Shown: positions 1 to 64,000 of the stretch, one piece after another
Layout: every line of letters begins with the position of its first letter
Position numbering within the stretch: the first letter of the stretch is position 1
NCBI GenBank assembly: GCA_944389895.1
Contig: CALXOA010000008.1
Location: 62,001-126,000 of the forward strand
DNA length: 64,000 nucleotides
Reading direction: 5' to 3'
DNA from: an uncultured Victivallis sp.
Lineage (GTDB): Bacteria; Verrucomicrobiota; Lentisphaeria; Victivallales; Victivallaceae
Translations under genes and position numbers: made by a program
The notes under the pieces: generated by a model
Told to the model about the DNA's origin: nothing
Databases searched by the model: none
Seen by the model: the letters and a program-made list of their open reading frames with translations, nothing else

Positions 1-878
1 ACCGGCATCAGGGCATTCAGGACCTGCCTCCCGGCCGATATGCGAAGATCGAAGGATTGGAATTTGTCGATAAGGCGATCGTGATCGACCAGAGCCCGAT
101 CGGACGGACCCCCCGCTCCAACCCGGCCACCTACACCGATGCGTTCGGCGGCATCCGCAAACTTTTCAGCGAACTGCCGGAATCCAGAATGCGCGGCTAC
201 GGGCCGGGCCGCTTCAGTTTCAATGTCAAGGGCGGCCGCTGTGAGGAGTGCAAGGGCGACGGAATCAAAAAAATTGAGATGCAGTTCCTCTCCGACGTCT
301 ACGTGGAGTGTTCCGCCTGCGGCGGACGGCGATTCAACAAGGAGACGCTCAGTGTCCATTACCGGAAGAAGAGCATCGCAGACGTGCTCGATCTCACCGT
401 AAACCAGGCGGTTGAATTTTTCAGTGCGATCCCTTCGCTGGCCCGCAAATTCAGGACGCTGCAGGAGGTGGGACTCGGTTACGTGACGCTCGGGCAGCCC
501 GCAACCACTCTCTCCGGCGGGGAGGCCCAACGTGTCAAGCTCGCCGCCGAACTCGCCCGGGTGCCGCGCGGTCACACGGTCTACATCCTCGACGAGCCGA
601 CCACCGGCCTCCATCTGGCCGATATCGATCAGTTGCTCAAGGTTCTGTTCAAGCTCCGCGACATGGGCAACACCGTGATCGTGATCGAACACAACCTCGA
701 CGTGATCAAAACCGCCGACTACCTTCTCGACCTCGGCCCGGAAGGAGGAGACAACGGCGGCCGGATCATCGCCAGGGGAACGCCCGAGGAAGTGGCACAG
801 GTTGCAAAGTCCCATACCGGGCGTTACCTGAAGAAGTATCTTCCGGTTCCGGTCGTCTCCGGCCCCGACGAGAAATGA
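1..878 (+). CDS. uvrA: Excinuclease ABC subunit A, C-terminal part
   Basis: UvrA is the damage-recognition ATPase of nucleotide excision repair; it loads UvrB onto DNA lesions. The reading frame is open from the left edge (codons in phase with base 3), so the 5' part lies outside the window. Visible are the conserved [17 protein letters not shown] block, a zinc finger built from CEEC and CSAC pairs with a long basic/aromatic linker, the ABC signature [16 protein letters not shown], the Walker B region [11 protein letters not shown] and a C-terminal H-loop region ([10 protein letters not shown]). The TTG at 57 is only an internal codon, not the start. The protein ends with a short tail after KKYLPV, as usual for the family. 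A weak CCGGGG/CCCCGG hairpin follows at 910-928. Confidence 0.97.
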
Positions 879-954
879 GGAGGGGTGCACTCCCACGGAG
901 CCGTGTTTTCCGGGGAGGAAATCCCCGGCAACCGGAGGATTTCTCCCCTCGGGA

Positions 955-971
955 AATATTTTCAAAATATT
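955..971. repeat. Perfect AT-rich inverted repeat upstream of the AsnC-type gene
   Basis: AATATTTT at 955-962 and AAAATATT at 964-971 form an 8-bp perfect inverted repeat around a single C. It lies just upstream of the -35 box of the promoter at 985-1012, in otherwise GC-rich DNA, so it could be an operator or UP-like element. AsnC/Lrp proteins bind AT-rich sites, but the protein encoded here lacks a DNA-binding domain. Function is inferred only from position. Confidence 0.45.
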
Positions 972-984
972 CTTCGGATTTCAT

Positions 985-1012
985 TTGCATTCCGGTTCCG
1001 GCTGGGTATAGT
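985..1012 (+). promoter_or_regulatory. Sigma70-type promoter for the AsnC-type gene
   Basis: TTGCAT (985-990), a 16-bp spacer, and TATAGT (1007-1012). The same hexamer pair with the same spacing occurs upstream of mcsA, which supports it. The transcript would have a leader of about 70 nt before the start at 1088. Confidence 0.65.
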
Positions 1013-1087
1013 TAGAGGTGTGAGGGGGGAGCATCTCCGCTCTCGGGAAACCGTAAGACACCAGCAACCAGAAGGAGGACATTGCAT

Positions 1088-1366
1088 ATGGTGACAGGCA
1101 TCGTTTTGGTCAATGTGGAGCGGGCGATGATCCGCACAGTGATCGAAGATCTGATGAAGATCGACGGAGTCTCCGAAGTATGCGCCGTCGCCGGTGAATA
1201 CGACCTCGTCGTGATGATCCGGGTCAAGAGCAACACTGAGCTGGCGGAAATCATCGCTTCACGTATGACGCACGACATCAACGGCATTATCCATACCAAG
1301 ACGCTCGTTGCGCTCAACTCCTATTCCAAACTCGATCTGGAACAGTTCTATCTCGGGGGCCAGTAA
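1088..1366 (+). CDS. Stand-alone Lrp/AsnC ligand-binding domain protein
   Basis: A 92-residue protein made up of only the RAM/AsnC_trans_reg alpha-beta domain: VTGIVLVNVERAMIRTVIEDL, the EVCAVAGEYDLVV strand-turn-strand and the NGIIHTKTLVAL strand. No helix-turn-helix is present. Such small proteins form Lrp-like multimers that sense amino acids or act as modulators of full-length Lrp proteins; the ligand here is unknown. The ATG at 1088 is preferred over the TTG at 1082 because AGGAGG (1073-1078) is 9 nt upstream of the ATG but only 3 nt from the TTG. It is monocistronic: own promoter at 985-1012 and a strong terminator at 1393. Confidence 0.88.
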   Translation: MVTGIVLVNVERAMIRTVIEDLMKIDGVSEVCAVAGEYDLVVMIRVKSNTELAEIIASRMTHDINGIIHTKTLVALNSYSKLDLEQFYLGGQ

Positions 1367-1392
1367 GGCATCCGGAGAGTGACGCCATGACT

Positions 1393-1419
1393 GCGGCCGG
1401 GAAAAACCGGCCGCTTTTT
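1393..1419 (+). terminator. Rho-independent terminator after the AsnC-type gene
   Basis: GCGGCCGG (1393-1400), loop GAAAAA, CCGGCCGC (1407-1414), then five T and a further T run. A perfect 8-bp GC stem, 26 bases past the stop codon. Confidence 0.92.
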
Positions 1420-1431
1420 CTTTCCGCACAC

Positions 1432-1458
1432 TTGCCAAATCGCCGTCATGATTATAGA
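1432..1458 (+). promoter_or_regulatory. Possible promoter of the lipoprotein-murF-murE operon
   Basis: TTGCCA (1432-1437) and TATAGA (1453-1458) with a short 15-bp spacer; an alternative -10 (TATAAC) lies a few bases further on. The region is AT-rich and sits between a terminator and an SD-preceded start at 1516. Exact hexamers are uncertain. Confidence 0.4.
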
Positions 1459-1515
1459 TTATAACATTAGGACTTTGTCGGAAAACATCACTTGGAAAAG
1501 ATTGGAGTTCACCTC

Positions 1516-2118
1516 ATGCCGCGTCGTTCGCTTCTGCCCCTGCTGGCCGGAATTTTCCTGCTGGCCGCCGGCTGCGCCGATCCTGTGGTCTTCTCGGAGA
1601 TCTTCCAGCAGCAGGAAGGTCAGAAGATCTATACCGCCTACAACATCTGGTACACCGATCCGGATGCGATCAGCTGCCTGAACATTCAGCAGGGGTCGTT
1701 CATTCCGATCGGAACGGAGATCATCCCGGAAGAGACTACCAGCGCCCCCTTCGGCCTCGGATTCTATGAACGGATCCGTTTCAGAGATACCGCGGGCCGG
1801 GAGTACACGATCCGTTTCGATTCCGGCTACCGGCTCACTTCGATGCGGGATTACATCGGGTACACCTTCACCACCACGCCGCCCGAGGAGCTGTTGAAGG
1901 ATGTTCCGGAGCAGAACCGGCTCCGGATCTCCCGGGGGGAGGTCGTCCCCGGCATGAACCGTCGCGAGGTTACGTTCGCCTATGGTCCGCCGCCGCTCTG
2001 CCGCACACCGGACCTGCGCAACGAGAGCTGGATCTACTGGTTGACGCAGACGGAAACGGTCCGGGTGGTGTTCCGGGGGGACATTGTACGTAACATATTC
2101 AACATAAACAACCAGTGA
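1516..2118 (+). CDS. Lipoprotein with BamE/SmpA-like C-terminal part
   Basis: A 200-residue protein starting MPRRSLLPLLAGIFLLAAGCADP: basic n-region, hydrophobic core and lipobox LAAGC, so it is exported and lipidated. The ATG at 1516 is chosen over the TTG at 1492 because it begins the signal peptide directly and has GGAG about 9 nt upstream. The last 60 residues (RISRGEVVPGMNRREVTFAYGPP then WIYWL and VVFRGDIV) fit the pattern of BamE/SmpA domains, where a short helix (GMxxxEVxxxxGxP) is followed by strands reading out a W/Y-rich sheet. BamE belongs to the outer-membrane beta-barrel assembly complex. The middle of the protein is unfamiliar, so the BamE link is only a fold-level guess. It is followed within 15 bases by murF and probably cotranscribed. 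Confidence 0.75.
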   Translation: MPRRSLLPLLAGIFLLAAGCADPVVFSEIFQQQEGQKIYTAYNIWYTDPDAISCLNIQQGSFIPIGTEIIPEETTSAPFGLGFYERIRFRDTAGREYTIRFDSGYRLTSMRDYIGYTFTTTPPEELLKDVPEQNRLRISRGEVVPGMNRREVTFAYGPPPLCRTPDLRNESWIYWLTQTETVRVVFRGDIVRNIFNINNQ

Positions 2119-2129
2119 CCGGAGGAGTT

Positions 2130-3509
2130 ATGCCCGGACCGGAATTTTCCGGAAATGAACTTGTCGGAGCCTCCGGTGGGGAATGGCTCGACGGGCGGCT
2201 GCCCGGGCGGCTCAATGGAGTATTCACCGACACCCGAACGCCCTCTCCCGGAGCTTTATTCGTCGCGCTCAACGGCGAACGGTTCGACGCTCACGACTTC
2301 CTTGACCGTGCGATGACGGCGGGGGCCGGAGCGCTCTGCATCCGCCGGGATGCCCAGGGGAAATTACCGGAGAATTGTACTCTGCCGGTACTGATGGTCG
2401 ATGATCCCCTTCGCGCCTACCAGGCGATCGCCCGGCTCCATCGCCGCCGTTTTCCGGAGCTCAAGCTTGCAGCGGTGACCGGAAGTGTCGGAAAAACCAG
2501 CGTCAAGGAGATGATCCGCGCAATTTTCACCGAGGAGGCGGGAGCCGAGCGGGTGCTCTACACCGTCGGCAACACCAACAATCAGATCGGCGTCCCGCAG
2601 AATCTGCTGCGGCTGAATGCCGGCCACCGTTACGCGGTCATTGAGATGGGAACCAATCGATTCGGGGAAATCGAACCCCTGAGCCGCATGGCGGAGCCCG
2701 CCGTGGCGCTGATCAACTCCATCGCCCCCTGCCATCTGGAGTTTCTCGGTTCGCTGGAGGGAATCGCAGAAGAGAAATCCCATATTTTCGACGGATTGTC
2801 CGACTCCGGAGCCGCAGTGATTCCGGCGGAATGTCCGGCAGTGGAACTCCTGGAAAAACGGACGGCGGCTTTCCGGCGGTTCCGATTCGGCGTGAATGCG
2901 GTCCCGGGAGGCGTCACGGCGCACTATCTCGGCGGGCAGCTGGAGGGAAGCCGTTTCGAACTGACTTTCCCCGGGGGAGAGCGCATGGAAATCAGCTGGG
3001 CATTGACCGGCCGTCACCAGGCAATCAACGCGGCGGCGGCAGCCTCCGTCGCTCTTGCCTGCGGGATCAGCCCGGCGGTGATCGCCGCCGGGCTTGCCGG
3101 AACCGTTCTCCCGGGAATGCGGTCCAAATTGACACGTATCGACGGAATCACTTTCGTCAACGATGCCTATAATGCCAACCCCGGCAGTATGCGGGCCTCC
3201 TTCGACTGGCTGGCTGAATTTGCCGATCCGCTCCGGCTGGTGCTGGTGCTCGGCGAAATGCGCGAACTCGGGGAGGTGGAACAGCAGGAGCATGCCGAAC
3301 TGCTCCGACAGGCCCGGTGCCGGTTTCCCGGTGCGCGGATCTTCACCATTGGTGCAGCATTTCCACCGGCGGCGGGGATCCGCCGGTTCGACGCTGCCGG
3401 CGACGCCGCCGGTCCGCTCGCGAAAGCCGTCCGCCCCGGCGATCTCGTCTTCGCCAAGGGGTCGCGGGGAATCGCGGTCGAACAGGCGTTGCCCGAAGCG
3501 GCCAGATAG
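2130..3509 (+). CDS. murF: UDP-N-acetylmuramoyl-tripeptide--D-alanyl-D-alanine ligase
   Basis: MurF adds D-Ala-D-Ala to UDP-MurNAc-tripeptide, the last cytoplasmic step of peptidoglycan precursor synthesis, using ATP. The 459-residue protein shows the N-terminal Mur domain (FTDTRTPSPGALFVALNGERFDAHDF), the ATP loop TGSVGKTS (about residues 117-124), the N-N-Q segment VGNTNNQIGVP, the EMGTNRFGEIEPL block and the C-terminal domain motif DAYNANPGSMRASFDWL. The start at ATG 2130 is preferred to the GTG at 2115 because GGAGG (2121-2125) lies between them. It precedes murE, the reverse of the usual murE-murF order. Confidence 0.95.
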   Translation: MPGPEFSGNELVGASGGEWLDGRLPGRLNGVFTDTRTPSPGALFVALNGERFDAHDFLDRAMTAGAGALCIRRDAQGKLPENCTLPVLMVDDPLRAYQAIARLHRRRFPELKLAAVTGSVGKTSVKEMIRAIFTEEAGAERVLYTVGNTNNQIGVPQNLLRLNAGHRYAVIEMGTNRFGEIEPLSRMAEPAVALINSIAPCHLEFLGSLEGIAEEKSHIFDGLSDSGAAVIPAECPAVELLEKRTAAFRRFRFGVNAVPGGVTAHYLGGQLEGSRFELTFPGGERMEISWALTGRHQAINAAAAASVALACGISPAVIAAGLAGTVLPGMRSKLTRIDGITFVNDAYNANPGSMRASFDWLAEFADPLRLVLVLGEMRELGEVEQQEHAELLRQARCRFPGARIFTIGAAFPPAAGIRRFDAAGDAAGPLAKAVRPGDLVFAKGSRGIAVEQALPEAAR

Positions 3510-3538
3510 GAACAGGTCAGAGAAAAGAAGAGGGAATC

Positions 3539-4996
3539 ATGATCTCGTCATTCAAAAAAACACTCGGGGAACTGTTCCTCGACAGTCGCGGGCTCGACAG
3601 CCCGAATCGCGGCCGGGTCGTCAACGATTCGCGCAAGGTATTGCCGGGCGACACCTTCGTCGCCATCACGGGGCTCAGACAGGATGGACATGAATTTGTC
3701 GATCAGGCGATCCGTTCCGGGGCCCAGGTGGTGATTCACGACCGAGACCTGCCGGGTTACAACAGCAAGACCACCTACATCCGGGTCAGCGACTCGGGAC
3801 GCGCCTACTCCCGGCTGGAGCGCGAATACTGCAACCGCCCGGACGAAACCGTCGCGTTGATCGGCGTCACCGGAACCAATGGGAAAACCACCACCGCGTT
3901 TCTGGTGGAACACTTGTTCCAGCATGCGGGGGTGCCTTGCGGATTAATCTCGACGGTGGAGCAGCGGGATGGAAAAATCGTCCGTCCATCGGCGTGGACG
4001 ACACCGGAGGCGGGTGTGTTCTTTCCTCTGTTGCAATCCATGCGGCGGAACGGAATGAGAGCCGCGGCGGTGGAACTGTCGAGCCATGCGCTCTTCCAGG
4101 GCAGAGTGGACGGGGCGAAATTCCGTACCGCGATCTTCACCAACCTGACCGGCGAACACCTCGACTATCACGGCGATATGGAGCACTACTACCGGGCCAA
4201 GAAACTCTTCTTCACCACGCTGCTCGGGCTGGATGGAACCGCGGTCCTCAACATCGACGACAGTTACGGCCGCCGGATCGCCCGGGAGATCGCCGGACGC
4301 AATGTGATCACCTTCGGGACCTCTGCCGGAGCTGACTGGCGGATCGATGACATCAAGCTTCGCGCCGATGGTTCGAGTTTCCGTCTGATCGGCGAAGAGA
4401 TCGCCTATGAGGCGGCCACCAATCTGATCGGCGAGTACAACATTCACAATCTCGCCGGAGCGCTGGTCGCAGCACTTGACTATGGAATCCCTGCGGCAGC
4501 ACTCGACCGTGCGCTGTCGTTTTCCATCCGGGTGCCGGGGCGGCTCGAGCGTTTCAACGCGCCCGGCGGAGCGGTGTTCTACGTGGATTACGCCCACACC
4601 GATGACGCGCTGGCCAACGTGCTCGGCACGTTGCGGAACCTGACCACAGGGCGGCTGATCGCCGTGTTCGGAGCGGGAGGAGACCGTGATCGGACCAAGC
4701 GGCCGCGAATGGGCAAGGTCGCCGCCCGGACCGCCGATTTCACAATCGTCACCAGCGACAATCCGCGCAACGAGGAGCCCGAGGCGATCATCTCCGAAAT
4801 CGTCGCAGGCATCCCGGCGGGAAGCAATTTCGAAATCGAACCGGACCGCCACAAGGCGATTGCGCGGGCTGTTGAACTCGCGGCCCCCGGTGATATCGTG
4901 CTGGTCGCGGGAAAGGGTCATGAGAATACGCAGGAGATCAAGGGCGTCCGACACCACTTCGACGACCGCGAAGTGCTCAAGGAACTGCTCGGCTGA
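3539..4996 (+). CDS. murE: UDP-N-acetylmuramoyl-L-alanyl-D-glutamate--2,6-diaminopimelate ligase
   Basis: MurE adds the third stem-peptide residue. The 485-residue product has the N-terminal domain (VVNDSRKVLPGDTFVAITGLRQDGHEFV), the ATP loop TGTNGKTT (111-118), the VELSSHAL block, NLTGEHLDYHGDMEHYYRAKKLFF with its carbamylated-lysine region, YVDYAHTDDALANVL and GAGGDRDRTKRP. The DNPR motif (407-410) marks the meso-diaminopimelate-specific type rather than the lysine type, as expected for a Gram-negative wall. The frame is open further upstream, overlapping murF, but ATG 3539 gives the expected N-terminus and has a purine-rich SD (GAAGAGGG). Spacing of 29 bases to murF suggests one operon. 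Confidence 0.96.
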   Translation: MISSFKKTLGELFLDSRGLDSPNRGRVVNDSRKVLPGDTFVAITGLRQDGHEFVDQAIRSGAQVVIHDRDLPGYNSKTTYIRVSDSGRAYSRLEREYCNRPDETVALIGVTGTNGKTTTAFLVEHLFQHAGVPCGLISTVEQRDGKIVRPSAWTTPEAGVFFPLLQSMRRNGMRAAAVELSSHALFQGRVDGAKFRTAIFTNLTGEHLDYHGDMEHYYRAKKLFFTTLLGLDGTAVLNIDDSYGRRIAREIAGRNVITFGTSAGADWRIDDIKLRADGSSFRLIGEEIAYEAATNLIGEYNIHNLAGALVAALDYGIPAAALDRALSFSIRVPGRLERFNAPGGAVFYVDYAHTDDALANVLGTLRNLTTGRLIAVFGAGGDRDRTKRPRMGKVAARTADFTIVTSDNPRNEEPEAIISEIVAGIPAGSNFEIEPDRHKAIARAVELAAPGDIVLVAGKGHENTQEIKGVRHHFDDREVLKELLG

Positions 4997-5083
4997 ATCT
5001 TTTCTCACGCCCGAAGCCGGCGGAAGCCGCTGCCGGAAAGCCGGGACGCGAAGAGTTTTTGGAAATTATTCGACCGCCCCGGC

Positions 5084-5111
5084 TTGCATTTTCCGTAAAA
5101 GCGGTTATTTT
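5084..5111 (+). promoter_or_regulatory. Sigma70-type promoter for rpmA
   Basis: TTGCAT (5084-5089), 16-bp spacer, TATTTT (5106-5111). It sits in the 182-bp gap between murE and rpmA in locally AT-rich DNA and would give a leader of about 60 nt. Confidence 0.6.
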
Positions 5112-5178
5112 AATAATTCGTCGATGAATGGATTTTGAATTTATTACAATATTTACCGATAAAACGAGGGAACCAATC

Positions 5179-5433
5179 ATGGCACATAAAAAAGGTCAGT
5201 CAAGCAGCCGCAACGGGCGTGACAGCCAGCCGAAATTTCTGGGGATCAAGGCGTTCGGTGGCGAAAGCGTCTCCGCCGGTTCGATTATCGTGCGTCAGCG
5301 CGGGACCCGTTTCCGGCCCGGCGTCAATGTCGGTCTCGGTCGCGACTTCACCCTTTTTGCGCTCTGTGACGGCACGGTCGAGTTCGTCAAGTCGCAGCGC
5401 AAGGTGAATATCGTTCCGACTGCCGCCAACTGA
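5179..5433 (+). CDS. rpmA: 50S ribosomal protein bL27
   Basis: An 84-residue bL27: [19 protein letters not shown], then [28 protein letters not shown] and a C-terminal GTVEF strand. bL27 lies near the peptidyl-transferase centre with its N-terminal tail reaching the P site. The mature N-terminus starts AHKKG, so no N-terminal cleavage extension of the Firmicutes kind is present. ATG 5179 follows GAGGG; the earlier in-frame GTG/ATG codons would add a non-conserved extension. In most bacteria rplU (bL21) directly precedes rpmA; here the upstream neighbour is murE and rplU is absent from the window. obgE follows, as is common. Confidence 0.96.
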
Positions 5434-5456
5434 GGCGGATGTCACTGCGATCACAG

Positions 5457-5491
5457 AAAGCCCCGGATTTTTTCTGCTCCGGGGCTTTTTT
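5457..5491 (+). terminator. Rho-independent terminator after rpmA
   Basis: GCCCCGGA (5460-5467), a 10-nt loop, TCCGGGGC (5478-5485) and six T. The A run at 5457-5459 pairs with the first T residues. It separates rpmA from obgE, at least partly. Confidence 0.92.
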
Positions 5492-5596
5492 GTATTTTCA
5501 GGACCGGATCCGGCCGGTCGGGGTTGAAATCCGGAAAAAGAAAACCACATTACCGGAACCGGAACAGCTTCGTAACCGGGCAAGAGGAGAAGAATC

Positions 5597-6613
5597 ATGT
5601 TTGTCGACAAAGCAACCATCACTGTCAAAGCCGGAGACGGCGGCAACGGCTGCTGCAGTTTTCACCGGGAGAAATTCGTGCCGCGTGGCGGTCCGGACGG
5701 CGGCGACGGCGGTGCCGGCGGAAATGTGATCCTCGAGGCAACCGACAGTGAACAGAGCCTCGTCGCGTTGATCTACAACCGTCACTATCAGGCCCAGAAC
5801 GGTCCCGGCGGCAGAGGATCGAACATGCACGGGCGCAAAGCTCCGGACATCACACTGAAGGTCCCGGTCGGCACCATTGTAACCGACCGGAACTCCGGTG
5901 AGTTGATCGCCGACATGGATGTTCCGGGCATGAGCATCGTCATCGCCCGGGGCGGCCGGGGCGGCCGCGGAAACCCGCGTTTCGCCACTCAAACCAACCG
6001 CGCACCACGCGAATGGGAACCCGGTCAGCCCGGGGAACACAGAGAGATCGATCTCGAGCTGAAAACCATTGCCGATGTCGGCCTGGTGGGATATCCCAAC
6101 GCGGGGAAGTCGACGCTGCTGCGGGCGGTTTCCGCCGCACGCCCGAAAGTGGCTCCCTATCCCTTCACGACACTGCACCCGGTGGTCGGCGTGATCGAGT
6201 ACCCCGACTTCGCCCGGGTAACCGTGGCGGATATTCCGGGCCTGATCGACGGAGCCCATGAAAATGTCGGGCTCGGCCACGCCTTTTTGAAGCACATCGA
6301 GCGAACGGTGGTGCTTGCATTCGTTCTTGACATGGCCGGTATCGACGGCAGGTTGCCGTGGGACGATCTCCGCCATCTGCGGGACGAACTCGAACTCTAT
6401 ATGAAGGGGCTCTCCCGGAGACCGGCGCTGATCATCGCAAACAAAATGGATCTGCCCGGCGCGACGGAAAACCTCGAGCGGCTGCGGGAGGAACTGGCCA
6501 GCGAAACGACGGAGATCATCCCGGTCTCCGCTGCGACCGGGGAAACCGGGGAACTCAAACTCCGGCTTCGGGAGATGGTCGAGGCCCGCCGGAAATCCCC
6601 GTTCGATTTCTGA
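5597..6613 (+). CDS. obgE: GTPase ObgE/CgtA
   Basis: Obg-family GTPases bind the 50S subunit and link GTP/ppGpp levels to ribosome assembly and growth. The 338-residue protein has the glycine-rich Obg fold at 1-157 (GGPDGGDGGAGG, GGRGGRGNPRFATQTNRAPR), then the G domain: G1 GYPNAGKS (165-172), switch region YPFTTLHP, G3 DIPG (212-215), G4 NKMD (282-285) and the SAATG-type G5 (PVSAATGETG). There is no C-terminal OCT domain, so it is of the short type. ATG 5597 follows GAGGAGA. It stands downstream of the rpmA terminator and converges with the repressor gene at 6666. Confidence 0.96.
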   Translation: MFVDKATITVKAGDGGNGCCSFHREKFVPRGGPDGGDGGAGGNVILEATDSEQSLVALIYNRHYQAQNGPGGRGSNMHGRKAPDITLKVPVGTIVTDRNSGELIADMDVPGMSIVIARGGRGGRGNPRFATQTNRAPREWEPGQPGEHREIDLELKTIADVGLVGYPNAGKSTLLRAVSAARPKVAPYPFTTLHPVVGVIEYPDFARVTVADIPGLIDGAHENVGLGHAFLKHIERTVVLAFVLDMAGIDGRLPWDDLRHLRDELELYMKGLSRRPALIIANKMDLPGATENLERLREELASETTEIIPVSAATGETGELKLRLREMVEARRKSPFDF

Positions 6614-6623
6614 CGAACCGGCG

Positions 6624-6657
6624 CCGCGGCCCCGGGGACGCGGCATTCCGGCCGCGG
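6624..6657. repeat. Inverted repeat between convergent genes
   Basis: CCGCGGCC (6624-6631) and GGCCGCGG (6650-6657) make a perfect 8-bp stem with an 18-nt loop, inside the 52-bp gap between obgE and the convergent repressor gene. It may act as a bidirectional transcription stop, but it has no T run on either side. Confidence 0.5.
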
Positions 6658-6665
6658 AACGGTCG

Positions 6666-7736
6666 TCAATTCAGTCTGCGGACAGTGCCGCGCTCAATCA
6701 GCAACGGCTTGATCGTCTCTCGAAACGGCTCCCGGCGCCCCTCCAATACCGCATCAATATATCCGGCCAGACGTGCGCCGACCTCCTCGCCGACACTGCG
6801 CACGGTGGTCAGCGGTGGACGGATAAATTCGACGTAGCACTGGTCGTCAAAGCCGATCACGCTGATATCCTCCGGTACCCGGAGATTCCGGCGGCGGCAG
6901 CAGTCGATCACCGCCAGTGCACCGCGGTCATACAATGCGGCAACCGCAGTCAGTTCCGGGTCGAGACGCAGAAAATGGTCCAGTGTGAAATAGGTGCTGG
7001 CCGTCAGATTCATGGACTCCTCAAGCTTCATGCGGTACTCGAGAAATGCTACGCCATGCTCCCGGCAGACATCCCGGATGCCGGTCAGGCGGCGTGAGAA
7101 ATCACAGTAGTCGGCGCGCCCGCGCGGACCGAGCGCGGCAATGTGCCGATGGCCGGCCCGGAGAAGTGCCTCCGCCATCAACCGGCCGCCTGCATAGTTG
7201 TCACAGCTGATGAAATTAAATTCGGAACTCTCCCGCCCGCAGATGACCAGGTGATCCACCAGCCTCCCCGTCGCCCGGATCTCATCGTCGGAGTAATCAC
7301 CGAACAACAGAGCGACATCCATCCGAGCCCCTCCGTCGAAAAGTCGATCGCAGGTATCACTCAGAAAAACAGTCAGCTCCACCTCTTCCGACAGACGGCC
7401 TCGCAGCGAGAGGAAAATCTGCTGAAGCTCCGGATTGCCCAGTTGGTCGGTTTCCATCACAAACGCGACCCGGAGCACCGGGGAGGCCGGAACCGGGGCG
7501 GCGATCCGCCGCAACGCCGACTCCGAAACGAAAGTGCCGACCGGCGGACGGCGACAGACGATACCGGCCGCCTCCAGTTCCGCCAGCCCGCGGCGGATCG
7601 TATTGCGGCTGACCTGATAGCGTTCCCCCAGCTCACGTTCACCGGGCAATCGTTCCCCTTCCCGATAGACGCCGATGGCAATCTCAGAAAGAATATGCTC
7701 CCGAAACACATCATTTTTCCCGCAGACCTTCCGCAT
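6666..7736 (-). CDS. GntR/LacI hybrid transcriptional repressor
   Basis: A 356-residue DNA-binding protein. Residues about 10-75 are a GntR winged helix: LPGERELGERYQVSRNTIRRG, ELEAAGIVCRRPPVGTFV. From about residue 88 the protein is a periplasmic-binding-protein-like LacI/GalR effector domain (LRVAFVMETDQLGN, VDHLVICGRE, HIAALGPRGRADYCDFSRRLTGIRD, SVIGFDDQCYVEFIRPPLTTVR), as in AraR-type regulators that sense sugars. ATG 7736 has GGAGGAG (7746-7752) upstream. A near-consensus promoter at 7789-7817 drives it, and TCCATGGA lies inside that promoter's spacer, which suggests autoregulation. No sugar gene is adjacent on the same strand; targets are unknown. Confidence 0.9.
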   Translation of the reverse strand: MRKVCGKNDVFREHILSEIAIGVYREGERLPGERELGERYQVSRNTIRRGLAELEAAGIVCRRPPVGTFVSESALRRIAAPVPASPVLRVAFVMETDQLGNPELQQIFLSLRGRLSEEVELTVFLSDTCDRLFDGGARMDVALLFGDYSDDEIRATGRLVDHLVICGRESSEFNFISCDNYAGGRLMAEALLRAGHRHIAALGPRGRADYCDFSRRLTGIRDVCREHGVAFLEYRMKLEESMNLTASTYFTLDHFLRLDPELTAVAALYDRGALAVIDCCRRRNLRVPEDISVIGFDDQCYVEFIRPPLTTVRSVGEEVGARLAGYIDAVLEGRREPFRETIKPLLIERGTVRRLN

Positions 7737-7788
7737 GGCGACGGCTCCTCCCGGCTGAAACTCAAGACAGATTCATCATGGCACTTTA

Positions 7789-7817
7789 ATTATACCACAA
7801 AGTCCATGGAAAGTCAA
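7789..7817 (-). promoter_or_regulatory. Consensus sigma70 promoter with internal palindrome, for the GntR/LacI gene
   Basis: Read on the minus strand: TTGACT (7817-7812), 17-bp spacer, TATAAT (7794-7789), with a leader of about 45 nt. The spacer holds the perfect palindrome TCCATGGA (7803-7810). A repressor bound there would block RNA polymerase, so this is a plausible autoregulatory operator. Confidence 0.75.
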
Positions 7818-7906
7818 TGCCACGCAGGAAAAATCCGGACACGGAAGTGGAAAAAAAGTTCCGTCCCCGGCAAAGCCCGGTTCCAAATCAGAGCCGAAGG
7901 AAAAAA

Positions 7907-8971
7907 TCAGGCCTGTTTGAGCTTTTCACGACAGAGCGCCGCCCGGCAGACGTTCCGTTCGGCCGCGGAGAGCTCCCGCCCGGCGGAGAGCTGCAGATGG
8001 GCGGGGTTGATTGCGATGAACAACTCGTTGACCTTTTTGATGTCGATCGAATTGAACATCCCGAGGTCGACCCCGATCCGTACTCCGGAGAGGGAGTTGA
8101 GCGCCTCTTCGCTCGACAATTTGTAGGCGTGACGCAGCAACCCGTAGGAGCGACCGACATGATCGAGAATCGAAAACTGATCCTGCGCAATCAACTGCTC
8201 CCGGGCATTTTTCTCGTAGGCGATCAGCTGACCGATCACGTTACTCAACCGCTCGAGAATCTGCATCTCGCTCTCGCCCAGTGTACTCTGATTGGAGACC
8301 TGAAACAGATTTCCACGGTTGTCGGTGCCCTCGCCGAAGATGCCGCGCACCGCAAGATTGAGCTTGTTGACCCCCTGAATCGTCGGTCCGATCCGACCGG
8401 AGAGCACCAGACCGGGCAGATGAAGCATCACGGAAGCCCGCATTCCGGTACCGACGTTGGTCGGGCAGCTGGTCAGAAAGCCGAGCCGCTCGTCAAAGGC
8501 ATAGTCCAGCCGGCTTCCAAGTTCATCATCAAGTTTGTCGATCTCCTCCCAGACCGCCTCAAGCTGAAAACCGGGACGCAATGCCTGAATCCGCAACTGA
8601 TCCTCCTCGTTGATCATGATCGAACAGGATTCATCATTGCTGACCAGCAGCCGGGTTCCACCGTTCCTGGCAAGGAAATCCCGGCTGGCCAACCGCCGCT
8701 CGAACAAAATCTCCCGCTCCAGCGGAGTCAACGTTTCCGGCTCAAATGCGAAACACTCCGGGCAGCCGAGCGCTCCGGAAGCTGAAGCCGCGTCGGAAAC
8801 CAGCCCGCATACCTCGCAAAGCGCCTCGTCGGAAGCGGCGGAGGGGAAAGGCCGACCCGCAAGATTGCGCGCCAGCCGGATCCGGCTCGAAATGGCGATA
8901 TCCTCATCGGGACCTGAATCAGCCAGAAAACTGACCGGATTCCCGAGCAACCGTTCAATCTGCGGATCCAT
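7907..8971 (-). CDS. mcsB: Protein arginine kinase McsB
   Basis: McsB phosphorylates arginine residues in proteins and can mark them for ClpCP degradation; it shares the phosphagen-kinase catalytic fold. The 354-residue protein has SSRIRLARN (28-36), NEEDQLRI (121-128) and the catalytic-cysteine segment TSCPTNVGTGMRASV with Cys169, followed by GNLFQVSNQSTLG. ATG 8971 is preferred over the upstream in-frame start at 9028, which would add 19 basic residues; AAGGAG precedes 8971 at good distance. It overlaps the end of mcsA by 17 bases, so the two are translationally coupled. Neither ctsR nor clpC, the usual partners in Firmicutes, is in the window. Confidence 0.93.
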   Translation of the reverse strand: MDPQIERLLGNPVSFLADSGPDEDIAISSRIRLARNLAGRPFPSAASDEALCEVCGLVSDAASASGALGCPECFAFEPETLTPLEREILFERRLASRDFLARNGGTRLLVSNDESCSIMINEEDQLRIQALRPGFQLEAVWEEIDKLDDELGSRLDYAFDERLGFLTSCPTNVGTGMRASVMLHLPGLVLSGRIGPTIQGVNKLNLAVRGIFGEGTDNRGNLFQVSNQSTLGESEMQILERLSNVIGQLIAYEKNAREQLIAQDQFSILDHVGRSYGLLRHAYKLSSEEALNSLSGVRIGVDLGMFNSIDIKKVNELFIAINPAHLQLSAGRELSAAERNVCRAALCREKLKQA

Positions 8972-9557
8972 CGCCCGTCTCCTTCTCCGGCTCCGCGGCA
9001 GGCGGCGCCGGGTGGTCACACTTTTCAAGCTCCTTCTTCAACTGGTTGATGCGGTCGCGGCAGACTGCGGCCTCCTCATACTCTTCGCGACGAATCAGCT
9101 CCTCAAGTTCGCGCCGGCGGCGTTCCAGCTCGAAACGGAGAGTGGAAGCACATCCCTGCCCGGCCGACTTCGGCCGTTTGCCCAGATGAATCGTACCGCG
9201 CTGGAATCTTCCCAGCGCCTCGGAGATCATCGGCTCAAATGTCCGGTAACACTCGGGACAGCCGAGCCTTCCTCCGGATTCACGCACCTTGCCCACCGTC
9301 CAGCCGCAGACGGGGCAGGCGGGCAGCTCCTCCCCCCGCGTCTCCTCCTGTTGCGAATCGGCCTGTCCCATCGACGCCGAGAGTTTTCCGAGATTGAACA
9401 AAACTTCCGCCAGGTTGAACCCGAGCGTGCCGAACTCACCCTTCGCCTCTTTCTCCCTGGCACACTCCCCGCAGAGGTTCGACGCTACAACCTTGCCGTT
9501 GTGAACCTCCTTGATATGAATCGTCGCCTCATTCTTCTTGCAGACATCACACAACAT
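8955..9557 (-). CDS. mcsA: McsA, zinc-finger activator of protein arginine kinase
   Basis: A 200-residue protein with two pairs of treble-clef CxxC motifs (C3/C6 with C29/C32, and C81/C84 with C100/C103) and a C-terminal UVR domain (about 147-178, ELEELIRREEYEEAAVCRDRI). This is the McsA layout; McsA binds and activates McsB. The start ATG 9557 has AGGAGG upstream. The promoter at 9587-9614 lies 30 bases away, so this is the first gene of an mcsA-mcsB operon. It is divergent from the phage-portal-like gene at 9736. Confidence 0.93.
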   Translation of the reverse strand: MLCDVCKKNEATIHIKEVHNGKVVASNLCGECAREKEAKGEFGTLGFNLAEVLFNLGKLSASMGQADSQQEETRGEELPACPVCGWTVGKVRESGGRLGCPECYRTFEPMISEALGRFQRGTIHLGKRPKSAGQGCASTLRFELERRRRELEELIRREEYEEAAVCRDRINQLKKELEKCDHPAPPAAEPEKETGDGSAD

Positions 9558-9586
9558 GGCATTATCCTCCTCTCCTCTTCACAATA

Positions 9587-9614
9587 ACTATACAACAAAC
9601 CGGAATAAATGCAA
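9587..9614 (-). promoter_or_regulatory. Sigma70-type promoter for mcsA-mcsB
   Basis: On the minus strand: TTGCAT (9614-9609), 16-bp spacer, TATAGT (9592-9587). The hexamers and spacing are identical to those of the promoter at 985-1012. The predicted start of transcription is about 20-25 bases before the mcsA start codon. Confidence 0.68.
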
Positions 9615-9735
9615 GCAAAAAATCTCTACTATTTTGGTATTTTTTATGTTTTTTTCCACCTTCGCCGCATGGGAGGTTGACAAAAAGCGTTCCTGCACAC
9701 CACCGGATCCGGCAAAAACAAGGAGAAAAACAGAG

Positions 9736-11160
9736 ATGAATGATGACTATGACTATCTTTTCCGGCGCAGCCATGAGCGTTATCGAGCCAACCGGGAAAT
9801 CTGGGAACGCAGTGCCGCCGCCTATGCCGGAGGGACGGAGTACATTCGTCGGGCACTGATCCGACACGTCTCCGAAATCGAACTGGAATTCGCCGAACGG
9901 CTCGCCCGAGCCTATTACTTCAATTATCCGCGCAAACTCGCCCGACTGATCACCCAGTTCGTGCTCTCCTCCGAGCCGGCGCGCGATGGCGCGGAACCGG
10001 CACTGGTCGAAGATTTTTCCCGTACCGGCCTGCGCGCCAGCGAAGTGATGCGCCAGTTTTCCACGCTGCTCAATGTCTACGGCGGCGCGGCGCTGGCTCT
10101 GGAGATGCCTTTCTTCAAGGGGGAGGCCGATTGCGAACGACGGAAAAACGAACGGCTCCGCCCCGCAGTACGCGCACTCTCTCCACTCGAGATTCCCGAC
10201 TGGGGTTATGGCACCGACGGGGAACTCGACTGGATCGTCTTCGAAGAACGGCAGACGGTCAACCGGGGCCCGTTCCTGCCGGCGCTCCCGGTAGTGCGAC
10301 GACGGCTCTTCACTCGCGAGGAAACGTTATTGTTTGAGCGGAACCGTTCGAACGGCGATGTCGTGCTGCTCAGTCGGGCCCGCCATGGTCTCGGAGTCGT
10401 TCCCGCCGTCTACCTGGTGGAGCCGGATGGTTTCGGCCTCAATTCAAATCACTGGTTCGAAGACGTGGTGCGGATCAGTGATGCGATCCTGAACAACGAA
10501 TCAGAAGCACAGATGAACGTCATCAAACAGATGTTCGGCCTGCTGGTGATTTCAGACAGTTTCGCCCGGGGCGCCCGCTTCTCCGGAACCGGAACCGATG
10601 CCCCGGGGAAGGAGAAATTCAGCCGGATTCTCGCCCGTTCCGCAGCAATCTGGGAGACTCCGGAGGAGCGAGGAACCAGTCGCTACATTTCGCCTTCCGG
10701 CGCCGACACCGCCAGAATCCGTGAAGAGAACGACGCCCTAAAACGCGAACTTTTCGACGTGGTCGGAATGGCGCTGATCACCCCGTGCAGGGAGGCGCAG
10801 ACCGCAGAATCGAAAGCCTGGGACTATCATCAGGTCAAGCAGTTTCTGTCGTGCCGGGCCGATATGCTTGAACAGGCGGAACTCAAATGCTGGCAACTGA
10901 TGCACCGTTTCGACGGTTCGATCCCGGTCCCGTCGATCTCCTACAATCGGGAGTTCGCCGTCGCCGACCTGAAAACCTCGATCGAATCCCTGGCGGAACT
11001 CAAACGATTCTCCGGCGGCTCCGCCTATCGACGCGAAGTGGCCCGCACCGCACTGTTTCTGCTCGAGAAAGTCCGGAAGATCGATCCGGAACGCCGCCGG
11101 GCGATTCTCGACGAAATCGAAAACTGGCAACTCTCACGGCTGGAGACGGAAAATGTTTGA
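9736..11160 (+). CDS. Phage portal-like protein (DUF4055-like), isolated
   Basis: A 474-residue soluble protein that reads like a tailed-phage portal subunit, the dodecameric ring through which DNA enters the capsid. Features seen: an N-terminal helical part with AAYAGGTEYIRRAL and FAERLARAYYFNYPRKLARL, then FVLSSEPARDG; a STLLNVYGGAALALEMPF strand-helix; the RLRPAVRALSPLEIPDWGY segment; VVRRRLFTREETLLFE strands; GVVPAVYLVEP; and the central SNHWFEDVVRISDAILNNES stem helix. It ends with a helical crown-like part (DALKRELFDVVGMALITP, AQTAESKAWDYHQVK). This order matches DUF4055/SPP1-gp6-like portals; the match is from memory of the fold pattern, not from a search. The start ATG 9736 is chosen because AAGGAG lies just upstream (around 9719-9725); the frame is open from 9538. 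It overlaps the next gene by 8 bases. No other phage gene is nearby, and codon use looks like the host's. Confidence 0.65.
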   Translation: MNDDYDYLFRRSHERYRANREIWERSAAAYAGGTEYIRRALIRHVSEIELEFAERLARAYYFNYPRKLARLITQFVLSSEPARDGAEPALVEDFSRTGLRASEVMRQFSTLLNVYGGAALALEMPFFKGEADCERRKNERLRPAVRALSPLEIPDWGYGTDGELDWIVFEERQTVNRGPFLPALPVVRRRLFTREETLLFERNRSNGDVVLLSRARHGLGVVPAVYLVEPDGFGLNSNHWFEDVVRISDAILNNESEAQMNVIKQMFGLLVISDSFARGARFSGTGTDAPGKEKFSRILARSAAIWETPEERGTSRYISPSGADTARIREENDALKRELFDVVGMALITPCREAQTAESKAWDYHQVKQFLSCRADMLEQAELKCWQLMHRFDGSIPVPSISYNREFAVADLKTSIESLAELKRFSGGSAYRREVARTALFLLEKVRKIDPERRRAILDEIENWQLSRLETENV

Positions 11161-11434
11161 ACGGCACTTCAACACACCGGTCACAATCCGCCATACCGAC
11201 GAATCCGGAACTGCCGTCGAACGCCCCGCGCAGGCACTGCTCCTGAGCCGGAACGACCTGGCGGGAGATTGGAACACCACCCCGGAACAGATCGTACTCC
11301 TGATCAGAGCCTCCTTCGAAATCCGGGTCGGCGACCATGTGATCACGCCGACCGGAGAGTATGACATCGGTGAGGTCAGACACTGCCTCCGCTTTGACGG
11401 GCAGGTGGCCGCATATCGCTGCACCACGGTATGA
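11153..11434 (+). CDS. Phage head-closure / head-tail connector-like protein
   Basis: A 93-residue protein starting MFERHFNTPVTIRHTDESG. The second half (IRASFEIRVGDHVITPTGEYDIGEVRHCLRFDG then AYRCTTV) follows the beta-barrel pattern of small phage head-closure/head-tail adaptor proteins, where a GDxI...G..Y.V..V...RD..G...Y.... segment is typical. Such proteins bind under the portal ring. ATG 11153 overlaps the portal-like gene by 8 bases and has GGAG 8 nt upstream, so the two are translationally coupled. The linkage to a portal-like gene is the strongest argument for the call; alone the sequence would be called hypothetical. Confidence 0.5.
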   Translation: MFERHFNTPVTIRHTDESGTAVERPAQALLLSRNDLAGDWNTTPEQIVLLIRASFEIRVGDHVITPTGEYDIGEVRHCLRFDGQVAAYRCTTV

Positions 11435-11438
11435 GGCA

Positions 11439-11711
11439 CTATTTCGTTGCAGCTTCGAGTTCGGCAAGATAGCGGAGCGCCTCCTCACGGCTGCCGCCGC
11501 ACATCTCCTCCGATGGCCGGAGTGATCCGCAGACCCGCGGGCGCTCCGGCAGCCCGAAGAGACGGCACCGGAAGTTCTCATCAAGATTCACGCACGGAAC
11601 GCCGGCCGGCTTCCCGTGCGGCATTCCGGGGATCGCCGAACTGATCGACGGCGCGATGCAACAGGCACCGCAACCGGGGCGGCATGGAAAATCCTCCTGC
11701 TCCGGCATCAT
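11439..11711 (-). CDS. YkgJ-family cysteine-cluster protein
   Basis: A 90-residue cytoplasmic protein with the cysteine pattern of the YkgJ/UPF0153 family (zinc/iron-chelating domain): CRPGCGACC, then [16 protein letters not shown], and [17 protein letters not shown]. The exact biochemical role of the family is not established. Two adjacent ATG codons (11711 and 11708) can serve as start; the first follows the TGA of the upstream GH36 gene without a gap (TGAATG), which suggests stop-start translational coupling; no good SD is visible. It meets the end of the connector-like gene tail to tail with a 4-base gap. Confidence 0.88.
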
Positions 11712-13484
11712 TCAGAAACGGAGTTTCAATATCCCGGATTTCGGAACCGCGATCCGGCACACTCCGGATCCGAGCGATCCAGTCTCCAACTGTGTGCCGA
11801 CCACGTCGAAGCAGACCATTTCCGCCGGAAGCGGCAGATTGAGGCAGATCGTATCAGTCATCGCCGCGTTGACCACAACCGCCTCATCTCCCGGTTTCGC
11901 GACAAGATCGGCCACACGACCGGGAGCGAATACCACCACGAACTGCCGCCGGTCCGATTTCGCGCCCACCAGCGGATAGAGCAGTTCCGGGCTCTCCGCA
12001 CGCAAAGTTCCGTCAAGCAGCACATCGCGGTATTCCCGCCAGACGCCGAGATAGAATTTCAACATCGCACGATGGTCGGCGGGGATCTCTCCGAGCCGGA
12101 CCGAAATCTGGGGAACGCTGAAAAAAACATTCAACAGCTGCAGAGCCGCCGCCTCAACCGGTTCCTCATGGTTCCACATCAACATATCGGCATGAACCGC
12201 GGTGTTTCCGGCCAGCAGCCGCACGTCAATGGTGCGCACCCGGTTGGTCAGCGCATCGGCGGGACAATCGGCGGCACGGAACATATTTCCATATTTGCGC
12301 ATCGCCGGACCGACGTAATTCTGACGAAATTCGATCATGATCTCCGGCTTGATCGAGCGCAGACGCGCCATCACGTCTGAGAGCAACCGATCCACCGCCT
12401 CGGGAAGCGATTTGAAGTCGCGCCCGGCATACTCTTCGGCAACCGCAGGATCTTCCCCGGGGGGAGAGAAACGGAAACTGTCAATGAAATCGAGCTTGAA
12501 ACCGTCGAGATCCCACTCCCGCAACGCCCTCTCATAAGTCCGGATCAGGTATTCACGCACCTCGGGGAAACGCGGATCGAACGCTGCCGCACCCATCCCC
12601 CTGTCGAGAAACAGAAATTTCCCCCGGAACATCTCGTACGCCCGGCTGTGAATCCCCACCCACGGCATCGAGTACCAGAGGATATATTTGAGGCCGGTTC
12701 GATGAACCTCCCTGACATGCGCCGCCATATCCGGGAAACGCTTCGGACAGATCTCCCAGTCTCCGCAATAAGCGTAACCGCGGTTGTTGTCGGCGGTCTG
12801 CCAGCCGTCGTCAACAATGATGCTGCGCATTCCGTAGTCGCGCGCCAGACGGCACTCCTCCTCCAGTTCCGGCGCGAACAGATCCTGATGATAACTGTAC
12901 CAGCTTGAATAAACCACCTCCCGGGCGGCCGACGGCACCGGGCTGGGCCGGTAGGCCGGCATCGCAGCCCACCAGTCGGCAACGGCCCGGAGCGTTTCCT
13001 CATAACGCAGAGGTCGAAGGTCAATCCGGAGGGTGCACTCGTAGCGCTCAGCGGGAGCGGCCGGTGTGGTGAAACAGTCGATCCGGCAATCCAGCACCGC
13101 CTCCTCCTCACGGATACCGCAGAAAAGCTCCGACGGATTCAAGGCGTCGGAAAAGGCGAAAGTCAACCGGTTCATCCCCGCCTGATTGAAGAGCGCCATG
13201 ACCGGCGCCCCCAGCGCGAGTTGAGCGTCCTCCCGTGACGCCCAGTTCGGCGGCAGCTGCTTGGCCCGGTTGGAAAGCGGCGTCCAGCGCGCCTGAACAT
13301 CGACCGCAGGGAAACGCCATTTCAAGGAAAAACGCGGTCGCACCGCCGCGGCCGGGCGAGAGAGCCGGACCGTCACGAAACAGACACCCTCTCCGCCCGA
13401 AGAGGTCTCAAAAACAGGCTGCCAACCGTCGAGCTCGCTTTCGAAAACGATGTCGACGGCCCCGGTTGCAATCAGATGTTCCAT
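11712..13484 (-). CDS. GH36-type alpha-galactosidase-like glycoside hydrolase
   Basis: A 590-residue protein without signal peptide. Its N-terminal beta domain is followed by a TIM barrel of the GH36/clan D type: VYSSWYSYHQD (191-201), GMRSIIVDDGWQ (218-229), the YILWYSMPWVG strand, the nucleophile segment GFKLDF (Asp332), and FRAADCPAD with candidate acid/base Asp406. Enzymes of this kind release alpha-linked galactose (or N-acetylgalactosamine) with retention. The cytoplasmic location suggests it acts on imported oligosaccharides. The start ATG 13484 has no strong SD. The gene is followed directly by the YkgJ-type gene. A possible weak promoter lies upstream (minus strand, around 13540). 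Confidence 0.87.
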   Translation of the reverse strand: MEHLIATGAVDIVFESELDGWQPVFETSSGGEGVCFVTVRLSRPAAAVRPRFSLKWRFPAVDVQARWTPLSNRAKQLPPNWASREDAQLALGAPVMALFNQAGMNRLTFAFSDALNPSELFCGIREEEAVLDCRIDCFTTPAAPAERYECTLRIDLRPLRYEETLRAVADWWAAMPAYRPSPVPSAAREVVYSSWYSYHQDLFAPELEEECRLARDYGMRSIIVDDGWQTADNNRGYAYCGDWEICPKRFPDMAAHVREVHRTGLKYILWYSMPWVGIHSRAYEMFRGKFLFLDRGMGAAAFDPRFPEVREYLIRTYERALREWDLDGFKLDFIDSFRFSPPGEDPAVAEEYAGRDFKSLPEAVDRLLSDVMARLRSIKPEIMIEFRQNYVGPAMRKYGNMFRAADCPADALTNRVRTIDVRLLAGNTAVHADMLMWNHEEPVEAAALQLLNVFFSVPQISVRLGEIPADHRAMLKFYLGVWREYRDVLLDGTLRAESPELLYPLVGAKSDRRQFVVVFAPGRVADLVAKPGDEAVVVNAAMTDTICLNLPLPAEMVCFDVVGTQLETGSLGSGVCRIAVPKSGILKLRF

Positions 13485-13629
13485 CTATCGATATTTCCCC
13501 GATGAAAAGCTTTTTTTTTCAACACTGGCCGAATAATGTACCATCGGGCCCTGCCGGATTCCAGCCCGTCCCGGCAATTCCCGGCAAAAAAGTCCGGCTT
13601 CCGCTGAAAAGGATCCTCCCGGCAGCTGG

Positions 13630-15402
13630 TTACAGCCCGAGTTCCGCGCGCAGGCTCGCAACCGTACTCCGGAAACGGCCGAGAGCCGCAGCAACCGGTG
13701 CGGGAGTGGAAAGATCGACCCCTGCATCCTTCATGATGTCGAGAACATCCTTGGAGTCTCCCGCTTTCAGGAAGCCGAAATAGGCTTCCCGTTTCGCCGG
13801 ATCGCCGGATCGCAGATTCTCCGCCAGGCGGATTGCCGCCGACATGCCGGTGGCGTATTTGTAGACATAGAAGTTGTAGTAGAAGTGCGGAATCCGCGCC
13901 CACTCCACCGCAATCAACGGATCCGCTTCGACCTCGGGACCGTAATAGAGCTTGTTCAGTTCGAAATACTTTTCATTGAGCAGATCGGCGGAGAGGGGCG
14001 TCCCGGCTTCGACCAGTTCGTGAATCAGAAGCTCAAATTCCGCGAACATGGTCTGCCTGTAGATCGTGCCGCGGATTTCGTCGGCGAGGTGCCCGTAGAG
14101 GAAAGCGCGGAAAGCGCGATCGGAACTGTTTTCGAGCAGGTGCTCAAACAACAGGATCTCGTTGGTCGTGCTGGCGACCTCGGCAACGAAGATGCTGTAA
14201 TCGGCATAATGATACTCCTGGGTCGAATTGGAGTAGTAGCTGTGCATCGAGTGGCCGAGTTCATGCGCGAGCGTGAAGACATCGTTCAGCGTCCGATTGT
14301 AATTGAGCAGGAGGTAGGGATAACTGTCGTAACAGCCGCCGGAGTAGGCTCCGGAACGTTTCCCTCGGCGTTCCGGAACATCGATCCAGCGCTGAGAGAA
14401 AGCAAGCTCGAGTTTGCCGGCATACTCTTCCCCGAGCGGAGCAAGGGCTCTCTTGACCAGAGTCACCGCCTCCGGAAAGTCATACTCCCGACGGCACCCC
14501 GGTACCAGCGGGTTGTACATGTCGAACATGTCGAGCCGATCGAGTTTCAGCACTTCACGACGCAGCTTCATATAGTCGTAGAACCCTTCGAGATTGTCGT
14601 GGACCGTCGCGATCAGGTTGCGGTAGACCGCTTCGGGAACGTTGTCTCCGGCAAGCGATTTCACAAGCGCCGAAGGATAGTGGCGGATCTTCGCTCCGAC
14701 CACATGCCGTTTCACCGCACCATCCAGGGTGGTCGCAAAGGTGTTGCGGAATTTGTGGTAGGTACCGAACATCCGCCGGAAGGCACGCCGACGCACCTCC
14801 CGATCCGGACTCTCGAGGAAGCGGCGGTAACTTCCGTGAGTCAGAGGTTCACTCCGCCCGGCCTCCCCCCGGATCCGGCCGAAGTCGAGGTCGGCGTCAT
14901 TCAGAATCTCGAAAGTCTTATCCGGATAACCGAGCACATCGCCGAGGGTACCGAGCAGCCGCTCCTCGGGCTCGGAGAGCGTATGCGGCTTTTCCCGCAG
15001 GAGTTCAAGCAGGCTGCGGCGGTAGAAGGCAAGTTCCGGCGCTTCCAGAAAGGCCTTCATGGTCTCCTCCGGAATCGCCATCACCTCGGGATCAAACCAG
15101 GCGCTGGTCTCCGCCAGAGATGCGAAGAGCGCTTCAACCCGGTCGACGCGCGCCCGATTGGCGTTGTCGGCAGTGTTCTCGTCGGAACGCAGATGGGCGA
15201 AGACGTAAACTTTTTCCCCGAGCCGCTCATAGGCATCGCCGGCGGCGATCGCATCACGCAGCACCGCCGGCGATTCCGCAAGGCGGCCGCGGTAGGCGAG
15301 GAACGCCTCGGCCAGCGGTCGGATACGGTTGAAATCGGCCTCCCAGTCGGCAAGATCGGCATAGAGCGCCGCGAGATCCCAGGTCTGATTTCCGGAAATC
15401 AT
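13630..15402 (-). CDS. pepF: Oligoendopeptidase F (M3 family)
   Basis: A 590-residue cytoplasmic zinc peptidase that cleaves short peptides. It has the HELGHSMHS zinc motif near residues 380-388, preceded by SGAYSGGCYDSYPYLLLNY and followed by HYADYSIFVAEVASTTNE with the third zinc ligand (Glu), all as in PepF of the M3B subfamily. The C-terminal block PHFYYNFYVYKYATGMSAA is also typical. ATG 15402 is chosen over TTG 15408 because GGAG sits 8 nt before the ATG but only 2 nt before the TTG. Length is normal for the family (about 590-600). Confidence 0.95.
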   Translation of the reverse strand: MISGNQTWDLAALYADLADWEADFNRIRPLAEAFLAYRGRLAESPAVLRDAIAAGDAYERLGEKVYVFAHLRSDENTADNANRARVDRVEALFASLAETSAWFDPEVMAIPEETMKAFLEAPELAFYRRSLLELLREKPHTLSEPEERLLGTLGDVLGYPDKTFEILNDADLDFGRIRGEAGRSEPLTHGSYRRFLESPDREVRRRAFRRMFGTYHKFRNTFATTLDGAVKRHVVGAKIRHYPSALVKSLAGDNVPEAVYRNLIATVHDNLEGFYDYMKLRREVLKLDRLDMFDMYNPLVPGCRREYDFPEAVTLVKRALAPLGEEYAGKLELAFSQRWIDVPERRGKRSGAYSGGCYDSYPYLLLNYNRTLNDVFTLAHELGHSMHSYYSNSTQEYHYADYSIFVAEVASTTNEILLFEHLLENSSDRAFRAFLYGHLADEIRGTIYRQTMFAEFELLIHELVEAGTPLSADLLNEKYFELNKLYYGPEVEADPLIAVEWARIPHFYYNFYVYKYATGMSAAIRLAENLRSGDPAKREAYFGFLKAGDSKDVLDIMKDAGVDLSTPAPVAAALGRFRSTVASLRAELGL

Positions 15403-15536
15403 CTTCAAAGCTCCTCTCTTTCAGCATTGCAGAGTGTTTCCGGTTAAGTTAACGCCGCCCCGGGAAAAAGCAAGTTGAAAAAGACGGAGAGGATAGGTCT
15501 TTTTCTCAGAACACCCGCCCGGCGGGAGTCCCATGG

Positions 15537-15890
15537 TCAACCCTCGCGAACCAGAAAGAGATTGCCTTCCGGGTCGCTTCCCCGCAGACAGTCGCCATCC
15601 CCGAGGGAACTGCGCTCAATGGGATATTCATATCCGGCCGCCTCGAGCCGGTCCCGGAACGCCTTGAGATCGGGAACCCGGAAACACCACCCGGTGGCGG
15701 CGGAAGCACGCTCAAGATAAGGAGCCGCCGATTTCTCCAGCGTCAGCGTCAGGCCGCCGCCGAGGTCAAAAACCGCCCGGTAGGTGCTGTCGGCAACCGG
15801 TTCTCCGAAGCCGAGCTGTTCCCGGTAGAAAAGCCGGCAACCATCCAGATCGTTGACTTTGACGATGATTCCGAAACTGTGCGCTTCCAT
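15537..15890 (-). CDS. VOC-superfamily (glyoxalase/bleomycin resistance-like) protein
   Basis: A 117-residue protein with the beta-alpha-beta-beta-beta repeat of the vicinal-oxygen-chelate fold: SFGIIVKVNDLDGCRLFYREQLGF, the LTLTLEKSA strand, WCFRVPDLKAFRDRLEAAGY and a terminal SDPEGNLFLVRE. Substrate unknown; members bind metals or drugs or isomerise small substrates. ATG 15890 is used because it starts at the first strand; the TTG at 15920 would add ten residues. A TATAAT -10 box is seen upstream. Confidence 0.87.
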   Translation of the reverse strand: MEAHSFGIIVKVNDLDGCRLFYREQLGFGEPVADSTYRAVFDLGGGLTLTLEKSAAPYLERASAATGWCFRVPDLKAFRDRLEAAGYEYPIERSSLGDGDCLRGSDPEGNLFLVREG

Positions 15891-15939
15891 AGAGATATTT
15901 TCACCAATCCATCTTGCCAAAACACGTTTTGTGCCTTAA

Positions 15940-15967
15940 ATTATACATAATCCGCTTTCCGGTGAAA
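15940..15967 (-). promoter_or_regulatory. Promoter for the VOC protein gene
   Basis: On the minus strand: TTTCAC (15967-15962), 16-bp spacer, perfect TATAAT (15945-15940). The -35 is weak. The leader would be about 40 nt. Confidence 0.5.
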
Positions 15968-16034
15968 TGCAAACCGGTTCCCGCGGAGTTTATCGAAAAA
16001 AACAGTGATCATTTTTATTTTGGGGGATCCTCCG

Positions 16035-17468
16035 GTGAGCAATGACGTCTATCAGAATCCGTTGACCGACCGCTATGCGGGCAAGGAGATGAGCTATCTC
16101 TGGAGTCCGCAGTACAAGCACTCCACCTGGCGGCGACTCTGGCTTGAGCTGGCCCGGTGTGAACAGAAGCTCGGTCTGGCGATCACCGATTCCCAGATTC
16201 AGGCGATGGCCGCCCATCTCGATGACATCGATTTCGACAAGGTTGCCGAGAAGGAGAAGGAGCTCCGCCACGATGTGATGAGCCATATCCACGTGTTCGG
16301 CAGCCTCTGCCCGGAGGCGATGCCGATCATCCACCTCGGTGCGACCAGCTGCTTCGTAACCGACAACACCGAGCTTATCCAGATGCGGGAAGGGTTGCGG
16401 ATCATCCGCGGGAAACTGCTCAAACTGATGGAGCAACTGGCCGATTTCTGCGATCGCAACAAGGCGCTGCCGACCCTCGGCTTCACCCATTTCCAGCCGG
16501 CCCAGCTGACCACGGTCGGCAAGCGGTTCAGTCTCTATCTGCAGGATTTCATGCTCGATTTCGAGCGGGTGGATGAGGAGATCGGGCGCATACCCTTCCG
16601 CAGTGTCAAGGGAACCACCGGAACACAGGCGAGTTTTCTTGAGCTTTTCGACGGCGATCACGCAAAATGCCGTGAACTGGAGCGCAGCGTCGCCGCAGCG
16701 ATGGGATTCGACCGGGTGGTCGCCGTCTCGGGTCAGACCTACACCCGCAAAATCGACTATTTCGTGCTGTCGATCCTCTCCGGAATCGCTCAGTCGGCGG
16801 CAAAAATGGCGACCGACATCCGACTGCTGGCGAACCTCAAGGAGGTGGAGGAACCTTTCGGGAAAAAACAGATCGGCTCCTCGGCGATGGCCTATAAACG
16901 CAATCCGATGCGCAGCGAGCGTGTCTGTTCACTGGCGCGTTACGTAATGAATCTTCCCGGCAACGCCGCGATGACCGAGGCGACTCAGTGGTTCGAACGC
17001 ACGCTCGACGATTCGGCAAACCGGCGGATCGTGCTTCCGGAGGCGTTTCTCGCCACCGACATCATTCTGTCTCTGCTGATCAACATCACCGACGGAATCC
17101 AGCTCTGGCCCAATGTGATCCGGCGGCGGATCCAGGCGGAACTGCCGTTCATGGCGACTGAAAACCTGCTGATGGCGGCGGTCAAGAAAGGTGGCGACCG
17201 GCAGGCGCTGCACGAGGTGATCCGGAGCCATTCGATGGCGGCGGCCCGCCGGGTCAAGGAGGAGGGCGCCGACAACGATCTGCTCGACCGGCTCCGGAAC
17301 GACCCTGCCTTCGAATGCATCCGTGACGAATTCGACTCCCTGCTCGACCCGGCAACCTTCATCGGCCGCGCGCCGGAACAGGTTGCGGAGTTCCTCGCCG
17401 AACGGATCCGGCCGCTTCTGGCGGCGCACCGTGCGGAACTCGCGGCCGGCGACGATGTCAATGTCTAG
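16035..17468 (+). CDS. purB: Adenylosuccinate lyase, eukaryote-like type
   Basis: PurB cleaves SAICAR to AICAR and adenylosuccinate to AMP, two steps of purine synthesis. The 477-residue protein carries the fumarase/ASL signature SSAMAYKRNPMRSE (282-295), the TGTQASFLELFDGDH block, the TLGFTHFQPAQLTTVGKR block with His152, and QWFERTLDDSANRR. The sequence is much closer to the animal ADSL pattern (for example RYKxxTWRxLWLxLA, LRHDVMxHxHxFG, IGSSAMxYKRNPMRSER) than to E. coli or B. subtilis PurB; this is a comparison from memory. The GTG at 16035 is chosen as start because it gives the expected N-terminus (SNDVYQNPLTDRYA) and follows GGGGGAT; an earlier ATG at 16005 is possible. uxaC follows after 30 bases. 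Confidence 0.94.
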   Translation: MSNDVYQNPLTDRYAGKEMSYLWSPQYKHSTWRRLWLELARCEQKLGLAITDSQIQAMAAHLDDIDFDKVAEKEKELRHDVMSHIHVFGSLCPEAMPIIHLGATSCFVTDNTELIQMREGLRIIRGKLLKLMEQLADFCDRNKALPTLGFTHFQPAQLTTVGKRFSLYLQDFMLDFERVDEEIGRIPFRSVKGTTGTQASFLELFDGDHAKCRELERSVAAAMGFDRVVAVSGQTYTRKIDYFVLSILSGIAQSAAKMATDIRLLANLKEVEEPFGKKQIGSSAMAYKRNPMRSERVCSLARYVMNLPGNAAMTEATQWFERTLDDSANRRIVLPEAFLATDIILSLLINITDGIQLWPNVIRRRIQAELPFMATENLLMAAVKKGGDRQALHEVIRSHSMAAARRVKEEGADNDLLDRLRNDPAFECIRDEFDSLLDPATFIGRAPEQVAEFLAERIRPLLAAHRAELAAGDDVNV

Positions 17469-17498
17469 CGTTTCACCCTATTCTGGAGGAGAAGAAAA

Positions 17499-18869
17499 AT
17501 GGCTTTTCTCGATGAAAACTACCTGATCGTCAACGCGACCGGGAAACGCATCTTCGATACGGTCAGGAATCTGCCGGTCATCGATCCCCACAATCACGCA
17601 AATGTGCGGGAAATCGCCGACAACAACTGTTATTCCGACGCATGGCAGCTCTTCGCCGCAACCGACCACTATGTCTGGGAGATGCTGCGGAAACGCAGCG
17701 TACCCGAGGAGTTGATCACCGGGAAGGCCGATCCAAGGGCGAAGTTCCTCGCCATGGCGAAGATCTTCCCCGAGCTGGTGGGCAATCCGGTCTACGAGTG
17801 GATCCACCTCGATCTGGCCCGCTACTTCGGCATTGATGAGCAGTTGTCGGAAAAGAGCGGCGAAAAAATCTGGAACGAGGTCAATGCGAAACTCGCCACC
17901 GACGCCTTCCGGCCCCAGGCGCTGCTGACCGGACCGCTGAACGTCGAGGCGATGAGCTCCACCGACGATCTGATCGACACCCTTGAAGACCATGCCAGGG
18001 CCAACGCCGCAATGGGGCGGGTGATGATCCGCCCGACCTGGCGTCCGGACAAGGCGATGAAGATCTTCGCCCCCGGCTGGCGCGACTATATCGCGAAAGT
18101 CGCGGAGCGTTTCGAAATGAAGATCGCTACTCTTTCCGATATGCTGGAGGCGATGAAGCGGTCGCACGACTACTTCGCCGAACATGACTGCCGCGCCTCC
18201 GACCACGGTCTCGAATATCCGGTGCGGGCCGACTATCCGTTTGAGGCGGCGGACGCCGCCTTCCGGAAGGCACTGGCCGGCGAAACCCTTTCCCGCGAGG
18301 AAACCGACTGCTACATGGGAACTTTCCTAGCCGAAGCGGCGGCGCTGAATGCGCAGACCAACTGGGTGACCCAGCTCCACATCGGTGCGGTGCGCGACGT
18401 CCGGAAAACGCTTTTCGACCGGCTCGGGCCGGATGTGGGCGGCGACGTGTCGAGCCTCTTCATCGACTATACGCCGGCGCTGGCAAGTTTCCTGAACCGG
18501 TTTGACGGCAGGCTCAAGGTGGTGCTCTACTGCATGGACGCGGTCCATCAGATGACTCTGGCCACGCTGGCGCGCGCTTTCGGCGACACGGTCGCGCTCG
18601 GATCCGCCTGGTGGCTCAACGACAACCCGATCGGGATGCGCCGCCAGCTGGAATACATCGGTTCGATCGATGTGCTGTCGAACTTCGCCGGGATGGTTTC
18701 GGATTCGCGCAAACTCCTGAGCTACGGTTCCCGCTTCGAAATGTTCCGCCGGGTGCTTTCCGACGTACTCGGAGACATGGTCGAGCGCGGCCAGATGCCG
18801 GAACCGCTCGCGAATGAACTTGCGTTGCGCATGTGCTATTCGGGGCCGAAACGGTTCTGGAACTTGTAA
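17499..18869 (+). CDS. uxaC: Glucuronate (uronate) isomerase
   Basis: UxaC converts D-glucuronate to D-fructuronate and D-galacturonate to D-tagaturonate, the entry to hexuronate catabolism. The 456-residue protein belongs to the amidohydrolase superfamily: the metal-binding DPHNH motif (near residue 29), QLHIGAVRD in the middle, and the SAWWLNDNPIGMRRQLEYI block with the terminal GMVSDSRKLLSYGSR and CYSGPKRFW. ATG 17499 is preceded by GGAGGA at 8 nt. It lies 30 bases after purB, an odd partner, and may simply share its transcript. No other hexuronate gene is in the window. Confidence 0.95.
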   Translation: MAFLDENYLIVNATGKRIFDTVRNLPVIDPHNHANVREIADNNCYSDAWQLFAATDHYVWEMLRKRSVPEELITGKADPRAKFLAMAKIFPELVGNPVYEWIHLDLARYFGIDEQLSEKSGEKIWNEVNAKLATDAFRPQALLTGPLNVEAMSSTDDLIDTLEDHARANAAMGRVMIRPTWRPDKAMKIFAPGWRDYIAKVAERFEMKIATLSDMLEAMKRSHDYFAEHDCRASDHGLEYPVRADYPFEAADAAFRKALAGETLSREETDCYMGTFLAEAAALNAQTNWVTQLHIGAVRDVRKTLFDRLGPDVGGDVSSLFIDYTPALASFLNRFDGRLKVVLYCMDAVHQMTLATLARAFGDTVALGSAWWLNDNPIGMRRQLEYIGSIDVLSNFAGMVSDSRKLLSYGSRFEMFRRVLSDVLGDMVERGQMPEPLANELALRMCYSGPKRFWNL

Positions 18870-18962
18870 TCGCTTCGACGCGAATGTATATTGTGGTGGG
18901 CACGGCGCCTGAAAATTCAAAAGAGAAACATTTATTCATAGATACAGTTCAGAGGAATTTCC

Positions 18963-20006
18963 ATGAGTCCGAAAGTGAAGAGCGATTTGTACAAGGCCGC
19001 CGGAGTTGACATCGATCTGGCCACCGAACTGCTTGATCAGGTGAAACGCAAGTTCGCCCAGACCCGCCGGCCCGAAATGCTCGCACCGGTCGGCGGCTTC
19101 GGGGGGCTGTTTCAGATCGATCTCTCCAGATACCGGGAGCCGGTACTGGTCTCGAGCATCGACGGGGTCGGTACAAAACTGATGATCGCGATGATGATGG
19201 AGAAATATGACACCGTGGGCCACGATATCGTGAACCACTGCATCGACGACATCTCGGTTCAGGGGGCGGAACCGGTCTATTTCATGGATTACATCGGCAT
19301 CGGCAAGCTGCGCAGCCCGCTGTACGAGGAGGTGCTGACCGGCATCGCGGACGCCTGTAAAGCGGCGAACTGCGCGATCCTCGGCGGCGAAACCGCCGAA
19401 ATGCCCGGCATGTACGGCAACGACTTTGACCTGGTCGGGGTGATCACCGGCATCGTCGAGAAATCCAGAATGATCACCGGCGAGAAGATCCGGGCCGGCC
19501 ACGTCGCGATCGGGCTCGGGTCGAATGGCCTGCACACCAACGGGTTCAGTCTTGCCCGCAAGATTCTCTTCTCGCAGTGCAGCTACAATGTCCACACCTA
19601 CCTCGATGAACTCGGGGAAACCATCGGCGAAGCGCTGTTGAAGCCGCACACCTGTTACTACCCGGCGATCCGGGAGGCGCAGCAGGAGGGATTTCCGCTC
19701 GACGGCATCGCGCACATCACCGGCGGCGGACTGTACGACAACGTGCCACGGATCCTGCCGGAAGACGTTTCGGTGGTCTTCGACACCGGGGCACTGCCGA
19801 TTCCGCCGATCTTCAAGGTTCTGGTGGAAAAGGGGCACGTCGACCCGATTGAGGCGTACCGGGTGTTCAACATGGGGGTCGGGATGGTCTGGTTCGTGCC
19901 CAGGGAGAAAACGGCACGGGGGCTTGAAATCGCCCGCGGCAACGGTTTTACCGCCGAAGTGATCGGCGAGGTGATTGCCGGCCACCGCGAAGTCCGAATC
20001 CGCTGA
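18963..20006 (+). CDS. purM: Phosphoribosylformylglycinamidine cyclo-ligase
   Basis: PurM (AIR synthetase) makes aminoimidazole ribotide from FGAM with ATP. The 347-residue protein shows YKAAGVDIDLATELL at the start, LVSSIDGVGTKLMIA, NHCIDDISVQGAEPVYFMDYI, AILGGETAEMPGMY, GLHTNGFSLAR and IAHITGGGLYDNVPR, all family hallmarks. ATG 18963 follows GAGG at 18951-18954. It starts 93 bases after uxaC and precedes the permease cluster by 45 bases. Together with purB it shows purine genes scattered singly rather than in a pur operon. Confidence 0.96.
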   Translation: MSPKVKSDLYKAAGVDIDLATELLDQVKRKFAQTRRPEMLAPVGGFGGLFQIDLSRYREPVLVSSIDGVGTKLMIAMMMEKYDTVGHDIVNHCIDDISVQGAEPVYFMDYIGIGKLRSPLYEEVLTGIADACKAANCAILGGETAEMPGMYGNDFDLVGVITGIVEKSRMITGEKIRAGHVAIGLGSNGLHTNGFSLARKILFSQCSYNVHTYLDELGETIGEALLKPHTCYYPAIREAQQEGFPLDGIAHITGGGLYDNVPRILPEDVSVVFDTGALPIPPIFKVLVEKGHVDPIEAYRVFNMGVGMVWFVPREKTARGLEIARGNGFTAEVIGEVIAGHREVRIR

Positions 20007-20051
20007 AGCGGGAAACTCGAGGATGCCGAGGCGGAGAGGAGGAGAGACGCC

Positions 20052-21980
20052 ATGCTGAATCTTTCAAAACTGGCCGGTCCGCACCGCTTCGGCAACCGGA
20101 TGGGGCGAAGCATCCGCCACACGGTGCTGACGGCGCTTTCGCTGTTCCACACCGACGGAGGAGAGGCGCAGCGGGCCCGCCATACGGTTCTTGCGCTGAT
20201 CCGGACCATCCTCGCCAACGTCCGAGAACTCGACGAAGCGGATCTGGAAGCGGTCCGGCGGATGCTCTCGGATGAGTTCTCACCCTTCGAAACCGACCGG
20301 CTGATCGCGGAACTGCGAACCGCCGGCCGCATCAATGCCGAAGAGGCCGCCCCGGTGTTCCGCGCGCTGCCGAAGCCGGACCGGGAACGGCTGCTGCGTT
20401 CGCTGCTCGGGCTGGCGGCGGAACGCGGCGCGGGATCGGAAGCGTTTGAACTGCTCGGCGAACTGGCCGCCCGGCTCGATCTCTCCACCCTCGAATATCG
20501 GGCAATGCGCGAGGAGGTTGAACTGGAGCAGATGCGACGGAAACGGATCATCCGTTCCGGAGCGGGAATCCTGGTCGCTCTGATCGTGATCGCCGTATTC
20601 ATCCTGACCGCAACGCTGTTGCGTTCGGTAATCTTCGGTCTGATTGCGGCCTACATCCTGTTGCCGGTGGAGAAATACTTCGAACGACGGTTGCGCGCAA
20701 AACAGGGCTTCAGTTACCATTTCTTCCGTTTCACCGACTGGTTGATATCGCCGCTCAGCAGTCTCGCGGGGCGAATCCGCCGCCGCAACAACACCGAGCT
20801 TGTGCTCGATGAGGAGGAGAAGCGTAAATGCGCCGACCGGCGGATCATCACCCGCGCAGTGGCGGTCACCTGCGCACTGTTGGCGTTGCTCATATTCTGC
20901 GTCGTGCTGCTGCTCTCCTCGCTGACCACCCATTACATGCACAATCTGACCAATTCCGTCCGGAACTGGAGCACCCGGGCCCTGACGACGGAAACACCCG
21001 CGCCGGAAGTTGCAACCGGAACCGATCCGGAGGCTGCGGGTGTTGCAATGCCCGCGGCGTCCGCGCCGCCGGGGCAAAGCAATCTGGCGCTCTCCAGTGC
21101 CGAAAAACTGCTGGAGCGAGGCAGACTCTGTCTCGAGCACCTGCGGGAACGCTTCGCCAACCTCCCACTGGTCAAGTTCGGGCTTGACCAGATCAGTCTG
21201 ATTCTGAATGATGAATCCGCCCAACGCGAACTCGCCGCCATGTTGCTGCGCCGGACCGGGGGGATCTTCTCCTTCACCGCCGGCGTTCTCGGGATGATCG
21301 GGGCGCTCCTGGCCGACCTGCTGATGACGGTGTTCTTTTTCCTGCTCTTTCTGACGAAAATCGCCGAATTCTGCCGGACCGGCGAGAGCGCCAACAAGCA
21401 GAATGAATACCTTGTGCGGACCGTATTCAACGGCAGCTGGCTGCCCGGCACCAATGAGGAAACCGTCGCAGAAGCACAGCGCATCATCGGCGGAGTGGTG
21501 TTGAAACTGCGTATCTGGGTCCGCGGCTATCTGACGCTGATGGCGGTCGATGCGACGGTTTACTCCACGGCATTCTACTTTCTCGGAGTACCGTACTTCC
21601 CGCTGCTCGGACTTCTGGCCGGCTGCGGGATTCTGCTGCCCTACATCGGCCCGATCCTGTCCGGGCTGATCACGGTGCTGGTGACGCTGGCGGTGGGGGG
21701 CAGTTCCGTCAGCGGCGTCCAGCTTGCCGGAATCATCGCGGTCTATCTGATTTACAACGGCGTGATCGAGCAGTTCATTCTCTACCCGGCGGTGATCGGG
21801 GAATCGATGGGGCTGACGACACTGGAAACGATTATCGTCGTGCTGCTCGGGGCGATCTTCGCTGGAATCGCCGGCATGATCCTGGCCATTCCGGCAGCCG
21901 CAGTCATGAAGTTTCTGGTCCCCCAGATCTACAAGGTATGGGAAGAGCAGCCGAAGCGACAGGAAGGACAGACACCATGA
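20052..21980 (+). CDS. AI-2E-family transporter with N-terminal helical (TerB-like) domain
   Basis: A 642-residue membrane protein. Residues about 170-640 follow the AI-2E/TqsA/YdiK permease pattern: TM pair near 172-205 (SGAGILVALIVIAVFILTA, FGLIAAYILLPVEKYFERRL), a further TM near 280, the FTAGVLGMIGALLADLLMTV region, then LMAVDATVYSTAFYFLGVPYFPLLGLLAG and the C-terminal GVIEQFILYPAVIGESMGL block. Unusual is the N-terminal about 160-residue soluble domain, rich in helices and with TerB/DjlA-like periodicity (LTALSLFHTDGGE, LDEADLEAVRRMLSDE), and a loop of about 130 residues between TM helices holding an acidic/Pro-rich linker. GGAGGAG precedes ATG 20052. The stop overlaps the next start by 4 bases. 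The substrate is unknown; the family name should not be read as AI-2 transport. Confidence 0.8.
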   Translation: MLNLSKLAGPHRFGNRMGRSIRHTVLTALSLFHTDGGEAQRARHTVLALIRTILANVRELDEADLEAVRRMLSDEFSPFETDRLIAELRTAGRINAEEAAPVFRALPKPDRERLLRSLLGLAAERGAGSEAFELLGELAARLDLSTLEYRAMREEVELEQMRRKRIIRSGAGILVALIVIAVFILTATLLRSVIFGLIAAYILLPVEKYFERRLRAKQGFSYHFFRFTDWLISPLSSLAGRIRRRNNTELVLDEEEKRKCADRRIITRAVAVTCALLALLIFCVVLLLSSLTTHYMHNLTNSVRNWSTRALTTETPAPEVATGTDPEAAGVAMPAASAPPGQSNLALSSAEKLLERGRLCLEHLRERFANLPLVKFGLDQISLILNDESAQRELAAMLLRRTGGIFSFTAGVLGMIGALLADLLMTVFFFLLFLTKIAEFCRTGESANKQNEYLVRTVFNGSWLPGTNEETVAEAQRIIGGVVLKLRIWVRGYLTLMAVDATVYSTAFYFLGVPYFPLLGLLAGCGILLPYIGPILSGLITVLVTLAVGGSSVSGVQLAGIIAVYLIYNGVIEQFILYPAVIGESMGLTTLETIIVVLLGAIFAGIAGMILAIPAAAVMKFLVPQIYKVWEEQPKRQEGQTP

Positions 21981-23878
21981 AACGGACTTTCGCAATCTTG
22001 CTTCTGCCGGCGATGCTGCTTCTGCTGGCCGGTTGTTCGAGTGAAATTTCAGTGCGGCGGGTGGATCGCAGCGAACGGCTCAATTACGGAAGCGTGGATG
22101 CCGGGCGCGGCCTGATGCGGGAAACAGGAAATCTGCTGGCCAACCATCTGCTGATGGATCTCTACGAAGATGATCCCGAAGAACTGATCCGGCGACTCCA
22201 GACCATGTTCCGCAGCGAACCGCGGCCGGAGTCGCTGTCCGCAATGGCCGATGTCTCGCTGAATCTCGGGGTGCGCTTCGCCTCGCATCCCAACCGGGCG
22301 ATCGGATATTTCCTGTCGGCGGCACTCTACAGTTACGGCTATCTGCTCGCCCTCGATGATCCGGGGCGACATCCCTACAGCGCCGATCGGGTTCAGATGA
22401 TCCGGATCTACAACATGGCGATCAGCGAAATCTTCGACTATCTGCGCAGCCGCGACCTCGCACGCCATGAAGGATATGCGATCACTGCAGCGGGGGGAGA
22501 GCGGGTCACTTTCACAGCCCCGCGCTACGACCTGCCGCTGGCGCCGGAGTGTTATCTTGACTTCCAGCTCTGTGCGAATTATGAACCGGAAAATCTGACC
22601 CACACCAGCCGCCGTTTCGGCATCGGAGCACCGTTGATCTGTCAGCTGGCCCCCTTCCACGATGAACTGAAGGCAAAATTCGCCAAGGGGCAGACGTTGC
22701 CCGCCACGCTGCTGATCCGGTTCGGAAGGTCTGCCGCCGAAGATCACCGGATCAATGCGCGCCTCGTTTTTCTCAATTCACGCGATGTGGAGGAGGCCAG
22801 AATCGGCAAATACATGGTTCCGCTGGAGCTGGACTTCTCGACGCCGCTGGCCTTCATGGCGCGCCAGCCGTTGCCCTTCGGCTACCTCGGTTATATGCTG
22901 CATCCCGACAGGAGCACCGAGATGCAGGGCCTCTACATGATCGAACCGTACAACGAAGGTCGCATTCCGGTGGTGCTGGTTCACGGCTTGATGTCCAACA
23001 CCCGCACCTGGGCGCAGATGCTGAATACGTTGCAGAACGATCCGGATCTGCGGAAATACTATCAGTTCTGGGGGTTCTCCTATTCAAGCGGAAATCCGAT
23101 TCTCTACTCGGCCAAGTTGCTGCGGGAGGCGCTCGAGGCGGAACGCCGGAAAATCGTCGAAGCCGGGAAATCGACGGCAATGTTTGACCGCATGGTTTTG
23201 ATCGGCCACTCGATGGGTGGATTGCTCAGCAAAACCGCGATCATGGATTCTCAGGAAAAACTGATCGAACCCCTGTTCGGCGTCGCCTACAACGCCACTC
23301 TCGAAACGCTGAAGCCGGAACAACGTCAATTCGTCGAGGAGATGCTCGACTTTGAACATCTGCCGTTCGTGAAGCGGGTTGTCTTCATCGCGGTGCCTCA
23401 CCGCGGTTCGACGATGGCACAGAACCTGATCGCCCGCCTGGGCAGTTCGCTGATCGAACTGCCGCGCAATCTGGTGCAGAATGGCCGGGGAATCATCGGC
23501 GACCTGATGGAGCAGGGGTGGTTTTTCCCCGACGACTCGAAACTGCGCACCGGCATCGACAACCTCGATCCTGATGACCGGACGCTGCAGGCGCTCGACC
23601 AGATCCCCTTCATACCCGATGTGCCATACCACTCGATCATCGGCAACAGGCGCCAGGCCGGGATTCCCGGGGGATCCGATGGTATCGTACCTTACGCGAG
23701 CAGCCATCTCGACGGAGCCAGGAGCGAACTGGTGGTGAAATCCGGTCACAGCGCGCAGCAGAATCCGCTGGCGATTCAGGAGATCAGGCGGATCCTGCTT
23801 GAGCATCTTGAGTCCTACCCCGACATCAAGCTGGAAAGGCCGGAACTGCCCGATGCGGAGGCCGTTGATGGACCGTAG
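21977..23878 (+). CDS. Lipase-like alpha/beta-hydrolase lipoprotein
   Basis: A 633-residue lipoprotein: signal MKRTFAILLLPAMLLLLAGCSS with lipobox LLAGC. The first about 300 residues form a domain not recognised (helical, then beta-rich). From about residue 320 there is an alpha/beta hydrolase: PVVLVHGLMSNTRTW (oxyanion strand), FWGFSYSSGNPI, the nucleophile elbow GHSMGG, VVFIAVPHRGSTMAQNLIARLG, GSDGIVPYASSHL (catalytic Asp region) and GHSAQQNP (catalytic His). This is the pattern of PGAP1/lipase class proteins acting on esters or lipids, here at the cell envelope. ATG 21977 overlaps the AI-2E gene stop (ATGA), so it is coupled; AGGAAGGA is upstream. Confidence 0.83.
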   Translation: MKRTFAILLLPAMLLLLAGCSSEISVRRVDRSERLNYGSVDAGRGLMRETGNLLANHLLMDLYEDDPEELIRRLQTMFRSEPRPESLSAMADVSLNLGVRFASHPNRAIGYFLSAALYSYGYLLALDDPGRHPYSADRVQMIRIYNMAISEIFDYLRSRDLARHEGYAITAAGGERVTFTAPRYDLPLAPECYLDFQLCANYEPENLTHTSRRFGIGAPLICQLAPFHDELKAKFAKGQTLPATLLIRFGRSAAEDHRINARLVFLNSRDVEEARIGKYMVPLELDFSTPLAFMARQPLPFGYLGYMLHPDRSTEMQGLYMIEPYNEGRIPVVLVHGLMSNTRTWAQMLNTLQNDPDLRKYYQFWGFSYSSGNPILYSAKLLREALEAERRKIVEAGKSTAMFDRMVLIGHSMGGLLSKTAIMDSQEKLIEPLFGVAYNATLETLKPEQRQFVEEMLDFEHLPFVKRVVFIAVPHRGSTMAQNLIARLGSSLIELPRNLVQNGRGIIGDLMEQGWFFPDDSKLRTGIDNLDPDDRTLQALDQIPFIPDVPYHSIIGNRRQAGIPGGSDGIVPYASSHLDGARSELVVKSGHSAQQNPLAIQEIRRILLEHLESYPDIKLERPELPDAEAVDGP

Positions 23879-24881
23879 AGAGCTGTGGAGGCGACTCCGG
23901 CGCCGGATTTTGAAACCGCTCTTTTTCATTTTCACCGCCCTGCTCGGCGTCTGGAGTATCGGCGCGGTCTATTACACGTTCGGCTGGAGTGGCTTTCCCA
24001 GGAACGCCGGAACCGTGGGTTACGCGGTGCTTCTCGCCGGATTGTGGGGGTGCTCGTTCCGCCTCCGTCCCTGTCGCGGCATTCTGGCCGCGGTGGAGTT
24101 TGCGGTACTGATCTACTTTCTGGTTCTCACGCCGGGGATGTGCTTTCGCGACACGGTCTGGCAGCAGCCGTGGAGACGAAATCCGACCGTCGAATTTGAC
24201 GGTTCGCGGGTGACGATCCGCAACGTCCGTGATTTCCACTACCACACCGCCGAGGAGTACACGCCCGACTACACCACGCTCAGGCTGGACCTCGATCTGG
24301 TACGGACGGTCGATCTGGCGGTGTCGCATTGGGACGGTCTTCAGAGAATCGCCCATACGATGCTCTCCTTCGGGTTTGCCGATGGCCAATATCTGGCGGT
24401 ATCGATGGAAACACGGCTGCCGGAAGGCGCAGTTCAGGGGTTTCTGCCCGGAATCTACAAACAATACGAACTGCTGATGGTGCTGGCAACCGAAGAGGAT
24501 CTGTTCAGGCTGCGAACGGATTTCCGGGGGGAGGAACTCTATTTCTATCGAACCAACGCGACTCCGGAACAGGCGCGCGCCATGCTCGAACCACTGCTGC
24601 ACGGCGTGAATCTGCTGAAGGAGAAGCCGCAATTCTACAACAGCGTCACCCGCAACTGCACGACCAGCCTCGCGCCGCTGCTGCGGATCATCAACCCCTC
24701 CTTCGAAGGAGACATCCGGCTGCTGCTGAACGGTTTTTCCGATCAGCTTCTCTACGAGCTCGGTTACCTCGCCTGTCGCGACGGCGAGAGTTTCGCGGAG
24801 CTGAAGGCGCGACGGAAGGCCAATCTTTACGTCAAAGACGCGGGTGACGACTATTCGAAGGCGCTCCGCACCAATCTGTAA
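23868..24881 (+). CDS. DUF4105 (Lnb N-terminal periplasmic-type) membrane protein
   Basis: A 337-residue protein with three N-terminal TM helices (about 17-38, 50-68, 75-95) and an extracytoplasmic domain. The domain contains VTIRNVRDFHYHTAEEYTPDY, DLAVSHWDG (conserved His), IAHTMLSFGFADGQYLAVSMETR and the YNSVTRNCTTSLAPLL segment with its conserved Asn-Cys-Thr. This is the DUF4105/Lnb pattern, thought to be a papain-like (NlpC-related) thiol hydrolase with Cys and His; the substrate is unknown. ATG 23868 lies inside the end of the previous gene (11-base overlap) after GGAGG, so it belongs to the same operon. Confidence 0.8.
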   Translation: MDRRELWRRLRRRILKPLFFIFTALLGVWSIGAVYYTFGWSGFPRNAGTVGYAVLLAGLWGCSFRLRPCRGILAAVEFAVLIYFLVLTPGMCFRDTVWQQPWRRNPTVEFDGSRVTIRNVRDFHYHTAEEYTPDYTTLRLDLDLVRTVDLAVSHWDGLQRIAHTMLSFGFADGQYLAVSMETRLPEGAVQGFLPGIYKQYELLMVLATEEDLFRLRTDFRGEELYFYRTNATPEQARAMLEPLLHGVNLLKEKPQFYNSVTRNCTTSLAPLLRIINPSFEGDIRLLLNGFSDQLLYELGYLACRDGESFAELKARRKANLYVKDAGDDYSKALRTNL

Positions 24882-24911
24882 CCTCTTCCGGAAAGGACGG
24901 CGGGAAAAATC

Positions 24912-26666
24912 ATGCATGTCGCATTCAAAAAAGTGTCATCCGCCGAGTTCCGGCACGGAGCAATCGCAGGCGGAATCCTGCTGCTCCTGCTGTTTTTGCT
25001 TTATTTCCCGGGGCTGGACTATCCGTTCCTTCGGGATTGGGATGACGGAAACTTCGTACTGTATAATTCCCGGCTGGCGTTCACCGCGGAGAATCTGCTC
25101 TACTACGCCCTCAACCCGTTCCATGACCTCTATACGCCGTTGCCGCTCTATTCACTGATGGCGGACCACGCGCTGTTCGGACTGCAACCGCTCTGCTTCC
25201 GGCTGCACAATCTGCTGCTCCACTTCGCCGCGGCGGGGTTCCTGCTGCTGACGCTCCGCCTCCTCGGGATCCGGCTCTGGATCGCCTTCGCCGCAGCCTT
25301 TCTCTGGGCGGCCAATCCGCAGAAGGTGGAGTCTGTGATCTGGATCACCGAACGCAAAGATGTGCTCTGCGGCGCCCTTGCCCTGGCCGCGGTCTACTTC
25401 TTTGTGCGCGCTCTGTTGCGGGGGCGTACCTCATATGCGGCCGGAGTGCTGGCGGCGCTGGCGATCTTCGCAAAACCGGCCGCCGCACCACTGCCGGGCG
25501 TCATGATCGTGGCGACGTTCTGCCTGTTCGGCAGGCGGTTGCCGTGGCGCCGGGCACGGCGGTTGTTGTGTTTCCCGGTCGCGGCGAGCCTCGCGGCACT
25601 GTTCTGGGCGACACTGATCACGGCGAAAACCAACCCCGGAGTACCGGAAACCAACCTTGCGGTACCGCTGTTCAACCTCTTCCGGTATCCGGTCACGGCG
25701 TTGATCCCCTATGAGACCAATCCTGTTTATCCTCCGTTGCGCGGTTACGCCCCGGCGGCGGTGATGGCCATTGCCGGAATCGTACTGGCGGCAGGATTCC
25801 TCTTCGTCGGCCGCCGGACGGGACTTGAATGGCGCAGGATTCTTTCGCTGCTCCTGATCATCGCCGGCTGCACCGTGCCGGTGCTTGGATTGCTGCGCTA
25901 CACCAACTTCCATCACTGCGACCGTTACAACTATCTGGTTTCCGCGGCGGTCTGGGGGAGCGTGGCGATTCTGGCGGAACGATGGGCGGGAAGTTTCCGG
26001 AACCGGGACCGCGGCCTGAAAATCGCGGCCGCCGCGATTGCCTACTGCTTCTTCTATCTGACCTGGAGTTACATCCCGTACTGGGAGAGCTGTGAAAAAC
26101 TCTACGCCTGTTCGCTGCAGCAGGACCGGCTCGCAAACATCAAAACGCTGGAAAACGTGGTCTACTCCTCCTTTCGGACCAACAACACCGCGCTGTTGAC
26201 GGAAGTCGCCGACCGGCTGATGCAATTCCATCGGGAGTACGGCGTGACGAAGGAGCAGGCTGCCAACATGGAGCTCTTCTTCCGGGAACACACCGCGCTG
26301 GTTGCGGGAAACTATCCTGCCGCTCTCGGATTCGCCCGGCAGCTTTCGGAGATTCTCGAACGCAGCGGACGAACCGGTTTTCTCTGGCCCGACCTCACTT
26401 TTCCGCTGCTCTATCGCGATCTCGCAGTCGCCGCGGCGATGGAGAAACGACCACAGCAGGCAATCACACTGCTCGACCTGGAACTGCGCGCCCGCGGGCA
26501 GGATGATCCACAATATTTCGTTGCCCTGGCGATGAAAGCGCAACTCACCGGCGATTACGCCGGACAAATCGCAGCCTGGGAGAGTGCGGTCCGCCTCGAG
26601 CCGGAGAACCGGAAATTCCGGCAAATCCTCTCGGATCTGAAGACGGCACCGCCTCCGTCGCACTGA
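24912..26666 (+). CDS. TMTC-like GT-C membrane glycosyltransferase with TPR tail
   Basis: A 584-residue polytopic membrane protein. The catalytic-type loop 1 has a DWDD acidic motif (42-45) and the loop with VESVIWITERKDVL (139-152) is a hallmark of the TMTC/GT105-like GT-C family, whose eukaryotic members transfer mannose from a lipid carrier to protein Ser/Thr. About eleven TM helices follow, up to about residue 380. The C-terminal 200 residues are helical TPR-like repeats (QQAITLLDLELRARGQDDPQ, ESAVRLEPENRKFRQIL). It suggests O-glycosylation of exported proteins or of envelope glycans; the acceptor is unknown. The start at ATG 24912 follows a GGAAAGGA at a rather long distance. It is the last gene of the 20.0-26.7 kb cluster. 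Confidence 0.78.
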   Translation: MHVAFKKVSSAEFRHGAIAGGILLLLLFLLYFPGLDYPFLRDWDDGNFVLYNSRLAFTAENLLYYALNPFHDLYTPLPLYSLMADHALFGLQPLCFRLHNLLLHFAAAGFLLLTLRLLGIRLWIAFAAAFLWAANPQKVESVIWITERKDVLCGALALAAVYFFVRALLRGRTSYAAGVLAALAIFAKPAAAPLPGVMIVATFCLFGRRLPWRRARRLLCFPVAASLAALFWATLITAKTNPGVPETNLAVPLFNLFRYPVTALIPYETNPVYPPLRGYAPAAVMAIAGIVLAAGFLFVGRRTGLEWRRILSLLLIIAGCTVPVLGLLRYTNFHHCDRYNYLVSAAVWGSVAILAERWAGSFRNRDRGLKIAAAAIAYCFFYLTWSYIPYWESCEKLYACSLQQDRLANIKTLENVVYSSFRTNNTALLTEVADRLMQFHREYGVTKEQAANMELFFREHTALVAGNYPAALGFARQLSEILERSGRTGFLWPDLTFPLLYRDLAVAAAMEKRPQQAITLLDLELRARGQDDPQYFVALAMKAQLTGDYAGQIAAWESAVRLEPENRKFRQILSDLKTAPPPSH

Positions 26667-26733
26667 CGGGAAGGAAGATTTTTCCTTATTATATTTTATC
26701 TTATTATATATAGTATAAGAAAAAAGAGTAATT

Positions 26734-28059
26734 ATGATGGAAAAACTGATCCTGCCTTCATCATCGGTACCCGTTCTTGCCGATGTGGACATCTGCGTGG
26801 CCGGCGGCAGCTGCACCGGAGTCTTCGCGGCGGTCACCGCCGCCCGGCGCGGTGCCCGGGTTGCGATCGTCGAGCCGCAAAACCGTTTCGGAGGTACGGC
26901 CGTCGCCTCGCTGGTCTGCTACTGGCACAGCCTCTTCACACTCGACGGTTCCCGTCAGATCATCGCGGGCCTGACTCAGGAGGTCATCGACCGGCTGGCC
27001 CGGCGCGAAGCAGTGGAACTGGCCACCGACAACAATCCGTCGTGGTACGCCCGGCTGAACACCGAGGAGCTGGCAATCGATCTCGACGAACTGGTGAAAG
27101 AAACCGGTGTGCTGCCGTTTCTCCACACCCGGGCAGTGGATGTGTTGCGCGACGGCGACGGGCGGTTGAACGGCGTTGTCACGGCGGGCAAAGGGGGGCT
27201 CGGCGCCATCCGGGCGAAGTTCCTGGTGGATGCGACCGGAGACGGCGATCTCTGCGCCGCCGCCGGAGTCCGAATGTGGCACAATGCCGAACTCCAGCCC
27301 CCGACCGCCTGCGCCCGACTGAGCAGCTGGCCGCAGTTCAAACGGCCGCTGGGCGAACTCGTCCACGAAGCGGCGGAAAAATTCCACCTGCCGGAGGGGC
27401 ACATCTGGGGGACCTTTCTGCCCCACAGCAGTTCCTTCCTGCTGGCGGGGACCAAGATTCCCGGTCTTGACCTGTCGAAACCGGCAGCTCTGACCGGAGC
27501 AGAGATCGAAGGGCGCCGCCAGTTGCGGGCGATCCAGGACCTGATCGCCGAAGCCGGTTACACCCGGCCGGTGCTGGAGGCGCTGCCGTCGCTGATCGGC
27601 ATCCGCGAGACCAGGCACATCCACTCCCATTACCGGCTCAAAACCGACGATCTGCTCAGCGGGCGCCGTTTCCCGGACACTGCGGCGCGCGGCACCTACC
27701 GGGTGGACATCCACAGCCAGGAGCGGGCCGGAACCCGGTTCCTCTACCTTGACGGCCGCGAGGAGTTCCACAGCCCGGACCGGCCGCCGGAGACGGGGTA
27801 CTGGCGTGATCCGGCTCTGCCGGCGCCGGAGTACTATGAAATTCCGCTGCGCAGCCTGATTCCGGCGGGCTTCGACAACCTCATTGCCGCGGGCCGGATG
27901 ATCGACGCTGAAGCAGGCGCGTTCGGAGCGGCGCGGGTGATGGTCAATTTGAATCAGACCGGCGAAGCCGCCGGTGCGGCGGCGTTCCGTGCGCTCGATG
28001 AAAACGGTCCGATCGGGAGTTGGAGGGAAGAAGGGGAAAGGGGAGAAACGACAAAATGA
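26734..28059 (+). CDS. FAD-dependent oxidoreductase (PF12831 type)
   Basis: A 441-residue flavoprotein. The N-terminal dinucleotide-binding motif is VDICVAGGSCTGVFAAVTAARRGARVAIVE, then NRFGGTAVASLV; a second element is LVDATGDGDLCAAAG, and the C-terminal FAD-binding block is LRSLIPAGFDNLIAAGRMIDAEAGAFGAARVM. This arrangement is common in a family expanded in Lentisphaerota and Planctomycetota, often linked to sugar catabolism; the substrate is unknown. Two adjacent ATGs (26734, 26737) can start; both follow a weak GAG. Upstream is an AT-only stretch (about 26680-26720) that should hold its promoter, although no clear -35 is seen. Confidence 0.87.
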   Translation: MMEKLILPSSSVPVLADVDICVAGGSCTGVFAAVTAARRGARVAIVEPQNRFGGTAVASLVCYWHSLFTLDGSRQIIAGLTQEVIDRLARREAVELATDNNPSWYARLNTEELAIDLDELVKETGVLPFLHTRAVDVLRDGDGRLNGVVTAGKGGLGAIRAKFLVDATGDGDLCAAAGVRMWHNAELQPPTACARLSSWPQFKRPLGELVHEAAEKFHLPEGHIWGTFLPHSSSFLLAGTKIPGLDLSKPAALTGAEIEGRRQLRAIQDLIAEAGYTRPVLEALPSLIGIRETRHIHSHYRLKTDDLLSGRRFPDTAARGTYRVDIHSQERAGTRFLYLDGREEFHSPDRPPETGYWRDPALPAPEYYEIPLRSLIPAGFDNLIAAGRMIDAEAGAFGAARVMVNLNQTGEAAGAAAFRALDENGPIGSWREEGERGETTK

Positions 28060-28122
28060 GCCGGTTTTTTCCGGAATCTTTCAGAAAAAAACATTTTTTT
28101 TCAATTTTTTATTGATTTTCCC

Positions 28123-28151
28123 TTGCAAAATCGAAGTTTTTTTGGTAAAAT
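28123..28151 (+). promoter_or_regulatory. Promoter for the prepilin-like gene
   Basis: TTGCAA (28123-28128), 17-bp spacer, TAAAAT (28146-28151). It lies in a very AT-rich stretch (28085-28155) with T and A runs that would act as a strong UP-like element. The 5' leader is about 80 nt. Confidence 0.65.
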
Positions 28152-28238
28152 ATAAGCAACGAGCGCGGATTTGGACCGGATTATAAGTGTTGGATAGCCG
28201 GCCGTCCGGACAAGCATTATCGAAAAAGGAGATAAAAA

Positions 28239-28889
28239 ATGAAGAAGACTCGTGGTTTCACCCTCATCGAATTGCTCGTCGTGATCGCGATCATCGCGAT
28301 TCTGGCGGGTATGCTGCTGCCGGCGTTGAACCAGGCCCGTGAAAAGGCCCGGCGTATCGCCTGCACCAGCAACCTGAAGCAGATCGGCACCTCCGCCAAG
28401 ATGTATGCCGGTGACTTCGACAGCCGTCTGCCCAAAGCGGATGGTGGTTCCTTCGGCGGCGGTTCGTATGCGATGGAGCTGATGCGCGCCAACGACTACC
28501 TGACCGACTACGCGGTCTACCTCTGCCCCTCCACCACGACTTCGGCCCAGACCGGGACTTTAGCTCTGACCGCCACGGTTGGTAAGTTCACCGACTACTA
28601 CTTCGCCGGCAACATGATGGAAGGCGATTCCCAGACCTACGGTCGTTCCGATTCCGGTCTGGCCTGCGACAAATCCACTCACGCAACCGAAAGTAATGGA
28701 GGCTCTTCGAACCACTCCAAGTTCGGTAACATCCTCTATCAGGGCGGCCATGTGCTGAGCAAGACCAGCACCGAGTCCGATCCAGATTCAGAGGAAGGTG
28801 AACTTGCCAAATTCCAGGGAACCGATGCCGGAACCAAGTACTGGTACGGTGCGGCGAACCTCGGTTACACCTCGACCTTCGAAGAGTAA
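28239..28889 (+). CDS. Prepilin-type N-terminal cleavage/methylation protein
   Basis: A 216-residue secreted/envelope protein with the type IV prepilin start [25 protein letters not shown]: short basic leader, cleavage after Gly6, Phe at +1 and Glu at +5. After the N-terminal helix comes [21 protein letters not shown], a block typical of the Planctomycetes/Lentisphaerae pilin-like (DUF1559-related) proteins. The rest is a globular Ser/Thr/Gly-rich domain with [20 protein letters not shown] and a final acidic tail. PVC genomes often carry dozens of such genes, presumed pseudopilins or surface proteins processed by a prepilin peptidase; a function for this one is unknown. AAAAAGGAG precedes ATG 28239. 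It is monocistronic with a promoter and terminator of its own. Confidence 0.9.
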
Positions 28890-28915
28890 TTCTTCCGGGT
28901 TGCCAGGTAAAAAGA

Positions 28916-28946
28916 ACGGAGAGACTTTCAAAGCCTCTCCGTTTTT
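28916..28946 (+). terminator. Rho-independent terminator after the prepilin-like gene
   Basis: ACGGAGAG (28916-28923), an 11-nt loop (itself holding CTTT/AAAG), CTCTCCGT (28935-28942), with a T run to 28946 and TTT again after one C. It starts 26 bases after the stop codon. Confidence 0.9.
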
Positions 28947-28969
28947 CTTTCAAAAAAGATTGAAACGTG

Positions 28970-30772
28970 ATGTCCATGCGGATCCGTGCAGCATGTCAAC
29001 TGATTCCGGCGGGGTTGTTGCTCGCCGGACTGCTGTTCGCCTATCCGCTTGCGCTCGGCCGCTGGGCGATCGGGCAACTGCCGTTCTGGGGGGAGGCGCC
29101 CTTCTGTGGAAAACTGGAACTCGCTCTGCTTGCGGCGGCGGTATGTCTGTTCTACCTCGACCGGTTGAAGCGGCTCTTTGCGGCCGACCGGATGAGCCGC
29201 TGGTGGGCACTGGCTGCCGGTATCGCCTGCGTGATGGCCATCGGCCGCTGGTTGCTCTTCGATACCTCATTGTTGCGGCTCTCCGAAGCGGGATTCTACC
29301 TCCTGCTGCCGTTGGCCGGCGCCGCCGCGGCGCCGGAATTGCGCCGACTGTTGCCCGGTTTCTTCGCCCTTTCCGGAGTATTGACGCTGTTGACACTCTG
29401 GCGTGAACTCTCTCTCGGCCTCCCGCCGACCGGAATCGTCGGGAACTGGAACTGGAACAACACACTTCTGGCGATTTCCGCAGCGGGAAGCGTGCTGCTG
29501 TTTTCCCACGGCCGTAAAGCGGTCGCATTCGCAATTGCGGCCGCGGGAATCGTGGTTCTGTTGTGGAGCCAGTTTCTCCCCGGCTACACCTCATTCGCCA
29601 CGTTGCTCGCTTTCGCCGGAAGTTGTCTCGGGCTACCGCTCTGGCGTCGCTGCCCGGCCCGCTTCCGAAGTGCCGCGGCATTGCTCCTGCTGGTGGCAGC
29701 GGGAGGGGTGTTTCTGCTGGCCGTTCTGAATTTTCAGGGCGACACCCGGCTCGAGTTGTGGCGCGCCACTCTGGAGTTGATCCGCCGGTCCCCCCTGACC
29801 GGCGTCGGTCCGGGGGAGTTTGAATTTGCGATTCCGGGGCCGCTGGCCGACACCGGATACTACCTGACCCGTTTCGCCGCCGACCGCCAGCCGCACCCGC
29901 ACAATGAACTTCTATTCCTCTGGGCCCAGTTCGGGTTGCCGGGCTTTCTGGCGGCACTGCTGCTGTTCGCCCTCGCGTTGCGCGGAATCGGCCGCCTCCG
30001 GCTCTCCGACACGGGGATCCTGATTCCCGCCGGGATTTTTCTGATGTTGTTGTTCCACGGCCAATTCGATGTATTGCTTTCCGAACCGCTGACCGGAGGA
30101 ATCTTTCTGCTGCTCGCCGGGTTCTGCTGGCGCAACGGAACCCCCCATCGCCGAATCGAAAAACCGCTCTCTGCGATCGGCGGCTGGCGACTTGGAGCCG
30201 CAGCCTTTCTCGCGCTTTTCGCCGCGATAGCAGGGCTCGACCAGTTTTATGGCGGGATGGAGCTGCGTGCCGCCCGCGCCGCCCGCGCCGACGGCGATCT
30301 GGCCGGAGCGGAACACCATCTGGTCAACGCCTTCCAGCACCGTCTGACTGCGGAAAAGATCTATTTCGCCTCAGGGCTCGCTCTCTTCGACCGTAAGGAT
30401 CCGGAACGGACACTCGAACTTCTGAAGCTCTATCCGGAGAATCTGCGGCAGCCGTTTTATTCCCACAGCCTCGGCAGAGCGGCGCGGGCCCATGCCGTCC
30501 TCGGGAACCGGGAGGCTGCCCGGGAGAGTTTCCGCAAAGAACAGGAACACTATCCGCTCAGCATCCACAATGCGCTCCTGACCTGCCAGTTCCTGGCCCG
30601 CCAGGGACATCCGGACGAATTGAAAACGGCGGAAGAACGACTCGAAAGGCTGATGAAGCTCAAGAGGGTCTCCGCTGCCGAACTGCCGCTGCTGCTCCGG
30701 CGCCAGATCCTCGACGATACGCCGGCGGAGCTGGAGGCCTACCGGAATGAACAGCGGAAACAGCAGCCATGA
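28970..30772 (+). CDS. O-antigen ligase/polymerase-like membrane protein with TPR-like tail
   Basis: A 600-residue polytopic protein with about eleven TM helices, then a soluble helical tail of about 170 residues. The O-antigen_lig (PF04932) pattern is visible: GIVGNWNWNNTLLAISAAGS, SPLTGVGPGEFEF and the diagnostic HPHNELLFLWAQFGLPGFL segment. Such proteins polymerise or ligate glycan chains (or glycosylate pilins) on the periplasmic face. The tail (ARADGDLAGAEHHLVNAF, AHAVLGNREAARESFRKEQE) looks TPR-like. Starts at 28967 (GTG), 28970 (ATG) and 28976 (ATG) are close together; none has a good SD, and 28970 is a choice among equals. It overlaps the next gene by 4 bases (ATGA). Confidence 0.8.
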   Translation: MSMRIRAACQLIPAGLLLAGLLFAYPLALGRWAIGQLPFWGEAPFCGKLELALLAAAVCLFYLDRLKRLFAADRMSRWWALAAGIACVMAIGRWLLFDTSLLRLSEAGFYLLLPLAGAAAAPELRRLLPGFFALSGVLTLLTLWRELSLGLPPTGIVGNWNWNNTLLAISAAGSVLLFSHGRKAVAFAIAAAGIVVLLWSQFLPGYTSFATLLAFAGSCLGLPLWRRCPARFRSAAALLLLVAAGGVFLLAVLNFQGDTRLELWRATLELIRRSPLTGVGPGEFEFAIPGPLADTGYYLTRFAADRQPHPHNELLFLWAQFGLPGFLAALLLFALALRGIGRLRLSDTGILIPAGIFLMLLFHGQFDVLLSEPLTGGIFLLLAGFCWRNGTPHRRIEKPLSAIGGWRLGAAAFLALFAAIAGLDQFYGGMELRAARAARADGDLAGAEHHLVNAFQHRLTAEKIYFASGLALFDRKDPERTLELLKLYPENLRQPFYSHSLGRAARAHAVLGNREAARESFRKEQEHYPLSIHNALLTCQFLARQGHPDELKTAEERLERLMKLKRVSAAELPLLLRRQILDDTPAELEAYRNEQRKQQP

Positions 30773-32643
30773 CGCTCGACACCTTTATCCGCGCTCAGAT
30801 CGCCCCGGTGCCACTGGCGCTTGCCGCACTTCTGCTGCTTCTTCCGGCGGCGCTGGGCCTCGGGAGACTCGCTCTCGCACCGCTCCGGGTATCGCGCCGC
30901 CGGGTGCCGCCGGAGTTTCCCGAATTTGTGATCGGATTCGACCTGCTGGCACTCTGCTGCCGAATCGGCGACCGGTTCATCCTCGCGCTTCCGGTCTGGG
31001 GGATCGCCCTCCTTCTTCTGCCGCCGGCTCTGTACGGTCTGGCAGCCCTGCTGCCGCGCTTTGCCTCCGGGATCAGACACAATCCGCGGTTGGCCCTGAT
31101 CGCGGCCTCAGGGGCCCTGCTGACGCTCGGGTCGGCACTGCTGCCCCCTTATGCCTGGGATGAACAGGTCTACCAGATCGCACTTCCCGTCAGCTACATC
31201 GCCGACGGCACCACCGCCCTGCGGCTCGACAACTCCTATTCCGGTTTTCCGTCAATGCCCCATTTCGTGATGCTCGCCGGAATCCGGCTCGGCGGGCTCT
31301 GCTTTCCCCGCCTTCTGGTCTGGGCGGTCTGGCCGTTGCTCCTGCTGTGGCTTTACTTTACGCTCCGCCGTTTCGGCCGGGCGATTGCCGCAATCCTCAC
31401 CCTGGCCGTTCTCTTTGCGCCGGTCACGGCGGCGCTGAACCGCAGCTGTTATCTGGAGTGTTTCATCGCACTCAACCTGCTCGCGGGAGTCGCTCTGACC
31501 GGAGCCCTGCGGCACAGGGCGCTTCCGGCGGCGGTTGTCGCGGGATTCACCGCGGGAATGGCGGCAGCGGTCAAGGCGACCGGGGGCGGAGTCGCGCTGG
31601 CGATCGGGCTATTCTGGCTTTTCCTCTTCCTGTCGACGGATCGGCGCGACTGGAGAGCGCCGTTCGCCTTTGCAGTCGCGGCGCTGGCGGCAATGGTCCC
31701 CTTCTACTGGCGTGCCTTCGCAGGAACCGGAAACTTCCTCTACCCCTTCGGCAGTTCGCTCCTCGCACCGGGGTCACCGGCAGCGCTGGTCGAGCGTTTC
31801 CAGACCCTGCTTGGAACCGCCCGCTATGGCGTAACCGGACCAGTCGGACTGCTCTTCGCATGGGCGTTCGCCGCCGTCGACGGCGAACTCTTCGACGGCA
31901 TCGTCTTCGGAGCTCAATTTCTGCTGCTCATCGCGGCCGCGGTCTGGGGGCTTGCAACCCTCCGCCGCCGCCATCGCAGCCGTTTCTCCATCTTCGCGAT
32001 TCCCGCCGTCGCGGCCGCGGCGCTCTATCTCTTCTGGGTTCTGACCTCGCAACAGACCCGTTTTCTTTTTCCCCTCTACCTGATGACGGCCTGGGGTGCC
32101 GGCTTCGGCCTCGCCCGGCTGCCGCGGCCGATCCGCACCGGAGCGTTGGGATTGATTGCCGTCGCGACGCTCCTGTCGATCAACCTGCCGATGCTGCGCC
32201 ACTATCCGCTGGCCTGGAAACTGTCCAGGCAGGCCGTCGCCGCGCCCGGAGAGTTCCTCGCTGTCGCCACCCATGATCCGGCCTACTACGCGATGCTCGA
32301 CCATCTTGCGCAGCAGACGCCGCCCGGCAGCCGGGTGATGCTGCTTTTCGAGCGGCGCATGCTCTACCTGCCGCGCCCCGCCCGGAACGGAACACCGAAT
32401 TTTCAACAACGCAACTTCACGCCGGTTCCCGAAACCGCAGACAACGTGCTCGAAGTCCTGCGCAGAGAAAAGATCGACTACCTGATGCTCGGGGCAACCG
32501 AGAGGGATCCGGACTATCTGACGGAGTTCGACGAGGACAACCGGCGGCTCGGGCTTCATATCCGCGACCTGCTCCGTAGCGGCGACCTTGCGCTGGTCAC
32601 GGTTCCCGGCGGCGGCGACTACACGCTGTTGAAAGTCCGCTGA
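30769..32643 (+). CDS. GT-C-type membrane glycosyltransferase-like protein
   Basis: A 624-residue membrane protein with about twelve TM helices. After the first helices comes a periplasmic loop with the acidic motif YAWDEQVYQIALP, which fits the Asp-Glu motif of GT-C/GT39-like enzymes using polyprenyl-phosphate sugars, and SYSGFPSMPHFVMLAGI. The C-terminal about 130 residues form a soluble domain (ATHDPAYYAMLDHLAQQTPPGSRVMLLFE). The specific sugar and acceptor are not predictable. Start ATG 30769 overlaps the stop of the O-antigen-ligase-like gene (ATGA), so the two are cotranslated and probably act on the same surface glycan. Confidence 0.75.
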   Translation: MTLDTFIRAQIAPVPLALAALLLLLPAALGLGRLALAPLRVSRRRVPPEFPEFVIGFDLLALCCRIGDRFILALPVWGIALLLLPPALYGLAALLPRFASGIRHNPRLALIAASGALLTLGSALLPPYAWDEQVYQIALPVSYIADGTTALRLDNSYSGFPSMPHFVMLAGIRLGGLCFPRLLVWAVWPLLLLWLYFTLRRFGRAIAAILTLAVLFAPVTAALNRSCYLECFIALNLLAGVALTGALRHRALPAAVVAGFTAGMAAAVKATGGGVALAIGLFWLFLFLSTDRRDWRAPFAFAVAALAAMVPFYWRAFAGTGNFLYPFGSSLLAPGSPAALVERFQTLLGTARYGVTGPVGLLFAWAFAAVDGELFDGIVFGAQFLLLIAAAVWGLATLRRRHRSRFSIFAIPAVAAAALYLFWVLTSQQTRFLFPLYLMTAWGAGFGLARLPRPIRTGALGLIAVATLLSINLPMLRHYPLAWKLSRQAVAAPGEFLAVATHDPAYYAMLDHLAQQTPPGSRVMLLFERRMLYLPRPARNGTPNFQQRNFTPVPETADNVLEVLRREKIDYLMLGATERDPDYLTEFDEDNRRLGLHIRDLLRSGDLALVTVPGGGDYTLLKVR

Positions 32644-32657
32644 TCCGGGTGTATAGT
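32629..32657 (+). promoter_or_regulatory. Sigma70-type promoter for proB
   Basis: TTGAAA (32629-32634), 17-bp spacer, TATAGT (32652-32657). The -35 lies inside the end of the preceding gene. The leader is about 30 nt. Confidence 0.7.
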
Positions 32658-32692
32658 AACTGCGAACCATTTTCTCAACTTACAGGTGCGTA

Positions 32693-33814
32693 ATGGCAAA
32701 CGAAAATATGGAAATCCGGCGCGAACTGATCCGGAACACCCGGCAGGTCATCCTCAAAGCCGGAACCCGACTTCTGGCCAGTCAGGAGGCGGTCGCCGAA
32801 CTGGTCGACGGCATCGACGCGGTGCGCCGGCACGGCTGCCGGGCGCTGCTGGTCACCTCCGGTGCGGTGGGCATGGGAATGCGGGTGCTCGGGCTCTCCA
32901 GAAGACCGAAGGAGCTTGCCCGGATTCAGGCTCTCGCGGCGATCGGTCAATCCCGGCTGATGGCGATCTACGACGAGGAGTGCCGGCGGCGCGGCTTCAA
33001 GACCGCACAGCTGCTGCTGACCGCCGCCGATCTGCGCAACCGCGAACGCTATCTCAACGTGATGAACTGCATCAATGCACTGTGGGAGAACGACATTCTG
33101 CCGATTGTCAACGAGAACGACTCGGTATCGGTCGATGAACTCAAGTTCGGCGACAACGACACACTCGCCGGCATGCTCGCGTCGATCACCGACTCCCAGC
33201 TCACCGTGATCCTGACCACCGAACAGGGGCTGCGTGAACGGGTGGACGGGAAGCTCGGGGAGCGTATCTCCGTGGTGAAAACGCTCGACAACACGATCCG
33301 GGCCATGGCCGGAGGGACCGACAACTCCGAATTTTCAATCGGCGGCATGAGTTCCAAGCTCCGGGCCGCGGAAATCGTAACCGCCGCCGGGGAGTATCTC
33401 TGGATCGCCGACGGCCGGGTCAAAGGCATCCTGCGTTCGATTCTGAACGCGGAGGATGTCGGTACCGTGTTCCTCCCGCGCAGCCGCCGGATTCCGGGGC
33501 GGAAGCGCTGGATCACTTTCTTCAGCCGGGTTTCCGGTACATTGCTGGTCGACGCCGGTGCGGAACAGGCGCTCCGCCGCCAGGGCAAGAGTCTGCTGCC
33601 TTCGGGGGTCCGTTTCGTCAGCGGTGATTTCCGACGCGGCGACACCGTCGAAATCGCCGGACCGGACGGGGTTGCCTTCGCCCGCGGAGTGGTCAATCTC
33701 CAGGCCGCCGACTGTCTGAAGATCTGCGGCCGCCACTCCGATGAGATCCACGAGATCCTCGGCCCCAACGTCGACGACGAGTTGATCCATCGCGACAACC
33801 TGACGCTGCTCTGA
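32693..33814 (+). CDS. proB: Glutamate 5-kinase
   Basis: ProB makes gamma-glutamyl phosphate from glutamate and ATP, the first step of proline synthesis. The 373-residue protein has the amino-acid-kinase domain (VILKAGTRLLA, LVTSGAVGMGM, NVMNCINALWENDILPIVNENDSVSVDELKFGDND, GGMSSKLRAAEI) and the C-terminal PUA domain (SLLPSGVRFVSGDFRRGDTVEI). The first strand reads KAGTRLL where KxGSSL is usual. ATG 32693; the SD is weak. proA is not adjacent; miaB follows after 4 bases. Confidence 0.95.
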   Translation: MANENMEIRRELIRNTRQVILKAGTRLLASQEAVAELVDGIDAVRRHGCRALLVTSGAVGMGMRVLGLSRRPKELARIQALAAIGQSRLMAIYDEECRRRGFKTAQLLLTAADLRNRERYLNVMNCINALWENDILPIVNENDSVSVDELKFGDNDTLAGMLASITDSQLTVILTTEQGLRERVDGKLGERISVVKTLDNTIRAMAGGTDNSEFSIGGMSSKLRAAEIVTAAGEYLWIADGRVKGILRSILNAEDVGTVFLPRSRRIPGRKRWITFFSRVSGTLLVDAGAEQALRRQGKSLLPSGVRFVSGDFRRGDTVEIAGPDGVAFARGVVNLQAADCLKICGRHSDEIHEILGPNVDDELIHRDNLTLL

Positions 33815-33818
33815 ACGA

Positions 33819-35159
33819 ATGAAGATCTACATCAAAACCTACGGCTGCCAGATGAACGAACGCGATTCCGAGGCGTTCGCAGGCATGCTGGTCAAGGCGG
33901 GACACACGATGGTCTCCAGTGAAGAAGAAGCCGACGTGCTCCTCTTCAATACCTGCAGCGTCCGGGAGCAGGCCGAGCGCAAGGCGATCGGCAAAATCGG
34001 TTATATGCGCAAGTTGAAGAACCGCCGTCCCGACCTGATCATCGGAGCAACCGGGTGCATGGCGCAGCGGCTCGGCAACCGGCTGCTGGAGGAGCTGCCG
34101 CATCTTGACTTCGTGCTGGGAACCGGGCAGCTTCATACGCTGGTGCCGCTGGTCGAGTCGATCCGCGCCGACCGGAGACAGGTCGCAAGCATCCTGGAAT
34201 CCGAAGCGGTTCTGACCGGCATGGGCAGTCACTTCCGCCCCGCCGCCGACCCCGGAAACTGGCATGCCCAGATTGCAATCACCAGAGGGTGCAACCGCTT
34301 CTGCAGCTACTGCATCGTCCCCTATGTCAGGGGACGCGAAATCAGCCGGGAGCGTTCCGATATCGTCGCCGAGGCGAAAGAACTTGTCGCATCGGGGGCG
34401 CGAGAGATCATGCTGCTCGGGCAGAACGTCGCAGCCTACGGACTCGGAGGCAACATCAATCCGCCGCCCCCCGGCCACTCTCCGTTCGCAGAACTCCTCG
34501 AAGAGCTCGACCGGATCCCGGAGCTTCTGCGGATACGCTTCACCTCACCGTACCCGACCTATTTCAACGACCGTCTGATCGGAGCCATCGCCGCGAGCCG
34601 GACGGTCTGCCACAACATCCATCTGCCCCTTCAGTCCGGTTCGGACCGGGTGCTCCGCGAGATGAACCGGCAATACACGCGCGACTCCTATCTCGGTGTG
34701 GTTGACGCGATCCGCTCCGCAATGCCGGACGTCACATTTTCAACCGACGTGATCGTCGGTTTTCCCGGTGAGACCGATGAGGATTTCGAACAGACGCGGG
34801 AGGTGATGAACCGGGTCGGATTCGACAACTCCTTCATCTTCAAATACTCCCCCCGGCCGGGAGCAAAATCGGCGGAACGTGTCGATTCGGTTCCCCGCGA
34901 AGTCAAGGAGGAGCGGAACCGGATTCTGCTCGAAGATCTCAGGGCTCGGGTGGAAAAAACACTGAAACAGCAACTCGGAACCACAGTCGAGGTGCTGGTG
35001 GAAGGCGTCAGCCCGCGCAATCCGGAACGCTGGTGCGGCCGCACCGGAACCAACCGGCTGATCCATTTCGAGCCGGTCGACGGGCTGCAACCCGGAATGT
35101 TGCGGCAAGTCAGAATTACCCGCGCCGGAAGTGTTTCGCTCTTCGGAGAACTGATCTGA
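33819..35159 (+). CDS. miaB: tRNA-2-methylthio-N6-dimethylallyladenosine synthase
   Basis: MiaB is a radical-SAM methylthiotransferase that modifies A37 of tRNAs reading UNN codons. The 446-residue protein has the N-terminal UPF0004 domain with three cluster cysteines (YGCQMNERDSE, NTCSVREQAE, GATGCMAQ), the radical-SAM motif CNRFCSYCIVPYVRGREISR, the NVAAYG segment and a C-terminal TRAM domain. ATG 33819 is 4 bases after proB, so both come from the proB promoter. It converges with the gene ending at 35167, leaving only 7 bases between the two stops and no terminator. Confidence 0.96.
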   Translation: MKIYIKTYGCQMNERDSEAFAGMLVKAGHTMVSSEEEADVLLFNTCSVREQAERKAIGKIGYMRKLKNRRPDLIIGATGCMAQRLGNRLLEELPHLDFVLGTGQLHTLVPLVESIRADRRQVASILESEAVLTGMGSHFRPAADPGNWHAQIAITRGCNRFCSYCIVPYVRGREISRERSDIVAEAKELVASGAREIMLLGQNVAAYGLGGNINPPPPGHSPFAELLEELDRIPELLRIRFTSPYPTYFNDRLIGAIAASRTVCHNIHLPLQSGSDRVLREMNRQYTRDSYLGVVDAIRSAMPDVTFSTDVIVGFPGETDEDFEQTREVMNRVGFDNSFIFKYSPRPGAKSAERVDSVPREVKEERNRILLEDLRARVEKTLKQQLGTTVEVLVEGVSPRNPERWCGRTGTNRLIHFEPVDGLQPGMLRQVRITRAGSVSLFGELI

Positions 35160-35166
35160 AGAGCGT

Positions 35167-36792
35167 TCACACGCCGGAATGCCTCCCCAGAATCGCCCGG
35201 GCCAGCTTCAGGCCGTCGACGGCGGCGGACATGATGCCGCCCGCACAACCGACCCCCTCCCCGCCGAGGTAAAGCCCCGGAACCGTCGAAGCGAGCGTCT
35301 CCGGATCGCGCAGGAAACGGATCGGGCTGGACACGCAAGTCTCCACTCCAACCAGTTTGCCATACCGGATGAAACCGGGCACGTTCCGGTCGAACTGCAT
35401 CAGAGCGGCCCGCAGCCCGGAAGCGAGAAATTCCGGAACCAGCCGGTCGAGACGCCCGGGGACAATGCCGACCGCGGCGGAACTGCGCTTCTGCGCCAGT
35501 CCGGCCCTGCCGGCCAGAAATGCCGCAGCATCCTGTGCAGGAAGCGTGTAATCGCCCCCTCCCGCACAAAAAATCCGCCTCTCCAGATCCCCGATCGCTT
35601 CACGTGCCGCCTGCAGCGACCCGAATCTCTCCGGCGGAACGGTCACGATCAGGCAGCCGTTGGCAAACTCTCCGGAACGGGCAAAACAACTCATCCCGTT
35701 GGTGATCGAACAACCGCGCCACGCCGTCGCATTCAAAATCTCCCCTCCCGGGCACATGCAGAACGAACTCACCTGCGGCACCCCGGCAAGACGGCGGGAA
35801 ACCATGTGGTATTCGGCCGCACCGAGCGCTGCGGGCCGCGATCCCGTCAGATGGTACTGCTTCCGATCGATAAACTCCTGCGGGTGTTCAATCCGGCAAC
35901 CGATCTGAAAGGATTTGAACACACAACCGACGCCGGCCTTCTCCAGCGCCGCTGTCAGGGAGCGCCCGCCGAGGCCGGGAGCAATCACCGTCACCGGCGC
36001 CTCGATCCTCTCTCCGCCGGAGATCACGACACCACGGCAGCACCCATTCCGGATCAGCGGAGCAACGACATGGCTGCCGAAACGGAACTCCCCGCCGAGC
36101 GCCTCGATCCGGCGGCGCAGATTCCCCGCGACGACGCGCAGGTAATCCGACCCGATGTGAGGACGCTTCTGATACCGGATCTCCTCCGGCGCCCCGGCTT
36201 CGATGAAGGCATCGAGCACGAAAGCGGCGCGGGGATCTCGGGTCCCGGTATAGAGTTTCCCGTCTGAAAAAGTTCCCGCGCCCCCCTCTCCGATCAACAG
36301 GTTGCTCTCCTCGTCGAGTTCCCGAGAACGCAGAAAGGCCATATAGTCGGCATACCGGCGCTCCACATCGGAACCGCGATCGAGAATCACCGGCCGCGTT
36401 CCGGCCAGCGCCAGCGCCAGCGCCGCGAAGATTCCGGCCGGACCGGTTCCCACCACCAGCGGATGACGCAACGTCGAATCCGCAGGAAGTTCCAGCTCCG
36501 GCCCCGCCAGCGCCGCCAACTCATCGGCGGTCGCCACCGCCAGACCGGCCCGTTCCGCCGCCGCGGCGTCAGCTTCGAACAGCAACGAATAAATCAATTG
36601 CGGCCGGCCGCGGCGAGAGTCGATGCTGCGCGACAGAATCCGCCACTCCCGCACCTCCGCCGGAGCCAGTCGAAAGGAATCAGCGACGACCCCGCCGATC
36701 CGGGCATCGATATCCCCCGGCGCAGCAAGGGCGTCAACTGGAAAATTTCTCACAAGCACCTTTACGGTGCCTCTCTGTTCCGAAGTTGCCAT
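35167..36792 (-). CDS. FAD-dependent dehydrogenase (COG2509 type)
   Basis: A 541-residue flavoprotein of the large family annotated as NAD(P)/FAD-dependent oxidoreductase, COG2509. An N-terminal about 90-residue domain (VLVRNFPVDALAAPGDI, ILSRSIDSRRGRPQLIYSLLFE) precedes the Rossmann motif HPLVVGTGPAGIFAALALALAG; then come IGEGGAGTFSDGKLYTGTRDPR, RPHIGSDYLRVV, FCMCPGGEILNATAW and the C-terminal GLYLGGEGVGCAGGIMSAAVDGLKLARAI. The substrate is unknown. ATG 36792 begins one base after the TGA of the GspE-like gene, so it is probably translated by reinitiation. It is the last gene of the eight-gene operon. Confidence 0.87.
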   Translation of the reverse strand: MATSEQRGTVKVLVRNFPVDALAAPGDIDARIGGVVADSFRLAPAEVREWRILSRSIDSRRGRPQLIYSLLFEADAAAAERAGLAVATADELAALAGPELELPADSTLRHPLVVGTGPAGIFAALALALAGTRPVILDRGSDVERRYADYMAFLRSRELDEESNLLIGEGGAGTFSDGKLYTGTRDPRAAFVLDAFIEAGAPEEIRYQKRPHIGSDYLRVVAGNLRRRIEALGGEFRFGSHVVAPLIRNGCCRGVVISGGERIEAPVTVIAPGLGGRSLTAALEKAGVGCVFKSFQIGCRIEHPQEFIDRKQYHLTGSRPAALGAAEYHMVSRRLAGVPQVSSFCMCPGGEILNATAWRGCSITNGMSCFARSGEFANGCLIVTVPPERFGSLQAAREAIGDLERRIFCAGGGDYTLPAQDAAAFLAGRAGLAQKRSSAAVGIVPGRLDRLVPEFLASGLRAALMQFDRNVPGFIRYGKLVGVETCVSSPIRFLRDPETLASTVPGLYLGGEGVGCAGGIMSAAVDGLKLARAILGRHSGV

Positions 36793-36793
36793 C

Positions 36794-38215
36794 TCACCGC
36801 GCCTTCATCGTCACACGTTCGACTTCCGGAATCGAAGTGACGCCCTGAGCCGCCAGTTTGAATCCCTCGTAGACCAGAGTCGCACGCCCGTGTTCACTCC
36901 CGAACGCCTCTTCGACGCTCTTCCCCGCCGCGAGAACGGAACGCAGCGCCTCATCGGGCTCCAGCAGATCAAACACCGCCCGCCGCCCCGCATATCCGGT
37001 ATCTCCGCATTCACGGCACCCGACCGAACCGCAGAGCCCGCCGGAATCCAACCCCGCCTGACGAAAATACTCCCGGTATTCCCCCGGAAGCTCAACACGC
37101 TTCCGACAGCCGCAGAGCCTGCGTATCAGCCGCTGCGACACCACCAGACGCAACACCGCCGCGAGATCACCGCCCGGAACGCCGAAGCCGGTCAACCGGT
37201 CGAGAGCCCCGGGACCGTCAACATCGGGAACCACAGCGACAATCAAACAACCTGCCTGTGCGGCACGCACCACGGCCTCCGCAGTCTCCGCATCGTGGAT
37301 CGCATTGAGAAAAACCGCCCCCGGATTCTGCCCCAGCGCGTTACGCAACAGTTTCCCGCCGGTGATTCCGGAACGGGAATCCACCTCCCATTGGCTGATT
37401 CCGGGCATCACACGCTCAATCGGATCCTCAATCGAAATCACCCGCCTCGAAGAACGTTCCAACTCCCGCAGCATCGCATACAGGGTCGTCGCCTTTCCGC
37501 TGCCGGATGGACCGCACACCAGAATCAGACCGGAGGGCGAACGAAGCACTCCCCGAACCACCTCCAGTTCCGCTCCCGTCAGGCCGATCTCACGCAGACT
37601 CATCGGCTCCTCCGATGCGGCAAGTACCCGGATCGAGAGCTTCTCTCCACCGAACATGCCGATCCCGGTGACCCGGAACCACACCGGCCCCCTGGAACTC
37701 TCCGCACTGAATACACCACTCTGGCGACGGCGTCTCTCGGTGGTGTCCATTCCCGCCGCAATCTTGATCATGCCGATGATGTCGCCGCCGAGAACCAAAT
37801 CGACTTCCCGTTCCACCCGCAGCCGGTCTCCGGCACGGAAACGAACCGCGAGCGTTCCACAGGGCCTGGGAACCAGAAGAATCTCCTCCACCCGCCGGTC
37901 CAGCGCCTCATGAATCATTTCTCTGATGAATTGAATTGCCCGGCCGGAACTCGTCTCCCCGTAGTGCTCGAATACCCGCTCCCCGTGTGAATCCAGAATC
38001 ACCAGCTCCCGCTTCCGGAAGCAGGCGAGAACCCGCGTTACCGCGGCAATTGCCCCGCCGAAGCCCTTCCGGCGGCCGGTCGGCATCCGGCTGATCGAAT
38101 CGTAGTTCAAAGCGGCGCCCTTTCTGTTCCGGACCCACGACGGGTCCCGATTGAAAACTTCCCTTAAAATAGTTGCTTTCCGGCTCTTCCGCCTGCCGCC
38201 GCGAGAGAAAACCAC
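36794..38215 (-). CDS. GspE/PilB-like secretion ATPase with degenerate catalytic motifs
   Basis: A 473-residue protein of the type II secretion/type IV pilus ATPase family. Family features: an N2-like part (about 90-170, IKIAAGMDTTERRRRQ), the Walker A loop GPSGSGKATTLYAML (235-249), the Asp-box VISIEDPIERVMPG, the DAETAEAVVRAAQAG block and a C-terminal zinc-finger-like CRECGDTGYAGRRAVFDLLEPDE. Two key positions are altered: the Walker A Thr/Ser after Lys241 is Ala242, and the Walker B VGEIRD motif reads LNAIHD, so the catalytic Glu is Ala305. The SDIHIE motif of the N2 domain is also lost. It may bind but not hydrolyse ATP. Start uncertain: GTG 38215 follows AGGAGG at 11 nt; TTG 38110 (LNYDSI) with AAAGGG at 7 nt is an alternative. 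No other Gsp/Pil gene is near. Confidence 0.83.
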   Translation of the reverse strand: MVFSRGGRRKSRKATILREVFNRDPSWVRNRKGAALNYDSISRMPTGRRKGFGGAIAAVTRVLACFRKRELVILDSHGERVFEHYGETSSGRAIQFIREMIHEALDRRVEEILLVPRPCGTLAVRFRAGDRLRVEREVDLVLGGDIIGMIKIAAGMDTTERRRRQSGVFSAESSRGPVWFRVTGIGMFGGEKLSIRVLAASEEPMSLREIGLTGAELEVVRGVLRSPSGLILVCGPSGSGKATTLYAMLRELERSSRRVISIEDPIERVMPGISQWEVDSRSGITGGKLLRNALGQNPGAVFLNAIHDAETAEAVVRAAQAGCLIVAVVPDVDGPGALDRLTGFGVPGGDLAAVLRLVVSQRLIRRLCGCRKRVELPGEYREYFRQAGLDSGGLCGSVGCRECGDTGYAGRRAVFDLLEPDEALRSVLAAGKSVEEAFGSEHGRATLVYEGFKLAAQGVTSIPEVERVTMKAR

Positions 38216-38233
38216 TCCCCGGAGAGCCTCCTC

Positions 38234-39250
38234 TCAACGCGAAAATTTGATCCGCGGATCGGCGGCCAGATAGAGCAGATCCGAAATCAACACCCCCGCA
38301 AGCGTCAGACTTCCCGCAAAAGCGAAAAGTGCCATCTGCAACGGATAATCCCGGCTCGACAACGCCAGAAGCGACAGCGACCCCATTCCCGGAATGTTGA
38401 AGATGTACTCGACCAGAACACTTCCGGCCACCAGTGAAGGAAGCAACCCGCCGAACAGCGTGATCAGTGTGATCAGTGCGTTGCGGAACGCATGTTTCCA
38501 GACCACCACCCCCTCCGGCAACCCCTTCGCCCGCGCAGTGCGGATGTAATCGGAGTGAATCACCTCCAGCATACCGCTGCGCGCATAACGCGACAATCCG
38601 GCAAAACCGCCGTAGGCCAGGCAGAAAACCGGCAACGCATAATGGCGCACCACCTCAAGCTGCAGTCGCCAGATCGACAGCTCGTCGACATTATCCGGGA
38701 TCAGCCCTTTCAGCGGAAAAATTTCCCAGCGTCCCCCCTCACACAACATCGCCTGAAGCAGCAACCCGACCCACATCACCGGCAGCGAATAGAGCACGAA
38801 AAGCAGAAACGCCGAGGCCTGATCCCCGAAACTGCCGGCCTTCGTCGCACCGTAAACGCCGATCGGGATAGCCAGAAGATAGGTCAGCAGCACCGCCCAG
38901 AAATTCAGGCTCACCGTCACCGGCAGCCGCTCCAGAATCAACTCCGTCACCGGTTTTCCGGGATCGACCGAAGCCGAAGTGCCGAAATCTCCGTGCAGCA
39001 CCACGTCGCGGAGCCAGATCCCGAATCCGACCAGTACCGGCCGGTCGAGATGAAGTTTTTCACGCAATGCGTTGTTGCGCATCAACGCCCCTTTCGAGGC
39101 ATCAAGTGAAGTTCCGGCCGAATCACTGCCGAACATGCTGCTTCTGGTCGGATCCCCGGGGGCCAGTCGCAGCAGAACGTAACTGACCAGCAGAATCACC
39201 AGCAACGTGAAACAGGCGAGAACCAGACGCTTGATCAGATACTCTATCAC
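38234..39250 (-). CDS. ABC transporter permease, OppB/DppB type
   Basis: A 338-residue inner-membrane permease of the peptide/nickel family: first TM VLACFTLLVILLVSYVLLRLAPGDP, the GDFGTSASVDPGKPVTELILERLP loop, and the EAA motif region SDYIRTARAKGLPEGVVVWKHAFRNAL followed by VLVEYIFNIPGMGSL. These are typical of OppB. GTG 39250 is chosen because AGGAGG lies 7 nt upstream and it overlaps the previous stop by 4 bases (GTGA); the start at 39295 would add 15 non-membrane residues. The partner permease (OppC), ATPases and binding protein are not in the window, which is unusual. Confidence 0.88.
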   Translation of the reverse strand: MIEYLIKRLVLACFTLLVILLVSYVLLRLAPGDPTRSSMFGSDSAGTSLDASKGALMRNNALREKLHLDRPVLVGFGIWLRDVVLHGDFGTSASVDPGKPVTELILERLPVTVSLNFWAVLLTYLLAIPIGVYGATKAGSFGDQASAFLLFVLYSLPVMWVGLLLQAMLCEGGRWEIFPLKGLIPDNVDELSIWRLQLEVVRHYALPVFCLAYGGFAGLSRYARSGMLEVIHSDYIRTARAKGLPEGVVVWKHAFRNALITLITLFGGLLPSLVAGSVLVEYIFNIPGMGSLSLLALSSRDYPLQMALFAFAGSLTLAGVLISDLLYLAADPRIKFSR

Positions 39251-40518
39251 CGGTTCGCCTCCTCTCCTGCGGATGCACTGAAATTCACCCGGCACAACAG
39301 CACTCCACCGAGCAGGAACGGAACCGCCAGCAGTGCAATACCGTATTCGGAACGGCCGAAAAGCTGCACCGCCAGATAGATCAGCACCGGTCCGAGAACG
39401 GTTGTAAACTTGCCGAAAATATTGTAAAAACCAAAAAATTCCGAAGCATGTTCCCTCGGGATCAACCGGCTGAACAGCGAACGGCTCAAGGACTGAATCC
39501 CCCCCTGCGAACTGCCGATCAGAAACGCCGCCGCCAGAAACACCACCAGTTTCTCATTCACCGTCTCAAGACTCGGGATGATTCCGACCAGGACACAGAT
39601 TACGACGTAGACGACAATCGCCGCACAGACCAGCCGCCGGGCGGAAAAGAGCCGCGCCAGCCTTCCATAGAGAATCGTGAAGGGAAACGCGAGAAGCTGC
39701 AACCCCAGAATCGTGCCGAGAAGCCAGGTGTCGCTGATACCGATATCCTTGCTGATCGGTGTCGCCATCATGTAGATCGTGCCGACTCCGTCGATGTAAA
39801 GGAAATAGGCGATCAGAAAAAGCACCACATTGCGGTAACGCCCGATCTCCCGCGCGGTGGCAACGAGGCGTCGGAAACCGTCGAAAGCATTCAGCCGGAC
39901 CGCACCGGCCGGGCGCGGCCTTTCCCGGACATAGCGGAAAAGCGGCAACGCAAGCGCTCCCCACCAGACCGCGGCAATCACAAACGAAAGTTTCATCCCC
40001 GCAATCGAACCGTTTCCGAGAAGGAACATCAGAGCCAGACAACCGAGGAAGGGAATCATCCCGCCGATATATCCCCAGGCGTATGCGATGCTCGACAGCC
40101 GATGGACCCCGCCGCGCGAACTCACGTCGACCAGCAGCGAATCATAGAAGGAGTTGCTTCCCATGTACGCGACCAGACTGACGAAGTAGAGCGTCAACAC
40201 CAGCGCGGCATCGCCGGTTCCGGCAAAACAGAGCCCCACGGTCGCAAGCAGACCGACGGCCAGGAAGTACGCAAGGCAGCGCTTCCGCCCGGAATTGGCG
40301 TCGGCTATCGCCCCGAGCCACGGCGCCAGTACCCCGGCAACCAGTCCGGCAACGGAACTGACAAGCCCCCAGTAGCTGGTCGCATCCGCCGGATCAAGCC
40401 CGGTGGCCGCCGAACTCTTGTAGAACATCGGCGCAAACACCGTCCGCACGATCAATGCGAAAGCCGCATTCGCAATGTCGTAGAGAATCCACCCCAGCTG
40501 AGCCCGCGTAAACCTCAT
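39247..40518 (-). CDS. MFS transporter, Atg22/UMF1-like
   Basis: A 423-residue permease with about 12 TM helices. The N-terminus LGWILYDIANAAFALIVRTVFAPMFY and the block VAGVLAPWLGAIADANSGRKR match the Atg22/UMF1 family of MFS proteins. GSSQGGIQSLSRSLFSRLIPREHASEFFGFYNI is the second-half signature. In yeast Atg22 is a vacuolar amino-acid exporter; bacterial substrates are unknown. Its start overlaps the stop of the AmpG-like gene by 4 bases, and its stop overlaps the OppB-type start, so the three are cotranslated. Confidence 0.85.
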   Translation of the reverse strand: MRFTRAQLGWILYDIANAAFALIVRTVFAPMFYKSSAATGLDPADATSYWGLVSSVAGLVAGVLAPWLGAIADANSGRKRCLAYFLAVGLLATVGLCFAGTGDAALVLTLYFVSLVAYMGSNSFYDSLLVDVSSRGGVHRLSSIAYAWGYIGGMIPFLGCLALMFLLGNGSIAGMKLSFVIAAVWWGALALPLFRYVRERPRPAGAVRLNAFDGFRRLVATAREIGRYRNVVLFLIAYFLYIDGVGTIYMMATPISKDIGISDTWLLGTILGLQLLAFPFTILYGRLARLFSARRLVCAAIVVYVVICVLVGIIPSLETVNEKLVVFLAAAFLIGSSQGGIQSLSRSLFSRLIPREHASEFFGFYNIFGKFTTVLGPVLIYLAVQLFGRSEYGIALLAVPFLLGGVLLCRVNFSASAGEEANR

Positions 40519-41825
40519 GCCGCCTCCCCCCGCCGCAGACCGAAGTCGCGCGGAACGTCACGCACCACCGGAATCGTCACCAGAAAACTCGGAATCGTGC
40601 AGAGAATCACATACCAGAAGAAATCAACGTAGCCGAGATACATCTGAATCCGCCCGGAAATCATCCCGGCCAGGCTCAACCCGAGAATCGCCAGCCCGGT
40701 CATGATCGCGTAATGGCTGGTCTTGAACCGCCCGGAATCCTCCGCCGCCGCCAGCGTAATCAGCATGAACGCGGTATAACCGAGCCCATAACCGAATTGT
40801 TCGACCACGATGCAGCCGCCGATGATCCAGCGCGACTCGGGCAGGGCATGAGCCAGATAGACATAGACCAGGTCGGGCAGGTTCAACGCACAGACCAGCG
40901 GCCAGACCGTGGAACCGAAACCGCGACGCGATACGATCACGCCGCCGACCACCCCGCCGGTCAGCAGAGCAATCACTCCCCACGTGCCGTACAGCTGCCC
41001 GAACTCGCCGAGCGACAACCCGAGTCCGCCTTCCGAACGGGGATCCTTCATGAATGCGGCGGCAATCCGCCCGAGCTGAGACTCGGCGATCCGGAAGAAC
41101 AGCAGAAACAACAGCAGCCGGATCACCCCTCTCTTCCGGAAAAAAGAGAGAAATCCGTTAAAAAATTCGCAGAACCCATTTCTCCCCCCGACACCGGGCA
41201 GATCCCCCGCAGCCCGGGGCACGACAGCGAGATGCCAGAATCCGATCAGCGCCAGCGCCAACGCAGCAACGGCCAGAGCGCCGGCCCAGCCGGCCCGGAT
41301 CGAACCGCTCCGCATTTCAATGGCCCCTGCAAGAATCACCAGTCCCCCCTGCATCACGACGGTCGCAATCCGGTAAAAGGTACCGCGGATACCGGCGAAG
41401 AACGCCTGGGCATGCTCATCAAGCGCGATCAGATAGAACCCGTCCACGGCAATATCATGGGTGGCGGAGAGAATGGCAAGCAGCAGAAAGACTCCGACCA
41501 GAAAAAGCGAGAGCGAATTTTTCAGCATCAAACCGGCGGCGAACAGAAAGAGCGCCGCCATTGCAAGCTGACAGACGATCATCCACAGCCTTTTGGAGCC
41601 GAAAAGATCAAGCACCGGAGCCCACAACGGTTTGATCGCCCAGGGCAGCATCAGCAGACTGGTCCAGAACGCCATCTGCTCGTTGTTCATACCGAGCGTC
41701 TTGAAGAGAATCACCGTAACCGTGGACAGGATCGCAAAAGGACCGCCTTCGGCAAAGAAAGCGGTCGGAACCCAGAGCCACGGTGAATACTTCCTCACGA
41801 ACTCGTTCCCCCCTTCCGTCGGCAT
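40515..41825 (-). CDS. MFS transporter, AmpG-like
   Basis: A 436-residue permease with about 12 TM helices. WTSLLMLPWAIKPLWAPVLDLFGSKR, ILSATHDIAVDGFYLIAL and FMKDPRSEGGLGLSLGEFGQLYGTWGVIALLTGGVVGG fit the AmpG-type branch (muropeptide permeases that return anhydro-muropeptides to the cytoplasm). With an L,D-transpeptidase at the head of this operon and an Opp-type permease downstream, a wall-recycling role is possible but inferred. It starts at ATG 41825, 16 bases after the ArgA-like gene. Confidence 0.8.
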   Translation of the reverse strand: MPTEGGNEFVRKYSPWLWVPTAFFAEGGPFAILSTVTVILFKTLGMNNEQMAFWTSLLMLPWAIKPLWAPVLDLFGSKRLWMIVCQLAMAALFLFAAGLMLKNSLSLFLVGVFLLLAILSATHDIAVDGFYLIALDEHAQAFFAGIRGTFYRIATVVMQGGLVILAGAIEMRSGSIRAGWAGALAVAALALALIGFWHLAVVPRAAGDLPGVGGRNGFCEFFNGFLSFFRKRGVIRLLLFLLFFRIAESQLGRIAAAFMKDPRSEGGLGLSLGEFGQLYGTWGVIALLTGGVVGGVIVSRRGFGSTVWPLVCALNLPDLVYVYLAHALPESRWIIGGCIVVEQFGYGLGYTAFMLITLAAAEDSGRFKTSHYAIMTGLAILGLSLAGMISGRIQMYLGYVDFFWYVILCTIPSFLVTIPVVRDVPRDFGLRRGEAA

Positions 41826-41841
41826 TCCGCCGCCTCTCTTC

Positions 41842-42324
41842 TCACGCCTGTGTGGTTCCGTATTCGATCAACATCGCCGTTTCATCGCAGCAGGCCTGCT
41901 TCGGACACCGGGCACAATCGCTCCAGATCTTCTCGGGAAAGAGCGACCGGTCCACGACCCTGAAACCGAGTTTTTCAAAGAAATCGACCTGATAAGTCAA
42001 AGAGAAGAGCCGCCACCGCGGCCGCCGGATCCTCAACCCGGCAATGATCGCCTCAATCATCGCCCGCCCGATTCCCTTGCCCTGAAATCCCGGCTCAACC
42101 ACAAGAGAGCGAACCTCGAGCAGATCGTTGCCGAAATCGCGCACCGCAGCGCACCCACGTACGGTGCCGTCGATTTCCGCAACCACAAAGTTGCCGAGGT
42201 AGAACCGGATGTCCTCCTCGCTGCGACGCAGAACGATCCCTTTGGCCGCATAAAGCTCGAGCAGCCGGAAAATCGCTTTGACGTCCTCTTCTCCCGCTTC
42301 GCGGACCGTCAGCAGATTTTTCAC
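41842..42324 (-). CDS. GNAT N-acetyltransferase, short ArgA-like
   Basis: A 160-residue GNAT-fold enzyme: [58 protein letters not shown] with the acetyl-CoA loop (GFQGKGIG), [23 protein letters not shown], and a Cys-rich tail ([13 protein letters not shown]). The KIWSDC...CPK...CDE pattern is that of short amino-acid N-acetyltransferases (stand-alone ArgA) that make N-acetylglutamate for arginine synthesis. Other GNAT substrates remain possible. The start overlaps the accA stop by 4 bases (ATGA). Confidence 0.85.
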
Positions 42325-43337
42325 TTCTCCGCCTCTCCGGCCGACTCCTTCTCTTCGGCTGCGGCGACCTTCACCGGCGGAGCGTCGGTAAACTCACCCA
42401 TGGCCCGGAACTTGGCATAACGCTGCTCGCGCAATCTGGTGGCGGAGAGCTTGCGCAGCTCGGAAAGATGACGATCGAGCACTTCCCCCAACAACTCGGC
42501 GGCTTTCGCGTAGTCGCGCTGTGCGCCGCCTTCCGGTTCCGGAATGATCTCATCAGCAATACCGAGCTGCAGAAGTTTCTCCGCAGTCAGCTGCAACGCT
42601 TCGGCCGCCTGGGGCGCGAACTTCCGGTCCTTCCAGAGAATCGCGGCACATCCTTCCGGCGTAATCACCGAATAATAGGCATTTTCCATGATCAGTACGC
42701 GATTGCCGACACCGATGCCGATCGCACCGCCCGAACCGCCTTCGCCGATGATCACCGCGATGACCGGCACCCGCAGCCGGAACATGTCACGCAGATTCAC
42801 CGCAATCGCCTCGGCGATATGCCGCTCCTCGCTGGACACTCCCGGAAACGCTCCGGGAGTGTCGATCAGCGTGATGATCGGCACATCAGCCTTGTCGGCA
42901 AGTTCCATCAGCCGCATCGCCTTGCGGTAGCCTTCGGGACTCGGCCAGCCGAAATTGCGATACACGTTGGATTTCATGTCGCGCCCCTTCTGGGTTCCGA
43001 TCACCATCACCGGCCGGCCGCGGAATTTCGCAAAGCCGCCGACGATCGCCTTGTCGTCGCGAAACCGGCGGTCCCCGGAGAGTTCAATGAAATTGGTGAA
43101 GATCCGTTCGATATAATCGAGCGTATAGGGTCGCTCGGGGTGACGTGCGAGCTGAACCCGCTGCCAGGGCGTCAGGTTGCTGTAGATCTCCCGCCGCGTC
43201 TCCTCCAGTCGAAGGGTCAGGGCAGCAAGCTGCTCCGAAACGTCGATCTGGTTGTTTTCGGAAAACTTCTTCAGTTCCCCGATCTTCCGTGTCAATTCGA
43301 CGAGCGGCTTTTCAAATTCGAGATGATATTCCGCCAT
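42321..43337 (-). CDS. accA: Acetyl-CoA carboxylase carboxyltransferase subunit alpha
   Basis: AccA with AccD transfers the carboxyl group from biotin to acetyl-CoA, making malonyl-CoA for fatty-acid synthesis. The 338-residue protein shows [20 protein letters not shown], the [20 protein letters not shown] block, [76 protein letters not shown] and [16 protein letters not shown]. It has an extra charged tail ([15 protein letters not shown]) of about 30 residues. ATG 43337 follows AGGGGG, 51 bases after the L,D-transpeptidase gene. Confidence 0.96.
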
Positions 43338-43388
43338 GGTGTATTGAAACCCCCTTGTATTCCTGATATTTGATTTTTCGGCCCCGTA

Positions 43389-44654
43389 TCAATCGACGAT
43401 CTCCACCGGAGTACGGTGCGGGATCATCTGGTAAAGTGTTTCGATATCTCCGGCACGCATCCGGATACAGCCGTTGCTGAGTGACTTCGTCACCGTTGAC
43501 TCATCCGGGGTGCCGTGAATGCCGTAGCCGAGCAGCGGCCGATCCGGCGTACCGGCGGGAGCGAGCTTGAGAAAATACTCCCCGAGCATGTTCTCCGGAT
43601 CGCCGTATTTGATCAGACGCCCCTCCGGGGTATACCAGTCCGGCTTCGCGATTTTCGCGGAGATCACGAACTCGGCGCTCGGCGTGCGCCCGAGCCGCCC
43701 CACCCCCACGTCGAATACCGCAAAGAGCCGTTCTGATGGAAACGCCGGATTGAGATTGTAGAGCTTCAGCAGCCGTGCCCCCTTTTCAACCCGGATCCGC
43801 CACGGTCCGGGATAGATCACCAGCCTCCGATTGACCGGAAGCACATCACTTGCCGGAGGCATCCGGTTGGCGGTCTTGATCGTCTGCATCGTGGTATGAT
43901 ATTTCGATGCGAGCCGGCTGAAGCTGTCGCCGGCCTGTGTCACCACGGAAACCGTCGCCTTCTCCAGGGGGACACCGTGCCGCAGCACGGCCAGATTCGC
44001 GGCGGTGACGGCGGAGAACGCCTCGAGCCACGCTTCGGAATTTTCGGTCAGACGCGTTTCAGCCGCCAGCTGCTCCGCGGCAAGGTAGGCCTCACGATAG
44101 GCACCGCGCTCCAGGAGCTCCCGGATCCTGCTCACCACCGAAGCCGGGTCGAACTGCTGCCGCGCCTCAGGACGGATCGGCAGATCGACCACCGGATCAC
44201 CGACCCACGGCTTCCCCTTCTGCGGAGTCGCGGTCGGCTCCTCCCGCACTTCATCACCGGAGGGGACCGGAACCTCGTCACCTTCGGACTCCCCGCCGGG
44301 CTCTCCGGTCGGCTCTTCCACGGGAAGCTCTTCCGCAGCCTCCGGTTCAGCACCGCCGGACACTTCGATCGGCAGCGGAGTCACCGCACCTTCCCCGCCG
44401 GGGACGGATACGTTCACCGGCTCCGAATCCGGCAGATCCTCTTCGACCGGCTCCCCCGGTGCGGCCCCCGCTTCGACCGCCTCCACCGGCGGAGTTGCGG
44501 GAGTTCTGGAACTCTCGGGAACCAGCCAGTAGATCACCCCGCAGGTCAGCGCCGAAATGAGCAGAAAGATCGCGACAAAACGGAGCCGCCGCCCCCAGTC
44601 GCCGGGTTCCGGCGGCAGAGGCTCGGTATCAAATTCATAGCCGATCTTCGCCAT
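43389..44654 (-). CDS. LysM L,D-transpeptidase (YkuD) membrane protein
   Basis: A 421-residue protein anchored by one N-terminal TM helix (about 26-46, RFVAIFLLISALTCGVIYWLV), then an acidic Pro/Glu/Gly-rich spacer of about 110 residues, a helical part, a LysM domain (QAGDSFSRLASKYHTTMQTIKTAN) and a C-terminal YkuD domain with the catalytic motif LGYGIHGT...KSLSNGCIRM (His and Cys). Such enzymes make 3-3 cross-links in peptidoglycan or attach proteins to it. ATG 44654 is used rather than the in-frame start 120 bases upstream, since the promoter (44699-44727) lies between them. It is the first gene of the long minus-strand operon. Confidence 0.9.
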   Translation of the reverse strand: MAKIGYEFDTEPLPPEPGDWGRRLRFVAIFLLISALTCGVIYWLVPESSRTPATPPVEAVEAGAAPGEPVEEDLPDSEPVNVSVPGGEGAVTPLPIEVSGGAEPEAAEELPVEEPTGEPGGESEGDEVPVPSGDEVREEPTATPQKGKPWVGDPVVDLPIRPEARQQFDPASVVSRIRELLERGAYREAYLAAEQLAAETRLTENSEAWLEAFSAVTAANLAVLRHGVPLEKATVSVVTQAGDSFSRLASKYHTTMQTIKTANRMPPASDVLPVNRRLVIYPGPWRIRVEKGARLLKLYNLNPAFPSERLFAVFDVGVGRLGRTPSAEFVISAKIAKPDWYTPEGRLIKYGDPENMLGEYFLKLAPAGTPDRPLLGYGIHGTPDESTVTKSLSNGCIRMRAGDIETLYQMIPHRTPVEIVD

Positions 44655-44698
44655 CTTTCTGCAATCCCATCGCTGCCGTCCATAGAATGAAACGGCGT

Positions 44699-44727
44699 AA
44701 TATACAACACGATCGGGAGTTTTGCAA
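44699..44727 (-). promoter_or_regulatory. Promoter of the eight-gene minus-strand operon
   Basis: On the minus strand: TTGCAA (44727-44722), 17-bp spacer, TATATT (44704-44699). The leader to the start at 44654 is about 38 nt. No terminator or further promoter was seen down to 35167. Confidence 0.68.
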
Positions 44728-44796
44728 TTTTCCCGCGCCGGAGAAATGCGATTTCCCCTGGATTTTTCCGGCACGAAAGAAAAGAGTTCCCGCCGG

Positions 44797-45330
44797 TCAG
44801 AAATGAATGCCCAGAGACTCGAGCTTCCGCACCGCGAGATGAGAGGAGATCCGGAAACACCATTTCAACGCCTCGAAGAGCGGCAGCGCCGGATCAACTC
44901 CGCACATCGCTCCCCCCTCCGCCTCCCGATGAAACCACTCCCAGTAAGCGCGGGCACAATCGGTCGGAAAGGAGAGCGTCTTGAAGTAACCGGTCAGCTT
45001 GTCATCGGCATAGATCGGCACCTTGCCGTCAAACATGCCCATCATATCGAAATCATCCGGTTGACGGTTCACCAGATTGGTCACCGCCTCGGCAGCTCGT
45101 GCGAAAACAAAGGTGAAAAGAGAGGAAACTTCGTCCGCAGAGAGCGCCTCGCCCTGGCGACGGCGGGTGGCGAGCCGGTCGAACATTTTCAGAAACAAAG
45201 CCTTTTCCGATTCGGCCAGCACCGGATCAACAGCGAGCGGGCCGTCGATCCACCCTCCTTCTTTCGCAGCGTTGACGACCGACAGCGCCGCGGCCTGAGC
45301 GAGCAGCGAACGACTGAACTCCCTGCCCAT
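44797..45330 (-). CDS. Conserved-looking hypothetical protein
   Basis: A 177-residue, probably cytoplasmic, mostly helical protein without signal peptide, TM helix or known motif. Segments: ALFLKMFDRLATRRRQGEAL, VSSLFTFVFARAAEAVTNLV, an aspartate-rich PDDFDMMGMFDGKVPIYADD, and AYWEWFHREAEGG. It is not recognised. ATG 45330 is chosen over in-frame starts upstream because AGGAGG sits 7 nt before it. A TATAGT box lies about 55 bases upstream. It stands alone between the transpeptidase operon and the divergent glycosidase-like gene. Confidence 0.75.
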   Translation of the reverse strand: MGREFSRSLLAQAAALSVVNAAKEGGWIDGPLAVDPVLAESEKALFLKMFDRLATRRRQGEALSADEVSSLFTFVFARAAEAVTNLVNRQPDDFDMMGMFDGKVPIYADDKLTGYFKTLSFPTDCARAYWEWFHREAEGGAMCGVDPALPLFEALKWCFRISSHLAVRKLESLGIHF

Positions 45331-45385
45331 GCGTCCTCCTGATCTTCCTTCTGTTTCCGGTGTTTCACAATGTTTTTCCCTACTT

Positions 45386-45413
45386 ACTATATCCACCCCG
45401 GCATATTTTTCCA
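45386..45413 (-). promoter_or_regulatory. Possible promoter for the hypothetical gene at 44797
   Basis: On the minus strand: TGGAAA (45413-45408), 16-bp spacer, TATAGT (45391-45386). The -35 is poor but the -10 is the form that recurs in this window. The remaining part of the 296-bp divergent gap (45331-45626) shows no clear promoter for the plus-strand gene. Confidence 0.45.
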
Positions 45414-45626
45414 GCCGGGACACGGAAAAACCGGCAGCACTCCCGCAAAAAACGGTTTTCCGGAGATATTTCGCCTCTCTCCGCTTGCAGGAAACCAGAT
45501 CACAGCTTATTGTAGCACAACTGCCGGCTGGTTCCGTTCGGAGAGAGGCGTCTGCCGGAAAACTCTCCCCTGCGGGATCGTCGGGAACGAACACGGAAAA
45601 CACATACCCGGGAAGGAAACAGAACC

Positions 45627-47555
45627 ATGAATGAGTGGCTGATGGCGGTCCCGTTGAGCATCGATGCCGCGGGACGTACCCCCGAATACTGGGAGACAAT
45701 GCGCGACAAACTCAGTCGGATGGGGTGCCGGCGGGTATTTCTGGCGATACTCGGTCAGGGTTCGGCCGCACCGATCGACTACTTCCGGCCGCTGGTGAAA
45801 GAGCTTGCCCGCGCAGGGGCATGTTTCCGCGCGGGAGGAATCGAGCCCGCGGTCTGGATGGGACATACGATCGGCCACTCTGCGGATTTCAGCGGCAGCG
45901 AAGCGCGTTTTTCATCGCTCGTCGCTGCGGACCGGAATGGACGTCTCCATTCGGAATCCGGCTGTTTCTGCCCGCTCGACCACCCGTTTCAGGATTATCT
46001 GGCCACCGTACTCGCCATTCTGGCGGAATCCCGGCTGCCGCTGCTGATGCTGGACGACGACTTCCGGCTCGGTAACCACGGTGCGGAGTTCGGCTGTTTC
46101 TGCGAGCTGCACCTCTCCCGGTTCCGGAGAGAAACAGGTCTGGATCTTCCGGCGGAAGAACTTGCGCGCCGAGTCCGCACGGATCTTGAACTGCGCCGCC
46201 TCTGGTGCCGGAACAATGCGGAATCGCTCTACGAACTCGCCGCAGTCATCGAAAAGGCGATTCACACCGTCTCGCCGGAGACCCGGATCGGTCTGGCTTC
46301 CGCGGCCATGCTCCGCTGCGGGGATGGCGTCGACCTCCGGGAACTGGCCCGGATTCTCAACGGCAACCGCACCCGTCCCTTCCTCCGCACCGGCGGAGCC
46401 CCCTACTGGCAACGCACACCGGAGCACATCGGCTGGGCGATCGAGTATTCCCGGCTGCAGCGGGAATGGTTACGCGGCAGCGGAATCGAGGTGTTTGCGG
46501 AAGGCGACACCTGGCCGCACAATACCTTTTCCACGGCGGCCGCCTCGCTGGAGGCGTTCGACGAAGGGCTGGCCACCTCCGGGTTCCCGGGACTCCTGAG
46601 CTACCAGTTCAGCTATGGGGATCCCCGGACGAACGATCCGGCCTACGAGACGCTCACCGCAGCCCGGAGTGCGTTTCACCACGAGCTTCGGCGCCACTCC
46701 CCGCCGGAGTGGGAGGAGATCGGGTTCGAACCGGCAGCCTCTCCGGCCGGATTTCTGAAGCGGGATCCGGAGCTGACGCCCTGGCAAAGCTTTTCCGAAG
46801 GGATTCCGGCGTTGCGGGTACTGCCCCGGCTGGGGATTCCGTGCGCCTTCGGCAATCCGGCAATGCCGGCAGTGCTGGCGGGCGAGGAGAGCGCGGCATT
46901 CACCGACACCGAACTCGACGCTCTCCTGGCGCGCGGTGCGGTCATTGACGCCCCTGCCGCAGAGGTGCTGCTGGCACGCGGTTTTGCTATCGGCATTGAG
47001 CGAATGGAGCGGTTGGACCAGGTGCCGGAAAGCGAGTGTTTTCAGGACGGCGTCACCATGCTGCTGCGTACCGCGGGCCGGAACGTTCTATGGCGTGCCG
47101 TTCCGGCCGCGGACGCAGAGGTCCAACAGACCAGCACCTTCGGGAACGGGATTCCCGGCGTGCTCCGGATCACCACCTCCTCCCGGCGGAGGCTCGTTCT
47201 GCTGCCGTGGAGCCTCGAACGGGGCGGCAGAATCAATTTCAGCTTCGCCCGTCAGAAACAGTGGTGCGATGCGTTCGCATTCCTTTCCAGCCGACCGCTT
47301 CCGGTACGGGTTGAGGCGCGGGCCGATCTCAGGCTCCACCTGCGACGTTCACCGGACGATGGAAGTTTCGCAGCGACGGTACAGAATCTCTCACTCGACC
47401 CCTTCCGGCTTGACACGCTCCTGGTGGAACCGGCATTCCGGACGGTCTCCTGCCTGACCGCGGCAGAGGGAGAACGGAACCTGCACGGTCTCCTCCCGGG
47501 GAGTATTCTGCCGCCGATGGAACTTGCGGTCATGAGACTCACACCTGCGGAATAA
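45627..47555 (+). CDS. Glycoside-hydrolase-like TIM-barrel protein, unassigned
   Basis: A 642-residue protein without signal peptide. The first about 350 residues look like a beta/alpha barrel of the GH42/clan-A kind: RMGCRRVFLAILGQ, GGIEPAVWMGHTIG, LPLLMLDDDFRLG followed by FGCFCELHLSRF, ETRIGLASAAML, EVFAEGDTWPHNTFSTAAASLEAF. Middle and C-terminal parts resemble a glutaminase-like (trimerisation) domain and a final beta domain (RRLVLLPWSLERGG, VQNLSLDPFRLDTLLVEP). Candidate catalytic acids would be the MLDDD aspartates and the EGD glutamate, but this is a guess. It is the type of orphan glycosidase expanded in Lentisphaerota. ATG 45627 follows GGGAAGGAA. Confidence 0.6.
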   Translation: MNEWLMAVPLSIDAAGRTPEYWETMRDKLSRMGCRRVFLAILGQGSAAPIDYFRPLVKELARAGACFRAGGIEPAVWMGHTIGHSADFSGSEARFSSLVAADRNGRLHSESGCFCPLDHPFQDYLATVLAILAESRLPLLMLDDDFRLGNHGAEFGCFCELHLSRFRRETGLDLPAEELARRVRTDLELRRLWCRNNAESLYELAAVIEKAIHTVSPETRIGLASAAMLRCGDGVDLRELARILNGNRTRPFLRTGGAPYWQRTPEHIGWAIEYSRLQREWLRGSGIEVFAEGDTWPHNTFSTAAASLEAFDEGLATSGFPGLLSYQFSYGDPRTNDPAYETLTAARSAFHHELRRHSPPEWEEIGFEPAASPAGFLKRDPELTPWQSFSEGIPALRVLPRLGIPCAFGNPAMPAVLAGEESAAFTDTELDALLARGAVIDAPAAEVLLARGFAIGIERMERLDQVPESECFQDGVTMLLRTAGRNVLWRAVPAADAEVQQTSTFGNGIPGVLRITTSSRRRLVLLPWSLERGGRINFSFARQKQWCDAFAFLSSRPLPVRVEARADLRLHLRRSPDDGSFAATVQNLSLDPFRLDTLLVEPAFRTVSCLTAAEGERNLHGLLPGSILPPMELAVMRLTPAE

Positions 47556-47633
47556 CTTCTGAAGCGCTCTCCCCCTGCGGAGATCAGTGAGAATTTTTTC
47601 GGGGAAAGAGGGCTTCCGACAAGCCCGCCGGGG

Positions 47634-47662
47634 TTGCATTCCTTCCCGGAGCATGATATGGT
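47634..47662 (+). promoter_or_regulatory. Sigma70-type promoter for the MATE transporter gene
   Basis: TTGCAT (47634-47639), 17-bp spacer, TATGGT (47657-47662), about 32 bases before the start codon. Confidence 0.62.
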
Positions 47663-47694
47663 ATTAATTCATCCCTGGCTCCCGGAGGTTTTCC

Positions 47695-49143
47695 ATGCAG
47701 CTGTTCGGAATCAGGAAGTCGTTCAACCGTCGCAATTTCATCGGGCACGGCGGCTACCTGGAAATCGTAAAAATCGCTTATCCGCTGGTCATCATGAGCG
47801 CAAGCAACAGCGTGATGCAGTTCGTCGACCGGAAATTTCTGGCCGAAAACTCCACGCTGGATGTTGCCGCCTCCATGCCCGCGGGCATCCTCTATTTCAC
47901 GATGTTCTCCTTCTTCATGGCAACCTGCAATTTCACCTCGGCCCTGGTTGCACAATACCACGGAGCCCGCGACCGGGTCAACCTGCTGCGGGCGGTATGG
48001 GCCGGTCAGACGCTCGCGGTGATCGCAGGGCTGATCATCACCTTCGTAATTCCTCCAATCGGGGTCTACTGCATCGAGAACAGCGGCCACTCCGGGGAAC
48101 TGATTTCGCGTGAACTCGAGTACTTCTCAGGTCTGCTGCCCAGCGGCGTATTCATCTGCATGGCGGCACCCTACTTCGCCTTCTTCTCCGGGCAGGGCCG
48201 GACGATTCCGGTCGCGGTGATCAACATCGCCGCATGTATCCTCAACATCTTTCTCGACTACGCCTTCATCTTCGGCAAGTGGGGGTTGCCGGCATTCGGG
48301 ATTTTCGGTGCCGGAATCGCGACCAGCATCTGCTGTTTCTCTCTGATGGCGGCGATCATGATCTACTTCTACTGTCAGAACCAGCGCCGGCTCCGAACCC
48401 GGAAGCGGTGGGAGTTCCGTCCGGAACTTCTGGTGCGGCTGATCCGCTACGGCGCCCCCGCCGGGTTTCAGGCCTTCTGCGATGTCGGAGCCTTTACGAT
48501 GGTAACCTTCCTGATCGGGCACATCGGGGAGGCGGCCCTGGCCGCGAGCGTGATCGCGCTCTCGATCAACAACATCTTCTTCGTGCCGCTGATGGGACTG
48601 GCCGACTCGACCGCGATCGTGGTCGGACAGTACATCGGGCGCAATCGTCACGGAATCGCGCAGAACGCCGCCTATCGCGCATGGCGGATGGCGGCACTCT
48701 ACATGTGCGTCGGGGCGATTTTCTACCTCGGATTTCCGACGATGCTGGCCAACATCTTCTATCCGCAGAATGAATCCGGCGTCGACTTCGCGGAAGTGAC
48801 GAGAATCTGTGCCGGAGTGCTGGCGGCGGCAACCCTGTTCAACTCCTGCGATACGGTGAAGTTCATCTTCATGGGTGCAATGCGCGGCGCCGGCGATACG
48901 ATTGCGATCTTTCTGATCAACTCGGTGACCGCGTGGTGCATCCTGGTGCCGGGGACGGTGCTGCTGACCCAGGTGTGGCCGGTATCGATCTACGGGGTGT
49001 GGGGATTCGTAGCCGGAGTCGGGTTCCTCGACGCGATGCTCTTCCTGTGGCGGTTCAGTTCCGGGAAATGGCGCAGAATCAAACTGATCGAACGGCAGCC
49101 GGGGCAGGCGTCGCTCGCCGAAACCATCGCGCAAAACCCGTGA
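47695..49143 (+). CDS. MATE-family efflux transporter
   Basis: A 482-residue membrane protein with 12 predicted TM helices in two similar halves, typical for multidrug and toxin extrusion (Na+ or H+ antiport): IAYPLVIMSASNSVMQFVDRKFLA, AALVAQYHGARDRVNL-like block, FSGQGRTIPVAVINIAACILNIFLDYAFIFG, then the second half RYGAPAGFQAFCDVGAFTMV, DSTAIVVGQYIGRNRH and FIFMGAMRGAGDT. Substrates are unknown; metabolite or drug export is the family role. Start ATG 47695 has GGAGG upstream. Confidence 0.9.
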   Translation: MQLFGIRKSFNRRNFIGHGGYLEIVKIAYPLVIMSASNSVMQFVDRKFLAENSTLDVAASMPAGILYFTMFSFFMATCNFTSALVAQYHGARDRVNLLRAVWAGQTLAVIAGLIITFVIPPIGVYCIENSGHSGELISRELEYFSGLLPSGVFICMAAPYFAFFSGQGRTIPVAVINIAACILNIFLDYAFIFGKWGLPAFGIFGAGIATSICCFSLMAAIMIYFYCQNQRRLRTRKRWEFRPELLVRLIRYGAPAGFQAFCDVGAFTMVTFLIGHIGEAALAASVIALSINNIFFVPLMGLADSTAIVVGQYIGRNRHGIAQNAAYRAWRMAALYMCVGAIFYLGFPTMLANIFYPQNESGVDFAEVTRICAGVLAAATLFNSCDTVKFIFMGAMRGAGDTIAIFLINSVTAWCILVPGTVLLTQVWPVSIYGVWGFVAGVGFLDAMLFLWRFSSGKWRRIKLIERQPGQASLAETIAQNP

Positions 49144-49224
49144 CGGGACTTGCTTTTTTCGGGTTCCGGGATTACTTTATATACAATTGTTTTGACCTGT
49201 CAACCAAACTACTGGAGAACACAC

Positions 49225-49980
49225 ATGTCCGGGCACAGCAAATGGGCAAACATCAAGCATAAGAAAGAGGCCGCCGACAAAGTCAAGGGCAAGGCCTTTT
49301 CCCGTATCGCCAAGGAGATCATGGTAGCGGCCAAGATGGGAGGTTCCGATCCTGACGCGAATCCCAGACTTCGTTCAGCCCTGACCGCCGCCAAGGCCGT
49401 CAATATGCCGAACGTCAACATCGAGCGGGCGATCAAGAAAGGCGCCGGGGAACTCGGCGACGTGGTCTACGAAGAGATCGTCTACGAAGGGTATGCCGCC
49501 GGCGGCGTCGCGGTGATGGTCGAGTGTCTGACCGACAACAAGAACCGCTCCATCAGCGATGTCCGGATGGTCTTCGACCGCAACAACGGCAACATGGCCG
49601 GCTCCGGAGCGGTGGCGCGGATGTTCAAGCGCCAGGCGCACTTCGTGATCTCCGGAGAATGGGCCGATGAGGAAAAATTGATGGATCTCGTCCTCGATGC
49701 CGGAGCGAACGACCTCTCCGTCGAGGACGGCGTCGCCGAAATCTGGGCCGATCCGGAGTACTTTGAGCCGTTGCTGAAGGTATTTGAGGAGAAGGGGATC
49801 AAGACCGACGAGGCGGAAGTGATCCGCCGCCCGGAAATGGTCACCGAGATCACCGACCCGGCCATCGCGCGCCAGGTGTTGCGGCTTGTGGATCGCATGG
49901 AGGAGCTCGACGATGTCCAGCTCGTCACCGCGAACTACGAGATCGCCGACGAAATCGCCGATCAGCTCGAAGAAGAGTAA
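49225..49980 (+). CDS. yebC: YebC/PmpR-family regulatory protein
   Basis: A 251-residue protein beginning MSGHSKWANIKHKKEAADK, with FSRIAKEIMVAAKMGGSDPDANPRLR, NVNIERAIKKGAGELG and YEGYAAGGVAVMVECLTDNKNR, all invariant in the family. YebC proteins were long described as transcriptional regulators; recent work assigns them a role in translation of proline-rich stretches on the ribosome. ATG 49225 follows GGAG; the in-frame TTG at 49150 would add a non-conserved extension. Terminated by the hairpin at 49993. Linkage of yebC to ruvC, here interrupted by one esterase gene, is common in bacteria. Confidence 0.96.
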   Translation: MSGHSKWANIKHKKEAADKVKGKAFSRIAKEIMVAAKMGGSDPDANPRLRSALTAAKAVNMPNVNIERAIKKGAGELGDVVYEEIVYEGYAAGGVAVMVECLTDNKNRSISDVRMVFDRNNGNMAGSGAVARMFKRQAHFVISGEWADEEKLMDLVLDAGANDLSVEDGVAEIWADPEYFEPLLKVFEEKGIKTDEAEVIRRPEMVTEITDPAIARQVLRLVDRMEELDDVQLVTANYEIADEIADQLEEE

Positions 49981-49992
49981 GTTTTTCGTTCC

Positions 49993-50018
49993 GCCCCGGT
50001 TTTCCGGGGCATTTTTTT
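49993..50018 (+). terminator. Rho-independent terminator after yebC
   Basis: GCCCCGG (49993-49999), TTTT loop, CCGGGGC (50004-50010), A and seven T. Twelve bases after the stop codon. Confidence 0.93.
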
Positions 50019-50077
50019 CATGATCCCCTCTTCCGGATTCCGGCTGGAAGAGGGGGGAAATACTCCAGGAGCATGTC

Positions 50078-50863
50078 ATGCGTGTTGTGACCATTACATA
50101 CCTTCCGGCCGCGCAGGAACGCGGCGTCGGCGATCTTTACCTGCCCGACGCTCCCGCCTGCGGCACTCCGCTCGCATTGACCATCCACGGCGGCGGCTGG
50201 ACCACCCAGGACAAAGCCAGCTTCGCGGGAGTCGCGGCCTTTCTGTGTGAATTGGGGTTCGCCGCATTCAACATCAATTACCGGCTGCTGACCGCCGGCC
50301 CGTGGCCGCTCTGCGGCGACGATTGCCTCGCGGCAGCGGGGTTTCTGCTCCACGGCGAGATTCCGGAACTTGCCGGGTTCGATCGTTCCCGGCTTTTCAT
50401 CACAGGAGCATCGGCCGGCGGCCATCTAGCATTGATGACCGGGTTGAGGATGCCGCGCGAAGCGGTGTCGGGAATCGTCTCGATCGCGGGAGTCGACGAC
50501 CTCACCGCCTGGCCACCCGCCGTAAACGGAACTCACCAGAAACCGTTTTTCGGTAAAGTGCCCGACGCCGGAGAGATCGCGGCAGCCAATCCGATGAGTT
50601 TGATCCGGCATGGCCAGCCGCCGGTGCTGCTGACCCATTCGATTCACGACACGGTGGTTTCATGTCTTGCGGCGGAAAATTTCGCCGCTCGATGCCGCGA
50701 AGTCGGCGCTCCGGTGGAATTTTATCGTTACGACCGCAGGGAACCCGGCATCAGCCACTGTATCTGGATTCCCGACAGTTCGCCCCACAAACTCTATCCG
50801 GACCTGGAAGCGGTCATCGCGAAATTCGCCGAACCGTTTCTCCGGCGGGGAGAACAATCGTGA
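50078..50863 (+). CDS. Alpha/beta hydrolase (esterase/BD-FAE-like)
   Basis: A 261-residue cytoplasmic esterase-like protein: DLYLPDA, LALTIHGGGW (oxyanion HGGG), FNINYRLLTAGPWPLCGDDCLAA, nucleophile elbow GASAGGH, a catalytic-Asp region LLTHSIHDTVVS and a His region GISHCIW. This is the hormone-sensitive-lipase/BD-FAE layout; small acyl or carbohydrate esters are likely substrates. ATG 50078 follows CAGGAG. It overlaps ruvC by 4 bases (GTGA). Confidence 0.86.
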   Translation: MRVVTITYLPAAQERGVGDLYLPDAPACGTPLALTIHGGGWTTQDKASFAGVAAFLCELGFAAFNINYRLLTAGPWPLCGDDCLAAAGFLLHGEIPELAGFDRSRLFITGASAGGHLALMTGLRMPREAVSGIVSIAGVDDLTAWPPAVNGTHQKPFFGKVPDAGEIAAANPMSLIRHGQPPVLLTHSIHDTVVSCLAAENFAARCREVGAPVEFYRYDRREPGISHCIWIPDSSPHKLYPDLEAVIAKFAEPFLRRGEQS

Positions 50864-51369
50864 TCGTCCTCGGCATCGACCCGGCGATCCGCACCACCGG
50901 TTACGGTGTGATTCGCTGTAACGCCCCCGGGAAGTTCGAGATTCTCGACTGCGGCGTGATCGCCAATGCGGCGAAATTGCCGCATACCGAGTGTCTGCGG
51001 CGGCTGGCGGGGGGAGTCCGTGAACTGGTAGAGACGTTCCATCCCGACTGCGCTTCCATCGAAGAGCCGTTCATGGGACGGAACGCCTCCACAGCGATCA
51101 TCCTCGGCATGGCACGCGGGGGAATCCTGACCGCACTGGCGGAAAAAGCGGTTCCGACCTACGCCTATTCGCCGCGGACGGCCAAACGTTCAGCTTTCGG
51201 CAGCGGTTCGGCGACCAAGGAACAGGTCGCGGTGTTGATCGCCGCGGAACTCGGCATCCGGATCGAGCAGATTCCACTGGACTCCACCGACGCACTGGCG
51301 CTGGCGGTCTGCCATGCGCAACTGGCGCTTTATCCGGGCCTGGCCGTCAAACTGGGCAAACCGCTCTGA
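50860..51369 (+). CDS. ruvC: Holliday junction endonuclease RuvC
   Basis: RuvC resolves Holliday junctions made by RecA and migrated by RuvAB. The 169-residue protein contains the first acidic motif VLGIDPAIRTTGYGVI, the IEEPFMGRN segment with the catalytic Glu, the helix region GMARGGILTALAEKAVP, and the C-terminal DSTDALALAVCHAQL with the last two acidic residues. The GTG at 50860 is the start that gives the canonical N-terminus MIVLGIDP; it overlaps the preceding stop by 4 bases. ruvA and ruvB are not in the window. Confidence 0.95.
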   Translation: MIVLGIDPAIRTTGYGVIRCNAPGKFEILDCGVIANAAKLPHTECLRRLAGGVRELVETFHPDCASIEEPFMGRNASTAIILGMARGGILTALAEKAVPTYAYSPRTAKRSAFGSGSATKEQVAVLIAAELGIRIEQIPLDSTDALALAVCHAQLALYPGLAVKLGKPL

Positions 51370-51371
51370 CG

Positions 51372-51995
51372 ATGGCGGCCGACTTTCACACTCACCGACC
51401 GAAATCAGAAGCGGCGGCGCTGGTTTCCGTACCTCCGGAACAGGTTGCCGCGTATCCATGTGTTTCACTGGAATGCCATCCCTGGAGTCTGCCCGGAACA
51501 GATGGGGGGATTCCAACGGAATTTGAGGCGGCATTGGCGGGAGCGGCGGCACTCGGGGAAATCGGTCTCGACCGGCACCGCGGCCCGTCCCTCGAAATGC
51601 AACGCCGTTATCTCGACCGACTGCTCGAACTGGCTGAACGATATCAGAAGCCGGCGGTATTTCACTGTGTACACGCAGTGCCGGAGCTGCTGGCGGCGAC
51701 GCGGGGATTCCGCCCGCACAAACTGTTTCACGGATTCCGCGGCCGCCCGGAGTTGCTGACCGAACTGTTGCGCCACGATTTCTTCGTCTCGTTCATGCCC
51801 GACGCGCTTGAGCGACCCGACCTCGCCGCTTTCGTGAAAAGACGGGGGCTCCGGCGGCTCGGTTTTGAAACCGACGACACAGCCGAAACGATCGAATGCG
51901 TACTCGCCCGCGCCGCCCGGCAACTCGAACTGGAACCGGAGCAGCTGATCCGCGCCACGGATGACAATTTCAGGGAGTTTCTGAACCATGGCTGA
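51372..51995 (+). CDS. Short TatD-family hydrolase
   Basis: A 207-residue metal-dependent hydrolase. Metal-binding motif ADFHTHRP is at the N-terminus, ALGEIGLDRHRGPSLEMQRRYLDRLLELA in the middle with the bridging Glu, then PAVFHCVHAVPELL, LFHGFRG and FETDD near the end. It is shorter than normal TatD (about 255-260), because the segments between the N-terminal motif and the GEIGLD block are compressed. TatD proteins are 3'-5' DNA/RNA exonucleases; the short forms are of unknown specificity. The gene follows ruvC by 2 bases and overlaps tcdA by 8. Confidence 0.88.
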   Translation: MAADFHTHRPKSEAAALVSVPPEQVAAYPCVSLECHPWSLPGTDGGIPTEFEAALAGAAALGEIGLDRHRGPSLEMQRRYLDRLLELAERYQKPAVFHCVHAVPELLAATRGFRPHKLFHGFRGRPELLTELLRHDFFVSFMPDALERPDLAAFVKRRGLRRLGFETDDTAETIECVLARAARQLELEPEQLIRATDDNFREFLNHG

Positions 51996-52728
51996 GTTTT
52001 CCGAACTTGAGGAACGGCAACAGCGGACCCGATTGCTGGTCGGCGACGCCGGAATCACCCGTCTCCGTACCGCCCATGTGCTGGTGCTCGGAGTCGGAGG
52101 AGTCGGGGCCTATGCCGCCGAACAGCTCGCCCGCGCCGGAATCGGCCGTCTGACGCTGGTCGACGGCGACCGGATCGAACGCTCGAACTGTAACCGTCAG
52201 TTGCCGGCGCTGACTTCAACCCTCGGCCGCCCCAAGGCAGAAGTCGTCGCCGAGCGGATCCTGGAAATCAATCCGGATGCCGAAACAATTCCGGTGGTCG
52301 ATTTCATCCGCGATGAGAAGATCGACCGGTTGCTGGAAACCGGGTTCGATTACGCGATCGACGCGATCGATCAGTTGTCGCCCAAGGTGTTTTTCCTGCT
52401 CGGCTGCCGGAAACGCCGCCTTCCGGTGATCAGTTCAATGGGATCCGGGGGGAAAAGCGACCCGACACAGATCCGGGTGGCGGATATCTCAAAGACATTC
52501 GGCTGTGCCCTCGCCCGGGCGGTGCGGACCAGGTTGCGCAATCTCGGCGTCTCCCACGGAATCCGGACGGTTTTTTCGCCGGAAGAGGTTCCGAAACAGG
52601 CTGTCCGATGCTGGCAGGATCCGGAGGGGCACAACCACTCCACCGTCGGGACCATCTCCTACATGCCTGCCGCCTTCGGCTGTGTCTGCGCATCCGTCGC
52701 CCTGCGCGATCTGCTCGGATATTCCTGA
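51988..52728 (+). CDS. tcdA: tRNA threonylcarbamoyladenosine dehydratase
   Basis: TcdA (CsdL/YgdL) is an E1-like enzyme that cyclises t6A37 of tRNA to ct6A with ATP. The 246-residue protein has RTRLLVGDAGITRLRTAHVLVLGVGGVGAYAAEQLARAG (nucleotide loop), GRLTLVDGDRIERSNCNRQLPAL, IDAIDQLSPKVFFL, and GSGGKSDPTQIRVADISKTFGC. ATG 51988 overlaps tatD by 8 bases. It ends the yebC-side cluster of ruvC-tatD-tcdA; after it comes the long non-coding stretch before rex. Confidence 0.93.
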   Translation: MAEFSELEERQQRTRLLVGDAGITRLRTAHVLVLGVGGVGAYAAEQLARAGIGRLTLVDGDRIERSNCNRQLPALTSTLGRPKAEVVAERILEINPDAETIPVVDFIRDEKIDRLLETGFDYAIDAIDQLSPKVFFLLGCRKRRLPVISSMGSGGKSDPTQIRVADISKTFGCALARAVRTRLRNLGVSHGIRTVFSPEEVPKQAVRCWQDPEGHNHSTVGTISYMPAAFGCVCASVALRDLLGYS

Positions 52729-52821
52729 CAGGATCCGACACAGCCGGAAAGCCGTCTGGATTTGCCGGTCGGAAAAAATTCAAAAAAAACGCAGTTCGAT
52801 AAAATTATATCGATAAATGGC

Positions 52822-52850
52822 TTGATTTTTTACGGTTCCCGGTGTATCTT
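52822..52850 (+). promoter_or_regulatory. Promoter at the head of the long leader upstream of rex
   Basis: TTGATT (52822-52827), 17-bp spacer, TATCTT (52845-52850). The transcript would start around 52857, right at a perfect inverted repeat, and run about 280 bases before the rex start codon. Confidence 0.6.
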
Positions 52851-52856
52851 AGCTGT

Positions 52857-53100
52857 AGTTCGGTAAAAAACTACCGAATTACGGAAGGCGCCGAAAGGGC
52901 GTCCGCCGGGAAGCCGGAGCCGGATGCGAGAGTGGTGCAGTGCACGACCGTCACGGAAAAGTTCCGGTCGGAAAAAAGACCGGTCACCGGAATGGCGAAG
53001 AGGATTCACGCCGTTTGGGGGCTGGAAACAGATAGGGTAAGCTGATCGATGTCGTCCACAGGTTGACGGCAGGGTCGGCTTGCGTCGTGTCGGGGCGAAT
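52857..53100 (+). ncRNA. Candidate structured RNA or long 5' leader between tcdA and rex
   Basis: The 411 bases between tcdA and rex hold no convincing gene; the short open frame 52842-53045 gives a low-complexity peptide without family features. Several hairpins can be drawn: TTCGGTA/TACCGAA (52859-52878), GGCGCC-GAAAG-GGCGUC (near 52887-52903), CCGG-GAAG-CCGG (near 52906-52917) and CCGGUC-N8-GACCGG (near 52966-52985). It does not match the conserved cores of RNase P, SRP, tmRNA or riboswitches known to me. It may be a small RNA, or the leader of the rex-hydrogenase operon. The assignment is inferential. Confidence 0.35.
52859..52878 (+). repeat. Inverted repeat at the promoter/leader start upstream of rex
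   Basis: TTCGGTA (52859-52865), spacer AAAAAC, TACCGAA (52872-52878). It covers the presumed transcription start of the promoter at 52822-52850, the usual place for a repressor operator; it could equally be the first hairpin of the RNA. Confidence 0.55.
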
Positions 53101-53120
53101 TATAGTTGTCTAACTACAAC
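53101..53120 (+). promoter_or_regulatory. -10 element overlapped by an inverted repeat upstream of rex
   Basis: TATAGT (53101-53106) is a good -10 box, with a poor TTGCGT 15 bases upstream. GTTGT (53105-53109), six bases, ACAAC (53116-53120) is a perfect inverted repeat that overlaps it. Rex operators have TTGT...ACAA ends, but the inner GAA/TTC halves of the known consensus are missing and the spacing is shorter, so Rex autoregulation here is possible rather than shown. Confidence 0.45.
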
Positions 53121-53139
53121 AGGAAGAACTCGGAAACCC

Positions 53140-53835
53140 ATGGCCAGCGTAAAGGTACAGAAACTGCCGACGATCCGGCGGTTGCCGACCTATCTCTACA
53201 AGCTTTCGGAAATGCGCAAGGCGGGCGTCTCGATCGTCGCGACCCCGGAACTGGCGCGCTACATGAACCTCGGTGAAATCGTCATCCGCAAGGATCTCGC
53301 GATCACCGGCGTCACCGGCCAGCCGGGTGTCGGTTACAAGGTCAAGGAACTGATCGAGGCGATCAAAAGTTACCTCAACTGGGACAATGCCTCCGAGGCG
53401 ATTCTTGTCGGAGCGGGGTCGCTCGGAAGCGCACTGCTCGGCTATGAGGGTTTTGAGGAGTACGGGTTGCGGATCATCGCCGCCTTCGATGCAAATCCGG
53501 ATAAGATCGGCACGGAGATCCACGGCCGCAGCGTCTTCGATGTCGCCAGGCTCGAAGAATTGGTGCGGCGACTGCAGGTCCGCATGGGAATCATCTGCGT
53601 CCCGGCGGCCTTCGCGCAGGAGGTCGCCGACGCGATGGTGCGCGGCGGAATCAAGGGGATCTGGACTTTCGCCAACGTCAGTTTGAAGGTGCCGGATGAT
53701 GTGGTCGTCCAGCGTGAGGTGATCGCCGGCGGGCTGGCGGTATTGTCGGTCAAGATGAGCCGGCGGTTCGCCGATGAGGAGCAAAAGGAGCAGACGCCTC
53801 CCCCCGTAACCCTTTCGGCCGTTTCAAAATCTTGA
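53140..53835 (+). CDS. rex: Redox-sensing transcriptional repressor Rex
   Basis: Rex senses the NADH/NAD+ ratio and represses fermentative and respiratory genes when NADH is low. The 231-residue protein has an N-terminal winged helix (LPTIRRLPTYLYKLSEMRKAGVSIVATPELARYMNL, IRKDLAITGVTGQPGVGYKV) and a Rossmann NAD(H) domain (EAILVGAGSLGSALLGYEGF, IIAAFDANPDKIG, GIICVPAAFAQEVADAMV) with the terminal domain-swapped helix. ATG 53140 is used; an AGGAAG lies upstream. It sits directly before the NADH-linked [FeFe] hydrogenase genes, which it likely controls. Confidence 0.95.
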   Translation: MASVKVQKLPTIRRLPTYLYKLSEMRKAGVSIVATPELARYMNLGEIVIRKDLAITGVTGQPGVGYKVKELIEAIKSYLNWDNASEAILVGAGSLGSALLGYEGFEEYGLRIIAAFDANPDKIGTEIHGRSVFDVARLEELVRRLQVRMGIICVPAAFAQEVADAMVRGGIKGIWTFANVSLKVPDDVVVQREVIAGGLAVLSVKMSRRFADEEQKEQTPPPVTLSAVSKS

Positions 53836-53861
53836 ATTTCAGAAAAAATTCCCGATAGATT
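53832..53861 (+). promoter_or_regulatory. Possible promoter for hydCBA
   Basis: TTGAAT (53832-53837), 18-bp spacer, TAGATT (53856-53861), about 30 bases before hydC. The hydrogenase genes could also be read through from rex, whose stop lies in the -35 box. Confidence 0.35.
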
Positions 53862-53890
53862 CATAAGAGAACCAGGAAAAAGGAGCGAAA

Positions 53891-54406
53891 ATGCAGGAAA
53901 CCATGGAAACGACGCAGGCGATGATCGATCATCTCGCCGCAGTCAACAAGATTCTGGAGAAGTACAACTACTCCGAAGCGAAGCTGGTGCCGATCCTTCA
54001 GGATGTGCAGGCGGTCTACAAGTACCTCTCCAAGGACATGATCAGCTATGTCGCAACCAGCATCGGCGTCCCGCCGTCGCGCGTCTACGGGGTGGCGACC
54101 TTCTACGCCCACTTCTCGCTCCAGCCCAAGGGGCGTCACATCATCAAACTGTGTGACGGCACCGCCTGTCACGTCAAGAAATCGCACGGGCTTTTGAATG
54201 CGCTCTACGAGAAACTGAATCTCTCGGGCGACAAGCGGACCACCAGTGATTTGATGTTCACCATCGAGACCGTCAGCTGCCTCGGCGCCTGCGGTCTGGC
54301 GCCGGTGATGGTAGTCGACGAGGAGGTTCACGGCCAGTGCACCCCGGAACATGCGGTAGAGATTGTCGAGCAGATCCTCGCCGCCGAAAAAGCCGCCAAT
54401 AAGTAA
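53891..54406 (+). CDS. hydC: NuoE-like subunit of electron-bifurcating [FeFe] hydrogenase
   Basis: A 171-residue thioredoxin-fold [2Fe-2S] protein. The four ligands are Cys88 and Cys93 (LCDGTACHVK) and Cys130 and Cys134 (SCLGACG), preceded by the helical part and VYGVATFYAHFSLQPKGRH typical of NuoE/HndA/HydC. In the complex it passes electrons between the flavin subunit and other clusters. ATG 53891 follows AAAGGAG. The gene order hydC-hydB-hydA is that of Thermotoga-type bifurcating hydrogenases. Confidence 0.92.
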   Translation: MQETMETTQAMIDHLAAVNKILEKYNYSEAKLVPILQDVQAVYKYLSKDMISYVATSIGVPPSRVYGVATFYAHFSLQPKGRHIIKLCDGTACHVKKSHGLLNALYEKLNLSGDKRTTSDLMFTIETVSCLGACGLAPVMVVDEEVHGQCTPEHAVEIVEQILAAEKAANK

Positions 54407-54430
54407 TCTACCTTCGGAGAGCATCGAAAA

Positions 54431-56335
54431 ATGAGTACCGCAAACAGCAAGGTTGTCAATCTCGAACAGATCCGCGACGACTACAAGGCCGCCGCTTCCA
54501 AGATCAAGCGCCGCATCATCATCTGCGCCGGAACCGGTTGCGTCGCCAACGGGTCGCTCGACGTGCGCGACGCGCTGGCTGAAGCGCTGAAGGAGGCCGG
54601 CGTCGACGTGACGCTCGAGCTCAAGAAGGAAGAGGAGCATACCGGGACCTACATCTCGAAATCCGGCTGCCAGGGGTTCTGCCAGATGGGACCGCTGCTC
54701 CACATCGAACCGGGTGACATTCTCTACACCAAAGTCAAGGTTTCCGACGTGCCTGAAATCGTCGAGAGGACGCTGAAAAACGGCGAAGTGATCGACCGGC
54801 TGCTTTTCGTGCATCCCAAGACCGGAGTCCACTGCAAAGGCGATGCCGAAATACCGTTCTACAACCGGCAGAAGCGCGTGGTGCTGGCCAACTGCCGGAT
54901 CGAGCCGGGGTGCGTACGTGAATACATCGCCCGCGGCGGCTACTTCGGCGCCCGCAGGGCAGTGCTCGAAATGAAACCGGAAGAGGTCTGCCAGACTGCG
55001 ATCGACTCCGGTCTGCGCGGCCGTGGCGGCGGTGGATTTCCGACCGGGTTGAAATGGAAGTTCACCCTCGCCAGCAAGAACGCCAAGAAGTATGTGATCT
55101 GCAACGGCGACGAGGGCGACCCGGGCGCCTTCATGGACCGTTCGGTCATGGAGGGCAATCCCCACGCCGTGATCGAGGGTATGATGATCGCCGCCCGTGC
55201 GATCGGAGCGGACGAGGGTTATGTCTACGTTCGTGCCGAATATCCGCTGGCCGTGGCCCGGATGCGCGCCGCGGTCCGCGACGCCGAGGAAGCCGGACTT
55301 CTCGGCGACAACCTCTTCGGTTCGGATTTCAATTTCCGGGTCAATGTGATGGAGGGGGCCGGCGCTTTCGTGTGCGGCGAGGAGACCGCTCTGATCGCCT
55401 CGATCGAAGGTAAGCGCGGTATGCCGAGACCGAAGCCGCCGTTCCCGGCCCAGAGCGGTCTGTGGGGCTACCCGACCGTGATCAACAATGTCGAAACCCT
55501 CGCCTCGGTTCCCGGAATCTTCTACAAGGGGGCGGAGCAGTACAGGTCGGTCGGGACCGAGAAGTCGCCCGGCACCAAGACCTTCGCACTGACCGGCCAC
55601 GTCGCCAATACCGGTTTGATCGAAGTACCTTTCGGCACTACGCTGCGCGAGATTGTCTACAACATCGGCGGCGGGGTCACCAACAACAAGGGAGAGGTCA
55701 CCGATGAGGATTTCAAGGCGGTTCAGATCGGTGGTCCCTCCGGCGGCTGCCTGACGCCGGAAATGCTCGACCTGCCGATGGATTTCGACTCGCTCAAGTC
55801 GGTCGGAGCCATGGTCGGCTCCGGTGGACTCGTGGTGATGAACAAGCAGACCTGCATCGTCAAGATCGCCCGCTTCTTCATGCAATTCACTCAGAACGAA
55901 TCATGCGGCAAATGTGTGCCGTGCCGCGAAGGCACAAAGCAGATGCTCGCGATGCTCGACGACATCATTGAAGGCCGTGCCGACCGCCATACGCTCGAGC
56001 TGCTTGAGGAAACCGCCAAGGCGGTTCAGATGGGCTCCCTCTGCGGTCTCGGGAAAACCGCGCCGAACCCGGTGCTTTCGACGTTGCGTTATTTCCGCGA
56101 CGAATACGAGGCGCACGTGTTCCGGAAGACCTGCCCGGCCGGCGAATGCAAGGCGCTCGCGCGTCCGGAAATCCTCGCCGACAAGTGCAAAGGGTGCACC
56201 GCATGCGCCCGGAAGTGCCCGGTCGGAGCCATCTCCGGCAAGGTCAAGGAAGTCCATGTGATCGATGCGGACAAGTGCATCAAGTGCGGCGCCTGCAAGG
56301 CGGCGTGCAGATTCGGCGCCATCGTCGGCCTCTAA
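54431..56335 (+). CDS. hydB: NuoF-like NADH/FMN subunit of bifurcating hydrogenase
   Basis: A 634-residue flavo-iron-sulfur subunit that reacts with NAD(H). Order of domains: N-terminal thioredoxin-like [2Fe-2S] domain (Cys32, Cys37, Cys80, Cys84); the FMN/NADH-binding core (SGLRGRGGGGFPTGLKW, CNGDEGDPGAFMDRSVMEGNPH, EGAGAFVCGEETALIASIEG); the SCGKCVPCREGT [4Fe-4S] site with a further Cys about 40 residues later; and a C-terminal 2x[4Fe-4S] ferredoxin domain (Cys586, 589, 592, 596 and Cys616, 619, 622, 626). The extra ferredoxin domain and N-terminal domain distinguish HydB/HndC from plain NuoF. The start ATG 54431 follows GGAGAGCATCGAAAA. Confidence 0.94.
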   Translation: MSTANSKVVNLEQIRDDYKAAASKIKRRIIICAGTGCVANGSLDVRDALAEALKEAGVDVTLELKKEEEHTGTYISKSGCQGFCQMGPLLHIEPGDILYTKVKVSDVPEIVERTLKNGEVIDRLLFVHPKTGVHCKGDAEIPFYNRQKRVVLANCRIEPGCVREYIARGGYFGARRAVLEMKPEEVCQTAIDSGLRGRGGGGFPTGLKWKFTLASKNAKKYVICNGDEGDPGAFMDRSVMEGNPHAVIEGMMIAARAIGADEGYVYVRAEYPLAVARMRAAVRDAEEAGLLGDNLFGSDFNFRVNVMEGAGAFVCGEETALIASIEGKRGMPRPKPPFPAQSGLWGYPTVINNVETLASVPGIFYKGAEQYRSVGTEKSPGTKTFALTGHVANTGLIEVPFGTTLREIVYNIGGGVTNNKGEVTDEDFKAVQIGGPSGGCLTPEMLDLPMDFDSLKSVGAMVGSGGLVVMNKQTCIVKIARFFMQFTQNESCGKCVPCREGTKQMLAMLDDIIEGRADRHTLELLEETAKAVQMGSLCGLGKTAPNPVLSTLRYFRDEYEAHVFRKTCPAGECKALARPEILADKCKGCTACARKCPVGAISGKVKEVHVIDADKCIKCGACKAACRFGAIVGL

Positions 56336-56368
56336 AGAAAAACATCTGTTCTGGAGTTGGAAAATAAA

Positions 56369-58399
56369 ATGAGTGAAGTCAAGAATACGCTGACCGTCAA
56401 CAACCGCGAGATCGAAATCGCGGGTGAGCGCAATCTGCTCGAGCTGATCCGCAAGGCCGGCATCGACATCCCGACCTTCTGCTACCATTCTGAGCTGTCG
56501 ATCTACGGAGCCTGCCGTCTCTGCCTGGTCGAGGTCAAAGGCAAAGGCATCATGGCCTCCTGCTCAACCAAGCCGGAGCCGGGCATGGTCGTGCAGACCG
56601 ATACCAAGGCGATCCGCAACATGCGCAAGATCAACGTCGAGCTTCTGCTCGCCAGCCACAACCGGGAGTGCCCGACCTGCCAGCGCAGTGCGAACTGCAC
56701 CCTGCAGGATCTCGCCCGCAAACTCGGTGTCAAAACCGTCCGTTACAAGCAGTCCATCAAAGGACTGCCGCTGGATACCTCCAGCCCGTCACTGGTGCGT
56801 GACCCGAACAAGTGCGTACTCTGCGGCGACTGCGTGCGTGTCTGCGCCGAGGTTCAGAGCGTCGGTGCTCTCGACTTCGCCAGCCGCGGCGCCAACGCCC
56901 GTGTCGTGCCGGCCTTCGACATCAACCTCGCCGACGGCGAGTGTGTGAACTGCGGCCAGTGCGCGCAGGTCTGCCCGACCGGTGCGATCGTCGCAAAAAG
57001 CGATGCTGACAAGGTCTGGGAAGCGATCTATGATCCCGAAAAAACCGTCGTGGTGCAGGTCGCGCCCGCGGTCCGGGTCGCCCTCGGCGAACGGTTCGGG
57101 TTCCCGACCGGCAAGAACGTCGCCCGCAAGATGGTCACCGCAATGAAGATGATGGGATTTGACCAGGTCTACGACACCTGCTTTGCGGCGGACATGACGA
57201 TCTTCGAAGAAGCGACGGAGTTTATCGAGCGGCTTTCCTCCAACGATTCGCTGCCGATGTTCACCAGTTGCTGCCCGGCATGGGTCAAGTTCGTCGAGAC
57301 CTACTATCCGGAGATGCTGCCGAACGTGTCGACCACCCGCAGCCCGCAGGCGATCTTCGGTGCCGTCGCCCGCAAAACGCTGCCGGCAAAACTCGGCATT
57401 AAACCGGAAAACCTGGTCGTCGTCTCGGTGATGCCGTGTACCGCCAAAAAATTCGAAGCGCAGCTGCCGAAATTCTCCGTTGACGGCCGTCGCGATGTCG
57501 ATTACGTGTTGACTACGGTGGAACTCGCCTCGATGATTCAGTCCATGGGAATCGAACTTGCGGAACTGGAGCCGGAAGCCTTCGATATGCCGCTCGGGTT
57601 CTCGACCGGCGGCGGCGTGATCTTCGGCGCCACCGGCTGTGTGATGGAGGCGGCGCTGCGGTTCGCGGTGGAAAAGGTTCAGGGAACATCGCTGACACAG
57701 ATCGACTTCAAGGAGGTTCGCGGCCTGTCTCCGCGCAAGGAAGCAACGCTCGAAGTCGCCGGCAAGATGCTGCGGATTGCAGTGGTTCACGGCCTCGCCA
57801 ACGCCCGCAGACTGATCGAAGATATCAAGAGCGGCAAGGCACAATACGACTTCGTCGAAGTGATGGCGTGTCCGGGCGGCTGTGTCGCCGGCGGCGGTCA
57901 GCCGATCACCCATGAGGAAGGGTTCCGCAGCAAGCGCGCCGCGGGTCTTTACGATACCGACAAGGATCGCCAGGTCCAGAAGCCGCAGGACAACTACTGG
58001 GTCGATCAGTGCTACGCCGAAAGCTTCGGTGGCCGTCCGGGTTCGCACGAGGCGCACACCCGGCTCCACACGACCTACAAGAACCGCAACCAGATCTTCG
58101 ACGCCAAAGCGCCGATCATGCATGCGACCAGCGACGATGCCCCGACGATCTGCGTGACGCTCTGCACCCGTCAGCAGAACTGCCCGGGCCAGAAACTGCT
58201 CGGCATGATCGTCGAATTTGTCAAGGCAAACGGCCTGACGGAGAAAGTCAACATCGATGCGGCATTCAGTTCGCGGCCCGAAAGCGACGGCACGATCGCG
58301 GTCACGGTCGGTGACGTGGTGATCCCGCGCAGCGATTCCGTCGAGGCGATGTTCAAAGTCGTCAAGCAGGCGATTGAATCGATGCTGGCAGTGAAGTAA
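56369..58399 (+). CDS. hydA: [FeFe] hydrogenase catalytic subunit, bifurcating type
   Basis: A 676-residue H2-forming subunit. Domains: N-terminal [2Fe-2S] (Cys38, 49, 52, 65); His-Cys3 [4Fe-4S] (His97, Cys101, 104, 110); two [4Fe-4S] clusters (Cys149-159 and 192-202); H-domain with L1 FTSCCPAW (Cys301/302), L2 MPCTAKKFE (Cys357) and L3 ACPGGCVAGGGQP (Cys501, Cys505), then the small-subunit-like YWVDQCYAESFGGRPGSHEAHTRLHTTY tail. A C-terminal domain of about 90 residues (590-676) resembles a thioredoxin-like [2Fe-2S] domain but keeps only Cys595, Cys599 and Cys605. It works with HydB and HydC, oxidising NADH and ferredoxin together to make H2. ATG 56369 follows a GGAG. Maturases HydE, F, G are not in the window. 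Confidence 0.95.
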   Translation: MSEVKNTLTVNNREIEIAGERNLLELIRKAGIDIPTFCYHSELSIYGACRLCLVEVKGKGIMASCSTKPEPGMVVQTDTKAIRNMRKINVELLLASHNRECPTCQRSANCTLQDLARKLGVKTVRYKQSIKGLPLDTSSPSLVRDPNKCVLCGDCVRVCAEVQSVGALDFASRGANARVVPAFDINLADGECVNCGQCAQVCPTGAIVAKSDADKVWEAIYDPEKTVVVQVAPAVRVALGERFGFPTGKNVARKMVTAMKMMGFDQVYDTCFAADMTIFEEATEFIERLSSNDSLPMFTSCCPAWVKFVETYYPEMLPNVSTTRSPQAIFGAVARKTLPAKLGIKPENLVVVSVMPCTAKKFEAQLPKFSVDGRRDVDYVLTTVELASMIQSMGIELAELEPEAFDMPLGFSTGGGVIFGATGCVMEAALRFAVEKVQGTSLTQIDFKEVRGLSPRKEATLEVAGKMLRIAVVHGLANARRLIEDIKSGKAQYDFVEVMACPGGCVAGGGQPITHEEGFRSKRAAGLYDTDKDRQVQKPQDNYWVDQCYAESFGGRPGSHEAHTRLHTTYKNRNQIFDAKAPIMHATSDDAPTICVTLCTRQQNCPGQKLLGMIVEFVKANGLTEKVNIDAAFSSRPESDGTIAVTVGDVVIPRSDSVEAMFKVVKQAIESMLAVK

Positions 58400-58425
58400 T
58401 CACCAGCCCGGTTTCGTCTGAAACG

Positions 58426-58464
58426 GCCGTTCCCGGAAGAGATCCGGGGACGGCTGTTACTTTT
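58426..58464 (+). terminator. Terminator-like hairpin after hydA
   Basis: An 11-bp stem (58426-58436 with 58444-58454, one G-U pair), 7-nt loop, then TGTTACTTTT. It lies 27 bases after the hydA stop and before the promoter of the attenuator region. Confidence 0.75.
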
Positions 58465-58493
58465 CGTGTCGCAAGAAAGAAACGGCGGCGGAC

Positions 58494-58522
58494 TTGAAAA
58501 AAAAATTCCGGCGGTGTATTTT
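58494..58522 (+). promoter_or_regulatory. Sigma70-type promoter of the leader peptide/isopropylmalate synthase operon
   Basis: TTGAAA (58494-58499), 17-bp spacer beginning with an A tract, TATTTT (58517-58522). Transcription would begin near 58529, 36 bases before the leader-peptide start codon. Confidence 0.7.
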
Positions 58523-58564
58523 AAAGAAGTCGTTGAAATGAAACTCGATTCCGGAGCAAGAGAT

Positions 58565-58666
58565 ATGAGAGTGGCCAGACACATCCCGAAAAAGCACGTG
58601 CTGATGATCGTGATCGGCATTAGCAGGGGTCATGCCGGCGCTCTCGCCGGGATGGCCCGTAACTGA
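58565..58666 (+). CDS. Branched-chain amino-acid leader peptide (attenuator)
   Basis: A 33-residue open frame MRVARHIPKKHVLMIVIGIS..., ending at TGA 58664-58666. The GGAG at 58553-58556 is 8 nt before ATG 58565. Codons 12-19 read V-L-M-I-V-I-G-I (58598-58621): six of eight are Val, Leu or Ile, the end products of the pathway of the following gene. Right after them, CCGGCG-CTCT-CGCCGG (58635-58650) forms a perfect hairpin, and an intrinsic terminator follows at 58714-58764. This layout (promoter, SD, short peptide with regulatory codons, pause hairpin, terminator, biosynthetic gene) fits transcription attenuation. The peptide itself has no predicted function. In-frame ATG 58538 would lie only about 9 nt from the transcription start and lacks an SD. 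Confidence 0.75.
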   Translation: MRVARHIPKKHVLMIVIGISRGHAGALAGMARN

Positions 58667-58713
58667 CTGTTCGGGGGTTGTTCCGAGAATCCGATTTTTC
58701 GCTCATAAAATAG

Positions 58714-58764
58714 GCCGTGCGCCCTCCCGGACAAGAAACCGGAAGTTGCAGCACGGCTTTTTTT
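58714..58764 (+). terminator. Attenuator terminator upstream of the isopropylmalate synthase gene
   Basis: GCCGTGC (58714-58720) pairs with GCACGGC (58751-58757); an inner CCGG/CCGG pair can extend the structure; seven T follow (58758-58764). It lies between the leader peptide and the gene at 58794, only 30 bases before that start codon, so read-through must be regulated for expression. Confidence 0.85.
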
Positions 58765-58793
58765 ATCGAAACGGATGATTCAGGATCAGGAAA

Positions 58794-60326
58794 ATGAAGT
58801 CGAAAAAACTCGAACAATTCGTCGAAGTCATGGATACCACGCTGCGCGACGGGGAGCAGACCCCGGGCGTCGCATTCACCCCCGCGGAAAAACTCGAGGT
58901 TGCCCGGCTGCTGCTGTCGCGGGTCAAGGTGGATCGTCTCGAAGTCGGGTCCGCCCGGGTTTCCGAGGGAGAAAAAGCCGCGGTCGAGGCGATCGTACGA
59001 TGGGCCGCCCACCGCAACACGCCCGAGGCGATTGAAATCCTCGGTTTTGTCGACGGCGGCAAATCGGTGGACTGGATCGGAAGCGTCGGAGGACGGGTGA
59101 TCAATCTGCTGGCCAAAGGTTCCGAGGCGCACTGCCGGGTGCAGTTGCGCAAGACCCCGGCCAGGCACTTCGACGAGGTCGCCGCAGAAATCGAATACGC
59201 ACATGAGCAGGGGCTGCTGGTCAATCTCTATCTGGAAGACTGGTCCAACGGGATGCGCAACAGTTTCGCCTACGTCTATGAGTTTCTGACCCGGCTTCAG
59301 GGGTTGCCGGTCGAACGGGTGATGCTCCCGGATACGCTCGGAGTGCTTGAGCCGTCTGAACTGACGACCTACCTTGAGTGGATCTATCGGGCGTTCCCGG
59401 ATCTGCGGCTCGATTTCCACGGCCACAACGACTACGGGATGGTGACAGCCAACAGCCTCGCCGCAGTGCGTGCCGGCGTCAACGGGATCCACACCACGAT
59501 CAACGGCCTCGGGGAACGTACCGGCAATCAGCCGCTCGCCCAGCTCGCCGTTGCGGTCAATGATATGACCTCCCGCCGGGTCAGGGTGGTGGAAAGAGAG
59601 CTGCAACATGCCTCGGAGATGATCCAGAGCATCTCCGGCAAACGCTGTGCCTGGAACATGCCGGTAGTCGGGGCCGACGTATTCACCCAGACCTGCGGCG
59701 TTCACGCCGACGGGGACAAAAAGGGGAATCTCTACGCAAACCGGCTGCTTCCGGAACGCTTCGGCCGCCGCCGTAATTACGCACTCGGAAAGCTCAGCGG
59801 CAAAGCTTCAATCGACCAGAACCTCGAATCGCTCGGTCTCGATCTCGATCCCGAGGTTCGCCAGAAGGTGTTGCAGGAGGTGGTCCGACTCGGCGACAAG
59901 AAGAAGAGCGTCTCCCCGTCGGACCTGCCGTTCATCATTGCCGGGGTGTTGCGCACCCCGCTGGCTTCCCGGCTCAAGGTGGTCGACTTTGAACTCATAA
60001 CCCGGAGCAACGCCACCCCCAAAGCCCGGGTCACGGTGGAATTTGACGGCGAGAAGGTCGAAGCCTCCGCCTCGGGCGACGGTGGTTACGACGCTTTTGT
60101 GAAGGCGTTGCGCAAGTCGTTGCGCAAATTCAACCTGACGCTGCCGCGGCTGCTGGATTACGAGGTGCGGATCCCGCCGGGGGGGAAAACCGATGCGCTG
60201 GTTGAGGCGACCATCACCTGGGCGATGCCGGGGAAGCCGCTGGTGACTACCGGCATCGACTCCGACCAGATGGTTGCGGCGGTGCTGGCAACCGAAAAGA
60301 TGCTCAACCACATCCTGCCCGCCTGA
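58794..60326 (+). CDS. 2-isopropylmalate/citramalate synthase family enzyme
   Basis: A 510-residue enzyme condensing acetyl-CoA with a 2-keto acid, at the head of leucine (isopropylmalate) or isoleucine (citramalate) synthesis. Seen: the catalytic MDTTLRDGEQTPGVAFTP, RVSEGEKAAVEAI, EDWSNGMRNS, MLPDTLGVLEPSEL, DFHGHNDYGMVTANSLAAV (metal-binding HxHN), INGLGERTGNQPL, VFTQTCGVHADGD and a C-terminal regulatory-type domain from about 390. The pattern is that of the LeuA2/CimA-like group common in Bacteroidetes; the substrate cannot be fixed by eye. Since the leader peptide upstream is rich in Ile and Val as well as Leu, a general branched-chain signal is likely. The start is ATG 58794 after CAGGA. 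Confidence 0.9.
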   Translation: MKSKKLEQFVEVMDTTLRDGEQTPGVAFTPAEKLEVARLLLSRVKVDRLEVGSARVSEGEKAAVEAIVRWAAHRNTPEAIEILGFVDGGKSVDWIGSVGGRVINLLAKGSEAHCRVQLRKTPARHFDEVAAEIEYAHEQGLLVNLYLEDWSNGMRNSFAYVYEFLTRLQGLPVERVMLPDTLGVLEPSELTTYLEWIYRAFPDLRLDFHGHNDYGMVTANSLAAVRAGVNGIHTTINGLGERTGNQPLAQLAVAVNDMTSRRVRVVERELQHASEMIQSISGKRCAWNMPVVGADVFTQTCGVHADGDKKGNLYANRLLPERFGRRRNYALGKLSGKASIDQNLESLGLDLDPEVRQKVLQEVVRLGDKKKSVSPSDLPFIIAGVLRTPLASRLKVVDFELITRSNATPKARVTVEFDGEKVEASASGDGGYDAFVKALRKSLRKFNLTLPRLLDYEVRIPPGGKTDALVEATITWAMPGKPLVTTGIDSDQMVAAVLATEKMLNHILPA

Positions 60327-60327
60327 G

Positions 60328-60391
60328 GGACTTCCGGGTTCTCCGCCACGGTTTCCCTGCAGAACAGTGGCGCTTCCGCCCCCGGAAGTCC
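60328..60391. terminator. Large bipartite hairpin between convergent genes
   Basis: GGACTTCCGGG (60328-60338) pairs perfectly over 11 bp with CCCGGAAGTCC (60381-60391); inside it CGCCAC (60344-60349) pairs with GTGGCG (60367-60372). It fills the 67-bp gap between the synthase gene and the convergent lipoprotein gene. No T run on either strand, so it is a likely but atypical bidirectional terminator. Confidence 0.6.
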
Positions 60392-60393
60392 TG

Positions 60394-60777
60394 TCAATTC
60401 TTGAACGGATTCTCTCCGAAAACCCAGGTATCGGCGGCATCGCTGCTCTGCCGCAGCCGCCGGTGGATCTCCTCGGTTTCAGGAGAGACCATCCGGTCAT
60501 CCTGGCTGCGGAGCAGGCTGTTGACATGCTCACGCTCCACATCGCTCAATTCCGAACCAACGATCAATGGAGCCGGTTCACTGCGCCGGATCTGGAGCAT
60601 ATCAGCCACCGGATCCCGAGGCGCTTCACCGTTCCGGCGCTCCTGTGCACGCTTTTCAGCCCGGACACGACGGGCTTCCGCCTCTGCGGGAGACTCATCG
60701 AACATGGCACGGAAGGAGCTGCATCCTGCGACCGCCACAAGCGGCACAGCCAGAAGAGAAAGCAGAATGGTTTTCAT
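60394..60777 (-). CDS. Small lipoprotein
   Basis: A 127-residue lipoprotein: MKTILLSLLAVPLVAVAGCSS with lipobox VAGC. The mature part is short, charged and probably helical (SPAEAEARRVRAEKRAQERR), then LQIRRSEPAPLIVGSELSDVEREHVNSLL and a tail ending DTWVFGENPFKN. No family recognised. ATG 60777 overlaps the rlmN stop by 4 bases (ATGA), so it is coupled to rlmN; the in-frame upstream start at 60834 would destroy the signal peptide. Confidence 0.82.
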   Translation of the reverse strand: MKTILLSLLAVPLVAVAGCSSFRAMFDESPAEAEARRVRAEKRAQERRNGEAPRDPVADMLQIRRSEPAPLIVGSELSDVEREHVNSLLRSQDDRMVSPETEEIHRRLRQSSDAADTWVFGENPFKN

Positions 60778-61838
60778 GAGGATTGACTTTCCTGTTTTTT
60801 CATGTTGCAGCGGGCACTGCGCAGTTGACCGCACGCGGCAACCCCTTTCGCGCCGCGTTCGACCCGCACGGTCACATGGGCACCGGCGTCCGCAAGAATA
60901 CGCTCAAACATATCGATTGCCGACCGGGGAGGACGGCGGAAACCGCTTCCCGTGGCGTTGTAGGGGATCAAGTTCACCTTGGCATGATGACGCTTCGCCA
61001 GCACAGCCAACCGGCGCGCCGTCTCCGGAGAGTCGTTGATCCCGTCGAGCAGCGTGTATTCCAATGTCACCATCCGCCCCGCGCACTCGAGGTAACGATC
61101 TGCGGCAGCCATGATTTCAGCGACAGGATAACGCAAGCCGTCGGGAATCAACCGGGCACGGATTTCATCGTCAGGCGCATGCAGCGAAATCGCCAGATTG
61201 TACTCGCGCCCGAGTTCGGCAAAGCGGAGCATACCGGGGACATAACCGCTGGTCGAAACCGTGATACGGCGCGGAGACATCCCGAATCCTTCCGGCGAAG
61301 TCAGCAGTTCCAGCGCCGCGACAAGCCGATCGAAATTCAGCAACCCTTCTCCGATTCCCATGAATACAAGATTGTCCGGACGACGCCCGGCCCGCGCCGC
61401 CCCAAGCAGAAACTCCTCGATGATCTCGCCGGTTTCGAGATTCCGCACCAATCCGTCTCGACCGCTCGCACAGAAACGGCAGCGGACCGGACAACCGACC
61501 TGTGTGCTCAGGCAGAAGGTCAACCGCTCCTCTCCCGGAATCAGCACCATCTCAATCGATTCACCGTCGTGAAGAGTAAGCAGCAGCTTTTCGGTGCCGT
61601 CCGGAGCGTCCACATACTCGGCAACCCGGCTGCCGGGCGCATGAAAATCGCGTCTGAGCCGCTCCCGCAGACCGGCAGGCAGAGTGGTCATGCCGATGGG
61701 ATCGACCACCCCGCGCCGGAAAATCCAGTCGCCCACCTGCCCGCCGCGAAATGCGGGCTCCCCGGCTGCGAGCGCCCACTGCCGCAATGCGTTCCTGCCC
61801 ATACCGGCCAGGAATGGTCTGGTTGCCCGGCAACTCAT
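60774..61838 (-). CDS. rlmN: 23S rRNA (A2503-C2)/tRNA (A37-C2) methyltransferase RlmN-like
   Basis: RlmN is a radical-SAM enzyme methylating C2 of A2503 in 23S rRNA. The 354-residue protein has LSTQVGCPVRCRFCASGRDGLVRNL with the CxxxCxxC ligands (Cys116, 120, 123), NLVFMGIGEGLLN (GMGEP in most members reads GIGEG here), VSTSGYVPGM, LAISLHAPDDEIRARLIP, MVTLEYTLLDGINDSPE, and the late Cys (Cys336, GVAACGQLR) that forms the methyl-cysteine intermediate. The start overlaps the TPR gene stop by 4 bases. The altered GMGEP motif is the only oddity. Confidence 0.93.
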   Translation of the reverse strand: MSCRATRPFLAGMGRNALRQWALAAGEPAFRGGQVGDWIFRRGVVDPIGMTTLPAGLRERLRRDFHAPGSRVAEYVDAPDGTEKLLLTLHDGESIEMVLIPGEERLTFCLSTQVGCPVRCRFCASGRDGLVRNLETGEIIEEFLLGAARAGRRPDNLVFMGIGEGLLNFDRLVAALELLTSPEGFGMSPRRITVSTSGYVPGMLRFAELGREYNLAISLHAPDDEIRARLIPDGLRYPVAEIMAAADRYLECAGRMVTLEYTLLDGINDSPETARRLAVLAKRHHAKVNLIPYNATGSGFRRPPRSAIDMFERILADAGAHVTVRVERGAKGVAACGQLRSARCNMKKQESQSS

Positions 61839-63472
61839 TTCGTCACTTCATCCAGCCTGCGACGCACCGCCTCAAAGTTGAGATTGGGGTCATCGACACA
61901 GCCGAGAGCTTCTCGGAAACACGCGGCCGCCTGATCACGCTCCCCCCGGGCCGCCGCGATCTCGCCGGCATGCAGCCAGAGTTCGCCGAGATCCGAAGCC
62001 AGCGGAGCCATGCGGAAAGCGCGTTGAATCGTCTCCTGCGCCTCATCCAGACGCCCCTGACGGAATTGCACCCAGGCGAGACTGTCGAGATAGGCGTAGT
62101 TCTCGGCGTCGGTCGAGAGGGCATTGCGGATCAGCCTCTCGGCATCGGCAAGGTCGATGTTCAACTCCGTCTGAATATAGCCGACTCCATTGGAAACCTC
62201 AGGCATTTCGATCAACTTGAGCCGTTCGAGATCGTCGCGGATCCTCTTCAACAATCCGGGATCGCGCAATTTTTCCGCGGCGACCAGCTCCGCCAGCAGC
62301 AGCTTGCTCTCGGGAAGAGTCTGCGGGTGAAGTTTCCGGATTCCGGCAATATGCTGCAACATCTCCGGATAGGCCTTCTTCTGGAGCAGAAGTTTCAAAG
62401 TCAGATCATCCCGGATTGCCGGATCCGTACATTCGGCGATCCGCTTTTCCGCCTCCCCGAAATCGCCGGCCAGACTCTGTGCGTTGAAACGGATCACGTT
62501 GCCGACGCCGGCAAATTCCGGAAACCGCCGGCAGAGCTCCTGCCCGAGTTCATCCGCAGTCCTGAAATCTTTCGCGGCGATCGCCGCATCCGCGTAAAGC
62601 ACCAGAGTATCGATGGTGTTTCTCCTGCGGTAAAGATGCCCGGCCAGCTTCTGCGCCCGTTCCGGAGAAGCGAGGCGGAGATAATATCCGATACGGGATT
62701 CCATCTCTCCCGGCAGCAACGTCTCATCTTCCCCGGCAAGCTCATCGAGCGCCGCATCGAACCGCTCCCGTGCGCGCTCCCGCTCACTGTCGCCGAATAC
62801 CCGCCACCAGGGGACGGAAACGGAACCGTTTCGGGCAGCAAGTCCATAGAACTCCGCAGCCTCGGGCAGCAACCGTGCCCGCCAGATCGCGTCACCGGCC
62901 GCAAGTTCGCGTTCAAGCCACGCCATCCCTTCTCCCCAGTTCCCGGAACGGCGAAGCGCCTGCAGATAGAGAACGTTGAGCCGGAGGCGCGGCGTCCGAT
63001 GCAGAATCGGCAATTCAGCCGGTGACGGCGAATTGTCAAGGGTGCGACGCAGCCGGGCTGCCTGGGCACCCGGCTCCACTCCGGCTCCGATCTCCGCTGC
63101 CGCCAGCGCCAGTGCCACCTCTCCGGGGCTCCGGTCGAGCAGAGCGTTGAGCCTCGAGGAAAATTCGGAGGCATCATCGGAATTTTTCACACAGTCAAGC
63201 AGATAATGAAGCGGTGCTTCCGCCCCGGGATCGGCCTCGAGGGCAGCCAGCAGCCGCAATGCGCGCTCCCGTCCTGCGGGGAATTGCAACGCCTCGATGA
63301 AATTTTCCAGCGCCCGGATCCGCAGATCCGACGCGCTTGAGAACACCTGTTCGGAAGAGTGTTCCGCAGGCATCGGCGGAAGGCTGTCCGAAGCGATGTC
63401 GGCTCCGGCCCGGACTCCGGAAGCCACCACCCCGCACAGGCAGACAGCCACAAAACGTATCGTGGATTTCAC
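61835..63472 (-). CDS. Secreted/periplasmic TPR-repeat protein
   Basis: A 545-residue protein with an N-terminal signal peptide (STIRFVAVCLCGVVASGVRAGA, cleavage after the A-G-A region) followed by helical repeats over the whole length. Clear TPR-like units are seen at the end: EAEKRIAECTDPAIRDDLTL, DAERLIRNALSTDAENYAYL, DSLAWVQFRQGRLDEAQETI, and AEIAAARGERDQAAACFREAL. TPR proteins mediate protein contacts; the partner is unknown. The start is GTG 63472, with GGAGGAGGG 7 nt upstream. It leads an operon of TPR protein, rlmN and lipoprotein joined by 4-base overlaps. Confidence 0.86.
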   Translation of the reverse strand: MKSTIRFVAVCLCGVVASGVRAGADIASDSLPPMPAEHSSEQVFSSASDLRIRALENFIEALQFPAGRERALRLLAALEADPGAEAPLHYLLDCVKNSDDASEFSSRLNALLDRSPGEVALALAAAEIGAGVEPGAQAARLRRTLDNSPSPAELPILHRTPRLRLNVLYLQALRRSGNWGEGMAWLERELAAGDAIWRARLLPEAAEFYGLAARNGSVSVPWWRVFGDSERERARERFDAALDELAGEDETLLPGEMESRIGYYLRLASPERAQKLAGHLYRRRNTIDTLVLYADAAIAAKDFRTADELGQELCRRFPEFAGVGNVIRFNAQSLAGDFGEAEKRIAECTDPAIRDDLTLKLLLQKKAYPEMLQHIAGIRKLHPQTLPESKLLLAELVAAEKLRDPGLLKRIRDDLERLKLIEMPEVSNGVGYIQTELNIDLADAERLIRNALSTDAENYAYLDSLAWVQFRQGRLDEAQETIQRAFRMAPLASDLGELWLHAGEIAAARGERDQAAACFREALGCVDDPNLNFEAVRRRLDEVTK

Positions 63473-63606
63473 TCTTTTTCCCTCCTCCCGGTTCTTCCCG
63501 GGAAACCGGCCGGTTCACAAAAAACATGCGCCCGATTCCAGCGTTCCATTCCGCAAGAGAGCGGAAAAACAGCCGGAAGCGGGCGCCGCACGGAAAAAAC
63601 TGCGAC

Positions 63607-63696
63607 TTACTTCTTCTTGTGCCGCAACAGCTTCAGCTGCTTTTTCCGCTTGTGTTTGGCGATCTTCTTCCGCCGCTTTTTCTTGAGGTTTCCCAT
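63607..63696 (-). CDS. Tiny basic AURKAIP1/COX24-domain (mS38/bS22-like) protein
   Basis: A 29-residue, extremely basic protein: MGNLKKKRRKKIAKHKRKKQ, LKLLRHKKK. The core KKKRRKKIAKHKRKK(R)xKxxR matches the COX24/AURKAIP1 domain of bacterial small ribosomal proteins related to mitochondrial mS38 and mycobacterial bS22. These sit in the 30S subunit near the decoding site. The gene is too short for usual ORF cut-offs. The start ATG 63696 has GAGAGTGAAAG upstream; the stop TAA is at 63607-63609. The call rests on composition and pattern; about 17 of 29 residues are Lys or Arg. Confidence 0.82.
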   Translation of the reverse strand: MGNLKKKRRKKIAKHKRKKQLKLLRHKKK

Positions 63697-63789
63697 CTTT
63701 CACTCTCTTTTCGAAACAAGGTTGGTTTTACTCAACACACATTGCATATGTAATTTAGCCCGTTTTTTTGATTTTGCGCACCCGGAACT

Positions 63790-63809
63790 AAAAAAAAAAA
63801 AAAAAAAAA
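63790..63809. repeat. Homopolymer run of 20 A
   Basis: Twenty consecutive A in the intergenic region 63697-63980. It is the longest homopolymer in the window. The 284-bp gap otherwise shows nothing but a promoter at its right end. Confidence 0.85.
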
Positions 63810-63937
63810 CGGTTTCCCCCTTTCGAGCTTCGGCCCCGTCTGCCGGAATCTTCCGCAATCCGATCCCCGCAGTGCCTCTCGTTTTCATGCCGGAACGGCG
63901 AAGAGAGAGGAAAAAGCGCCGTTTTTTGACGGTGACG

Positions 63938-63967
63938 TTGGCAATCATCCGTAAAAACTGCTATATT
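63938..63967 (+). promoter_or_regulatory. Promoter for the gene starting at 63981
   Basis: TTGGCA (63938-63943), 18-bp spacer, TATATT (63962-63967). Confidence 0.5.
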
Positions 63968-63980
63968 CAAAGAGATAAGT

Positions 63981-64000
63981 ATGAAAATGTTCCGCCCTTC
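63981..64000 (+). CDS. Start of an unidentified gene cut by the window end
   Basis: ATG 63981 (MKMFRP...) follows a promoter and a weak purine-rich SD (AAAGAGAT). Only six codons are visible, so the product cannot be named. Confidence 0.4.

Follow-up and report, generated by a model that had tools for sequence, protein, structure and literature searches.

A portal and head-closure gene pair in Victivallis as a probable island of a chromosome-dispersed, domesticated tailed-phage particle

We analysed a 64,000-nucleotide stretch of DNA (the window) from a 131-contig draft genome of an uncultured Victivallis sp. The genome (G000) belongs to the genus of Victivallis vadensis (here g1) in the family of Victivallis (here f1, phylum Lentisphaerota). 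The V. vadensis type strain, DSM 14823 (G007), has its portal gene on contig C10 (NZ_QEKH01000010). The original prediction described an overlapping pair of intact genes in the window, encoding a DUF4055-type portal protein of 474 aa and a small head-closure protein. Both open reading frames are present and intact, and they overlap by 8 bp, the commonest arrangement among the 26 genomes in which the pair is adjacent (Table 1). A longer portal frame with a TTG start, running from 9538, is unlikely, as the orthologues share the ATG start used here.

Table 1 Features of the gene pair in the window and its partner genes on other contigs of the same genome (G000)
Feature	Position	Strand	Remarks
Promoter-like element GGTTGACAAAAAGCGTTCC	9675-9693	+	upstream of the portal gene; common to other islands of the module
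Ribosome-binding site AAGGAG of the portal gene	9720-9725	+	read directly from the sequence
Portal protein gene	9736-11160	+	474 aa, intact; ATG start at 9736, stop codon ending at 11160; phrog_145, fold matches to portals; orthologues in 59 of 72 family genomes
Head-closure (stopper/neck) protein gene	11153-11434	+	93 aa; fold matches to neck proteins; prophage gene order
Large terminase (TerL)	G000:C90:59240-60490		single copy; profile search
Capsid protein, SU10-type	G000:C79:9435-9977 and G000:C57:2-556		single copy, split by contig ends; profile search
Small terminase (TerS)	G000:C119:81457-81717		

Comparison with PHROG profiles assigned the first gene to phrog_145, annotated as portal protein, over residues 11-466 and hence the full length (E 9.2e-34). 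The named portals of this type (from SSU5-type phages, a Rhizobium phage and related phages; Pfam DUF4055) are homologous to the window's protein throughout, but they share only about 21-25% identity with it, and its DUF4055 score (15.9 bits) fell below the gathering cut-off of 25. A phmmer search of PDB sequences gave nothing useful. The AlphaFold model was mediocre to fair (pLDDT 59); in a fold search against the PDB, its matches at E≤0.001 were portals or portal-vertex entries, the best at 4.5e-10. A structural search without portal similarity would have refuted the prediction; the one made here did find portals, and the predicted portal thus stood, in length and by profile and structural similarity. 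The nearest phage portals, found among viral contigs, were 46-56% identical to that of the window.

The product of the second gene matched no Pfam or PHROG family. Its predicted model was good (pLDDT 83), and the first 13 Foldseek matches in the PDB were neck, stopper or connector entries, including the connector of SPP1 gp16, PBSX xkdH and the native GTA (gene-transfer agent) particle 6tba. These matches were modest, with none at E≤0.001, a best value of 1.4e-3 and a probability of about 1. The protein also aligned with a gene of related prophages that lies between those for the minor head protein and tail completion, and this gene order identifies the head-closure gene by position. Judged by predicted fold and by prophage gene order, the product is a head-closure protein, as had been proposed.

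The surroundings of the pair appear to be those of an ordinary chromosome. From their translations, the neighbours look like McsA and McsB genes on one side and a glycosidase and an oligopeptidase gene on the other. On reading the open reading frames at 5-17 kb, we saw no integrase, terminase, capsid, tail or other phage gene around the pair, and the 64-kb window contains no tRNA gene. The GC contents of the two genes (0.596 and 0.603) are close to that of the whole window (0.605). The prediction was right that phage genes are missing in the stretch read and that there is no compositional shift.

The pair had also been called an orphan, which holds for the window but not for the genome. Other contigs of G000 carry TerS, TerL, an SU10-type capsid protein, a scaffold protein and a linked protein, which are conserved and are lost together with the pair. 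The capsid gene has the scaffold gene upstream and a head-completion candidate downstream; it is broken exactly at the end of C79 and the start of C57, and about 14 residues are missing between the two parts. Relatives of the capsid protein in two viral contigs are 57-62% identical. An open reading frame downstream of the capsid island in another genome (G002) looked spurious. TerL retains its Walker A motif (GGSRSGKT), Walker B region and the acidic residues of the nuclease. Directly upstream of it lies a gene for a 506-aa protein, here called g51, without a match in PHROG or Pfam. The g51 family (about 490-510 aa) accompanies the module in many genera and adjoins TerL in g1 (L086:10000-11520, on G000:C90, and relatives). 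Portal, head closure, capsid and both terminase subunits together derive from the virion and packaging genes of a tailed phage, as is expected of a GTA.

Tail genes, which the original prediction had suggested looking for along with terminase and capsid, were not detected in G000. Probes made from the tail proteins of sister prophages (A4, A3 and A7) found nothing in this genome; elsewhere their hits were patchy and mostly in other prophage-like regions. Profile comparison paired neither g51 with the prophage protein A4 nor the next gene with A5. A widened tail-tube profile found no match in g1, whereas the same profile found islands in other genera, and across g1 we found no tail tube, tape measure, fibre, lysis or regulator gene. 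In related genera only, we found tail-tube genes (sometimes in two copies after the capsid gene), an island of head closure, terminator and tube, terminator-tube fusions, chaperone-like genes, and an island of g51, two small genes and a collagen-type tail fibre. Among these tail-island parts, g51 alone was detected in g1. The two fusion genes of one genome, G017 (L240:8675-9571 and L241:9158-10054), encode proteins of about 300 aa with tail-terminator-like and tail-tube-like parts, and each stands alone among host genes with the promoter-like motif upstream. With the chaperone-like genes in a tail island comes a 157-aa protein (L151:10902-11375) that has a C-terminus like that of the phage tape-measure protein and may be a tape measure of very small size. 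Three prophages of Victivallaceae of the siphophage type (G012:C10, G029:C40 and G036:C27) have portals about 50-54% identical to the window's, together with related scaffold, terminase and head-closure genes; they hold all of these in one block with tail genes, unlike the window's genome.

We located the module on two near-complete genomes. In G026, a 3.88-Mb contig carries g51 at 518011, the capsid gene at 569425, portal at 1857713, TerL at 2242331 and TerS at 3059586. In G017, a single contig of 3.2 Mb, TerL (1603726) and TerS (1604988) are followed by the capsid (1774406) and portal (1785944) genes, the fusion genes lie at 739609 and 1276116, and g51 with the tail fibre starts at 2604868. 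Set among housekeeping genes, the islands of these genomes are separated by as much as 2.5 Mb, and the dispersal is therefore not an assembly artefact. Each island carries one to a few genes with host genes on both sides, and no integration or replication gene was seen beside the islands in the regions read. One genus, g15, has its portal gene in a compact cluster of TerS, portal, scaffold candidate, capsid, head-completion candidate, one further gene and TerL. This cluster (L055, L062, L067 and L068) occupies a conserved site beside gene c9, is without the shared promoter motif and groups with prophage copies in trees; it may be a separate or prophage-derived version.

The dispersal bears on the idea that the parts serve co-resident helper phages or parasitise phages, forming heads that carry a mobile element or hamper related phages. 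Prophages in the same family and viral contigs with 46-56% identical portals would allow such mixing of parts. Against this, the parts are scattered, the regions read showed no link to an integrase or a replication gene, and many genomes have a single copy and no detected related prophage, which makes this explanation distinctly improbable.

We then found a promoter-like element, GGTTGACA, at 9675 upstream of the portal gene and in most other islands. The sequence (A/G)GTTGACA precedes most first genes of islands, usually 40-110 bp before the start, and is rare in g15. With the loose pattern [GT]TTGAC[AGT], the motif was present at 28/31 portal, 25/27 scaffold and 18/20 g51 islands, against 41/196 control genes searched with the same pattern; for TerS the count was 7/9. 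When a matrix trained without the window's genus was applied to about 0.87 million positions of that genus, 16 island sites were among the best 27. The portal site at 9675 had the top score in the window among the matches listed for the matrix trained on other genera, and the two terminator-tube fusion genes left out of training carry the motif as well. TTGACA is also the common sigma-70 -35 box, and for this reason the motif is only moderately specific. It resembles a strong -35 box with a barely recognisable -10, a combination that makes an activator or special sigma factor plausible. The islands may be switched on by a common promoter signal.

To follow conservation, we searched 72 genomes of the family (G000-G071). 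Portal, TerL and capsid were found in about 59 of them. Portal and TerL were jointly absent from 12 genomes, and portal and capsid from 13, with only one or two discordant genomes; the Fisher tests on joint presence and absence ignore phylogeny. The genomes with joint absences belong to several genera; one species of the window's own genus (G005) is among them and is also without g51 and TerS. In a class-wide search of 198 genomes, 65 of the 78 genomes of the family had the portal, as did genomes of f2 and few besides. The original prediction would have been refuted by a pair confined to one strain with pseudogenised relatives nearby; instead, the pair is family-wide and mostly intact. Full-length genes were present in 34-38 genomes examined, and some copies elsewhere carry stops (portal of G014 and G062, TerS of G025). 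Among the pairs listed within the window's genus, dN/dS was 0.02-0.23 for portal, TerL and capsid, indicating purifying selection; values were higher for the small, fast-evolving head-closure gene.

These results, together with the motif, speak to whether the islands are old prophage remnants, broken up by rearrangement, without function and simply not yet lost. Islands of one to a few genes, the missing complete tail in the window's genus, the capsid gene cut by an element in V. vadensis and the stops in a few copies would suit such decay. Full-length genes in so many genomes, low dN/dS, joint absence, a common upstream motif and trees that agree with host genera do not, and we regard functionless remnants as unlikely.

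In the portal, TerL and capsid trees, most genera with several members were recovered as clades, and distances correlated with those of the housekeeping gene Obg (Mantel correlation 0.63-0.65). This agrees with the co-evolution with the host chromosome expected of a GTA, the exceptions being the TerL of G019 and g15, which groups with prophages. The G019 TerL (G019:C32:34841-36094, L254) groups with g15 and not with its portal and capsid neighbours, either because the gene was transferred horizontally or because the contig is a contaminant. These exceptions could be accounted for by prophages acquired recently, several times and independently, that only look scattered in fragmented assemblies, and most of the genomes are drafts. 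Such acquisitions are already contradicted by the dispersal on the single contig of G017 and the 3.88-Mb contig of G026. They also fit poorly with the host-gene flanks and with the synonymous divergence between G000 and the type strain, which is similar for portal (1.22) and Obg (1.05), and we consider them highly improbable.

GTAs are domesticated DNA-packaging particles (PMC9662315; PMC11841831). The combination of terminases and head genes with vertical descent, joint absence, a dispersed layout and a common motif fits a particle of this kind. The pair is probably an island of such a particle, derived from a tailed phage, domesticated and with its genes scattered over the chromosome: a GTA-like system of Victivallis and its family. 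We use the term GTA-like, since formal GTA membership needs proof of particles and transfer. Among the roles first proposed, a GTA with scattered genes agrees with the partners elsewhere in the genome and their joint loss. The conserved parts are head and DNA-packaging genes, which disfavours a contractile device; a tailocin would have tail genes without head and terminase genes. A solitary portal-like ring put to another use is disfavoured by the partner genes.

The small terminase offers a clue to what such a particle would package. TerS of the window's genome matches only profile positions 63-144, in a 111-codon open frame that therefore cannot contain the N-terminal helix-turn-helix region. 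By this match range and frame length, the TerS of g1 is predicted to be truncated, without its N-terminal DNA-recognition domain; several related genera retain the region, and the loss is not universal. In RcGTA, too, the small terminase has no N-terminal DNA-binding domain, and the authors of that study associate this with random packaging (PMC6854486). In g1, the truncation and the dispersal make random packaging of host DNA likely. A capsid-derived device with another cargo or role, such as a protein compartment or a head-based signalling or killing particle that has lost DNA transfer, would be consistent with g1 yielding only head and packaging genes and one linked protein. It would leave unexplained why g1 retains TerS as well as a TerL with ATPase and nuclease motifs; a closed portal makes sense for DNA retention, and tail parts are kept in related genera. 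We therefore judge this device very unlikely.

For the GTA-like particle, we propose the following mechanism. A common regulator or sigma factor would activate the scattered islands through the GGTTGACA element, and the scaffold and SU10-type capsid proteins would build a procapsid on the portal ring. TerS without its DNA-recognition domain would bring TerL to host DNA with no choice of site, and the terminase would fill the head through the portal. The head-closure protein would then plug the portal and join a tail, and cells would release particles that carry host DNA and could deliver it.

Known GTAs are usually spread over several loci; some loci hold just one or two genes, and the distances between them reach hundreds of kilobases (PMC11841831). 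The genes of RcGTA lie at five loci (PMC9662315). Like the Victivallis module, RcGTA of Rhodobacter capsulatus (Rhodogtaviriformidae) combines phage-derived head and packaging genes, vertical inheritance and several loci, and it has the TerS truncation predicted for g1. RcGTA retains a main structural gene cluster, whereas the Victivallis module has portal, capsid and TerL on separate islands and an SU10-type capsid. The portal and neck chains of the GTA particle 6tba matched the window's proteins weakly, at the fold level only. BaGTA (Bartonella), VSH-1 (Brachyspira), Dd1, VTA and the proposed FpGTA (Faecalibacterium) resemble the module in their independent phage origins and, commonly, multiple loci; they belong to other hosts. 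To our knowledge, no GTA has its portal, capsid and terminase genes all on separate islands. FpGTA has been described as a 10.5-kb operon (PMC12946183). Our search found no paper linking GTAs to Lentisphaerota or Victivallis. We lean towards an independently evolved GTA of Victivallaceae, the first in Lentisphaerota, with portal, capsid and terminase in islands of one to few genes, a regulon built on one promoter element, and a gene set that is no longer packaged as a block.

Few lineages are known to have GTAs, which are difficult to recognise, and a Victivallis GTA would add a phylum. It would also represent a very complete end-state of domestication, in which the capsid operon itself has dissolved into the chromosome, and would give little-studied gut bacteria a way to exchange genes. 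Related prophages, the compact head cluster of g15 and the repeated, separate joint absences allow tests of how domestication proceeded and of whether selection maintains the module, and the shared promoter element provides a handle on the module's regulator.

Two further observations concern individual lineages. Genus g4 (G011, G028 and G039) differs from the other genera: its partial TerL- and TerS-like matches are numerous and spread over many contigs, either because the assemblies are fragmented or because the genes have expanded. The capsid gene of V. vadensis DSM 14823 breaks off at ...NGRGMTI (L090:8909-10866, G007:C31). Next to the break, close to a contig end, lies a serine-recombinase-like gene of 518 aa, and the assembly yielded no 5' part of the capsid gene; the domesticated gene may here serve an integrative element as its insertion site.
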